The notes under the pieces were generated by a model, which had not been told where the DNA came from, made no database searches, and worked only from the letters and a program-made list of their open reading frames with translations. Below, in pieces: positions 1-64,000 of a stretch of DNA of 64,000 bases. A program made the position numbers and the translations under genes. The stretch is taken from assembly GCF_000003815.2 (NCBI RefSeq), contig NC_049981.1, positions 11,881,010 to 11,945,009 on the forward strand, written 5' to 3'. Every line of letters begins with the position of its first letter. Positions within the stretch are counted from its first letter, which is position 1. This DNA comes from Branchiostoma floridae (lineage: Eukaryota > Chordata > Leptocardii > Amphioxiformes > Branchiostomatidae).

Positions 1-2726
1 ATGACAGTATGTTAAGACCGGCTAATAAATAATTGTTTTATCCATGCATATGTAGTGTGATTTTGTGGTAGTCATAAAGTAAGGCAGGAAGAGGGTAAGA
101 AATGTCTGTAAGTAGTCGACGCCCAAGTTGACAATAACGTTCATAATCCCCCCCCCCCCCCCACTAAAGTACCCGGTCTTTAACTTTGAAAACGTTAGAG
201 AAAATGGCTTACCTGTCAGAAGATAGTGCTGGTCAGACGGATTCTTCCATTCTGCTAGAGGTAAAAATGCAAAGATGTCAAAGTCACAACAGATGACATG
301 ACGACCTTCGGGTACCCGTATACACGAGGGGTAAGAACAAGTTCTGTTGGGAGTGGTCTACTAAGTCCTTGGAGGTGTGGTTAACAAGTCTCAAATCTGC
401 ACCAAATCCCGCAGTAGACGGATTTTGTTCACGTCCTTAAGTCCACTTGTTTCCCCACGATTACAGGTTGTAGATTTAGTCGTGACAGAATGGTGTATTT
501 TTGCATGGCATACCTTAGTTTCGAAGCCAGTCGCGTGTCCTGTCCTCGGTTAAGTAATCGGCTGCACTATTTACTTCATATACTTGCAGCGCAACTCGTC
601 GGACGTGCGCTAACGTTAGAGCCCTGACCTGAAAGGTCGCCACTTACTACTGTAGGGAGAATGGATACGTCATTTAATGACGGAGGTGATAGACGAGCTG
701 AGCAACTTTAGCGAGGACGGGCGAACTTTGACCTCAAGGATTGTCGTAGATTTCAGAGGCAGCCGCGGATTTTGATAAAACACGATATTCTGTTGTGCGG
801 CCCTACGTACATTCATGATAGATAAAATGCAATCAGTTAACCTGAAAATGTGTATATACCGACATCGAAATCATTCCTGACTATTGAGTATATGCAACTT
901 CATGTACATGTACATTCACAACAATACAGTGATTTACCGACCGAAGGCCGATTCTCTTAGGATCTCCCAGACTCGTTTTGGTCGGAAAACGTCATTTATA
1001 ACTATGACGGCAACCACAAGTCCTGTGTCACCGAATTCTGATGTAAAGACAGGACAATACTAAACTATAACTATGTGTTTCAAATATGGAGGATACTAGT
1101 CTCTATCAGACTGACTACGCTGGGTACTATAGGGAGAATAACTTGCCAGGGGAGTTTTGCTACCGCGCAGCTCCGGAGGGGAAACATTAACCTAAGCGTG
1201 GACTGACTTCCTTGGACAATTTCCCGATTTTTTTTTGCCAAATTCAAAGATTCAAGTAACCCCGTAGGAAGGTCTGGTGGAGGCGAGAAGGAGACGAGAA
1301 AAGGATGCTTCGCAATGGGCATAGGTGCATTTTTCATGTAAACTGCAAGGTGTCCTCATGACATGGCTGCCTTGTCGTGGACTGTTCTGTACTGGGTGAA
1401 CAATTACTTCAGTCAATTCCTGCATAACTTTTCTGTCCTCACACTTATCAAGAAGAGTAGGGGTGCCGTGGCATGCTTGGCTAAAAAAAATCACAAGCTC
1501 TAGGGAACCATACAATAATAACTTGAAAGCAGAACAAACAGATCCATCTTTCGTTTTCTGTGTTCATACCATGCAAAGGTACAGTGCAGCACAACACAAT
1601 TCGTTCACTTCACCTACACCAGATACACTGCCAAAATCTAAGTACATTATGACAGACAAATGTACAGCTACTTAAATACAATCCAGGTAACTTCTTTGCT
1701 ACATGTGAACAATGTATGTTTAGATTTACATTCACTGATGAGTGTAACATCATGTATATAAGAGGCTATCCTTTACTCTGGCATTTCAGGTTCTTATGTT
1801 TTTGTTTTCCAACATAAATTTGAAGACCTGCACGCATCCATTCCAGCATCTTTCCTTCCTACACTGCTTCTACTTCATATATGCTGTACAGTAACATATC
1901 TTACTGATCCATACCACAAGTACATTGTTGAATTTTCCAGTGCTCTCCATATATCAGTATTTTTTAATGCCATTACAACAGTATTGTGATCTGACAAGCC
2001 TACCAAATCTACCAAAATAATATTGAAAGTATCTGCCTTCAAAACATGATTTCCTTGAAGAAAGGTCCATATGTAGGGTGTATGTGAAAATATCTGCAAA
2101 TTTGTAAAGTCTGTGTTAAGTGACAATATTTTGTATTGCTATCCGCCATTTTTGGCAAGCTTCTTACTTACAGACAGATTCCATCTTTGCCAGCTCAGCA
2201 CTAGCAAATCTATGAGGTTACTTATAAAAGTGTATGGCTTGGTTTCTCTGCAAGATGCCTTAGTTTACATACAAAATATCTCAAGTTACAAGATTGCACA
2301 ATGCCTTTCAATGGTGGTCTTCCAGTGCTTTATGTTTCCATTTTGAAATAATTTTATCTTTACATGATACAGTTGTTCATCATCACCGTGCCTTTTATAT
2401 GCTATGCAATTTATAACAAACTGATAATAATTGCAAACTATGGTCTGTGTATTGCTCATAAACCTTACTACTATAGTCCAATATGAAAACTATATGTGAG
2501 ACACAGCATAATGATTCTCATAAAGATGTGCTTCAATCCATGAGCGTTCGAATATAGTATTTGCCTTAGTAGATTTTCTCTTATAAATATTGTTTGTGAA
2601 GTCTGTGCAACACACACTCTTACATTTGTATGTCCACTGCTGTATGGACCAGTGAAAGGCCTGCATTAAGAGTGGTTTAATGTTGTATATGCTGCCTTGG
2701 TGCAAGATTGTACTCTCTTAAGGTGG
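1..2726. other. No gene recognised
   Basis: I see no supportable coding exon, RNA gene or transposon end here. There is a run of 15 C at 148-162. The part next to 3035 may include 3' UTR of the minus-strand FBXL17 gene. Short open frames here lack recognisable domains and are AT-rich. Confidence 0.5.
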
Positions 2727-2968
2727 TATCTCACTGCGCTTGGGGCACTGGTGCGGCACTGCTGGGTTTGTTTACTGCGGCACTGTTGTGTTATTTTCGG
2801 CCATTATTATTATTTAGATACATTTGTATATGTAGTATTGTGTAATACGTAAAAGCATGACTTAGAAGACAACACAATAAACAAAACGTAAGAAAATATG
2901 TTCTTTATCTCTGAAATCTGTTGAGTGATGTTTCGAACCCTGCACCGGTGCACCAAGGGCAGTGAGAT
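2727..2968. repeat. MITE-like inverted-repeat element downstream of FBXL17
   Basis: The left arm (2727-2754) and right arm (2941-2968) are imperfect inverted repeats built on a TCTCACTGC core followed by a CTTGG...GGTGC block. The total length of about 240 bp with no ORF fits a non-autonomous DNA element. It lies just past the FBXL17 stop codon, so it may be carried in that gene's 3' UTR. A clear target-site duplication was not resolved. Confidence 0.55.
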
Positions 2969-3034
2969 TTGATGTTGTCTACTTCCAAAGGAAAACAACA
3001 CAACCCTCCTGACAGGTGTAAGAATGAGGACTGA

Positions 3035-6000
3035 CTATCTGGAGTGAGCAGGCTTCCATCCCTGTTGCTGGGCTTGTGCCAGGATTCTCTTACAGTCTAA
3101 CATTAAGGTACTGAAATGAGAAGAAACCAATAAGTTACTTTAACATTACATGATAGAACTTTTGAATTGTGCACTATTCTAGTCTAGAAAATTTCTATGT
3201 AAGAAAAATGATTGAAAGAAGTCAATTTCTTGTAACAAGAAACAAGAACCAGCTATATGCCACCCCCTTCCAAAAACATAGTGCTGAAAATCAGGACAAT
3301 GTATCAATCCTTTCTTGAGTTATTGCCTTTAAAAATCTCCAACAAAATTTGTCTCTGCAATTTAAACAAAATCTGTTATGGAGCCTAAACTGGACCAATT
3401 ACTCTCTGTCTCAAGAGTTAAATTCCACTTAAGAATCATGATCGTTGCATTTCCAGAAGATTTCTACAGGATAACAAAACTAGAAGCACCAAAAAATCCC
3501 GCTAAGATGCCCATAGATAAACTTCACCTTTGTTTTACCAACCCCAACCCATATACCCAATATCATACAGATCTATACACAGCTCCTCAAATTATGATAC
3601 TAGCATACCAATCAAGAATGGATAACCTTCAGTATAATGGCACATAGCAGCTCTCTGCTGTCTATAGGGGGCACTTATGTCTACAAAATTGTACACAAGT
3701 ACATGTAGGAAGAGACACATAGACAAATACACAAAAGGCACCGAAAACGTAACCATTTGGTAGAAGGTAATAAGTTTGAAAGGTATATCATGCAGAGCTG
3801 TGATTACCTGAAGTGGATTTGCGGATGTTTCTCCACAAGTTCGTCCACTGTTTCTTCCCGCACAGCGTCACAGCGCATCAGGCCGAGGTAGCGGAGAGTT
3901 CGACAGTTCTGGGAGATGAAGGCGGACCCTGCGTCCGTTATACTCGGACAGTGTCCAACGTCTACGGTTTCCAGACTGTGACTATACTTGCCTATGCTGG
4001 TCAGAGCTGTAATATGCATAAAACAAAACATATACATAGTATAGTAGATATACAGAAAGTCGTAAGAATACTAGTCAAACTACGTGTACTTTCTTACTCT
4101 ATTTCAAACAACCGTGAACAGTATACAAATAGAAGTTCATCTGTGATAGTAATTAACATTACACATTAGTAGTTAGAGATTTTACACTCTATTTTGTCCT
4201 TAGAGTAAAGCTCTTACTGACAACACTTTTCCTTAAGTGAGACAAGTCAATATCAACTGTACTACCTACTACTACTAATTGCTAAGATCACACTTCCATT
4301 CAAGTCATGTGACATAGGCTGTTGGGTCATTTCACCTTACAAACATCAGAGGACTGATCCTTTTAAGCTTGTTGGTAAGACCTTTATTTTGTGTATGGAA
4401 AAGCAAATAAAATCTTTATAACTCTAAAACACTACAACAGAATCTTCTTTCACCCAGATATGCATACACAAAGTTCAACTGCCACACAAAATGACTACCT
4501 TTATCAGTGATGGCGCATGCCACCATGTGTAAGTCCTTCAGACACTTGGCCTCTCGTGCGATGAACTCGATGCTCGTGTCGGTGATCCCGGAGTTCAGAC
4601 ACAGGTTGATGGACTCCAGTTTGCGACAGTGTCGCACAATCTCCATCACCGCGTGGTCTGTCAGCTCACGCAGCCGACACAGATTCAACACCTTCAGGTT
4701 GGTACACTGGTGCAGAAAAAGTTAGAAGAAAAAGATGAGAAGTCAGTTGATAGGAGGTTGTACAGATCAGCTATCTACTCCAGTAGAAAATCTACTTAAG
4801 TCATTAACTGTGATGAGGGGGGATACAAGCTTAGTCATGTTTGGGACCCATTCTTCTAACTGTAGCCCCACCTTACATGTATGTAGCATACAATGTGAAC
4901 CAGTGCAAAACAAAAAAGTAAGGCTACCAACAACTTTAGGATTTGATACAAATACCTGTATTATCCAAGATATTTTACTGTTTGAAATACTAAAGAAAGA
5001 AGTGAATACTGGTTTGGTTTCATTGAACACGAGTAAGAATACCCCAAAAGTTTACTTTATTAAGTTAGAAATAACATAGTTCATTGAAATTATAAAGGAA
5101 CAGAGTTGATGCCGTGGTTAATGGTAGCCACCTTGGTAAGATGAAGAACAGCATCTGGAGCTACACTGCATCCCATCAAGCCTAGCACTTCCATATGAGG
5201 ACAGTGTTCTGCAATGGCTTCCACTGAATAATCAGCCACCTACAAACGGAACAAGAATCGTTTAGTGTTGAGATTTCTAACATATCTCATCAACATGACA
5301 ACCATCAAACACAAATACTAAGTCAGGGAGGCCAAAGGAGGACTTTGTATAGAACTCTACAGTGCATGGGACAGTAACTTTTCCTATGGTACTGTCTTGC
5401 CATAGGAACCTGTCTAGAACATGATTTACATACGAATGACATTTGATACGATCCTTACATGTTCATGTACTTGTATTGATTTGTTTCTGCCAGTTTATTT
5501 TAGTGATGCTGAAGAAGTGTGGTGGATGTCACAGGAAACATCCGGAAGAAAATTTCCAGTTTTATCCAGTTGTACTTGTAGAGATTGAATGTATTAAAAC
5601 AAATGCTAATGGCAGCACACAGACAGGACAATATGCATCCGGCCTAACTAAGAATTAGATTTCTTTGTATGAGGATGTGAAAGTAGCAATACACGTTGGG
5701 CATACCTTGTTATTTTCCTGGAACTTGAGGTAGGTCAGCTTGGGGCAGCCAGTCACCACGTGTCGGACCCCGACATCGGTCAGGTTGTTGACCTGACTCA
5801 CATTGAGGTACCACAGCTCCTTACAGCACGCTGAGATCTGGTACAGACAATCATGGTCATTAAAGAAGGCACACCTCACCCCTTTACCCATACTGCTTTG
5901 TGGCCTTTACAGTCCTCTCAGGGAAAAAAAGCAGCAACAGGGAAGGAGCGACACCCGACATAAGTCAAGTACTAGTAAGTCATTAGGATATACACATACA

Positions 6001-8342
6001 CATACATACACTACATATAGACACACACACATACAGACACACACAAACACACACATGCACACAACATACATACACACACATTGCGTGCACACACACAACA
6101 GATACAAACACACGCACATGCAGACACACACACACACACAACATTCATACACATGTGCGCACACACACACACACACATACACAGAGTTTCATATCATATC
6201 ATGTGAGAGATTTCAAAGTAGGATAGGCTAGTAAATGAGTCTTAAACTTACTTCTTTAAATGCTACATCAGTGATTTGTCGTACACCGTCCACGGTCAGC
6301 TTCTGCAGACCAGCGCAGCCTTGTGCTAGAGCGATGAAAGCAGCATCTGTCAGATGGTTGCATCTAGAAAAACATACACTGGTTAAAACTACACAATAAC
6401 ACATACATGTGTGCATAAATTTCTACATACATTTTCATTATAATACTCCTTACAATACTCCTTGTTAAACTGTTAGTAGTTTGCTTTTGTCTCACAAATT
6501 GCTATACGTTAATTTCAATTGGCTTGTGAAGTCTGTTTGTACTTATTGTATGCCTCTCTGTGTTTCAAAAGTGCAGTTTTTGCTTGTTCACAATATGCTA
6601 TTGGAAATGAAGTTCAATGCATGGAGTATAGTCCGCCATCTCTACTGTACTGGCTTATTCAAACTTGTCCAGCTAATTCTAGAATAAAGAGCTATTCTAG
6701 ATGGCAACTAGAAAAGGAAACAGAACATTTGTTAGTTACTACTCCAACAATCCATACCTGGTGCACTTAAACTCCAACAGACTTGGACATTGCTTTGCCA
6801 TAGCGATGACGCCCTGGTCTGTAACATTGTTACAGTCAGAGACGTCCACATATATCACGTTAGTGCTGTAGGATGTCACACGGCCCAGCACATCATCCGT
6901 CACCTGGGAATCACAGAGGATGTAAGTCTTTATAGAATTTGTTTAGATTAATGCAATCTGACTGCCTTTAACCTTTATATAGCATTCTATATATGTATCA
7001 TAAGTTTGGATGAGTATTTTCAGTCACTTCTATCCCCATTACACAAACACTCTCAAACAGAGGTAAATCATAGGAGTTAGCAAAATGAAGACAAGTCCTC
7101 TTTCAGTAACAAGACTTTTACCAAGCATGCATGGGCAAGGCAAAAGTAATACTTCACTTCTACATGTTGAGTGTATATATAATATCATATATTGGGTGAA
7201 ATAATAAGAATTTTCGTGCTATTACTAAAAAAAAATTCTGCAGTTAACCCCTAGAAAAGAGTACAAAATACCATTAAAATAAAGACCAAAGGCAAAAATT
7301 TGACAATCTTAGTGCATTATTTGCCTGTTATCAAATGTTGAGTTGTTTTTTTATTTCTATTGTTGCCTTGTCAACCAACCTTGTCCTTTCCCCGTAGGTC
7401 GATCTTCCTCCATAGCTCGGAGTCGAAACACATCTGATGCCAGAACTTACACACACGGCAGACATGCCTGCACCGTTCCTCCATCCCTAGGTACGACAAA
7501 ATCTTCAGGAAGATTGTCTGGGGCAGATCATTGATACTCAGCTGTCTCTTTGACGATGATGATGACAAGAGTGAAGACTGTGAAGAATGCACGCTCCATG
7601 GATCGCTGCATGCGTCTATGGACTCTGAAGAGGATAGTGTCGTAGGTTCTGTTGACTTTGAGGTACTGGGAACACTGTAACACAACTGGTATCTTCCTGA
7701 CTCGTTTTTTAGAGCGGTGGCGGTCAAGTCAAGAGGGGCGACCTCAGAAAAACCATCAGTGTCTGACTCTTCTGTCTCTGAGTAGGACATACATAAAGGT
7801 CTGTAATAAGTGTTCTTAGGATGCTGTTGTTGTGACTGAGGAAAAGGAGCATCTCTCTTGAAGTACTTTGGGCTTGGCGGGATTACATCTGGGCATGGGG
7901 GCTCTGTGCGACGTTTTTCCTTACGGACTTCATATGGGCCAGATGATGGCCTTCTAGGGCCAAAATGTGGCCCATTACTGCTTGTGTATGAAGTCCCAGG
8001 TCTTTCTGTGAGGTGATTTGTTAACAAAGGTGATGTGCTATGATTGGCAGCATTTGATGTGTTACTTTGCAATTGATCACTGTTCCTTAAGTCACTATCA
8101 CCATGATCTCTGTAGTGAGTAAGTTCTTCCACGTTATCTTCCACATCGGAGTCTTCCTGCAAGTCTGCTGTGTACTTTCTGCCCTTGTCATCCATTCTCG
8201 GACACTTGTTCAGGAAACTGGTTTCTAACACGACAAGCTTGTGGGATGGAGCTGTGTTTTCGTCCCTGGATGAAGACTTCTGGTGTCTGCTTCTCTGTGG
8301 GTTTGTGTTCTTGTCTTTGGTTTTGGACTGGAAGATCCCCAT
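3035..8342 (-). CDS. FBXL17: F-box/LRR protein 17 (SCF substrate receptor)
   Basis: There are eight coding exons: 8342-7380, 6903-6758, 6363-6252, 5837-5706, 5239-5132, 4706-4499, 4006-3808 and 3110-3035. All junctions are GT-AG and phases match, giving 1944 nt (647 aa; human is about 700 aa). The start MGIFQSK at 8342 resembles the human N-terminus, though the frame stays open to an acceptor at 8432/8431. Residues 1-265 are low-complexity and polar. The F-box begins near residue 270 with LSINDLPQTIFLKILSYL. About ten LRRs follow, ending in RYLGLMRCD and a conserved tail with LDCKRILAQ and QGWKP. In vertebrates FBXL17 joins SKP1-CUL1 and removes BTB proteins that form wrong dimers. It is head-to-head with the Fes/Fer gene. 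Family assignment is firm from exon-by-exon similarity recalled from memory; exon 5 limits are by consensus only. Confidence 0.93.
5990..6182. repeat. (CA)n microsatellite in FBXL17 intron
   Basis: This is an interrupted CA-rich tract with ACACAT and CATACA variants. It lies in the intron between FBXL17 exons 6252-6363 and 5706-5837. Open frames read through it on both strands are artefacts of the dinucleotide repeat. Confidence 0.9.
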
Positions 8343-8579
8343 GAATGCCCCTATACTTGGACGGGTGTGTCCTGTTGTAATTGATTGTCTATCTGGCCTG
8401 TAACTCTTTATCTTTGGAGGCTGTATGATGTCTGTAGGTGGAATAAAAACATATTATTACGATCAAATGTTAACTTAAAACAGAACTGATAACACACTTC
8501 CCTTGATTTTTTAGAAACATGACCAAATCTTCAAATATATGTATCTATTTATATTTACCACGTTTTTTTGTGGACAGGT

Positions 8580-8905
8580 GACTATCACCTTTTCAAGATG
8601 TCAACCAGGAGACCAGTCTGTAGGTTTGATCCACTCACACCGGGAAGGTCCCCTACTGTTTTCGATAAATGCGGTGGGTTCTTTAACAGACGCGGGGTGT
8701 GGCTCTCCCCAAACACGGGACCTCCATTTAACATCCTATCCTAGGGACAGCCCTAGCCGAAGCTAGGTACTCATTTTCACCTGAATAAATTGAGGAATTC
8801 TGTGTAAAGTGCCTTTCCCAAGGGAACAAGATCGGTGACACGGGAGGGATCGAACTCAAGACCGACCACGCTGCTGCTGCACCATGCAATCTCACTCAAA
8901 TCTTT
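8580..8905 (-). mobile_element. SINE, partial tRNA-derived copy
   Basis: The segment around 8755-8830 (CGAAGCTAGGTACTCATTTT, then a CTTTCCCAAGGG block) matches the fuller SINE at 18440-18815. Downstream, GGATCGAACTC near 8847 is a minus-strand polymerase III B-box-like motif. It lies between the FBXL17 start exon and its putative 5' UTR exon. The 5' part of the tRNA-like head is divergent, so the limits are approximate. Confidence 0.6.
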
Positions 8906-9694
8906 GAGAACAGAATATTTATCTGTATTCATCTGTACAGCCAGTAAAACTGTGGTGTGGCATAACACAACAGCTTACACTGGACAAGATGTCATCACAC
9001 AATGACATGACCATGTATCTTGTTCTTTTTCACACTACATACTCTGTTTGTTGGAGCTAAACTTACGGGGTAATGGCCACCCCATCCTGTTTGTTGACAA
9101 ACTCAAAGTGTTACTTGAAAGTCACATTTTCAGACTGTCCAGATAATTAAATTAACTGGACCACCTATACAAATTACAATAATCACAATTTACGAGAATA
9201 CACACAAGTCTATGTTAGATATCCAACTTCCCTATTTAAAATGGTTTTATCAAGCAACAACAGTATCATCCCAATCATATAAACCACACAATCTTTACTT
9301 TAGTCAAATGCTTGACATAAGTCGATTTAGGTATCAATTTGTAAGTGCACACTGCACAGATATATGTCAATTTGCAAAGACTAGCAAAAATACTGTTCAT
9401 GGCGCAACAAATTCTTTAATGAATGAGTTTTAAGCGGCAGGCACGTTAATATTAGTTTTAAGTACACACATATTTTCATCAAGACCTCAAAAATTCTGCC
9501 AAAGACTAGGCCCCCCCTCCCCTCCTAAAAAGTGTGCAATTTTTAGCGTCGCAAAAACTAGTAACAGTTTGATTTCGGCGATCCCTGAACCTATAGAACA
9601 CTAACAGACGTTAAAATGAACTACAATTTTTTCTATTGATTGCGTAAAATATGAACTGTCGACATATTAAAAGCTCAGAACGCCAGCAACTTAC

Positions 9695-9940
9695 CTTGGT
9701 CTAATTTTCTGAAGCCCGAAAGAGACAACAGACAGGCCGATGTGTAAACGTCACCAGTTACTGTGCATCCATGACGTCAGTTGTGCACTAGTTTTGTAGC
9801 GTCACGTTCGCGGAAGTAACCCGTTTCGGGGAGGTGGATCCGAAGTTTTCGACCGGAGAAAACTCTTTTCTTCCTCTAAACTTCCCACCAACGAGCTGAA
9901 AGAGCAAGGTTATGCGGTAGAGGGTATATAGAAAGGTGAG
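9695..9940. promoter_or_regulatory. Putative bidirectional promoter, FBXL17 / Fes-Fer
   Basis: On the minus strand, CCAAG|GTAAGTT puts a strong splice donor at 9695/9694. That fits a non-coding FBXL17 first exon joining the acceptor just before 8431. A perfect CRE palindrome TGACGTCA lies at 9772-9779, and CpG density is higher than in surrounding AT-rich DNA. On the plus strand, AAAG|GTGAGG near 9935 could be the donor of the Fes/Fer 5' UTR exon, whose first coding exon is preceded by an intron. Transcription starts are inferred, not seen. Confidence 0.45.
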
Positions 9941-10896
9941 GAATCGTTACAAACTGTGAAATCAATCGTAGTTGTAGAGAAAAGTCGTTTTTGTGGGAAG
10001 TGTCGAAAGTTGTATCTACTGGGGCGGTGTCACCACCCGAGTACAGCCTGTGTACTAAAGTATACTTGGCATGTGCAAACCCGGAAATCACAGTGCACGG
10101 GGAGGTGGGGTTTACCCAAGAAAAATGTCGGAAAAACATCGGCGCAAGCATGTGGGAATATGATGGTTTTTCGTCGGAATTTACGGTGATCCGTCTTGCC
10201 CTTTGGATTTTCGTAGGAAAACCGTATTCCAATGTCGATTTTCCAATGATATAACGGCACTTATCCGATGGACTTTTAACTTCCGACATTAATCTGATGG
10301 CCTTCCGACGACAGTTAATGGTTTCATGTCGGTTTTTTTTTTCCTACAGAGTTCCGATGCAGGTCACCTAGGCAACAAGTTAACAAACGTGGCAGATGGG
10401 ATTTCCCCGCTTGGATGTGGCCATGGCAACGCCACTGAGTGACGAATAGCTTCTTTATTGGTTACCATGGCTACTGAATGATTGACATCCGTGATCGTCG
10501 CGAGTTGTTTTGTTTTCTCAGCTGTGGCGTTAAGAATAAGAATAATTAAAGAAAAAAGGTAACTTCAGACGATCACTTTGAACCCAGAAAATTGATGAGA
10601 CATTATTTTTTAATGTTTTCCCGAAGGGCAAAACACATTGGTTTGACCAAGGAGTTTGTTTTGACTCCCTTTTTGTTGGGGTAGACAAACAAAACAAATT
10701 CTAGAGTCAGTCTGAAGACAAACTGGACAGCTCCCCGAAAGGTATATAGGGTAGGCCCGAAGGCTACCCCTAGCAGAATGGCGATCCAGGCAACTAAGCC
10801 AAGATAGAGCAAACATCACGCTTCAGATTACCTTCATCAGCGTGAATGACTGTTAATACCATGCGCTACCCCAGGTGATGTGGAACACAAAATTCA

Positions 10897-11365
10897 TGCA
10901 GAGAGTTGTCCATGCTCGCATACTTTAGAATGTGGTTTATAAAATGGCCACATTATGTATTTTTCACAAAACTGTTCATAAAGAAACTGATTTAAGTGAT
11001 TTTGCCAAGAACAATCGCGTATATTTCATGGTGCGTCAAACCCATTCACAAAACATGTTTATTATTAGAGGAATTCAATAAATAAAAACATTTAATAAAT
11101 TATGTTAATGAGGTCCTGAAAACTCAAGGATGTACACACCACTCATGTACTAAGTTGTCTACGCTTGCATACTTTGAATGTGGTTCTTAAAATAGCCATA
11201 TCATAACCTTTTCACAAAACTGTACAAAAAGAAACTGATTTAAGTGATTTTGACAAGAACAATTGCGTATATTTCATCGTGCGCCAAACCTGTTCACAAA
11301 TCATGTTTATTATCAGAGCAATTCAATGAATACAAACCTTTTGATAAATTATGTTAATGAGGTCC
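10897..11365. repeat. Diverged tandem duplication, about 245-bp unit
   Basis: Two copies occur in direct order. Each contains AAAGAAACTGATTTAAGTGA, then ACAAGAACAAT-type and CATGTTTATTAT-type blocks, and ends in TTATGTTAATGAGGTCC (near 11117 and 11365). Identity looks like roughly 85 percent by eye. There is no coding potential. A related TGCAAAT...AGGTC motif recurs at 40.8-41.2 kb, suggesting a dispersed family. Confidence 0.75.
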
Positions 11366-12139
11366 AGTTAATGAGCATTTTCTATTGCTGAGCCGTCAAC
11401 CCAGTTGCTTATCATAGATAGATGGACCAAAAAATGAATACCACACTTTCTTGCTTAAAGCACCTTTGTTTGGGAAATAAAAATGTTTTCTGACTGATCT
11501 GTTATGGACCTCCTACCTTCAACTACTATTGTACTATGTACATGTGCAACATATCTCTTGCGCATGCGGAAACCTTCTGGCGTCTTTCATACAATTTTTG
11601 CAGATGATTGCGGGACGTCCAGAATTTTTTTTTTAACGTTACGTGTTCTAATTCTGCGGAAGATTGCAGGACGTATTGCGGAAGATGCAAAACGTCGGCA
11701 GAAACTTGAAGCGCATTTCATGGCCGTTACCGATGACACATCTTTTATAAAATCGTTATGTCATCCACTTGCGTGAAAATATCTTCATGGCTTTCATGGA
11801 CCCATTTCGACGCACAGTATTTTTAAACTAACGGTGATTCAGAAAAAATACTACCAATTATCGGACAGTGGTTATCTTTTTTTTTATTTACTTAGGAAGG
11901 CGAAGGAGGCCATATGACCGAAGGAGGCCATATATATATATAGGATTCACCGCAAAGGCTCATGGAGCCACTCAAACGTTTTGGGTTATAATACTGTATT
12001 GTGAAAGATGTCTGTTAACCCTTGACTTAATCAATCAACAATCAATTTCTAGCACGTGATTGCACTTTAAAACATGATCTCGGAGAGAATTGCTGTTTAA
12101 GTGGGTAGTTCATTTAACATGAATAAAAGCATACATAGT

Positions 12140-12620
12140 TTACAGTTCATAAACATTGTCATTTTTCTCGTTGAGAAGCCTTAGCATTGATGGTACAGGA
12201 CTGTTGCGGAATCTTGTAGTGCGGAAGGTAGGTACGGTCAGTGTTTGTGAATTCCGCAGGTTACGGCCATGCGTCTGACCACGGGTTTGCGGTAACAGGT
12301 GTGCAGTTCTTTCTGACTTCTGCATACTGGATGCAAACCTTCGGCAGAGGTTGGTTCTTCTTTCCTCCAGTGTTTCAAGTCCACACTGTTGCAGGGCTAA
12401 TGAGTAGTCAGTGTAGTGACGCCCGAGGATTGTTCGGCAGGCACGTCTCTGTACAAGTTCCAATGTTGCGGTCTGTTTGCGTGTTAGACTAGTGTTGTGG
12501 TACACTGGTGCACAATATTCCAGAATAGGCCTGATAAATCCACAGTACACCGTTACCAAGTCAGCCACCGGTAGTCCGAACGTCTTAAACAGTTTCAGAT
12601 TGTACCCATGGGGAAGCAAG
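12140..12620 (-). pseudogene. 5'-truncated non-LTR retrotransposon, reverse-transcriptase C-terminal tail
   Basis: The minus-strand frame (159 codons) carries the block FIRPILEYCAPVYHNTSLTR, then LELVQRRACRTILG, and TLEERRTNLCRRFA. This is typical of the C-terminal end of CR1/Jockey-type LINE ORF2 proteins in chordate genomes. The catalytic YADD core and endonuclease are missing, so it is a dead 3' fragment. It sits inside the inverted-repeat element at 10089-13473. Confidence 0.8.
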
Positions 12621-13473
12621 TCCGAGGAAGCTTATTCCATAGCGATGTCAAGTTGATCCGTCTTCTACTCGTATGGTCCGGCCAATGCTTGACTTTGTCT
12701 TTTTTATCAAGTGATAATATCCAGTCTATTATCTTGTTAATAACTATAGTCTGTGTGGACTGTCTTTGGCTGAGTTCATGTTAACTTTCGAAACGTGTTA
12801 GTTCCTAGATTAGTGTTAGTATTAGAGAGTTAGTGTTAAAGTGACAAAACAAACTTTTGAGAAAAACAGTGAAACATTAATAAATCAACAGGAAATCAAA
12901 CTCAACAGGAACAAAACGGATAAATCAATAGATAATATAAGTTAAATCGGTTCTTCCGTGACAGCACATCTCCATCCTCAAACTTTGACGGTATTGACAA
13001 ACCTGAAGAATGGGAATACACGACATTAGTCATGATCAACATAATGCACTGGTCAACTAGCCACCGAAAGTGACAGTGGTTTCAAAAAGTGGGCATCCTA
13101 AAAAAATTGTTAAATTACCCTAGTTAAAAAATGTAACATAAAAGGAAATATGTAATCAACAAAACAGTATCAACTCTGTAGCTCGTTTTTTCATATCGAG
13201 ATATTCCTACATTATCCTGTTAATCGGGGCCTGACGCCTGTCATGACCTCAAGTGACCTCCAGTCGGTGCGTTAAAACCGACACATTTCCAATATCTATT
13301 GGGAACGCATCGGAAGACTGACGGAAAAACAATGGGCGGGCGCCATTGATTTGGCCTGATTTCTGGATTTCTGTCGGATCCAACATCGGAAAATCTGAAT
13401 GTGAAAATCCGACACAAATCTTACATAATTACGTTACCAACCCATTGACAATCCGACCTCCCCGTGCACTGTG

Positions 13474-16157
13474 AAATATGTTGTTCCAAAATTTGACTTT
13501 GACACTCTGGTCGTCTGTGTTCAGTGCCAATGCAAATATGTCACGTCAGCGTGAAAAACAAGGGCATGTTTGTTGAAGGGGCTTAAATTTCCCTAAACCA
13601 ATTTGAGCTTTGCAGGTTACTTGATTAACGTTACATAAATTTGTTTTTGAACAATTCAAACTCGAAAATGTTGTTAATTTGATTTGCATTCTACTTTCGA
13701 TTGTGAAAAGTACTTTCACTTTTGAACTATGAAAAGTGTCAGGCTGGTGACTGTAACTGGGACACTCCTAGTTTGTGTATTAAGTATCTTTGGTATTTAA
13801 CAACATAATTTATTCCTTGCTCGTCCTTGATCAGGTCATAACATATGATTTATATATATAAATCATGTACCAATATCTTGAGGCCCTAATTCAGGCCTAA
13901 TTCTTGTCGTTATTTGAATGTTTACAAAACAATTGGAAATATAAGAAAGGAGAAGAAGGAAAACTGGACCTGTATATATGAAGTAGCATTTAAACTCTTT
14001 CAGAGCCTGATCAGTTTTAGAGAGGTTATCAGTTGTTTAACTTTCAGCCCTGATATAGCCATCCGCTTGCAAACAATACATAAACCATGAATGCAGTATT
14101 ACTGGGTAACTTGATACCAGTAGTACCCTGAGAGTACGAAAAATGATATGTTGATGTGTATCATTATGATATTTTGATATCATACAAAATACAAATCTCC
14201 CAAATGCAGTCTACCATGTGCAGTATGTTTACTGGTATGGTGATAGTATCATACTTTGAAGTTATGACTATACATCCTATTCTTTTTCTGTCTTATAATG
14301 TAATCTTCAAGCAGATGTAAGGATACCATAGTAGTAGTGTGCCTTTACCTGAACACTGGCAAAGATATTACAAGGTGCACTATATATGAAGACAAACTGA
14401 ATGTTACATTAACTTGTATAAAACATTGAGACATGGGTGATATCTTTGTATCTGGTTAGAGAATGTAAGTAAATGTAGAATGGCAGATCTGTGAGAGAGG
14501 AATATGAAAACACTGCTACATTATTTTTCATATCGTAACTTTCAATTATACATGTAGTCTTGCACTCGTACATCTGCTTACCAGCATTTGAAAGCACAGC
14601 AGACTAAAACTGTGGAATTTCATTTTTTTAGAAATCTAAAGTTTAGTGCATTTGATGATAGCTTTAAGCAATATTTGATTTTGTGACCTCTGAACTTCCT
14701 TGACCTGAATGTCCAATGCTTTCATTCATTGACAAATTCACCCACAGTCTACTTCCTCAATCTGAGAGATTTACTCGTATGATACAATGTATATACAGTA
14801 TATATAAAAGAACCAAGAGGAAAAGGAAGTTGCTGCACTCAGTGTGTTTTAACACTATGAGTATGAATAATTATCTTTCTATTCTTTTGTTTTATTAGCA
14901 CTTTACATATCCTGATGTGAGTCTTGCTCTCAGAACAAATAGTGTGTCCCTAACTCATCAGTACAATGTAACTGTCATGTTTTATTCATGTCCCCTGATT
15001 TTTTAATGAAGGTCTAACAGATTACTGTAAATGTTTAAAAAAACTATTGCAAACAATTCATTCTTTTCATATTGCAAAATTAAGTTCATGGAATATTCAT
15101 GGAATATTCAAAAGCATCTACAGTAACCTTCTGCTATGTTATAAATGTTACGGCCTTTAGACCTTATTTGTTTATTCTTTATTTTGACCTTAGTGCTTTA
15201 TACACATTTAGATTCAGTGTCCAATAATCTAAAGTTCAAACTGTGTCCAAGCCTTCCAAGAAACAGCTGCTTTTTTATGTTTATAATGCAGTAGGATGAC
15301 AACTGTCATAAATTTCTTACATCTGTCATTCTGTGTGACTGTCACATAAGACTTTAGAGAAAGTATTACATTATTATGCAATACAACTTCATGTATATGA
15401 TTATGAGCCATCCATGATCAAGACAAGCTGTCCAAACTCTAGCTACTAGTAGTACTTAGTGACTTACTCCTGAGGGCTACTTGAAAATCACTGACCTGCT
15501 TCTTTCAACACAAACAATGAAGACAGACCACCGAGGACTAGAGCCTTTCGTGCCAAAATTTACAACAACATGTTTTTCATTCCAAGCATGCTCAGATTTC
15601 TACCACACTTCCTCTATAAAGCCTGACTTCTGAATTGTGTAAGAAGTTAACATCCCAATCACACTCTGTGTATGGTAACTTGGTACATTATAACTACTAG
15701 TACTTTGCTAATATATCATATAAAAAGATTCAAATGAGTGGAATGGTATCTGACCGAAACCAATCATATCTGAGTCCTATGCTGTTTATTTATTCAAATT
15801 CATTCCATTTCTAGATTATATGAAAGACAATAATAATAAGTACGTTGGTATTATAAAATGGAGAGAAAAATCGAATTTAGATATTTTGTTTAACTTAGAG
15901 AATGTTTTAATGTCATTAAAGCATCAACAAGAAGAAGTCTTGGATACATCTGAGTCAAGCAGCTGTCAAATGTCAGGAAAAATGTAACAGACATTTTGTA
16001 TGTAAATGATGCACTCAGTCTGCTTATGTTGGCCAGGTTTTAGTGGTTTTAGAAGGCCAAACATCCAGTCACTGCTGAATGTTAGCATGTGTGTGTGTAA
16101 AAACAATCCTTCAGAGGTCTGAAACCACCAGTCTCCTATGTTCTTCTCTTACCATAG
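13474..16157. other. Intergenic or 5' intronic sequence, no gene recognised
   Basis: AT-rich sequence with no supportable exon. It probably belongs to the first intron of the Fes/Fer gene, because that gene's first coding exon is preceded by a splice acceptor (TTCTTCCAG, ending 16425). Confidence 0.4.
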
Positions 16158-16343
16158 GGAGGCTCTATTAAAGTGGGCTGAGGTTTCCATCTTTGTAAAG
16201 TTAAAAATGGTCTCTAATCTACTGTCAGCCAGTCAGTCAGAAAATCCGCTTTACCCAGTAAGAAGGGGATTCTCTGATTGGCTGACAGCTGGTTAGATGT
16301 CATGCTTATACATGTCCTCAGCCCAGTTTAGCAGAGCCTTCCT
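16158..16343. repeat. MITE-like inverted repeat upstream of Fes/Fer coding start
   Basis: The outer arms 16158-16183 (GGAGGCTCT...GGGCTGAGG) and 16318-16343 are imperfect inverted repeats. A second nested inverted repeat lies around CCGCTTTACCC and GGGGATTCTCTGATTGGC. The whole 186 bp can fold into a long hairpin ending about 80 bp before the 16426 splice acceptor. Confidence 0.6.
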
Positions 16344-16464
16344 AAGGTATATTGTACATGGACAATTGTACAGACTGCAAGCAAGACTCTGTGATTCTCC
16401 GCTGAACCATGTTTTCTTCTTCCAGGCTATCACTAGGAAGCAAACACAGTACCACTAGAGCATT

Positions 16465-28349
<11,885 letters not shown>

Positions 28350-30211
28350 AGCTGCAAGTCAGATTAGTTTTGAACATGCTGCCTAGAAAGTCAGAAAGCG
28401 TTTTCCAAGAGAGTGTAGAGTATCACAATATCTTTAAAAGGTCTGCATTAATAAAAAAAAAGTCTTCCTAAAATGTCTCGGAAATTCTGAGAGACAGTCA
28501 AGCAATCCTAGTAATTTGTGTACATTATTAGTAATTTGTAGATTTTTACAGGGGTTGTCATAAACACATATTGGGTACTGCTTTTGTGGAGAACCTTTGT
28601 GTGTCATAATCAGTTTGATTTGCCACTACTAGAGTATACATAGTAATAGATGGGAAAAGCATTGTAGCATAATCATGAATTTGCTTTGAGTGGTCACCAA
28701 AAAAGCTAAAATAAAATCACTGCATTAGATCTAGAACCTTTTAGGATTAACATTTTTTTAACCTAACCTAATGTGGTTAATGAAATTTGAAGCAATGCTT
28801 GAAATTAAGGTTGGACCAGTTTAGTGTGCCTTAGACTTTTAAGTCATTCACCCTTAGCTTAGCTTAGTTGATAGGTACATGTAGGTTATACAACTACTGT
28901 TGTGTGTGTATATGATCTGGCAGTAGTTACTACAATGTAAGTACCATGCCATGTGACAAAAGAGTACCATTTATGTCACACAGTTAACGTTGAAATAAAA
29001 ACTTACATTAACAACAAAATGTAGGGGAATCAGTGCACTGTATCTGCATACAACTAAGTTCTTATGTATGTACATACTCCTCTGGAATAGAACATGGTAC
29101 AATGATGCTCTTCTTCAAGTTCCATTGGAAAATCTTCAGAAAGAAAGAAGATGGTAGTTAGATTTTTTACTCCATTCTCTTAGCTTTATCAGGTATTTTG
29201 TGTGTTTTAACACAAGTTTAAAAACTTAAAGGTGACTTTGACAGGATAAGACTTAAAATTTATAGTTAAATTAAAGATGCAGCACTTTCATTGCTACGAC
29301 TTTTTAACATGTTTTAAAGATCACAAAGATTCAATAGGGTGTAATTACATTGATATACACCATCTAACATCATATACATGCCGTTTAATTTTTTTGTAAA
29401 TTCTTCTATGGGGTAGTTTTCATATTTCTAGATACATTGTGTACATGCTTTGATAATTTTAGGTATTCAAAAATTTAGTACTCTAATTTTGGGAGAAATA
29501 TTTTATGATGAAAGGATATAGTTATGGGTAGAAAAACTAGTTAACATCTTCATGATTAATGACTTTAAGAATTAAGAATTCTTTAATTGTGGGAGAATTA
29601 TTTTGTATATAGTCACAATGTTACTACATGATCTTTTCAGGTAATCATATGCCCTGTCTGTTTTGTACAAGAGTCATTTTAGATAGTAAAAGGATGGTAC
29701 AGCAAGAAGAGAAAGTGTAGTAGTTAGTCACCTGCTGTGCAGATGGAACATTTTAGAAGAGAGAGGGATTATAATTAGTTACTGTGATTGTGGGGAAGTT
29801 GGTTGCAGAGCTAAATAGAGACACCAAGATAGGAAAGAAAGACGTCAGTGCACCAGCAGTCTATGTGCACTAATCATATAAAGACCAACTATCTTTATTC
29901 CTCAAAGTTAGGAGCAAAGTAAAGAAATTACACACAATTAAAGTTACTTACACGGAAACATCACAGCCAGCATTTCAGTTGTGTTATGATTTGTATTCCT
30001 TTAATTAACGATGAGGTTGATCTTCTTGCATATATTTTGATGTATAAATCTTGTAGTCTTCTTGTATTTCTTCATGTTTCTCTTCCCTATCTTACCATCA
30101 GGTGTGATTTCCTTTGTGATTTGTGGAGACATATGTAGCTGTATTCACAGAGAAAACTTGCATACAACATGTGTCTGAACTGTAATATGTTCATCAGACA
30201 GCTGAAATAAA
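28350..30211 (+). other. Fes/Fer 3' UTR and candidate poly(A) signals
   Basis: No other gene is seen after the kinase stop codon. Plus-strand AATAAA hexamers lie at 28450-28455, 28994-28999 and 30206-30211, so the transcript could end at any of these. The TRIM-like gene converges from the opposite strand, ending at 30648. Confidence 0.5.
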
Positions 30212-30647
30212 TTAGTATGAATTACAAATGTAAAATGTACCTATTTCTTCACTGTTTATGCTACTTCTACTTGGGCAATGGAATACTTTTTTTCGTATGT
30301 GACATACATGTATATAACCAAGTTGCATTCTTTCTTATGTCAATACCAAAAAATTATCACTTGTATCTAATTCTAATCTACAAACTTCCCATCAACCTAT
30401 ATCTTACACATAGAAAAAAATAGCTTAATGGTAAAAATTGTTAAACCAATAGTAAAGTGACACAGAATAATGTAGTGATAGCAGGTCTTAATTATGGTGT
30501 GGAATAAAAACTATTCTATGGTCCTGTTACTAAATAGGTTATGTTTATACGGTTACAGACAAACTTTTCTTATAGATATATCGAAGTACACTGAACCCGT
30601 AATTCACGATCAAGTTGTTAGACTTTTTAAGTTCTTTCCATACAGTT

Positions 30648-33600
30648 TTACTTGAGGATCTGTTTAGTAATGACCACGTACCCAGGTCCATCATTTGCCC
30701 CATTCTGACCACTACTGTCTTTACCAGAGTTAAAGGAACCTCCCCCTCCTCCACCACTTTCCAAACAGAGATCTCCCTTGCCTCCCCCAGAGTACCCACC
30801 ACCCCCACCCCCTCCACCACCAAACCCATAACTCCCTCCCCCTCCACCAAACCCACCATCAGCATTGTTATATGTGCCCTGTCCCCCAACCCCACCACTG
30901 TAAAATGACTTCCCACCTATCCCACCCTCTCCATCACTAAAATAACTGTCCCTTTTTGTCTTCAGCCCTCCTCCACCATCTCTATTTGCATAACCATTAG
31001 CACTTCCCAAACTCACAGTTCCTCCATAACTTTGGTTACCAGCTTCAGACACAGTCCCGTCACACAGGGGGTTATGAGTCTGTAACCCTGCCCCTCCTCC
31101 CCCACCCCCGGCAATAATGAGTGGCTTGTTCTGTAGTGCACTGATGACAAATGTACCACCCCCTCCACCAGCACCTGCTCCAGACTTGTTCTCAGCACCT
31201 TCTTGTCCAACCAGAATCCTCAGACCTTCACCTATATGAAAAACAAAAGTGTCTTTGAGGATTGTGGGAAGACATTTGAGTTTTCTATTATGGTTAATGT
31301 ATGATTGATGCATATCTAAAGTTAATCTTCATATCATCCAATAAAATTGTTGCATTCCAGTCTTAAAAATATCTCAGAAGTTCAAGCCTACTAAGTTGGT
31401 CCCACTTCCAGGATAGGGGCAGGCACCAAAAGCAATGAGGTCATTCATGTTTCCTTTTAGTCCACAAATTTCTATATTGTATGTTCTGTGACCATAACAA
31501 ATGCTACTACAGTCAAACCTGTCCTGAGCAACCACTCAAGGGACCGAGCAAAAATGGTTGTTAAGGACAGGTGGTTGCTCCCGACAAGTTGGTTGGTTGG
31601 CGAAAACAAATAAAAATGGTATTACGGTTTGCATGATATACACCTTTAAGTCAGTTCCCAGGAACATATCCATAAGAGATGCACAGTTTTTAATCACCAT
31701 GCTGTTATGTAAACAAATTTCAAGAAACCATTGTTTAACAATCAGTGTTGAGTTTGTCTAACAATCAAACATGGTTTGTTTTGTAGTTGTCTGTTTCCAT
31801 GAACAGTGCTTTCAATTTCTCTACCTGTATGTCAAATTTCAGACTGATAATCATTTTGCATGGTGCAAATTGTTTTAACAGTGAATATCAGTCAAGCATT
31901 CACTTATAAGGAAAAGAAGTCTCAAAGTCCAGGGAAACTGTGCCCATATAATTCTGCATATAAAATGGCTGCTAGCTGCTGTCTTTCAATTTTGGTTGGT
32001 CAGGGCAGGTTGAATGCCCCTTTGGGACTGTAAAAAGTGGTTGCCGGTTGGGGAAGACAGGTGGTTGCTTGGGAGGGGGTCTTAACTATGTAAAATTGGA
32101 TGGGACTGTTTCAATGTGTCCTCTGACGGCAGGTGGTTGCCTGGGCCAGGTGGTTGCTCGGACAGGATTCACTGTATTAAATATCGCACCTTGTTGGAAT
32201 TTGAATGTTCCCCTCAGTACAGCACCACGTCCTCGGGCAGACTTAGGGTCAAATGGACCCCACCCTGCAGCAGCTCCTGATAAAAAAGCAAGTAAAGACA
32301 AGTAAAATGCTGATCCAACTTCCAACTTGCTAGTACTAGCCTTTACCAATTGCAAGCACAAGAAGTATGACATTCATGACAGCTACATGTGCCATCAAAC
32401 TAACAGCCCTCACCCGCTGCCTCTATGGTGTAGGTTCCTGTCTCTGGTACAGAGAAGTGCTGTATCCCATTATGTAGCGTCACCAGGTGTTCGTACTGCT
32501 GTCCCTTGTAGTAGTTCCCCAGGGTAGTGGGGCCCAGGCGGCCCGTGGCACCCAGGGTGGTGAATTTCATACTGATACTAGTCTCGTCCTGTACTGTTTG
32601 GTCTTCAGCAGTTGGTTGATCTGTGAAAAATTATGAATTATTATTTTTAGGAGACCAACCAATATCATATTACCATACCATATAAGATATCTGAGAGATA
32701 CCAAACTTAAATGTAGTAGATTATGAGTTTGGAAATACAAGTGCAATTAAATCTTACCAGTAATGCTGGAGGTTGCACCAACAATGTTTCCAAGGTTGAT
32801 TTGCTTTGCTTTCCTCTTCTTTTGAGGCTGGAACGTGACATCACTGATGTCATCGGGAATGTCTGGAACTGGACACTTCAGTAGAGATGCCAGCCGTGCC
32901 GTGACGTCAGCGTACACGTTCATGACATCAAAGTCACTGCCATGCTCAACGACTTTCTGTGAGAAGTCCACTGTGCTGGACAGACAGCCTAAGGTGCTCT
33001 CAACACTGTCTGATGTAACGGATAGCTGTTTTGAACGAGATGCTGTGTCGTCCGCTAACTGTTCTTCAAGTTCTGACTGCTTGGCTCTGACAAGTCCAGT
33101 CAAATACTTGATCTCTTCTTCCGCAGCTGAAGAGATGCCATCCGTGGCTTTTTTATTCTTGGCATCCAGTTCAGCTTGCTTGTTAGCTAGGACACTTGAA
33201 ATTTCTCGGTACTCATCGACCTTTGGCTTGGCAGCTTCTAGTGTGTCCTTGATCTTTACCCTGAAGTCACCTACGACGTTCGCCAGGTAGCCGTACTTGT
33301 GGTCCTTGTGCTGCAGTACCGTACAATCTCGGCAGATGGGGCGCAGGCACGACTCACAGAAGAATTTCAACTTCTCGTCTTCGTGGTTTGGACAGATCGG
33401 CAGTGATCGTGTCTTGATGGAACGCGTGCTGGCGAGTAGCTTTTCTTTTAGCTCTGCCACGCCGATGACTTCATGATCGCGAGTACGTTTGCCTCGACGG
33501 TGTGCATCAGTACATTCTTCACAGAGAAACTCCTCACAGATCTCACAGCCAACGCTTGCTTCATCTACTTCGCAAAAATCGCAAAGAATGTTGTCGTCTT

Positions 33601-33886
33601 CCTTGCTGACCAAAATTTTTTGAGCCTCTACTGTGTCCCTCAAGCTCAGGACAAAGAAGTTGTCTTTGAGGCCGGCGAGCCCGCCTTCCAAAAGCGCGGT
33701 TTCGGTCCGACACGTTGGGCACGGAAACTTCCCCTTCAAGTCGCCTTCGTTCGCGAAGAACTTCTCAAGACAGCCCTTACAGAAGGTGTGAAGACACGGC
33801 AGGATCTTGGGGTCCTTAAAGGGCTCCAGGCAGATCGCACACTCCAGAAAGTCGCCTGAAATCTGACTGAGTATTGCCTCCGCCAT
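30648..33886 (-). CDS. TRIM-like E3 ligase with ALK-type glycine-rich C-terminal region
   Basis: There are four exons: 33886-32758, 32620-32414, 32276-32190 and 31231-30648. Phases are consistent, totalling 2007 nt (668 aa). The RING finger opens with CAICLEPF near residue 17, with CLHTFCKGC and CPTC. Two B-boxes follow (CDFC...CEICEEFLCEEC, then CPNHEDEKLKFFCESC...CRDC), and then a coiled coil to about residue 310. The last three exons encode FTTLGATGRLGPTT, an AAGAAAGWGPFD-like segment, EGLRILVGQEG and long glycine runs with PLIIAGGGGGGAG, ending in PGYVVITKQ. That block resembles the glycine-rich domain of ALK/LTK receptors, but there is no signal peptide, membrane segment or kinase. It is predicted to be an intracellular ubiquitin ligase whose glycine-rich region may bind a partner. 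Lancelets have greatly expanded TRIM families. The ligand is unknown. Confidence 0.88.
31510..32174. mobile_element. Tc1/mariner-type MITE in TRIM-like gene intron
   Basis: The ends CAGTCAAACCTGTCCTGAGC (31510) and the reverse complement of GCTCGGACAGGATTCACTG (ending 32174) form inverted repeats of about 27 bp. They are flanked by TA on both sides (31508-31509 and 32175-32176). Subrepeats of GGACAGGTGGTTGCTC recur inside. The right end lies 15 bp from the splice donor of exon 32276-32190. Confidence 0.8.
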
Positions 33887-33997
33887 TCTCGCGCCAACTT
33901 CAACGTTAGATGAACTTTGAACTCATACGTCACGATCAGGCGCGTTCTTAAACCTCCAAACAGATATTTGGAGGGCAAATAACAAGTTTCCTGGGGC

Positions 33998-34118
33998 ACA
34001 ACTGTCTGTCAAAAAAAAGCGACCAGGACTGGCGCCATGTGATTTTGTCAGCAGATCTGAGCAATACTGCAAAATTGCATGGCGCCAGCCCTGGTCGCTT
34101 TTTTTGACAGACAGTTGT
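33998..34118. repeat. Long hairpin upstream of the TRIM-like start
   Basis: The arms 33998-34039 and 34078-34118 are near-perfect inverted repeats of about 41 bp around a 38-bp loop. Key blocks are ACTGTCTGTC, an A8 run, GCGACCAG and GGCGCCATG. The motif CAGATCTGAGC recurs inside the loop (34052) and beyond it (34139). It lies 112 bp upstream of the ATG at 33886 and could be a MITE or a structured 5' leader. Confidence 0.75.
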
Positions 34119-34375
34119 CGTAGGCTAAGATTGTCAACAGATCTGAGCCTATGAAAGTAAAGCATTTTTACTTTCATTCTTGTTATTCTTGAGCCTCATA
34201 GCAAGGAGTTTTTTTATAGCAAGGACGATGTACCATCCTCGATCATCCTCTGCTCCTCCACCCTTGAAATCTTGAAAAACGGCTCAGGCCGAATGATGTA
34301 TCAAGGTTAAATAAAGGTTGAAAAAAAAAGAAGAAAAAAAGTGTGTAACGTTACATCAGGTTCCAGGTTGCTCGT

Positions 34376-34584
34376 AACTGAGGGTCTACATGGGGGGTCC
34401 CGACAACGATTTACGCTGAATTCAGAAGAACCCCCTACGTATTACGCTAAATCAAGGAAGGCAATTACGCTGAATTTGGTCGCCTCACTTCGAATACATA
34501 GTTAAGATGGTTTTCCCTACGAATTATGGGAAATAACAATAGGCTGCCTACGCCTTACGAAAAAGAACATGCAGACCCTCATAA
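34376..34584. repeat. Weak MITE-like inverted repeat
   Basis: The arms 34376-34392 (GAGGGTCTACATG core) and 34568-34584 are inverted with a few mismatches. The interior repeats TTACGCTGAA and TTACGCTAAA. There is no ORF or target duplication that I can defend. Confidence 0.35.
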
Positions 34585-34766
34585 CTCCATGGGTCTCTAC
34601 TGTCTTTGTAGTAATTATTCTTTGGCTCTGATACTTGGGATATACATTGTACATAATGTCAAATACAAGTGTATTTTCCTAGACCAGTGTACAAATTCTT
34701 CAACTAAAATTTAGCTTTATAGGAACAGTGAATGTAACGTTACATGGATTTTCCACACACTTAACA

Positions 34767-34968
34767 CTAGTTCACCATTATCCGCAAGATAAACTTTATC
34801 CGTTCTACTTACAAACAGGGAATTTAGGGATATCAAGTCGATAGACAGTGGTTTCAATGTGCATTTTTGTATTGCAGTTTGAAAACACCATCCGTTGACT
34901 TAATATCCCTAAATACCTTAGTCTTGAATACACCGAAAAAGGTTACCCCGTGAATAAAGGTGAACTAG
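34767..34968. repeat. MITE-like element with ACTAGTTCACC ends
   Basis: CACTAGTTCACC at the left and GGTGAACTAG at the right form terminal inverted repeats. Inner blocks ATTTAGGGATATCAAGTC and GACTTAATATCCCTAAAT are also inverted. About 200 bp, non-coding. Confidence 0.65.
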
Positions 34969-35131
34969 CGTTATACTTTTTAAATAAGAACAAGAAGCCA
35001 TCATTCTTTTTGGTGGATTCTCCTGTCGGCTGTCGACAGATGAGTAGGCAGGCAGCATTATTTTTTAGTCTTGTTTATTCAACACAGGTACAAAGTGAAC
35101 AAATTAGATTTCTTTATATCCAATTATGAAT

Positions 35132-35231
35132 NNNNNNNNNNNNNNNNNNNNNNNNNNNNNNNNNNNNNNNNNNNNNNNNNNNNNNNNNNNNNNNNNNNNN
35201 NNNNNNNNNNNNNNNNNNNNNNNNNNNNNNN
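35132..35231. other. Assembly gap (100 N)
   Basis: Exactly 100 N, a placeholder of unknown true length. Open frames crossing it are not genes. Confidence 1.
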
Positions 35232-35549
35232 GAATCTGGCCGTGGATCAACCTTTTCCCTTGTCGCTGTAGCTATATCTTTGCCGCCATTTATGCACCAT
35301 TTGTAAACAGTTTAAGATAAGAAAAGTAACAAAATGTTTCAACAACAAGATCTAGGAGCCAAGATGTAAAAGATCGAGACCCTTACATGTCATGCAACCT
35401 GCGACCAAGGAGCTTGCAATTGCTGCAACGCATCGGTGGCCGTTGGTTGCATCCATAAAGTTTTGTGGATATTTGTATTATGAAAAGTCGTCACTGGATG
35501 CGCTTTTTACATGTCGTAGTAACGTTGCATCAGCTGGTATGAATATATT

Positions 35550-35677
35550 AATCTCCAAGAAGATCTTGCGTGGCATAAGACAGTAACATAAGCTGGGGAA
35601 GGAGTTTAGCCGGCAGAGGAGTAAATTGGCCACGCGCGCGATACTATCTTATGCCACACAAGATCTGCTGGGAGATT
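35550..35677. repeat. Inverted repeat, possible MITE
   Basis: Arms 35550-35580 and 35647-35677 are inverted (blocks AATCTCC, AAGATCTTG and GTGGCATAAGA). The 66-bp centre is GC-rich with CGCGCGCG. No ORF. Confidence 0.6.
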
Positions 35678-36095
35678 ATGAATAAATTTCATTTTATATT
35701 TATTCCCTTTGATGGCACTAACAGACTTTCCACAACAACTGACTGTTGAAACTCCAGTAATGGGTCTCGTTTCTTTAAGTATAAGATCACACTATCAACT
35801 TCATCATTAGTTTGCATTAGATCACTGTTTTTCATCTTACCATTACTATTAAGAAAACTGGCCTTGACAGTACCTGATATGGAAAAGAAAAATAACGATT
35901 TTAGACAATCAAGGACATTACATAATATTCCTGGGGAAAATTCTATTACAATTGTACTCAACCCGGATGAGTTCTTACGATATGTCAGATATAAAACGGC
36001 AAAGTAAAGCTGCGATGCGTCAAATCAGCCTGAAAAATGATTCCCCGTTCTTTGGAGGGATTAATAAATCACGAGGAACTATTTTTTTGAAGCTA

Positions 36096-36195
36096 NNNNN
36101 NNNNNNNNNNNNNNNNNNNNNNNNNNNNNNNNNNNNNNNNNNNNNNNNNNNNNNNNNNNNNNNNNNNNNNNNNNNNNNNNNNNNNNNNNNNNNNN
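36096..36195. other. Assembly gap (100 N)
   Basis: Exactly 100 N, placeholder length. It lies about 240 bp downstream of the 5'-nucleotidase stop codon. Confidence 1.
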
Positions 36196-36438
36196 GTAGG
36201 GTCAATTTTTGGCACAACTGGTAGTACAATCTAATTTGACATAATGTTCTGTCGCAATAGACAAACCAAGCTTGTGAAAATGGGACCTCTATATCAAGAC
36301 ATGGCCTTGACTGAAATTGTCATACATATTTCTTGTATATAATATAAGCATACATGTATGAGTACAAAAATGTCTTATTTCCAAAAGTGAAAAATCATTT
36401 TAGTTAATATGTAAAACCATAAAGATTGCACCATTTTC

Positions 36439-37332
36439 TTAGCAGGAAGGATCTATGATCTTCTGCAGTATTGAGTTCACCACATCCATGGTTTCATCCT
36501 CAACAAGCACAATGTCATACAGCTCTGTGAACAGGTCCAGTCTCTCCAGATGGGCGTTCAGGTACCCTATCTTCAACACGTTCTCTACATTTGGCACGCC
36601 GTCTGCCATTTGTAGATCTCCCGGTGAATCTCCGAGAAGAATGACATTTGTGCGCTTGCGTTGCTCAGTGAAGTAGCTCTCGTCTGGCAGCACGCTCTTG
36701 TTCTTGTTGAAGATGTGGATCAATGGATCATGGAAGCCGACAAGCTTCCCTGCGTCGTCAAACTTCATGAAATTCGAGACGACGCGGCAGTTTGGATACA
36801 CGACGCTGTACTTGGCAAACATCTCTTGGATGACGTCTCCGAGCCCGGCCGAAAACACGAGCAGCGGGATGTCGTGTTGGTGAAGCGCGCTCATGAAAGC
36901 GTCGTAGCCTTCCCGTAGGGGTGGGCTGTTACTGTGTATGGTGGATGAGATGTCCTGTTGGTTCAGATCAGAGGCCAGGAAGATGTCGTGGATTTGAGTC
37001 CAGTAATCCACCATCAGCTGAACCTTCTCTGACATAGGGATGGTTAGGGAGATCTCTTTTGGGTAATAATAATCCACCACCTTTTTCACCTTCACCCGGG
37101 TTTGTTCAGACATAAGGCTGGACTGAGCGATGACGTCATGACTCATCGGACACCTCACACCGTCCACTGCGTACCGGCTGAGAGTCTGGTCGAAATCGCT
37201 GATGACACGCAACTTCTGCTTCCCTGCTGCCACGAGGTTGGACAGGACCTGCTCAACATGGTTGGCATCAGTGATGTGGATGTGGTCTTGTTCGACCAAT
37301 CGCAGCAAGTGTAGCATCGATGAACTGGACAT
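36439..37332 (-). CDS. NT5C3: Cytosolic pyrimidine 5'-nucleotidase III-like (HAD superfamily)
   Basis: A single long exon encodes 297 aa from the ATG at 37332 (MSSSSMLHLL). The frame stays open to a clear acceptor (TTTTTTCAG) at 37400, so an upstream exon could add a different N-terminus. HAD motif I is VISDFDQTLSRY with Asp46 and Asp48; vertebrate members read DFDMTLSRF. Motif II is LLVFSAGLGDV, and motif III/IV is VILLGDSPGDLQMADG. VSNFMKFD and HIFNKNKS are family signatures. It should dephosphorylate pyrimidine nucleoside monophosphates (CMP, UMP) in the cytosol with Mg2+. Length and motifs match vertebrate NT5C3A/B (about 290-300 aa). The catalytic region being unspliced is unlike the vertebrate genes. 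The 3A versus 3B split cannot be decided. Confidence 0.9.
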   Translation of the reverse strand: MSSSSMLHLLRLVEQDHIHITDANHVEQVLSNLVAAGKQKLRVISDFDQTLSRYAVDGVRCPMSHDVIAQSSLMSEQTRVKVKKVVDYYYPKEISLTIPMSEKVQLMVDYWTQIHDIFLASDLNQQDISSTIHSNSPPLREGYDAFMSALHQHDIPLLVFSAGLGDVIQEMFAKYSVVYPNCRVVSNFMKFDDAGKLVGFHDPLIHIFNKNKSVLPDESYFTEQRKRTNVILLGDSPGDLQMADGVPNVENVLKIGYLNAHLERLDLFTELYDIVLVEDETMDVVNSILQKIIDPSC

Positions 37333-37399
37333 AATCAGTCTCTTGCAAAGACTTAACACTGAGGATGCCACTTCACACTGTGGCACGTGTCCAGACAAA

Positions 37400-38643
37400 C
37401 TGAAAAAACACAGACAGGATGATTTGCTAACTGTAAATAGTACCAACGACCCAAGTGACCCAAAGCAAGTATACACGCCCTCTCCCCACACACTGGGTAC
37501 CTAAAAAAATACCAAGGAAGTTTTGCCTATAAACCTTCTTTGAGATACATGTTATGTTCAGAGGTACTCAACTTGAAAGACAGAGTAACTTTGAGATAAC
37601 TCAAATCGCAAGTTAAGGCTACCTGAAACGCAAGGCTGGCACACAAATCGTGTTCAAGTCGTGAGAAACTTGTCCAATGTCCACATAGACGGAATCCCAC
37701 GAACTGCTGGGTCATGAACCCACATTGGGCTGTACCAAAATATGTGAGTAGATCTTTAACGGAAAGGCGTAGCTTTAACGTGAGTGAAATTATTTGCCTC
37801 GTAGATAATTTCGTAGATTTAGAGCTTAATAACTTTGATTTTGTCATAATCTTTCTTTCAATCCTAAGATTAAATGTCATTGCCGTTTAAATCCACACCC
37901 CTACAAACTCAATAAGTATGCCTGATGAAATCATTACAGTCTAGCAGCGCCGGCTATTGTTTTTGTACAGAACTGCAAGCAATGAAATAAGCTAACATTG
38001 GACGACTGGCAGTTGGTGCCATTATGTGGGGCAGTCATATAATAACAAAACATTAAGTACTATATAACACCACAAGACGAAATGTCTAATGAATTATTTG
38101 TTCTTTCAATTCAACAATATACAATGTTTAGAGTATGTCCTCTGAATTGTGGATGTATAGTACACAAATTACATCAGTGCATATCAAATCAAACTGAATT
38201 CAAGTATATACATGCGGGCACACCTCGGATAAAGATGATATACACGTACAATTACCGATTAAGCCACAGTACAAGAACGTCAGCCATTTGGCTCATTGTA
38301 CAGCCGGATAGCTTGATAGAGAAATGAATTACTGAATCTTTTTGTGGGGGTAAGTTGTTGGTATTGTGCGTTCGGAGTTATTTTTAAGACTCCGCCCTGT
38401 GGCCTTTAGTCATTGTTCCTGTTCCTTTCATTTCAAAAATAGCTATAGCAGAGGACCTTAGCCGAAACTGTCAGGTTAATTTTACCACCATGATCAATGT
38501 CGACCGAATGTTGACATGTACACCGAAAAAAATGATAGTAAAAGAGATATAGTGTGATGAAATGAAACATAAAGTCAAACGCTCATCAAGTCTTACTCGT
38601 GTCATTGTTGGGCGAACATATGAGGTCATGGTAATTACTGAAA
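37400..38643. other. No gene recognised
   Basis: Presumed 5' intron or flank of the nucleotidase gene, then AT-rich intergenic sequence. No domain-bearing frame is seen. Confidence 0.45.
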
Positions 38644-38743
38644 NNNNNNNNNNNNNNNNNNNNNNNNNNNNNNNNNNNNNNNNNNNNNNNNNNNNNNNNN
38701 NNNNNNNNNNNNNNNNNNNNNNNNNNNNNNNNNNNNNNNNNNN
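38644..38743. other. Assembly gap (100 N)
   Basis: Exactly 100 N, placeholder length. Confidence 1.
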
Positions 38744-38820
38744 CGCTTTCCCGTAACCATTACGTCGCGAAAACTGGCGATTTTCGTGTTATTTCCCCCG
38801 ATTGTTTTCACCCTGAGTGT

Positions 38821-38932
38821 AGATTTCAAACCAACAGGAAATTAAGCGTATAAGAAAGAGCAAAAAGTCTACTTTCTTTCGGTATATGATTTAGTATAGA
38901 TTCTGAGGGCGACACGCATTTGCCCCCAATCC
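38821..38932. repeat. Dispersed repeat, copy A (pairs with 43825-43934)
   Basis: AGATTTCAAACCAACA at 38821 and a GCGACA..ATTTGCCCCCAATC block at 38909 recur at 43825 and 43912 with almost the same spacing (88 and 87 bp). The sequence between is diverged. Function unknown. Confidence 0.6.
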
Positions 38933-39024
38933 GCGCGAGTCCATGTCACTAGGAGTGGTCATTTTTATTCCAGAATAGAACGCACTACAGTAATTTGGTA
39001 TGTGCGTGCCGCGGAACTCGTCCT

Positions 39025-39109
39025 ATTCCCCAATCAGAGATTTCGTTACGGGGGCTAGTGGCGGCCGCGATTTTGCGTCTCCCGCCCCCGAAATCTCTGC
39101 TTGGGGAAT
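39025..39109. repeat. Palindromic hairpin
   Basis: Arms 39025-39044 (ATTCCCCAATCAGAGATTTC) and 39090-39109 are inverted repeats differing at one position. The 45-bp loop is GC-rich and contains a NotI-like GCGGCCGC. A MITE or structured element. Confidence 0.65.
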
Positions 39110-39184
39110 GGATCGCGATCATAGGGCAGCCGTCTACAGCCGTCAACACGTTTTCTTATGGTTCCTTCCTATGATACTACTTTA

Positions 39185-41947
39185 ATTTTTGTTTGACCTG
39201 TAACTTACAGTTCGAAGACTCAGTCAAAGCGAAAGTTCTGCTCTTTAGCCAAGTTGTCAATCCCAGTTTTATTAAGGGTACCGACTTTGATAAACCTAAA
39301 ACTACATGTACCTCTGTTCTACGCACAATACTGTACTCAATTATTTCTAAACAATTAGATAATATGTATTACAAATATCAAGAGATGTATAGTTTTTTGT
39401 ACTTTGAAAAATTCAAATAAAACTTTAAGAGATGCCGAAGTTTGCCCTGCCGTTCCCATGACCTACATCATCACCGGGGTTAATCCTACAGTCTTTGGTT
39501 ACAGTTCCTTGCTACAGTTCCTGCTTACATTTTATACTCATATTGGATGTCTTTTGAACAGGTCATGTAGGGTATTGGTTGGACATACATGCATTTACAT
39601 GTAATTACTTTCGCTCACTCCTTCACTAATAGTCACTATTCGAATTATACCTAGAAGCATGGAATGATGTAATCTGTCAGTAACAAGTGCCTAAAAAGGG
39701 TCACATTTTCTTCTGTCCTTTCTTCATCTTAAGTACTGAATTACCCTTGCTATTGTAAAATATGCAAAGAGTCATATGTCAAATGTAAGCCACACTTTAT
39801 TGAACAAATATGTCTAACGTGTTACATATGAATGGCAAGTTGGAGACAAGATTTGTGTTGTAATCAAACAATATCTATGGAATCTGCTGCCACACAGCTG
39901 ACCATTTTGCCAGATAATATACATGTTATTCCAATAAGGCCAAGTAAGTGAATTTTATGGATGACATCATCGCCCCCATTAGTTTTTGCCTGATTTCAGA
40001 AAAAAAAACAAGAATTTTTTAGTGTACCACACCAGTATCACTTAAACTATACTAGTTCACTTCTTTAATACAGGAATGAATGCCTTGTTAGTTGTGATAC
40101 CACGTTTTGTCACTTCAAATCGTGTTACAATGTTTATGGTGTCTATTTTGAAAATTTAGCCATCTGTTTTTTTTCATTGTATTACTATCTCATTTACAGT
40201 ATTTTTTCATTTGGCATGTCATCCATAAGATTAACTTGCTGTGGCCTGTTGTGAAATGATATTCTGTACAGTATGGTATAGATATAAATGATACATAGTA
40301 ATGCCAATCAGCCAAATGATATGGCTAAGTAAACACAGCTGTCAGCCTCATCAGATCCACAGCAGAGCATCACCTGTATAAAACATAATATTTCACAGTA
40401 TGAAAATCAAATATAATTCAAGAGATTGACAATGATTAATAGTAGGCTGTTATATTTGAAATACTTTACTTATCATCTGTGATAATATAATGTCAACTAT
40501 AAAAGCAACATTTTCCACATAATGCAGAATATTTCCTCCCAGTAATGAAAGAAGTGTGGAATTATGCCCACCAATCATGCAGATAAGGTGCCAAGTAGAG
40601 CAACACACATTTCTTTTAATTGGCACTTGCCTTCTTGTATCTCCAATTTGAAGTTCCTACCATTAACAAGAAAGCAATATAGAGTTTCTGCATTAACTTG
40701 ATAGGTAACCATAAACATTACCCACATTCCATTCTTTCCTAAAACTTATTACATGTCTAAAGACAATCCCCATTATTGACCAAAACAGAAATATGAAGCT
40801 TTTGTATTAAGTATGCAAATGAGGTCAACATTAGCATAACAAACATTCTGTTGTATGCACCTTTCCTAAATGTACTGCCACCTCTGATATGACAAAGTAG
40901 TCCAAATCTGCATTTGATTATGCAAAGTAGGTCCTAATAAAACATAATTCATTTCACCTTTCTCTATATCATGGTTATGAATTATCTAAAGGTATCATTA
41001 AGGAAAAACATTTACTTCAAAGGCAATATAATATCTGGATATCAATTATGCAAATAAGGTCTTTTTGTAGCACAATTAGTATATCATTGTAATATGTCAT
41101 TGGCATGTTCCCCAATGATATTTTTAAGCAAAATTGCAAAAGTACCATCATTTCTACATATGATGTTTCATGTATGATACTAGTGTAGTGGGTATTATTG
41201 TGCAAATATGGACCTAATTAACATTATCTATATCAATTCATGTTTATGTATATGTCAGCTAACTACCGTGATGTGAGATTAAGTTCCTATGATTCAAAAT
41301 GCAGAAAAAAAAAGATCTAGAAAATACAGCATGTCCTCATGCAAACTATTAAGTCAATCCATTGTGTAGCTGTTAGACTGTGTAAGGACTTCCTATTGTC
41401 ATAAAGAAGATATGGATTTTCCCACCAAATATAGGTTTTCCTATTTAAGTCTGCAAATGTGGTTCCACTCAGACTAATCAGTACTTTGCTGTGCTCATCC
41501 CTAATGAACCTACCTAATGAAAGTTACAGACACTGTGAGCTGCAAGAAGCACATCCTCAGCTGATCTTGGGTAGAACTCTTTCTAATGAAAAAACAACAA
41601 AAAACATGTTAGTATCCATTTGTGATACCGGTACCCAACATTGCCATTCTTTGACTACCCATATCACACAGATATTGGACACTGACACTACCCCTTCACT
41701 ACCCCTTTTTAAATTATGTTATATCATATCAAGACTTATACATTATAGGTTTATGATATTATTCATATGTTATATAAAGATATGTTATAGACTCATTTCA
41801 AAATTCATATCATATCATATCATATAAAGAGTTATCCTAAGATTTATATTACTTTATATGTTTATCAATGACCCTAGTACTCACAAGGTAGAGAACCTGG
41901 ATCAAATGTTTTAGCCTGTAATCACAAGATGGGCAGTAGTACACAGT
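39185..41947. other. Non-coding, AT-rich; diverged repeat family in the right half
   Basis: No gene is seen. Between 40810 and 41215 the motif TATGCAAA(T/G).AGGTC recurs at about 40812, 40928, 41048 and 41203, each in a loosely similar context. This suggests a decayed tandem repeat related to the 10.9-11.4 kb duplication. A TCATA-rich simple tract lies at 41719-41826. Confidence 0.5.
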
Positions 41948-42047
41948 NNNNNNNNNNNNNNNNNNNNNNNNNNNNNNNNNNNNNNNNNNNNNNNNNNNNN
42001 NNNNNNNNNNNNNNNNNNNNNNNNNNNNNNNNNNNNNNNNNNNNNNN
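41948..42047. other. Assembly gap (100 N)
   Basis: Exactly 100 N, placeholder length. Confidence 1.
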
Positions 42048-42374
42048 TAGGTTTATCTCCCCCACAAAACAAAGGTGTTGCTATTACAGTCTAATCATGT
42101 GCTTCTACATCTACAAACTTGTTTTCATCACTGAGAAAACTATCCCCTTCAGTAACTTAAGTTTTACATGAATTAATATACTAGTTGTGTCTATAGCAGA
42201 TTACGTATACCTTGAGTTGAAAGTTGAAGGGAAAGAGCCAAGAGGCCACTGAAGCTTTCCCATCATGAATTATCATGAGATGAACTAAACTGTATTTGAT
42301 AGCACTCACATTTCCTCCCCTCCTTAGTACCCTTAGTGGTTACAATATTGGACACATTTCCTCCCCCCCCAGAC

Positions 42375-42586
42375 TACTGTAAATGCATTTAAGTTCGCGG
42401 GGATTTAATTTCGCGGTAGCGGGATAAAGGACTTTTCGCGGTGGTTTTAATTTCGCGGTAGCACCATGCACTGTAGTCTCTTACTGCAATGGCAAAATGT
42501 TCGCGGTGGTTTTAAGTTCGCGGCGAGGCGGCCACCGCAAAAAACGCGAACATAAATCCACCGCGAAAGTTTTTGCATTTACAGTA
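42375..42586. mobile_element. MITE with TACTGTAAATGCA ends and TTCGCGG repeats
   Basis: Terminal inverted repeats TACTGTAAATGCA (42375) and TGCATTTACAGTA (to 42586) flank 212 bp. The interior repeats TTCGCGGTGG and AATTTCGCGGTAGC in direct and inverted order. This terminus-and-subrepeat design is a widespread invertebrate MITE type. No coding capacity. Confidence 0.85.
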
Positions 42587-42799
42587 TCTTACTTGTACCT
42601 ACCTAGTGTTTAACCTGTTCCACCCAGCCTGAAGGATTAAGAGGCCCACCATATAACAATCTTACCTTCTTTGTTTTACCAGTAACCCAGTCCTACACCT
42701 AGTGTGCTGAACCCTCTTGATACAGCTGTACTCTCCCTGCCCTTCCCAATAAGCATGTAGGACATACTTCATACTATACATCTTCTACTTTTTGATACT

Positions 42800-42950
42800 A
42801 TATCATCTCTACACTTAAACCCCTCTACCTTCCCTATACTAGCCCCTCTACCTTCCCTACACTAACCCCTCTACCTTCCCTGCACTAACCTCTACCTTCC
42901 CTGCACTACCTTCCATACACTAACCTCTCTACTTTTCCTGCACTATCCTA
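42800..42950. repeat. Short minisatellite (CCCTCTACCTTCCC.ACTA)
   Basis: About six imperfect tandem units of 22-24 bp built on ACCCCTCTACCTTCCCTACACTA, shortening toward the right end. Non-coding. Confidence 0.75.
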
Positions 42951-43391
42951 GATTATATAGGCCAGTATCTCAAATTTGTGTATGCCATGGAAAATTATCT
43001 AACACACCAAAAGCTTTCAAATTGATATAGGATGACATTTGTGTGTAAACTCAGAGTAAGTGCACATACATTATTTTCATCATGATTGTATTCCTGGGTA
43101 TACTTGCAATTAGCCTTCGGTCATGAATTTGCAATAATATTTTTTATTATGATAATAATTTCATGATGTAATACATAAAACAATGTAGATGTGGTATGGA
43201 GATGTGGTATGGAGATGTGATGGACATTGTTGTAGATTATGTACTTGTATTAAGATATCTGAATAGTATTCAGACTGCGTGTAAATATTGCTACATCATG
43301 AACATGTTGCAGACCTGTCCACCATGAACCTACGTTGTTATGCAAGTTTGTTTGTCATCAAACGCTAGCCTAACAACATCTCACACGTGAC

Positions 43392-43491
43392 NNNNNNNNN
43401 NNNNNNNNNNNNNNNNNNNNNNNNNNNNNNNNNNNNNNNNNNNNNNNNNNNNNNNNNNNNNNNNNNNNNNNNNNNNNNNNNNNNNNNNNNN
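43392..43491. other. Assembly gap (100 N)
   Basis: Exactly 100 N, placeholder length. Confidence 1.
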
Positions 43492-43824
43492 TGTGCGTAT
43501 CACTATCAGGTTATGTAACACATTGAAGGATAGATTTTTCTTAATTCTCCGCTGTTAATAACTTAACTTTCTGTCAGCGTCCAATGGATTCTCACTGATA
43601 AAGCTCTGAATCAGGAAATTTGTCCCGTATAACTCCATTTACACCGTACCATGCACGTTAGAACCGCGGTGGTTGTTGAGTTTACAAGAAATACCGACGA
43701 TAAAGCACATCAGTCACATGTAACACAGTGAAAAACTTCCATAGCACCTGCTCTACGTACGCCGGTGTTGGCGAAAAATCACTAAAAATGTGACCCTGGC
43801 AGACTTGAAATTACATATCTACCC

Positions 43825-43934
43825 AGATTTCAAACCAACATGATTTTCACATGGGATACAGACGAAGGTTAAACACGTCTTACACGCCATCGATGGAGGA
43901 CGGGTCGGAGAGCGACAAGTATTTGCCCCCAATC
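43825..43934. repeat. Dispersed repeat, copy B
   Basis: Partner of 38821-38932: both conserved blocks are present at nearly identical spacing. GAAAATCGCCGAAA follows. Flanking sequence is CpG-rich. Confidence 0.6.
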
Positions 43935-44097
43935 TGAAAATCGCCGAAATTTCAACTCTTTACGGCGCTGCCATTTTGCTAATTTGACTGTGTTCCGAGT
44001 TTGATCATCAAACAAACTAAAATCGTTATAAAACCCCACAAAAATGGATTAAATGGAGAGCAGATAGCAAACACATCCGACACTTACCGCCATTTTC

Positions 44098-44130
44098 GCC
44101 GAAAGGCCGTACATCGTGATGCAATCAGCT
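44098..44130 (-). other. Possible first exon and splice donor
   Basis: Minus-strand ATGTACGGCCTTTCGG...ATGGCG|GTAAGTG shows a strong donor at 44098/44097 just after a short open ATG frame, in a CpG-rich stretch. It could be the 5' exon of a gene running leftward, but no downstream exon was found. Confidence 0.2.
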
Positions 44131-44429
44131 GTCAACTCGGATGATATTTCATCCCGCTGGTGGCGCGAAAAACTGCGCCCTTAGCAACGGCGTTACTATG
44201 CACGGCGGAAGGATACGTAAGAAAACAAATAGCGTTCGAAAGACATTCTATTTTAGACGTGGCTTGGCGGCTGGAGTGGGCCGAGTACGGCGCCATCGAA
44301 AGTTCGAATACCTGATTCGGACGTTGGAACATTGCTGTTGCAACACTTATTGTTCGAGGGCACCAAATTTGTTCAACTTCTGGCGCATTTCGCATCAAAA
44401 CATGGGTTTTCTCAGGTGGGCATGACATA

Positions 44430-44539
44430 AGTAAAACACAACACGGCGTATTCCGCATCACCCTCGGTCTCAGCCCGACCCCGGGTCGGCTGATACCTTG
44501 GGCGATACGGAATACACCGTGTTGTGTTCTATATTTACT
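44430..44539. mobile_element. Hairpin MITE
   Basis: AGTAAAACACAACACGGCGT... at the left pairs with ...ACACCGTGTTGTGTTCTATATTTACT at the right. The centre CCGACCCCGGGTCGG is itself a palindrome, so the whole 110 bp folds as one stem. The ends are compatible with a small DNA element. Confidence 0.75.
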
Positions 44540-44696
44540 AGCCACACTATATATGCAATGCCAGCTGCATACCTAACCCACCACTCTTTTTCATTTCTCA
44601 GGAAACATCATTGCTTGTATACACCACAGCTGGTGCAGGGCACCAGAGGAAAGAAGTTCACAAGACAACCCGAAAGAGAAGACTGCAGCAGACATT

Positions 44697-44796
44697 NNNN
44701 NNNNNNNNNNNNNNNNNNNNNNNNNNNNNNNNNNNNNNNNNNNNNNNNNNNNNNNNNNNNNNNNNNNNNNNNNNNNNNNNNNNNNNNNNNNNNNNN
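44697..44796. other. Assembly gap (100 N)
   Basis: Exactly 100 N, placeholder length. It directly abuts a telomere-associated repeat copy, so the gap may hide more array. Confidence 1.
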
Positions 44797-45255
44797 GGTA
44801 GCCTCCGCAATGTCAAAACGAATTCTTGGAGCAGTGCAACATACACGACCCCGAACCCGAACCCTGAGCCGAACCCAACACAGAACGCCAGGTGCAATAT
44901 GGGTTAAGATGAGGATGTGGGCTTGAAATTTTTGCAGTTCATTCACTGTACCCTCTATTGCAACTCTGAATAGAAAATTTGGGTATACTGACAAAATTTG
45001 CACCAGGCCAAGACTCCAGGCACTCACTGGCCTGTCTTTTGGAGACAATGTCATCCCAACATCTGCTTGGAGATGACCGTCTTACCTGTTTTCATGGAGA
45101 CGCGACCCTAAACACTTCTTTAAGAATCGCCCTTCTGCTCGACTAAGATTGGCCGCCCTCGGGGTTACAGCTACGGTACCCCTAGGCGAAATTGTTTTGG
45201 CATCAAACCCATAATCCTATCCCTAACCCTGACCCTGACCCTGACCCTGACCTTG
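44797..45255. repeat. Telomere-associated repeat, copy 1
   Basis: The segment containing ACGAATTCTTGGAGCAGTGC, the TTTGGGTATACTGACAAAAT block and GGTACCCCTAGGCGAAATTG recurs at 61124-61470 and 62880-63640. It ends in ATCCCTAACCCTGACCCTGA-type degenerate telomeric repeats. Open frames inside it (minus-strand, MTLSPKDRP...) repeat in each copy but have no known domain. Confidence 0.9.
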
Positions 45256-45637
45256 ACCTACCTACGGACACGCACACACACCCACAGACACACGCACACA
45301 CACACACAGTAACACACACGCAAAGAAACACCAATGGCCACGGATTCGTCCATCTCGAACAAACAAGCTTTTACAAACGACACGCGAACACACACGCACA
45401 CAAAGGCTGCAGGTTTTTTATCTCAAACATACAAACTTCTACCTACGGACACGCACACACACGCACAGACACAAACACATGCAAACAAACACCAATGGCC
45501 GCGGATTCGTCCATCTCGAACAAACAAGCTTTTACAAACGACACGCGAACACACACGCACACAAAGGCTGCCGGTTTTTTATCTCAAACATACAAACTTC
45601 TACCTACCACACACAGACACACGCACACACACGCACA

Positions 45638-45677
<40 letters not shown>

Positions 45678-45739
45678 AACACACAAAGTCTGCAGGCTCA
45701 AACATACAAACTTCTACACACGCACACGCACACACACTC

Positions 45740-45771
<32 letters not shown>

Positions 45772-45868
45772 AAAGTCTGCAGGCTCAAACATACAAACTT
45801 CTACACAAGCACACGCACACAGACTCACACGCAAACAAACATGCAATGACCGCGAATTTGCCTTTTTA
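45256..45868. repeat. CA-rich minisatellite, about 160-bp units
   Basis: Units contain CGGATTCGTCCATCTCGAAC (45341 and 45501), CTGCAGGTTTTTTATCTCAA and ACATACAAACTTCTACC, joined by CACACG/CAAACA tracts. The same unit forms the array at 60525-61125. Long open frames rich in Thr-His are repeat artefacts. Confidence 0.9.
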
Positions 45869-47033
45869 AGCATACCTGCTTTACCCTGACCCTGACCCCA
45901 ACAACTGCTTTGGCACTCAGCCTAAAGTCTTCGGGACCCTAATCAGATGATCCTGTATTGCCAATGAGTGATGAGTATGTTTACCCAAGTAATCAATGAA
46001 CAATAGGTGCGATATATTCAACCCGCCCCTCGCGTGCCAACACATAATTGGCTACTTAGCATGTGAAAGAATCTGTGCCCGCCCCCCTCCCACTTTCATA
46101 CCCAGATGCTTACGGTGGATTTATGTATTTATCTAAACAATAAAGCTAAAGGATTGCCCAGGAATTCCCTTGGTGACTTTCATACTTATAGATAGCCATA
46201 CATGCCTGTTCAGTTGTAGGTAGCGTTAGTTGTTATACATGTAGACCTTACGAAACTCGCTGTACTTTTGTCGTGTCAATAAAGATTGAGTATATGCCCC
46301 CCTCCCCCTTCACGAACTGGAACGGTCGAATCGCTAAAGAACTTGCCTGTTTTTGCTACCTTTACGCCTCTTTCGTCTACACGTACGATGCATCAACTCC
46401 CACGCTGTAGACAGTGTTCAAAGTTGAAGAATTGGCATATTTTACCCATCTTTTCGTGGTGGTGATATATCTCCGGGTGTTCGCCAGTGCAGTGACCTCT
46501 TGTAGATGCCAAAGGTTAAAGTTTAAAATTGCCTGATTATCTTTGACGTGTACAACACTTTTTCTGTCTACGTGACGCATTGTTTTTACAGCACATAACC
46601 GCCAATAAACCATTTCTAAACATATTTTCCTCGGTTAGATAAGTAAGAGGTTGTAGTACAACACAATTCTAGTGGTGTAACTTGTTTGTCTGTCGTTTGC
46701 TTTTAGTATTCAATGGTGTTGAGCCAATTTCTCCTTGCTATTCGAAATTCATTAGTCAGTGTTAGCGTTTGCGATTACTTCTGCATTATTACAGGGAAGT
46801 GCCAATGGACGAGATAAAGGAATTGATTACTAATACTTTCATTTGGAAGAAAAGAGGACGAAAAACAACATTTAGTCAGACAATCTTTATTCCAAACAAC
46901 AACATAACAGCAAAAACAACAGAAATCGCGCATTTACTGTCGTTCCTATGAATGTGCGTCATAGTTAAAAATGTACAATAGACAATCGTTACAATATTAT
47001 GGGCAAGGTGATCTATTTGCATCATATATGAAC
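45869..47033. other. No gene recognised
   Basis: Mostly AT-rich sequence with AATAAA at 46139 and 46280 on the plus strand and no domain-bearing frame. Confidence 0.45.
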
Positions 47034-47381
47034 CTAATGTCCATCTCTGGCCGTTTCATCACTTTCGTCCGTTAAGGGAAACCTTCTTTTCGGACGTTTG
47101 GCTGATTTCCTCCCATGTAATCCATTATCACTACCGAGGGATAACTCTGGCGGACTGCCATTGTCTGTGCCTCGCCTATCCTGAATGCTTGTCAGTCTGA
47201 CAATATCTTGATGCAAAGTGTTCAGATTGCCTGACATACCATTACCCAGCACTCTAGCCTGTTGTAGCTTCAGAACCGGTATGTGCCTATTGCTCCGGAA
47301 TGTCTTGACCCTAGGAACACGTAGCTGACACCCCCTCTTGTGAAGAAGAATCGCATACACATAGGCAAGGCAGTTGGTCAT
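47034..47381 (-). CDS. Hypothetical basic-tailed ORF (115 aa), possibly an alternative 3' exon
   Basis: The frame starts at MTNCLAYVY and ends near GRKSAKRPKRRFPLTDES, which looks like a nuclear localisation signal. A strong acceptor (TGCGTTTCAG) lies just upstream near 47403, and a candidate donor (CGG|GTGAAG) lies near the end of the 776-aa gene. The straightforward splice phase gives a stop after five codons, so joining is unsupported. It is either a short gene or a 3' UTR frame. Confidence 0.25.
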   Translation of the reverse strand: MTNCLAYVYAILLHKRGCQLRVPRVKTFRSNRHIPVLKLQQARVLGNGMSGNLNTLHQDIVRLTSIQDRRGTDNGSPPELSLGSDNGLHGRKSAKRPKRRFPLTDESDETARDGH

Positions 47382-47435
47382 CAGCGTAGTGTTCTCTTCT
47401 GAAACGCATTCAATTCTCTTCAGAACCGGGGAAAC

Positions 47436-50400
47436 TCAAGACGTGGAAGGTTGGTGTGCTTCCGGCTTCACCCGAGCTGCGAACTCCTCCGAAACTATAC
47501 AATGGGCCCGAATGCAGACGTCACGGTAGACGTTTTGTCCCCCTTGTACTCGGAGCAGAAGTCCCGCTCTGACGCTCTTCAGTCCGCACTTCTTCGCGTC
47601 GACATAGGGAAATGTAGTCAGGTCCTGGTCTTGTCGGAGAACTTCTAGCATCTGCTGTCTTAGACTGTCTGCCGAGATTCCAAGTCTGGAGACTGTGTCC
47701 ACTACTGCTTCGCAGCTGCAGAATGTCGGCAGGTTGGTCGAGGAAACCTCACAGAGTAGGGTGGCCAGCTTTCCAACGTCCATCTTTCCCGTCACCCTAA
47801 CCCCTCTCGCCTCAACTGTGCCATCAAAGAGGGCGTCTCTTCCGTCTTGTTGTGTCAGGGCCCTCATTTTTCTTGACAGCATTATTGCTGTCAGGTCTGA
47901 CTTAACATGGTTCCAGTAGATCTCAGCCATTGTTTGTGCAAAGCTTGTGTCACAGTCTCTTCCGTTGTGCTCCTGAAAGGCACTGTGGATGGCGGAGAGT
48001 GTTTGGTGCATTCTGCAAAGCATGTCGTTGTCATTGGATGAAACGAGACGCCATGGTGGTGCAGACAGCAGGCCTTCCCGCGCCCATGTGTCGAATAGTC
48101 CTTCCTTTAACGCCCATCCGGAGGTGCCATTAGGTTCCACAAGGCTAGAGAATCCCTCCCAGGGACTGTCTGGGTGAATCCCCAAACCGTGCAGGTACGC
48201 GCTTTTCCGTCTTTCCACCCGCCCAAAAAGCATCAGACGGAAAAGCACTTCGGAAATTGCTATGGTAGTGACTTCAAGACGTGAATGGCCCTGTGTGTTC
48301 TCTACGTTGGCCGCCATAATAGGCTTTGTAAGGTCGGCCAGAATCTTGACAGCGTATTGATGGAGGGCAGATGCATGCACGGGTATTATGACTGGAATAG
48401 AAGCCGACAATTCTCGCCTCAGCGTCGCCACTAGATATTTCACCTGCTCTGTAGCAGCTTCCGTAGTCAAGTCTTCCCCGTCACATGTCAGGACCACTTC
48501 AAACCGGGCATGCGCGCGTGGATTAAGGTCCATTATAATCTCTTCAAGACTGGCTTGCACAGCTCCATCAAGGGCTGTTTGCACAAAACCGTGTGTGGTC
48601 TTTGTGGCATTGTTGAGGGCCAGACCAGAGGCTGCGGCTAGAGTGACTGGCAGACCGCTTGTCAGTGCTTTTGTCCAACCGCTTGACATTTTTGAAGACA
48701 GCGGGTTGTAGGCTTGGGCGTATGTCAGATCAAATGTGTCAGTTGTCATTGCGCGGGACAACGCTGCCGCGGGTCTTCTGTCCTTTCGAGTCGTGACGTT
48801 GATGACAGAGCCCATTCCCATAACGCTGTACTTCTGCCAATTCTGGTTGAACAGTTTGTAGTGCAAGTTCCGATGCCACAGTGAGGACAGAGAACAATCC
48901 TGAAAGCCAACTGACACACCTATATGCACAACGGACCTCCCCACAAACTCCATTCGCATTCTCAGGTCGGCGAGCGTCTTAAGCGGGTCGACGTTAGGGG
49001 TGGCATTTGCGTCATCAAGCTGAGCGGCATTGTTCTCCGTGCTGTGCGCCATTTTCTGGCCGAAACACTCAAGGACTATTTTGACCGTGAATGGGCACGT
49101 TTCTCCGTCTTCCGATATCTGTTGCGCCAGGGCATTGTCAAAGGCCATGGCGAATTGCACCCAGTCAGCCTTGTAGACTCTGATTGGAGTACCGGTTTGT
49201 AGTTTCTGTCGAGCTAAGTTATGGAGGAGAGTGTTAGACGTTGGTGCAAGTTCGCGCAGCTCGTGCCATGTCCGTTTGATCAGACCCTCGGCCCGCTCCG
49301 ACAGCCAGCTTCCCAGGGTAGACGATCCGAGTTGCTCATAGAAGTCTGATGCGGCTTGTGTGTCTGTGTCATGTTTTAAAACTGCGCACAGCACTATGTT
49401 TGTTCCACACAATGACTGGCAGAGAAAAATGCCGGGAACATCCCTTCCATACGTTTGAAGTTGTGCGGTTCTGTAACGCCAGGGTGGAGCCATCTTCTCC
49501 ACAAGCTTTCGGCAGCACTTTGTTTTCCATCTTGTTGCAATAAACACGTCTGATGGAGGACGAATTGCCTGAAGGGATGTCAGCTCTAGCGTAAGGCCGT
49601 CGGTGTCTGTCTGAAGACGAATGGTCTCTGGGTTGGGTGAAATCGCCTCCAACTCACCCTCGAGACATCGATGAATTGAGTGTTTTTCTAGAATATCATC
49701 GTTCGCTCGGAGAACGTCCTCCAAAGTCCTGCATAAGAGGCAAGAGGTACACAATCGTCCTTTAAATGTGCGTGTTTCGGTCTACATATAAAAGTATTAG
49801 GTGACGGCGTTTGCGGTTATTTAGGGACCTATCTGAGGTTCCGTGATATTCAGAGTTGAAAAAAGATGCAAAGATGTGAACACAGCAAACACCTGTGCCC
49901 AATCTAAAATGTGTATTGCAATTTTGAATGTGTATTTCATCGTCGTTACAAGTCATGTTAAGTTTATTGTACATCAGGCACAATCAATGTACGGAAAATA
50001 ACACTAAAACTACATGGCTATCTACGTTATTGTACTAATCCAGCATCATTCCTCAATACAAATATAGTGACATGGTATGTTTCACAATGTTGGTGCACGA
50101 TATACCTAAAATTTACGATTGTGTGCGTACAACGGGAAAAATAATGGTCTAGTTTCGAGTCGTTGGACCATACCATAGTCCAGTGACGGCCAAATAAATG
50201 TATTATAGCCCTAAAAAAAGAGAAAGCCTACCATGGAGGCTACAACTTCATTTCTTTCTGTCTCGTTAGCATTTCCGATCGCTAGTACCGGTGCCCGACC
50301 AAGGATCAACTTCGAAAGCATGGCATATCCTGGCCGAACATTTTAAAGTATCGATGGCTTCTATCATCCTTTAAGCTAAAGGCACAACCCGCCGTACGTG

Positions 50401-50741
50401 CAACTACGTGTTGTCTACTTGCCAAAACGTGAGCAATCTTTGGGGATGTAAGTACCGCCTCCGCACGAACTCGTAGGGAATCTGACGGATTTTGGAGCAC
50501 GCAGACACGCCGTAGAACTTTACGTGCAGGCAAAACTTTGTGTGCGCGGCCACCCCCCAAAAAACACTTACAGACAAATTGCACGTGCGTCGGGTCGTGC
50601 CCTTAGCTTTACTCAGGGAGTAAACTTCATTCTATTCCATGTCTTAAGCTTTGTTTCAGAAAGCTGGAACAACACTCAGAAAACTTGAAAACTGATTGCC
50701 TACCTTTGCTCACAGTGATCATCATTGGACAATTCTTCCAT
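47436..50741 (-). CDS. Unrecognised protein of about 776 aa, two exons
   Basis: Exon 1 is 50741-50704 (MEELSNDDHCEQ plus two bases). It ends at AAAG|GTAGGC and joins exon 2 at 49728 after a TTATGCAG acceptor; the phase closes exactly (38 + 2293 = 2331 nt). I do not recognise any domain. The sequence is globular, with few glycine or asparagine runs and no membrane segments or signal peptide. It has eight or more Cys scattered rather than in finger spacing, and aliphatic segments such as SLEEIIMDLN and VPVIIPVH-like strands. Exon 2 is far too long and balanced in composition to be chance. It opens the 46-60 kb island next to histone-like genes. A mobile-element or viral origin is possible but unproven. 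The first exon is inferred from phase and consensus only. Confidence 0.6.
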
Positions 50742-51259
50742 AAGGGGTGGAAGTCACAGAAATGCAGAAGGGACGCCTTCCTCAGACCCGGGTGTGGACC
50801 AGTCGGTGGATGGAATGGTACTGTCCAGGTTAGCCAAAGGACGCTCACTCTGGGACCGAACCACCCAGACATCTCGGCGCCAGAGAAACGCTGCGTCGAC
50901 GTCTTTTGCTCAATTCTCACATTAGCAAGAAGGCGAGATTTGCGATAGAGGAATGTAACGGGTCATTAGGTACTGGAATATATGTGTGTGAACACCTTGT
51001 CACATCATTAGCGGCTACATCAAAAGAGGAAATAGTTTGAAGCAAAGCGTTCCCACGGAGAAAAAGATCAAAGATAGACCGTTTTACGGCTGCTTACAAT
51101 TCAAAAGTGGCCAGGCCCGTGCTAATGTATGAGATAGCTGTTATAAAGTTTTCACCTGACAACCTACACGTAATGAATAAGTATACATAGGCGGAAATAA
51201 TGAGAGACCATCAAGTCTGTGACCAAGTTCACTGCGTGTCTGTTTTCATTCCTTGGTCT

Positions 51260-51500
51260 CTGTGTAAGGGCGTGGTCACATAGGTCGTGTGGTCGTCGTA
51301 CGACCGCTAACTTCGGGCATTTTGGTGGACACAAATGTACGTCTCCTGCAAAGTTCAATTCTCTTGGTACACAAAATGCTGTTTGGGACCCATGTCGGTG
51401 GTTGGTTCTGTGAAGACCTGCTTGACAATCCCATGGCATTAATATCGTGCGACGATCGCACGACCTAAGTGAACGCTTAGTTCGCTCGGCCCAAGAGCTT
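51260..51500. repeat. MITE-like element with GTCGT/ACGAC ends
   Basis: ACATAGGTCGTGTGGTCGTCG at 51277 and the inverted CGACGATCGCACGACCTAAG near 51450 form terminal inverted repeats, within GGGCG...GGCCC flanks. The interior lacks a convincing gene. Overlapping frames on both strands appear incidental. Confidence 0.5.
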
Positions 51501-51677
51501 GAAACCTGTGGCAAGTTGCGGACCACGCCGCGTCGTAAATTCGATATGTGTTACCTTTGACTTGACTAAAAGTAATATTTCTTTATAGCAGTCTTTAAGG
51601 GATGTGTACTCATTCTTATCACAATAACACACAATGATCATAGCGTGAACGATACAGATCTTTATTCGGATGTATGT

Positions 51678-51693
51678 GGCCCTGAAAAGGGCC
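51678..51693 (-). terminator. Histone-type 3' stem-loop (unknown gene)
   Basis: On the minus strand this reads GGCCCTTTTCAGGGCC, a perfect replication-dependent histone stem-loop with a 6-bp stem and a four-base loop. It starts 10 nt after the stop codon of the gene at 51704. Downstream, GAATAAAGATCTG resembles the U7 target element CAAGAAAGATCT. Confidence 0.92.
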
Positions 51694-51703
51694 GGGGTCT
51701 TGC

Positions 51704-52361
51704 CTATAATGAACTTCCTGGTAGGATCACGAGATACTTGACTTCAGGGTGAGCTGTCTTCAGTTTGGTGATTGTTTGCTGAAGGTCCAGAACAGAGTAG
51801 CAGGTTATTGACGAGTATGTCTTCTCCCAGAACAGCACGTCAAATAGAGGGATGATGAAGTCTCCATTCATTTCACTCAGTTCCGTTTCCACTTCATGAA
51901 GGATGTCTGCTAGGCCGGGCGTTTCCGTTGGTAGCAGAATTGTTCCAGCCCACTCTTCCTCATCTGCTGGGGCGAGATATCCGATGTTCATCGTGGTCTT
52001 GTGTGTCGCTTGTAATGCTGTCGTTGTCTCTTTACCCCCAAAATATATCCTAGGGGCGTGGCCATACCCGTGGGCGTCAGGGTGGGGGCGGGGCATGTGA
52101 CAGAGACAGGTCAAGCCTTCCCAATCCCCACCTCCTCTCCCTCGCTTTCGTGCGGCATGTTGAAATCCGCCCCCTCAAAGTGAGCTCTCCGTAGAGTTCA
52201 AGGAGAAGCATATATGCGTTTGGCGTTTGCGTAGATATTAACAAAGTGCCATGTCCTCTTGTCTCTTGGAGACTTTCCATAATCCAACCAAAGGTGGTAG
52301 GGCTTCCAACTGATGATAGAGTAAAACCAATCAGAGAATACGGAGGGAATATCTTAGCCAA
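51704..52361 (-). CDS. Unknown protein with a histone-type mRNA 3' end
   Basis: Two frames abut: 52361-52077 ([10 protein letters not shown]...) and 52114-51704 (...[13 protein letters not shown]...LVILPGSSL). A GT-AG intron of 82 bp (52131-52050; AGAGGAG|GTGGGG and CCCCTAG|GATATA) joins them in phase, giving 576 nt (191 aa). Without it the gene is frameshifted. A second Met ([11 protein letters not shown], at 52280) would give 164 aa and keep both CCAAT boxes upstream of the start. No family is recognised; the tail looks like an alpha/beta fold, with [32 protein letters not shown] and KYLVILPGS. It ends 10 nt before a histone stem-loop and is divergent from the H3-like gene. An intron is unusual for a stem-loop gene, so the join is tentative. 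Confidence 0.5.
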
Positions 52362-52396
52362 TCAGAGGTCGCAAACGTCCTTGAATCTACTATTGG
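52327..52396. promoter_or_regulatory. Shared CCAAT-rich promoter between divergent genes
   Basis: CCAAT boxes lie at 52327-52331 and 52358-52362 (both CCAATCAGAG) and an inverted one (ATTGG) at 52392-52396. They lie between the unknown minus-strand gene and the H3-like gene (ATG 52497). Divergent CCAAT promoters are typical of metazoan histone gene pairs. No clear TATA box is seen on the plus side. Confidence 0.5.
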
Positions 52397-52496
52397 CTCC
52401 GGTGTTGGACTGATTAATCGCCTTTTCTCGCTCTTCTCTTACAACACAGGACGCTTCTGTGAATCGAATTCAACAAGCAGTAATAAGGCCGCCAGT

Positions 52497-53150
52497 ATGT
52501 CTACAACCAGACGCCCCTCGACCCGAAAGGACCCGAAAATGACCAGCAAGAGAATGGACCACCGTTGCAGGGACAAGGCTAGCAAGCTGCGCGTTTTGAG
52601 TCTGATTACAGAGTACGTTGCCGCTTTCAAAACGCACCTTCCCTTTCCAATCTCGTCATTATTGGTTTTACTAAAGGATAGCAAGTGCACAGCTCGCAAG
52701 CTGCGCTTTTTACGCCTATTGAAAGAGTATGTTGCCGTTTTCAAAACAGATCTGTCCTTTGCAAGATCATCGGCACTTATCGCTTTAAGAGATCAAAATA
52801 ACACCAAAGACTTCAAAAAAGCATACATGCTTTCCAAGCGTGTGTCTCTCTTACCGAAAAACATCACACTTAAAGGTTACAGGAAGCAGCTGGCCAGCAA
52901 GACTGCCAGCAAGAGCGCCCCGGCTACCGGTGGCGTCAAGAAGCCTCACCGCTACAGGCCCGGCACCGTGGCCCTGAGAGAGATCCGTCGCTACCCGAAG
53001 TCAACGGAGCTTCTCACCCGCAAGCTGCCCTTCCAGCGCCAGGTGCGAGACATCACCGCAGACGTCCAGACCGACCTGCGCTTCCAGAGCTCGTCCATCA
53101 TCCCCAAGGACATCCAGCTTGCACGCCGCATCCGAGGGGAACGCACGTAA
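52497..53150 (+). CDS. H3-like protein with three H3-type helix modules (217 aa)
   Basis: An intronless frame. Residues 25-65 ([20 protein letters not shown]) and 66-125 ([20 protein letters not shown], then [10 protein letters not shown] and [10 protein letters not shown]) each resemble the H3 alphaN-alpha1 region; the second also carries an L2-like KRV..PK.I. From about residue 126 there is near-canonical H3: [37 protein letters not shown] and RKLPFQR, then TDLRFQSS joined directly to [15 protein letters not shown]. The alpha2 helix of the last module is therefore missing, and no module has a complete histone fold. The N-terminal H3 tail (ARTKQTARKSTGGK) is absent. The stop is 28 nt before a perfect histone stem-loop and HDE. 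It may be a mosaic variant or a pseudogene kept open by chance. A decayed second copy lies at 56041-57180. Confidence 0.75.
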
Positions 53151-53178
53151 GGAGGATCAGAACAAGATCGACGACCCC

Positions 53179-53215
53179 GGCCCTTTTCAGGGCCACTTAC
53201 ATATCCAAGAAAGAT
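53179..53215 (+). terminator. Histone stem-loop and U7 downstream element (H3-like gene)
   Basis: GGCCCTTTTCAGGGCC at 53179-53194 is followed 9 nt later by CCAAGAAAGATCT. The core CAAGAAAGA is the classic histone downstream element that pairs with U7 snRNA in deuterostomes. Together they specify a non-polyadenylated, S-phase mRNA 3' end. Confidence 0.95.
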
Positions 53216-53568
53216 CTACATCGTTTACGTGTCTAGACATTTGTCCCTCTCCCCCTCCTATTGCACACACAAACCACCCTTACTCAATTGCCACGTTTTA
53301 ATCATGGTTTTCTGAACACGAAAATAAAAACAAAAGCACAATCCCCACGTGTTTACTCGTTCTTTCCGACTACAGGTACATATCGAACCTAATAACTCAG
53401 GATCTAGAGTTAGCCTTTACTAGCGTTAGACTAGAGTAGACACTTGCATTGTTGTTTTTGTTTGTTTGTTTGAATCTATTCATAGTATTATGTTGCCTGC
53501 ATGAGCGCAGGTCGGAGTTTGGGGATTGGAGGTTGTGATTGCTATAGCCCTTTATTGGAGACGTAATA

Positions 53569-53584
53569 TGCCTTGAAAAAGGCC
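53569..53584 (-). terminator. Histone stem-loop (H2B)
   Basis: On the minus strand this reads GGCCTTTTTCAAGGCA, 28 nt after the H2B stop. The outer stem pair is weakened compared with the other six copies. CAATAAAGGGCT downstream is HDE-like. Confidence 0.85.
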
Positions 53585-53612
53585 GGGGTTATCTTGGGTA
53601 CTCTCGGTGGAT

Positions 53613-53969
53613 TTACTTGTGACTAGAGAAATTTCTGATGGCCTTGGTCCCTTCGATTGCAGAAAACTTGGCCAGGTATCCAGGCAAAATGAGTCTGACG
53701 GCTGTCTGGATCTCGCGGCTACTGATGGTGCAGCGCTTGTTGTAGCTAGCCAGAAAAGAAGCCTCCGCCGCAATGCGCTCCAAAATATCGTTCACAAAGC
53801 AGTTCACAATGGCCACCGCCTTTGTTGACAGGCCCATATCAGGATGCAGTAGTTTGAGAACCTTGTTGATGCAGAAACCGAAGGTCTCCCTTCTCCGTCT
53901 TGGCTTTCCACGATTCTTGTTTCCTGTGGATGGAGACTTGCAAAATTCGATTTTAACACTCGGCGGCAT
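53613..53969 (-). CDS. Divergent histone H2B (118 aa)
   Basis: An intronless full-length H2B. After a short basic tail ([13 protein letters not shown]), the fold reads [54 protein letters not shown] and [16 protein letters not shown], ending in SSHK. Canonical H2B is 122-126 aa with more lysine in its tail; here the tail is shorter and carries hydrophobics (VKIEF). The core helices and the REIQTAVR motif are intact, so it should dimerise with H2A. The promoter has an octamer and TATA, and the 3' end has a stem-loop, so it looks like an active replication-dependent variant. Divergence from canonical H2B suggests a specialised (for example germline) role or relaxed selection. Confidence 0.9.
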
Positions 53970-54011
53970 GACTCGAGGTTCTCACATGAACTTCGGCTCC
54001 GCGTCAGAGGG

Positions 54012-54035
54012 TTTATATGATATTACCATGCAAAT
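54012..54035 (-). promoter_or_regulatory. H2B octamer and TATA box
   Basis: On the minus strand ATTTGCAT (54035-54028) precedes TATAAA (54017-54012) by 10 bp, 43 nt upstream of the ATG at 53969. The octamer, bound by Oct-1, is the hallmark H2B-specific promoter element. Further upstream, AGCCAACCAG (near 54102-54093) could serve as the CCAAT-like site. Confidence 0.85.
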
Positions 54036-54039
54036 TAGT

Positions 54040-54497
54040 GGATTGTGCTGTGTTAAACGCGGGCGTGAAATCGACAGAGAAGACTACACCTGTCGCTGGT
54101 TGGCTTTGGCGCCAGTGGGGCGGGAGACCACCACGTCACTTCTACATGCTATTCGTTTGCTATGATTTCCTCATAACAGGATGAATAGAACGCAGTCAAC
54201 AGACCTCCGTCATGAACGCAACGTGTGGGAAATCAAAAAAAATATTTTACCTGCCGCAGCAAGAAATCAAATGGTGTCATTTGCCAGTCAACAGAAAGAG
54301 AGGAAAGTTGGAAAGTTTCAGCGGCAATCATCACGAAATGTTTGGGAATTTATGCAACAGCTACTAACGCCTTCGTAGACTCGGCACAAAGAGAGAGAGA
54401 GAGAGAGGGCAGGAGGGAGAGAGAGAGAGAGAGAGAGAAGGACCAAAGACCTTTTACTGGCTGCGACGTGCAGACGAGTTTGTATTTTGAAAACACT
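54040..54497 (+). other. No intact gene; probable remnant of a lost divergent histone partner
   Basis: A plus-strand gene would be expected here opposite H2B and before the stem-loop at 54498. I find only a weak frame (MNRTQSTDLRHERN...) with no histone similarity and a GAGAGA tract at 54390-54438. Confidence 0.4.
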
Positions 54498-54526
54498 GGC
54501 CCTTTTCAGGGCCACCAACATTTACC
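54498..54526 (+). terminator. Orphan histone stem-loop with HDE
   Basis: GGCCCTTTTCAGGGCC at 54498-54513, then CCAGAAAGAG. It has no intact histone frame upstream. By position it would have ended the gene divergent from H2B, classically an H2A. Confidence 0.85.
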
Positions 54527-54601
54527 AGAAAGAGCGATGTCGTATCAATTTTGCATCATTCCAACTTTCCATTACATATTTCACAAACATTGGACAGACG
54601 T

Positions 54602-54604
<3 letters not shown>

Positions 54605-54650
<46 letters not shown>
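54605..54650. repeat. (CA)n microsatellite
   Basis: An uninterrupted CA run of about 46 bp, with the plus-strand orphan stem-loop to its left and the minus-strand SET gene 3' end to its right. Confidence 0.95.
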
Positions 54651-54652
<2 letters not shown>

Positions 54653-54791
54653 TAAACAGTACGAATGGACAGGGTACCCGGGTCTATCGTTGCATTTTTT
54701 AATAGTAGGATTAAAAACCTAATTCATAATAACAATACATGCAGTAACCACAACTACGTGAGGAATATAGTCCTTTTGTGATCATGTTTAT

Positions 54792-54807
54792 GGCCCTAAA
54801 AAGGGCC
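54792..54807 (-). terminator. Histone-type stem-loop ending the SET-domain gene
   Basis: On the minus strand this reads GGCCCTTTTTAGGGCC, 34 nt after the SET gene stop codon, with CACAAAAGGACT downstream as a candidate U7 site. The stem is perfect; one loop base differs from the TTTC consensus. Confidence 0.88.
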
Positions 54808-54841
54808 GGATGTTTTCTGGTTCGTGGCGGATACATAGCTC

Positions 54842-55747
54842 TCATTCGGTCAGGTACGAGAGATCCTGACAAGGAACGGGCTCTTCTTTGTCGGTCTCCG
54901 AGATAGAGAGTGGGCATAGCGTCTGAGACTGCCTCAAAAAGTCTGGTCCGTGTTTCTCCCCGTAGTCAAACAGCAGCTCAGTTCCACATGCAATGTCCCG
55001 TTTGGCTATCAGAATGACTGCTGGACCGTCTAAATGTCCTCCTGTGACAGTTGAAGCCTTAAGATTTGCATTATTTCGGCTGTGGTTAATCAGCGCTGCC
55101 GGATTGTGGTCAGAGCGACTCCCGTCAATTACAGTCGGTGGTTTTCCATTCGTGTACACCCATAGAAGTTTGGCGTGTTCACCGTCTGGCATGTTGGCTA
55201 GGCGAACATGCGCCTGCTCGTCTGATAATCGTTGACCTCTGTACTCAGCAACAATCGATCCGCGACGAATTGTTTCCGATGCTATAGCACAGAGTCCAGC
55301 CATTCTGAAATCTTTTTTGACCTGCCTTGCGCGAAACGGAACGTGCCTATCTAAAGGCGTTTTCGTCAAATAGTGGAGCATGTCTTGCCTGGTTGTCCGC
55401 TGTAGATGTCTGCTGGGTCTTGTGAGTTGTATACCGGAATACCCTCTTACACCTTTCTGAAGCTTTTTACGGTCGACCAGTACTTTGCCGCGTCGGTTTT
55501 TGCTTAGAAGTGCCGATGCAACTTGCCTCTCGAAGCGTCGCTTTGTTAACATAGCAGCCATTTGTCTGTCCGAATCCGACCTGATCTCACAGTACGTCTG
55601 GTGAGCGTGACGCAGCTCGTCAGTTGCCACAAAATTGCTGGAATCACCTGTGACGTGTACGCAGTCTTCCAGCCAATCATTCAAAAATGGTAGCCGAACT
55701 ATTTTTTTACGCCGGCCATTTAAAACGTCCCTAATATGAGACCCCAT
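54842..55747 (-). CDS. SET-domain putative histone methyltransferase with D5/RFX-like winged-helix N-terminus
   Basis: An intronless 301-aa frame. Residues about 148-270 form a SET domain: GLCAIASETIRRGSIVAEYR, ALINHSRNNANLK (the NHS motif) and VILIAKRDIACGTELLFDYG. The ILIA.RDI..G.EL..DYG pattern is closest, from memory, to KMT5A (SET8), which monomethylates H4K20 in cycling cells. Residues about 18-110 (FLNDWLEDCVHVTG, a LRHAHQTYCEI segment, then GYSGIQL) resemble the winged-helix segment found at the C-terminus of D5/P4-type primases and in RFX factors. That part is tentative. There is no pre-SET cysteine cluster. Its TATA box, E2F-like site and histone stem-loop point to S-phase expression. 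The D5-like part, if real, suggests capture from or by a DNA virus or mobile element. Confidence 0.8.
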   Translation of the reverse strand: MGSHIRDVLNGRRKKIVRLPFLNDWLEDCVHVTGDSSNFVATDELRHAHQTYCEIRSDSDRQMAAMLTKRRFERQVASALLSKNRRGKVLVDRKKLQKGVRGYSGIQLTRPSRHLQRTTRQDMLHYLTKTPLDRHVPFRARQVKKDFRMAGLCAIASETIRRGSIVAEYRGQRLSDEQAHVRLANMPDGEHAKLLWVYTNGKPPTVIDGSRSDHNPAALINHSRNNANLKASTVTGGHLDGPAVILIAKRDIACGTELLFDYGEKHGPDFLRQSQTLCPLSISETDKEEPVPCQDLSYLTE

Positions 55748-55785
55748 CTTCTCCTTCTTCTCGTTATTTCTAAAAGCGCCGGTGG

Positions 55786-55862
55786 TATATAAGTGCGGTA
55801 AGATTTAGTAGCTTAGAGCGATGGATAAGAAAGAATTGTTAGCAGGGGAAGTTCCCGCCAAT
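55786..55862 (-). promoter_or_regulatory. SET gene promoter: TATA and E2F/CCAAT-like site
   Basis: On the minus strand TATATA (55791-55786) lies 39 nt upstream of the ATG. ATTGGCGGGAA (55862-55852) combines an inverted CCAAT with an E2F-type GGCGGGAA core. E2F sites are typical of genes switched on at the G1/S boundary. Confidence 0.6.
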
Positions 55863-56040
55863 AGAAAGCAAGCCCCGCCCCAGCCTTACATGAAAATAGT
55901 TTGCACTGAGGCTTAAACAAACAAGTACAATACGGCACAATGGGAAAGCAAGCGTGAACGATGTACGGCTTCAGGGATTACGTTGGTGGCCGTGAAAAGA
56001 GTCGGTATTTCCCTTTCTTCCGGCCGACAAAAGAACAGCA

Positions 56041-56160
56041 AGGCCAAAGAGTCTGCGTATTTTTCACATATTAACAGAATATGTTGCCATTTTTAAAACG
56101 CATCTACTTGTACCATCGGCTCTACTTGCTTTACGACAGAAAGCACAAAAATCCAAAAGG
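56041..56160 (+). pseudogene. Decayed H3-like module
   Basis: One frame reads RPKSLRIFHILTEYVAIFKT, then HLLVPSALLALRQKAQKSK. It matches the first two modules of the H3-like protein at 52497 ([20 protein letters not shown]). There is no start or continuous frame. With the duplicated 3' region at 56835-57180 it marks a broken second copy of that gene. Confidence 0.7.
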
Positions 56161-56834
56161 CGATGGTGCTTACGAATGAATAAAGTCTTTATTTACTTAT
56201 TTCACACCACACTCGAAGAACGGAGCCCACAAAGGAAATTCCAACATGGATTAATTTTCCTTTCCGTAGCCGTGAACAGCCTTTTACTGGCACCAGCACA
56301 GGTGTCTCCAGACTGATGACTGATAAAGATTAGGTCACCGTTTCACCTTTCCGGCCCGACCGGGATGTTTAAAAAAAAACAGAAATTAAAATGTATACCT
56401 TGAAATGCAGACAACTCAGGCCGATAAATCTTCTTTTGATATTTTGTGTATTTTGCTGACTTTTATATCATTATTTTCTCTCCCGAAAGCTGTCTGGCCG
56501 GACCCAGGTTTGGAAATGTGACCTAAGCCTGAGTTTCACGATGACCCTAGCACATAACTACACAATGAACAGCGGACCACATTTTTAGGGAGCGGCCACA
56601 CTTGTGCGGATCTTTCAGTCCGTATAAGTGATTTAGGTAAACTTTGCAGGGATTAAATCGTATTACACTGCCTGCCCTCAACACCATAAAACCGTCTAGG
56701 TATGGCTCATAAGTGAACGTTTCGTGTGCTTTTTCCGAAATGATCTAAAAAAATAGCCGTAGAAACTACAGGTGCATGTACGTGGTGCAAACGCGCTTGG
56801 GGTGTCTTGGCTAGAAGTTGGTACAGCTTCATAT
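56161..56834. other. No gene recognised
   Basis: AT-rich sequence between the H3-like fragment and the orphan stem-loop. GCCTTTTACTGGC at 56280 and near 54453 (CCTTTTACTGGC) look like decayed stem-loops but are not convincing. Confidence 0.4.
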
Positions 56835-57180
56835 CAGAATCAGGATCAGAACAAGATCGACAACCCCGGCCCTTTTCAGGGCCACCTACCTTTCCCAGAA
56901 AGATCTATATCGTTCACGTTTCTTGCAACATTTGAATCAGAATCACTGTTACACAGTTTACACGTTTGCCCATACTTGCACACACAAACCAATCAGCCGA
57001 CAGGGGATTAAATTAGTACTTGTGAAATAATAGACTCCCAGCCCCAAACAACCAAGAAATCAAATAAAAGAAAAAAGAAACTTGTTTTCCACGTTTTAAC
57101 CATGCGTTTCTGACCGCGAAAATACAACGTACGCCCTTCACGTGTTCTATCGTTTTCTCTGACCACGCGTACATATAATA
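56835..57180 (+). repeat. Duplicate of the H3-like gene 3' flank with orphan stem-loop
   Basis: GGATCAGAACAAGATCGAC, a perfect stem-loop GGCCCTTTTCAGGGCC (56868-56883) and CCAGAAAGATCTATATCGTT repeat the arrangement at 53156-53225. CACGTTTTAA.CATG and TTTCTGA.C.CGAAAATA repeat 53291-53330. The coding part before it is mostly lost. Confidence 0.8.
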
Positions 57181-57474
57181 TAGAGGTATGTCAGCTAGCA
57201 GGAAGCGACACACTTGTAAGGAAGACTATAGTGCGGTCATTTCTGACGTGATATGGCAACCAGTCTTGCTCACAAATGTTGTCTGTCAGGAATATAGAAA
57301 AGGTATAGATTTGTCTAAGCAGATGTGCGTGTTTTGTTTTGGTGTGCGTGTGTGTGTGTGGTGGGGGGGTTATTTCATACACGCATTTATTTTCTGTATT
57401 AGTTTTCTTATAGAATAGCTGTATGTAAAGTAAGTTTAGTGATCATGATACAGTTCTTTCGAGAGGATGTGGGT
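57181..57474. other. Intergenic, with G/T simple tract
   Basis: No gene is seen. A GTGTGTGTG/GGGGGG tract lies at 57345-57368. Confidence 0.5.
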
Positions 57475-57490
57475 GGCCCTGAAAAGGGCC
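57475..57490 (-). terminator. Histone stem-loop (H2A pseudogene)
   Basis: On the minus strand this is a perfect GGCCCTTTTCAGGGCC, 26 nt after the H2A stop, followed by ACCCACATCC and the HDE-like CGAAAGAACTG. Confidence 0.95.
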
Positions 57491-57516
57491 GGGGTTTAAA
57501 TCTCTCCGTCTGGATC

Positions 57517-57795
57517 TTACTGAGCCTTGCTGGTCTTCTTGGGCAGAAGCACGGCGTGGATGTTGGGGAGAACGCCGCCCTGTGCAATGGTGACGCCGGA
57601 CAACAGCTTGTTCAACTCCTCGTCGTTGCGGACGGCCAGTTGAAGGTGACGAGGGATGATCCTGGTCTTCTTGTTGTCGCGGGCAGCGTTACCGGCCAGC
57701 TCGAGGATCTCGGCGGTCAGGTACTCGAGCACCGCCGCCAAGTACACAGGGGCCCGGCACCCACGCGCTCGGCAAATTTTACCTCGCACAAGAAG
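57517..57795 (-). pseudogene. Histone H2A, 5'-truncated and frameshifted
   Basis: The frame to the stop at 57517 reads [40 protein letters not shown] and [17 protein letters not shown], essentially canonical H2A from alpha2 onward. Before it, a different frame reads KFAERVGAG, matching the canonical NYAERVGAG. The GCC-GGG-CCC junction near 57751-57758 has lost bases relative to the usual GCCGGCGCCCC. Sequence further upstream does not resemble the H2A tail or alpha1. It is thus disrupted, although its downstream coding portion and 3' processing signals are pristine, implying recent loss or a sequencing or assembly error. Confidence 0.88.
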
Positions 57796-58117
57796 CGGGC
57801 TTTGATAAGACAACAATGAACTGATTTTCCCCCTTCAAGATGAATTGATAATTGTTAAACAAAGCGAGCTAATTGGAAATCATAGGCGGGCACACTTTGT
57901 TTACTTTTCAATCGTGAGGATTTTTGCATCGATTGCGATCAGTAGAATGATTGTGTTTGATTACATAACAATGAAATTTTTGTCTGTCAAAGCGTGCGCC
58001 GTCTTTATAAGGTGCCTGGATACTCCATGCTTACTCATAATGCCTATTTTCCCGGCTTGAACAAGACAACATAGATCGCAACCTTCCTATACTAACCCGA
58101 GTGTTAGTCAGTGCCGA
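57796..58117. other. No gene recognised
   Basis: A short AT-rich spacer between the H2A pseudogene and the zinc-finger gene. Nothing supportable is seen. Confidence 0.5.
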
Positions 58118-58883
58118 ATGGATCAGGTAGACGGGACACCACAGGAAATGAGGTTTGTGTTTCATTAGCTAATAGCAAGCATATAGCATAATTAGGTTGT
58201 GTAGATATGAGAAAGTAAAGTCAAAGGACTACGTTTTAAGTTTTGTGTCTTTCGTTGTCTTATGTATGATTTTTCGTTTCCGAAAGCTACCCGGCCGGGC
58301 CCCGGACTGCTTGTGAAAACGAAACATATGGATGTATACGTAGAGATATACTCAACTATTTTTTTTTACGTCTTGCGTAGTTTGGTCTCTTTTATATCAT
58401 ACTTTTCCTTCCCAAAATCTACCCAGCCGCGCCTCGGTTTGGAAATGTGACGAAGGCCGAAGTTAATGGTAGAGGAATATATAGATACTGTATAAACTGA
58501 ATTCCCTATAACTCATATGTCAACATTGTTGTTATTTCAGTGAGGCAGGAATCTACAGATGCGAGCACTGCGGAAAATCGTTCAGCCGCAGACACACGCT
58601 GGTGGTTCACGTTAGAGCACACACAGGCGAGCGCCCCTACAGCTGCGAACAGTGCGACAAAAGCTTTTCCAGAAAGGATACCTTGGAGGACCATGTGAGG
58701 ACGCACACTGGTGAGAAACCCTACAAATGCGAAGAGTGCGACAAGACTTTTAGAACTCTGTCAACTTGTAGAATTCATTTGAGAACACACACCGGAGAGA
58801 AACCTTTTATGTGCGGACAATGCAAGAAGCGTTTCAGCACAAAACAGAACTGTGTTCGGCACGTTGGCAAACACTTCAAGTAA
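58118..58883 (+). CDS. Small four-finger C2H2 zinc-finger protein (125 aa)
   Basis: Exon 1 is 58118-58152 (MDQVDGTPQEM plus AG). It joins exon 2, 58541-58883, after a GTTATTTCAG acceptor, forming SEAGIYRCEHC in phase (35 + 343 = 378 nt). Four complete C2H2 fingers follow, with Kruppel-type linkers: YRCEHCGKSFSRRHTL, YSCEQCDKSFSRKDTL, YKCEECDKTFRTLSTC and FMCGQCKKRFSTKQNC, linked by TGERP/TGEKP. The last ends HVGKHFK. No KRAB, BTB or SET partner domain is present. It is likely a sequence-specific DNA-binding protein or competitor. A poly(A) signal AATAAA lies at 59257, so unlike its neighbours it probably uses ordinary polyadenylation. Confidence 0.85.
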
Positions 58884-58969
58884 AGTTGCAGTATTTGTAG
58901 TGTACAAACGTAGACATGCCAGATAGAAGCAATTTTGTTCGTTATTTTTTTCTCTTATGTCACCCACAA

Positions 58970-59210
58970 CTGTTGTGGATGTTCACACTCCTTTGCGTTT
59001 GGGATCACAATGTAAATATTGTGCATATTTCACATGTCACCGTTGAATGAAAACTGTTGTGCATGTTGTAAACTCCTTTGCGTTTGGGATCGCAATGTAA
59101 ATATTTTGCCTGTACGTATGTAAATACTTTACGTTTTATGACCGCATCTAAACTGTGAGAAGTACGTATGTAAATACTTTACGTTTTGTGACCGCATCTA
59201 AACTGACCAG
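58970..59210 (+). repeat. Two short tandem duplications in the zinc-finger 3' UTR
   Basis: CTCCTTTGCGTTTGGGATC.CAATGTAAATATT occurs at 58989 and 59070. TACGTATGTAAATACTTTAC, then a TGACCGCATCTAAACTG block, occurs at 59112 and 59163. Both lie between the stop codon and the AATAAA at 59257. Confidence 0.85.
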
Positions 59211-59289
59211 CGACACCTGTCCTGCAGTACAACGTGAAGCAGTCAGAATTGCCGTGAATAAACCAATGGTTGTGTAAAAGAAGTCTCTT

Positions 59290-60420
59290 CATTCATTTTC
59301 TTTTATCTATTCAACATAACAGACATACAGCATGGTAGCATAAGATGAAGTTGGTATTAAATGGCGTTTAAATCTCTCAAAAACAGTACAAATCAATCTG
59401 TAATAAAAGACGTGAATTTTACCTAAGCTAACAGTCCCGGGCGGATTTAAACGCGGGCGAATTTAACTCCATTTCACCGATGATTGAAAGAAAGAATGAC
59501 TGAATGATTGAATGAATGAATGAATGAATAAATGAATGAACTTTATATAGTGTTACATGTATATGCATACAAATAAAGTCTCTCTCCCTCTCTGCCCCCC
59601 CCCATAACTAAATTTTAAACAAAGTTACAAGAAGCCAGCCACAGAAGAGTACATGCATACACGCTTACATTACGCTTTTACACACGCACACGCACATATG
59701 CAAACGCACACGCAGACACGCACACACGCGCACGCACAAACACGCACACAAACGCACACACACACACACACAAACACAAGCAAACAATCACACTAGCATT
59801 GTCTACCACATACGATTACTCTTTTAACCACTAACTGGAGCCAAGAACTTCTTCTTACAAGAAAAGATAATGACAAATACATTTATTGCACATATGCACC
59901 CACTGGTCAAGTACAGGTATAGATACATACTATTCATACAATTCCACAAAGTGAAATCGACTCCTCCTTGCTTCTTTTGTGATTGCAAAGACGAAGGAAA
60001 TGACATGTTTTACAATAGACAGTTTACAAATCTCTCACAAACTGTACATAGAATGACTTGGAACTGTACTTCATTCACCTTGGTCTGTACTGTAATAAAG
60101 CAGAAACGTACAATAAAGGCATCCATTCATTCAATTAAAAAAAGCCGTCAAAACCAAGACTTCCTTGTTCTTCTGCATTACTTGAAATGTATATGGAACG
60201 TATACGTATAAGTTAGTTGTGCCAGGCAAGGTTGTTATCCAATATGAATGTCTGATGACATTTCAAAGATGCTGAAGGTCAAGGGTGAATCGCCTGATTA
60301 ACCTAGTATTGCAACTTTTCACCAAAATGTAAACCATGCATTAGCGCCCCCCAGCGATTCAGTTCAAAAGTGCAGTCTGAAAATCGGTACAGAAGCCGTC
60401 GGCATACTGGTGCAGTTCTG
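59290..60420. other. Non-coding, simple repeats
   Basis: A GAATGAATGAAT tract lies at 59480-59541 and CA-rich sequence at 59680-59785. No gene is seen. Confidence 0.6.
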
Positions 60421-60524
60421 ACGTGATGCAGACCCATGAAAGCTCAAGTCGTCACACAGTCCACTTTGACGTTGAGTTGAGTTCACTGAAAAAAAAAGGA
60501 AATTTTTATTCCCAGGTTCATCTT

Positions 60525-61125
60525 AAGGCTGCAGGTTTTTTATCTCAAACATACAAACTTCTACCTACGGACGCGCACACACACACACAGACACGCAAAC
60601 AAACACCAATGGCCGCGGATTCGTCCATCTCGAACAAACAAGCTTTTACAAACGACACGCACACACGCACGCACACAAAGGCTGCAGGTTTTTTATCTCA
60701 AACATACAAACTTCTACCTACGGACACGCACACACACGCACAGACACACACACAAACGCAAACACCAATGGCCGCGGATTCGTCCATCTGGAACAAACAA
60801 GCTTTTACACAGCACACGCACACACGCACGCACACAAAGGCTGCAGGTTTTTTATCTCAAACATACAAACTTCTACCTACGGACACGCACACACACGCAC
60901 AGACACACACACACGCAAACAAACACCAATGGTCTCGGATTCGTCCATCTCGAACAAACAAGCTTTTACACACGACACGCACACACGCACGCACACAAAG
61001 GCTGCAGGTTTTTAAATCAAACATACAAACTTCTACCTACGGACAAGCACACACACGCACAGACACACACACACAGGCAAACAAACACCAATGGTCTCGG
61101 ATTCGTCCATCTCGAACAAACAAGC
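60525..61125. repeat. CA-rich minisatellite, second array
   Basis: Four units of about 160 bp contain CGGATTCGTCCATCT (60615, 60775, 60935, 61098) and CTGCAGGTTTTTTATCTCAA. Sequence and unit length match the array at 45256-45868. Confidence 0.9.
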
Positions 61126-61470
61126 GGTTAGGATCAAGATGTGCGCTTGAAATTTTTGCAGCTCATTCACTGTACCCTCTATTGCAACTCTGAATAGAAA
61201 ATTTGGGTATACTGACAAAATTTGCACCAGGCCAAGACTCCAGGCACTCACTGGCCTGTCTTTTGGAGACAATGTCATCCCAACATCTGCTTGGAGATGA
61301 CCGTCTTACCTGTTTTCATGGAGACGCGACCCTAAACATTTCTTTAAGAATCACCCTTCTGCTCGACAAAGATTGGCCGCCCTCGGGGTTACAGCTACGG
61401 TACCCCTAGGCGAAATTGTTTTGGCATCAAACCCATAACCCTATCCCTAACCCTGACCCTGACCCTGACC
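61124..61470. repeat. Telomere-associated repeat, copy 2
   Basis: Matches 44900-45255: the TTTGGGTATACTGACAAAAT block, GGAGACAATGTCATCCCAAC and GGTACCCCTAGGCGAAATTG, leading into CCCTAACCCTGACCCTGA. Confidence 0.92.
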
Positions 61471-61575
61471 CTGACCTTGACCTTGACCTGGACCCTAACC
61501 CTAACCCTAACCCTAACCCTAACCCTAACCCTTCAAATATCTAAAAGCTAACCCTAACGCTAACCCTAACCAACT
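61436..61575. repeat. Interstitial telomeric array (CCCTAA)n with variants
   Basis: Runs of CCCTGA and CCTTGA grade into about seven tandem CCCTAA units near 61495-61532. The plus strand is C-rich here. Confidence 0.95.
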
Positions 61576-61611
61576 ATGAAAAGGGAAGGCTACTACCCTA
61601 ACCCTACAGTT

Positions 61612-62300
61612 AAAAAAAAAAAGCTCTTTTTGCCTCAGAAGAGCAAATTGAGTGTTTTTGACCAAAAAGTTGCATATTTGATGTCAAAAAATTGTTCAGC
61701 ACGCAATAAAGTTGGTTTGAAGAAAATCGGACATCGTTTCGCGATATCCTATTTTTATGTGTAATACGCTCTTTCTGCCTCCGGAAGAGCTAATTGAGGG
61801 TTTTTGACCAAAAAGTTGCATATTTGATGTCGAAAAATTATTCCGCACCCACTAAAGTTGGTTTGAAGAAAATCGGACGTTGTTTCACGATATCCGATTT
61901 TTGTGCGAAAAAATGCTCTTTTGGCCTCGGAAGAGCAAATTGAAGGTTTTTGACCAAAAAATTGCATTTTTGATGTCAAAAAATCGTTCCGCATGTAATA
62001 AAGTTGGTTTGAAGAAAATCGGACATCGTTTCGCGATATCCTATTTTTATGCGAAAAAACGCTCTTTTTGCCGCAGAAGAGCATATTGAGGGGTTTTGAC
62101 CAAAAAGTTGCATTTTTGATGTCGAAAAATAGTTCCGCACGCAATAAAGTTGGTTTGAAGAAAATCGGACATCGTTTCGCGATATCCTATTTTTATGCGA
62201 AAAAATGGTCTTTTTGCCTCAGAAGAGCAAATTCAGGGGTTTTGACGAAAAAGCTGCATATTTGTTGTAAAAAAATTCTTCCGCAGACAATAAAGTTGCC
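61612..62300. repeat. 146-bp satellite, about 4.7 copies
   Basis: GTTGGTTTGAAGAAAATCGG recurs with starts at 61711, 61857, 62003 and 62149, and a truncated unit at 62295, an exact 146-bp period each time. Units also contain CTCTTTTTGCCTC.GAAGAGC and TTTTTGACCAAAAAGTTGCA. AATAAAGTTGG is conserved in each unit. The array is bounded on both sides by telomeric-type repeats. Confidence 0.95.
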
Positions 62301-63890
62301 TCAAACCCTGACGTGACCCTAAATCTGACCGTGACGCTGAACCACACTTTGACCTTGACCTTGACCTTGACCGGGACCCTAGCCCTAACCCTAACCCTAA
62401 CCCTTCAAATATCTAAAAGCTAACCTTAACGCTAACCCTAACCGACTATGGAAAGGGAAGGCTACTACCCTTCAAATATCTAAAAGCTAACCTTAAACGC
62501 TAACCCTAACCGACTATGTAAAGGGAAGGCTACTACCCTAACCCTAACCCTGCCTGACCTTGACCTTGACACTGACGCTAACCCTAACCCTAACCCTAAC
62601 CGCAACCGCAAGTCTGGCAGTTCTACCTACAATATGTACGGTAAGCCTCCAGCAAATGTCAAAACCCTAACCCTAACCCTTACCCTAACCCTAACCCTTC
62701 AAATATCTAAAAGCTAACCTTAACGCTAACCCTAACCGACTATGGAAAGGGAAGGCTACTACCCTAACCCTAACCCTGCCTGACCTTGACCTTGACCTTG
62801 ACACTGACGCTAACCCTAACCCTAACACTAACCGCAACCGCAAGTCTGGCAGTTCTACCTACAATATGTACGGTAAGCCTCCAGCAAATGTCAAAACGAA
62901 TTCTTGGAGCAGTGCAACATACACGACCCCGAACCCGAACCCTGAGCCTGACCCTGACCTTGACCTTGACCAGGACCCTAACCCTAACCCTAACCCTAAC
63001 CCTTCAAATATCTAAAAGCTAACCTTAACGCTAACCCTAACCGACTATGGAAAGGGAAGGCTACTACCCTAACCCTAACCCTGCCTGACCTTGACCTTGA
63101 CCTTGACACTGACGCTAACCCTAACCCTAACGCTAACCCTAACCGCAACCGCAAGTCTGGCAGTTCTACCTACAATATGTACGGTAAGCCTCCAGCAAAT
63201 GTCAAAACGAATTCTTGGAGCAGTGCAACATACACGACCCCGAGCCCGAACCCTGAGCCGAACCCAACACAGAACGCCAGGTGCAATATGGGTTAAGATG
63301 AGGATGTGGGCTTGAAATTTTTGCAGTTCATTCACTGTACCCTCTATTGCAACTCTGAATAGAAAATTTGGGTATACTGACAAAATTTGCACCAGGCCAA
63401 GACTCCAGGCACTCACTGGCCTGTCTTTTGTAGACAATGTCATCCCAACATCTGCTTGGAGATGACCGTCTTACCTGTTTTCATGGAGACGCGACCCTAA
63501 ACATTTCTTTAAGAATCACCCTTCTGCTCGACTAAGATTGGCCGCCCTCGGGGTTACAGCTACGGTACCCCTAGGCGAAATTGTTTTGGCACCAAACCCA
63601 TAACCCTATCCCTAACCCTGACCCTGACCCTGACCCTGACATTGACCTTGACCAGGACCCTAAACCTAACCCTAACCCTAACCCTAACCCTAACCCTAAC
63701 CCTTCAAATATCTAAAAGCTAACCTTAACGCTAACCCTAACCGACTATGGAAAGGGAAGGCTACTACCCTAACCCTAACCCTAACCCTAACCCTGCCTGA
63801 CCTTGACCTTGACACTGACGCTAACCCTAACCCTAACCGCAACCGCAAGTCTGGCAGTTCTACCTACAATATGTACGGTAAGCCTCTCTG
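62301..63890. repeat. Telomeric and subtelomeric mosaic array
   Basis: CCCTAA, CCTTGA and CCCTGA runs alternate with a spacer containing TCAAATATCTAAAAGCTAAC and GGAAAGGGAAGGCTACTACC (62404, 62471, 62698, 63000, 63712). A second spacer, CGCAAGTCTGGCAGTTCTAC, then ACAATATGTACGGTAAGCCT, is also repeated. Copy 3 of the telomere-associated repeat lies at about 62880-63640. Open frames of repeated Thr-Leu or Val-Arg are artefacts. Confidence 0.92.
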
Positions 63891-64000
63891 TTGGCTCAAG
63901 ACTGGCCCAGGGCATATGAGCACTACTTTCAAAGCCCTGTAGGAAAATTGTCATAACTCCGTCATAGAAGCTTGAAAATGCCTCAAATCTGGTGTATACA
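63891..64000. other. Unique-looking sequence after the array
   Basis: Ordinary sequence resumes with TTGGCTCAAGACTGGCCCAG. The telomeric array therefore does not reach the window edge. Confidence 0.6.

Follow-up and report, generated by a model that had tools for sequence, protein, structure and literature searches.

The window, the whole stretch of 64 kb of Branchiostoma floridae DNA that was analysed, holds a broken-up histone cluster, in which histone genes and histone relics stand next to three non-histone genes, and carries seven histone stem-loops (SLs), six of them perfect and one degenerate. All seven, on both strands, had been listed in a first-pass annotation and were found again at the same positions, six by pattern search and all seven with the Rfam family RF00032 (two of them under its cut-off) and with a model (R1) for which 46 canonical histone 3' ends were taken from this genome outside the window. 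The features are as follows.

51678..51693, minus strand: SL of U95, 10 nt past the stop codon, downstream element overlapping AATAAA; 61.2 bits (R1)
51704..51991, minus strand: U95, non-histone gene of 95 aa (codon usage, homologues, dN/dS)
52497..53150, plus strand: chimeric H3-like ORF, two H3-derived units followed by an H3 tail and a core without about 30 residues (alpha-2)
53179..53194, plus strand: SL of the H3-like gene, with a 3' end of the type found in canonical H3 genes (compare locus L023); 64.3 bits (R1)
53569..53584, minus strand: degenerate SL of H2B (5/6 pairs), AATAAA at the position of the downstream element; 35.1 bits (R1)
53613..53969, minus strand: divergent H2B gene (Pfam Histone, 1.6e-16), octamer ATTTGCAT at -66, TATAAA at -48
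54181..54378, plus strand: S65, basic non-histone ORF of 65 aa, head-to-head with H2B (homologues, dN/dS)
54498..54513, plus strand: SL assigned to S65, 119 nt past its stop codon with a GA repeat between; 59.1 bits (R1)
54792..54807, minus strand: SL of the SET gene, 34 nt past the stop codon, UUUU loop; 42.7 bits, E 1.6e-8 (R1)
54842..55747, minus strand: SET gene, single open frame with an N-terminal Pox_D5-like domain and a KMT5A-like SET domain (domain matches, paralogue)
55748..55870, minus strand: SET promoter region, TATATA at -44, ATTGGCGGGAA (CCAAT and E2F-like) at about -115
55988..56003, minus strand: eighth, decayed histone 3' end, 4/6 pairs, downstream element kept; 21.0 bits (R1)
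56041..56214, plus strand: H3-like pseudogene fragment (sequence comparison)
56868..56883, plus strand: SL of a lost H3 gene, canonical H3 type, matching the 3' end at 53.2 kb over 82 nt with 90% identity
57475..57490, minus strand: perfect SL of the H2A pseudogene; 73.3 bits (R1)
57532..57795, minus strand: H2A pseudogene, 5'-truncated and frameshifted (sequence comparison)

The pattern GGCCCTTTTYAGGGCC, with up to two mismatches allowed, has six matches in the window, all of them exact (51678, 54792 and 57475 on the minus strand; 53179, 54498 and 56868 on the plus strand), against a mean of 0.02 in 100 shuffles, and the seventh SL (53569, minus strand) forms five of six stem pairs. With RF00032 (gathering cut-off 34 bits), five SLs lie above the cut-off at 34.1-38.4 bits, including those of SET (34.1 bits) and S65 (38.4 bits); U95 lies slightly below (32.8 bits) and 53569 further below (16.5 bits). 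R1 scores the seven SLs at 35.1-73.3 bits; the next best match in the window after the decayed eighth 3' end, which Rfam does not report, reaches 11.0 bits. Based on the RF00032, pattern-versus-shuffle and R1 scores, a chance origin of the seven SLs is excluded. In a survey of the genome, 75 of 84,422 SL candidates were scored, the SET and 56868 SLs not being among them, and one of 14 control genomes gave a match, which was under the cut-off.

Owners of the stem-loops and their flanking elements

Three SLs of the window have non-histone owners, namely U95 (51.7 kb), S65 (54.5 kb) and the SET gene, and the remaining ones belong to the chimeric H3, the divergent H2B, the truncated H2A and the lost H3. 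The SET gene and the 51.7-kb gene, both non-histone ORFs with an SL near the stop codon, had been recognized correctly beforehand as carriers of a histone-type SL, but the count of two non-histone SLs has to be raised to three, because the SL at 54498, which had been taken for an orphan, has S65 as its likely coding owner. The proposed spacing of 10-34 nt between stop codon and SL holds for U95, H3 (28 nt), H2B (28 nt) and SET, but not for S65. A 40-codon frame without an ATG ends 7 nt upstream of the 54498 SL. No histone match was obtained for SET, U95 or S65 in Pfam or by tblastn with histone sequences. An intact SL alone proves nothing, because two of the seven (57475 and 56868) belong to dead or lost histone genes; perfect SLs persist in the same way at L033 and L034, which are orphans of the H3 type.

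HDE-like elements are present downstream of most SLs, as had been proposed, but the exact CAAGAAAGA occurs at 53179 only, with variants at other SLs and AATAAA at that position for 51678 and 53569. A candidate purine-rich HDE at the usual distance is clear for U95 (AAAGAT) and S65 (AAAGAG) and weaker for SET (AAAAGGACTATA). The AATAAA lies 11-12 nt beyond the SL in U95 and H2B, and for the other five SLs such a signal follows at a distance of 83-137 nt, the nearest being at +88 for SET and at +137 for S65, neither of which overlaps the HDE. A motif past the HDE, which presumably fits the 5' end of vertebrate U7, was ruled out as a new element, being present in canonical histone 3' ends too. 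For the U7 snRNA itself (RF00066), the genome gives seven matches, the best at 23.1 bits against a cut-off of 34, and 12 of 14 control genomes also match below the cut-off. E2F-like matches were found in two of the seven intergenic regions scanned, namely upstream of SET and in the region that separates H2B from S65, and in none of the other five.

Non-histone families in the window and elsewhere in the genome

U95, which stands head-to-head with the H3-like gene, has a codon-usage z of 4.7 over its 95-aa part and of -0.7 over its extension (trained on four window ORFs); the longer frame of 130 aa, reaching 52096, is less likely to be coding, and a protein database search with it found no relative. 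Relatives of U95 occur at 10 further places in its own genome and at L038, and among the 12 loci known the SL is intact in three, broken in two and not clear in seven. The protein is under purifying selection, as its dN/dS is 0.31 against the copy on chromosome C11. In the copies on C11 and C9 the SL is broken and the downstream element retained, the C11 copy keeping AATAAAG; the unit part of the chimeric H3 recurs on C11, head-to-head with U95, at 67% identity. When the family tree is divided at its midpoint, members with intact or broken SLs occur in both halves; no branch of the tree has high support. S65 has homologues at L038, L052 and L064 and a dN/dS of 0.52 against its copy on C196, and no SL was detected at two of its four loci.

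The SET gene has a paralogue of 61% identity on C196, downstream of which no SL was found. Its codon-usage signal is weak (z 1.4, trained on the same ORFs), and purifying selection on the protein follows from a dN of 0.33 with dS saturated. Its downstream region is the most diverged among the six perfect SLs, and among 127,870 background positions there is one with an equally high score. Conservation of the SL against divergence of the flanks (p 0.02) was discarded as proof of selection on SET, as the H2A pseudogene (p 0.002) and the S65 SL (p 0.011) also give low values, because canonical flanks vary by gene type. The Pox_D5 family (Pfam PF03288), a domain typical of viral primase-helicases, matches two of the four members of the N-terminal-domain alignment A3 (best E 1.7e-5; 0.23 for the window protein alone), and the domain weakly resembles phage primases; against the PDB, the N-terminal-domain alignment gave chance-level matches only. 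The structure models of SET (mean pLDDT 47.5) and U95 (43.1) are too poor for fold searches.

The same 3' ends recur at further loci of these families, hence the non-histone cases are not a one-off accident. On C5, U110 has two tandem SLs (R1 56.0 and 32.4 bits), and U100 (56.9 bits) has a divergent partner, S70, with an SL of its own (31.4 bits); in this distant head-to-head pair of the U95/S65 type, each gene has an SL. The SL is kept in both U95 and U110, although the two share no more than 26% identity. A relative of the SET N-terminal domain on C279 has an SL of 61.7 bits (R1) with flanks common to the H2A 3' end, which suggests that its 3' end was captured from H2A. SLs also follow a fourth non-histone family (R1 61.6 bits on C9, 50.5 bits on C19), of which one copy is sound and one, at 16.17 Mb on C9, appears truncated, because its frame passes through the SL without a stop. 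The SLs of U110, S70, C279, C9 and C19 pass the RF00032 cut-off, under which those of U100 (32.7 bits) and the second of U110 (24.0 bits) remain. On C196, SET, S65 and four U95 copies form a cluster.

Interpretation of the non-histone 3' ends

The SL and HDE elements, their positions, their recurrence and the selection that acts on U95 and SET at the protein level are established. We consider it somewhat probable that U95, S65, Pox_D5-SET and the C19/C9 family of B. floridae own genuine histone-type 3' ends and that at least part of the processing of their mRNAs follows the histone route. We infer that these genes are transcribed, and their pre-mRNAs would then most likely be cleaved a few nt past the SL by the U7 snRNP, and the resulting mRNAs bound by SLBP, non-polyadenylated at least in part and made in S phase or in the early embryo. 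In U95, where AATAAA overlaps the downstream element, a switch to polyadenylation is possible. The genes probably gained their histone promoters and 3' ends through recombination with histone genes, because the head-to-head partner is an H3-like gene for U95 and H2B for S65, at the places that H4 and H2A occupy in the divergent pairs of intact clusters (H4 with H3 at L007; H2B with H2A at L016, L017 and L026). The earlier proposal that a non-histone S-phase module captured histone 3' processing is supported in part, with regard to complete, recurring 3' ends (SL plus U7-type element), but the promoters, with E2F-like sites in two of seven regions, give a mixed picture. The wider claim, that a dispersed, old lancelet set of these four families ends its mRNAs via the histone SL/SLBP/U7 machinery and is the first metazoan non-histone class to do so, is close to evenly balanced, if slightly on the doubtful side.

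A dual mode of 3'-end formation as in human H2AC18, with both the SL/U7 and the PAS route in use, the SL form in S phase only, and U95 and the divergent H2B partly replacement-type, is a tentative but serious possibility, given that AATAAA falls within the HDE position both at 51678 and at 53569 and that the C11 copy of U95 has lost the SL yet kept AATAAAG; SET and S65, however, have no such overlap. It is rather unlikely that the SLs are functionless remnants of decayed or overwritten histone genes and that the non-histone genes are polyadenylated downstream or silent. The window does contain a truncated H2A, a lost H3 and a chimeric H3, all with perfect SLs, H3-type orphans exist at L033 and L034, a poly(A) signal lies less than 200 nt from each of the seven SLs, two U95 duplicates have a broken SL and the close SET paralogue has none; however, SLs recur after U95, S65, SET-domain and C19/C9 genes on several chromosomes, U110 has a tandem pair, and the proteins are under selection in families that are not histone debris. 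That U95, S65 and Pox_D5-SET stem from a selfish or virus-derived element, which gained histone 3' ends for replication-coupled expression, is unlikely; the Pox_D5-like, weakly phage-primase-like domain, the grouping on C196 and the dispersal and fast evolution of the families are set against a search of viral contigs with the three-sequence SET alignment A1, which found no relative, and against purifying selection on SET, which equally fits a host gene. The latter reading concerns origin and is compatible with genuine histone-type 3' ends.

If non-histone genes use the histone 3' end, SLBP/U7 processing would be a replication-coupled expression tag that can be attached to other genes in evolution, and a KMT5A-like chromatin methyltransferase would be under replication-coupled control. 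One genome offers pairs of paralogues with and without an SL (U95 on C3 versus C11, SET on C3 versus C196), and SL-ended non-histone mRNAs could escape annotation based on poly(A)-selected RNA.

Comparison with known systems

KMT5A (SET8/PR-Set7) is the H4K20 monomethylase, in which Tyr334 forms the Phe/Tyr switch for monomethylation. The SET protein, a putative chromatin lysine methyltransferase, shares with KMT5A the NHS motif and, within DYG, the catalytic tyrosine, and its best-matching solved SET domains are 4ldg, which its depositors do not name KMT5A, followed by KMT5A/SETD8 chains. In contrast to KMT5A, it has a Pox_D5-like N-terminal domain, is about 34% identical to the human sequence and has F260 at the Tyr334 site, as in Y334F mutant structures and in all three A1 sequences. 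It is not the KMT5A ortholog of this genome, which has a separate KMT5A at L054 on C11 (pieces 66-75% identical).

With the replication-dependent histone 3' end (RF00032), the 3' ends described here share the 6-bp stem, the 4-base loop, the purine-rich element at the usual distance, a short predicted 3' UTR and uninterrupted frames, whereas SET, U95 and S65 encode non-histone proteins. UUUU and UCUC loops are also listed among human histone SLs (PMC7807067). The histone 3' end is described as confined to histones in two papers (PMC6303110; PMC2781718), one of which reports no evidence for Slbp binding to non-histone RNAs (PMC2781718), and the literature covered, mostly outside subscription papers, reports in its accessible text no natural non-histone gene with a histone 3' end. 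In human H2AC18, the PAS is described as overlapping the HDE (PMC9756948), and AATAAA overlaps the HDE position in U95 and H2B as well, a likeness that concerns the overlap as such; U95, unlike H2AC18, is non-histone. Histone genes of Oikopleura, another chordate, are described as having an SL and a poly(A) signal without an HDE (PMC3156773), hence SL and polyadenylation signal coexist in both systems, whereas the genes of the amphioxus window have an HDE and include non-histone owners.

Stem-loops of the window and their owners

The first-pass annotation was right about the histone-type 3' stem-loops (SLs), all seven of which are present in the window; six are perfect copies of GGCCCTTTTYAGGGCC, a motif for which chance, at up to two mismatches, would give 0.02 matches. 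With the Rfam histone stem-loop model (RF00032), five SLs reach the gathering score, while 51678 falls slightly under it (32.8 bits) and 53569 scores 16.5 bits. R1, a covariance model trained on 46 canonical histone 3' ends that lie outside the window in this genome, recovers all seven (35.1-73.3 bits), together with an eighth, decayed SL at 55988-56003 (21.0 bits) not reported by Rfam; the best other match within the 64 kb reaches 11.0 bits. The 3' ends at 53179, 56868 and 57475 belong to the canonical types of H3 and H2A, hence their high scores reflect in part recent shared descent.

SLs of the window and their owners
SL 51678: non-histone gene U95 (51704..51991, -), most likely 95 aa, start ATG 51991
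SL 53179: H3-like chimera
SL 53569: divergent H2B with octamer-TATA promoter
SL 54498: likely S65, a 65-aa basic non-histone ORF (54181-54378), head-to-head with H2B
SL 54792: SET gene (54842..55747, -), Pox_D5-like N-terminal domain and SET domain
SL 56868: lost H3 gene
SL 57475: H2A pseudogene, 5'-truncated and frameshifted

Non-histone genes own three of the seven (U95, S65 and SET), rather than the two first counted, and dead or lost histone genes own two. Codon usage in U95 favours the 95-aa part, not the longer frame. The H3-like chimera consists of two H3-derived units, followed by a canonical-type H3 tail and a core lacking ~30 residues around alpha-2, and the 3' ends at 56868 and 53.2 kb are 90% identical over 82 nt. 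SL 54498 had been considered an orphan, which was dropped when a homologous ORF was found beside a U95 relative in locus L038. Its assignment to S65 is likely but not certain, as 119 nt with a GA repeat separate the S65 stop from the SL, and a 40-codon frame without ATG stops 7 nt upstream of it. A C2H2 zinc-finger coding sequence (58541-58880, +) adjoins the cluster, and a long inverted repeat at 34013-34104 (-), with a ciona-mir-92-like score of 31.6 bits (gathering 56), is probably a repeat, not a microRNA.

The purine-rich downstream element (HDE) had been described as HDE-like CAAGAAAGA after most SLs, yet the exact sequence occurs solely at 53179; U95 (CGAATAAAGAT) and H2B (CCAATAAAGGG) differ, and their sequences place AATAAA in the HDE position. 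An AATAAA/HDE overlap of this kind, on which either machinery is assembled, is described for human H2AC18 in the section consulted of PMC9756948. The remaining five SLs have AATAAA or ATTAAA 83-137 nt downstream, and a longer motif, AAAGARCTRTATC, is general to canonical B. floridae histone genes. In a leave-one-out comparison, the SET downstream region scored lowest among the six perfect SLs, a score reached by 1 of 127,870 background positions; three reach that of H2B and none those of the other SLs.

Histone-type 3' ends across the genome

A genome search with RF00032 scored at least 75 places out of 84,422 candidates, the SET and 56868 SLs not among them, and 1 of 14 control genomes gave a signal, under the cut-off. 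Upstream sequence was inspected for 69 of the 75, and a histone coding end, pseudogenes included, lies within 70 nt upstream in 59 (H3 15, H2A 12, H1 11, H2B 11, H4 9, window H3-like gene 1). Among the other ten, four have non-histone coding sequence before them (C19:3.55 Mb, C9:16.17 Mb and C5:0.87 Mb on other contigs, and window S65), two are H3 relics (L033, L034), one has just 375 nt of upstream sequence, and three, all above the cut-off, have no recognised owner (the mutual copies L039 and L040 at C3:4.42 and 4.79 Mb on the window's contig, and L041 at C3:18.42 Mb). The C19 gene (256 aa; L009:1562-2332 (-)) has its SL 20 nt past the stop and is related to the C9 copy (L031; pieces 42-50% identical), in which the similarity shifts frame and the frame closest to the SL reads through it with no stop, so that this copy looks truncated or spliced. 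The C-terminus of this family weakly matches P2RX7_C (E 0.24).

U95 and S65 families

A genome search for U95 gave 11 places including the window, and U110 in L038 (26% identical, E 2e-6) is the twelfth. Intact SLs follow three members: window U95; U110, which has two in tandem (L038:3055-3146 (+), loops UCUC and UUUC; R1 56.0 and 32.4 bits); and the L064 member, U100 (R1 56.9 bits; Rfam 32.7, slightly under cut-off). Two further copies, one on C11 (74% identical) and the other at C9:0.96 Mb, have a broken SL (R1 23.7 and 27.2 bits) and retain the downstream element. The remaining seven of the 12 loci give no clear SL match with R1 (one, near C196:21.5 kb, just 11.7 bits), and another copy on C196 has a downstream hairpin with 5 of 6 pairs, missed by R1. 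When 10 of the 12 members were placed in a tree (one broken and one partial copy excluded), SL-bearing or SL-relic copies lie on either side of the midpoint and five SL-less copies cluster, with no branch at the tool's high-support mark. Repeated capture of the SL is an alternative; the simplest reading is one old SL with later losses.

S65 is known from four loci (window, L038, L052, L064). The L064 copy pairs head-to-head with U100, and an SL of its own lies 20 nt past the stop (Rfam 36.2, R1 31.4 bits); the head-to-head partner is U110 in L038 and the C196 SET paralogue in L052, where in both cases no SL was detected. From these arrangements the pairing is old, with an SL at two of four loci. 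Intact histone clusters contain the divergent pairs H4-H3 (L007) and H2B-H2A (L016, L017, L026), and in the window U95 lies opposite the H3-like gene and S65 opposite H2B, which suggests that U95 and S65 occupy places once held by a histone gene. The H3-derived tandem units (MSTTR..P.ARKDP..; window 52497-53150 and L056:388-663 (-)) are head-to-head with U95 on C3 and C11, on C11 without the canonical H3 part, and are a separate H3-derived lineage. A 685-aa ORF in the window (47436-49493, -) has no Pfam match; a piece that by eye closely resembles its C-terminal part is present downstream of the C11 U95 (L056:1924-2214 (+)), hence the C3-C11 duplication seems to span the H3-like gene, U95 and the 685-aa gene.

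By consensus matching, the 211-nt H2B/S65 intergenic region holds octamer, TATA and E2F-like sites, the U95/H3-like region no TATA with the pattern used and, towards H3, three boxes reading CCAAT or ATTGG, and the SET promoter TATATA at -44 and ATTGGCGGGAA near -115. E2F-like matches occur in two of seven intergenic regions and are absent from those of U95/H3-like, L064, L038, L052 and L056. Judged by substitution rates, U95 (window vs C11: dN/dS 0.31, dS 0.45) and SET (vs C196: dN 0.33, dS saturated) look like functional proteins, which is less certain for S65 (dN/dS 0.52) and the H3-like part (units 0.56).

SET family and comparison with SETD8

The window SET protein (301 aa, single frame) is 61% identical to a C196 paralogue (LOC118408087), for which no SL was detected and whose splicing is suggested by the different ends of the database protein and the genomic frame. 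C196 also carries a second, degenerate SET-type copy, in which GGCCCTTTTTAGGGCA stands 2 bases past the stop, just a partial R1 match (12.6 bits, E 0.98). On this unplaced contig, 4.3-21.8 kb (L052, L066, L067) hold SET-type genes (one degenerate), S65 and four U95 copies. The N-terminal domain is Pox_D5-like, with a match in two of four members (best E 1.7e-5; window protein alone 0.23). A relative of this domain on C279 (217 aa) lacks the SET domain and is followed by a perfect SL whose flanks are of the H2A type (61.7 bits), which points to acquisition of the SL from an H2A gene.

On sequence evidence, the putative histone-type processing of non-histone genes is better supported than by the window alone. 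The strongest counterpoints are that dead histone genes also bear intact SLs and that the SL is missing from the majority of U95 copies and from the close SET paralogue. No natural metazoan non-histone gene with a histone-type 3' end is reported in the literature searched (sources cited, in excerpt: PMC6303110, PMC2781718, PMC9756948, PMC7807067, PMC3156773, PMC3529403, PMC1924863).

The closest solved SET domains to the window protein are 4ldg, then KMT5A/SETD8 chains, and the best human chain in a SET profile search is the SETD8 Y334F mutant, structures of which, one with dimethyl-lysine, are listed in the consulted part of PMC3529403. The KMT5A of B. floridae itself sits elsewhere (L054). 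SET domains have a Phe/Tyr switch. Compared with SETD8, the amphioxus SET proteins carry Phe at the place of Y334, as in the Y334F mutant, and we infer that through this switch they may be capable of going beyond monomethylation.
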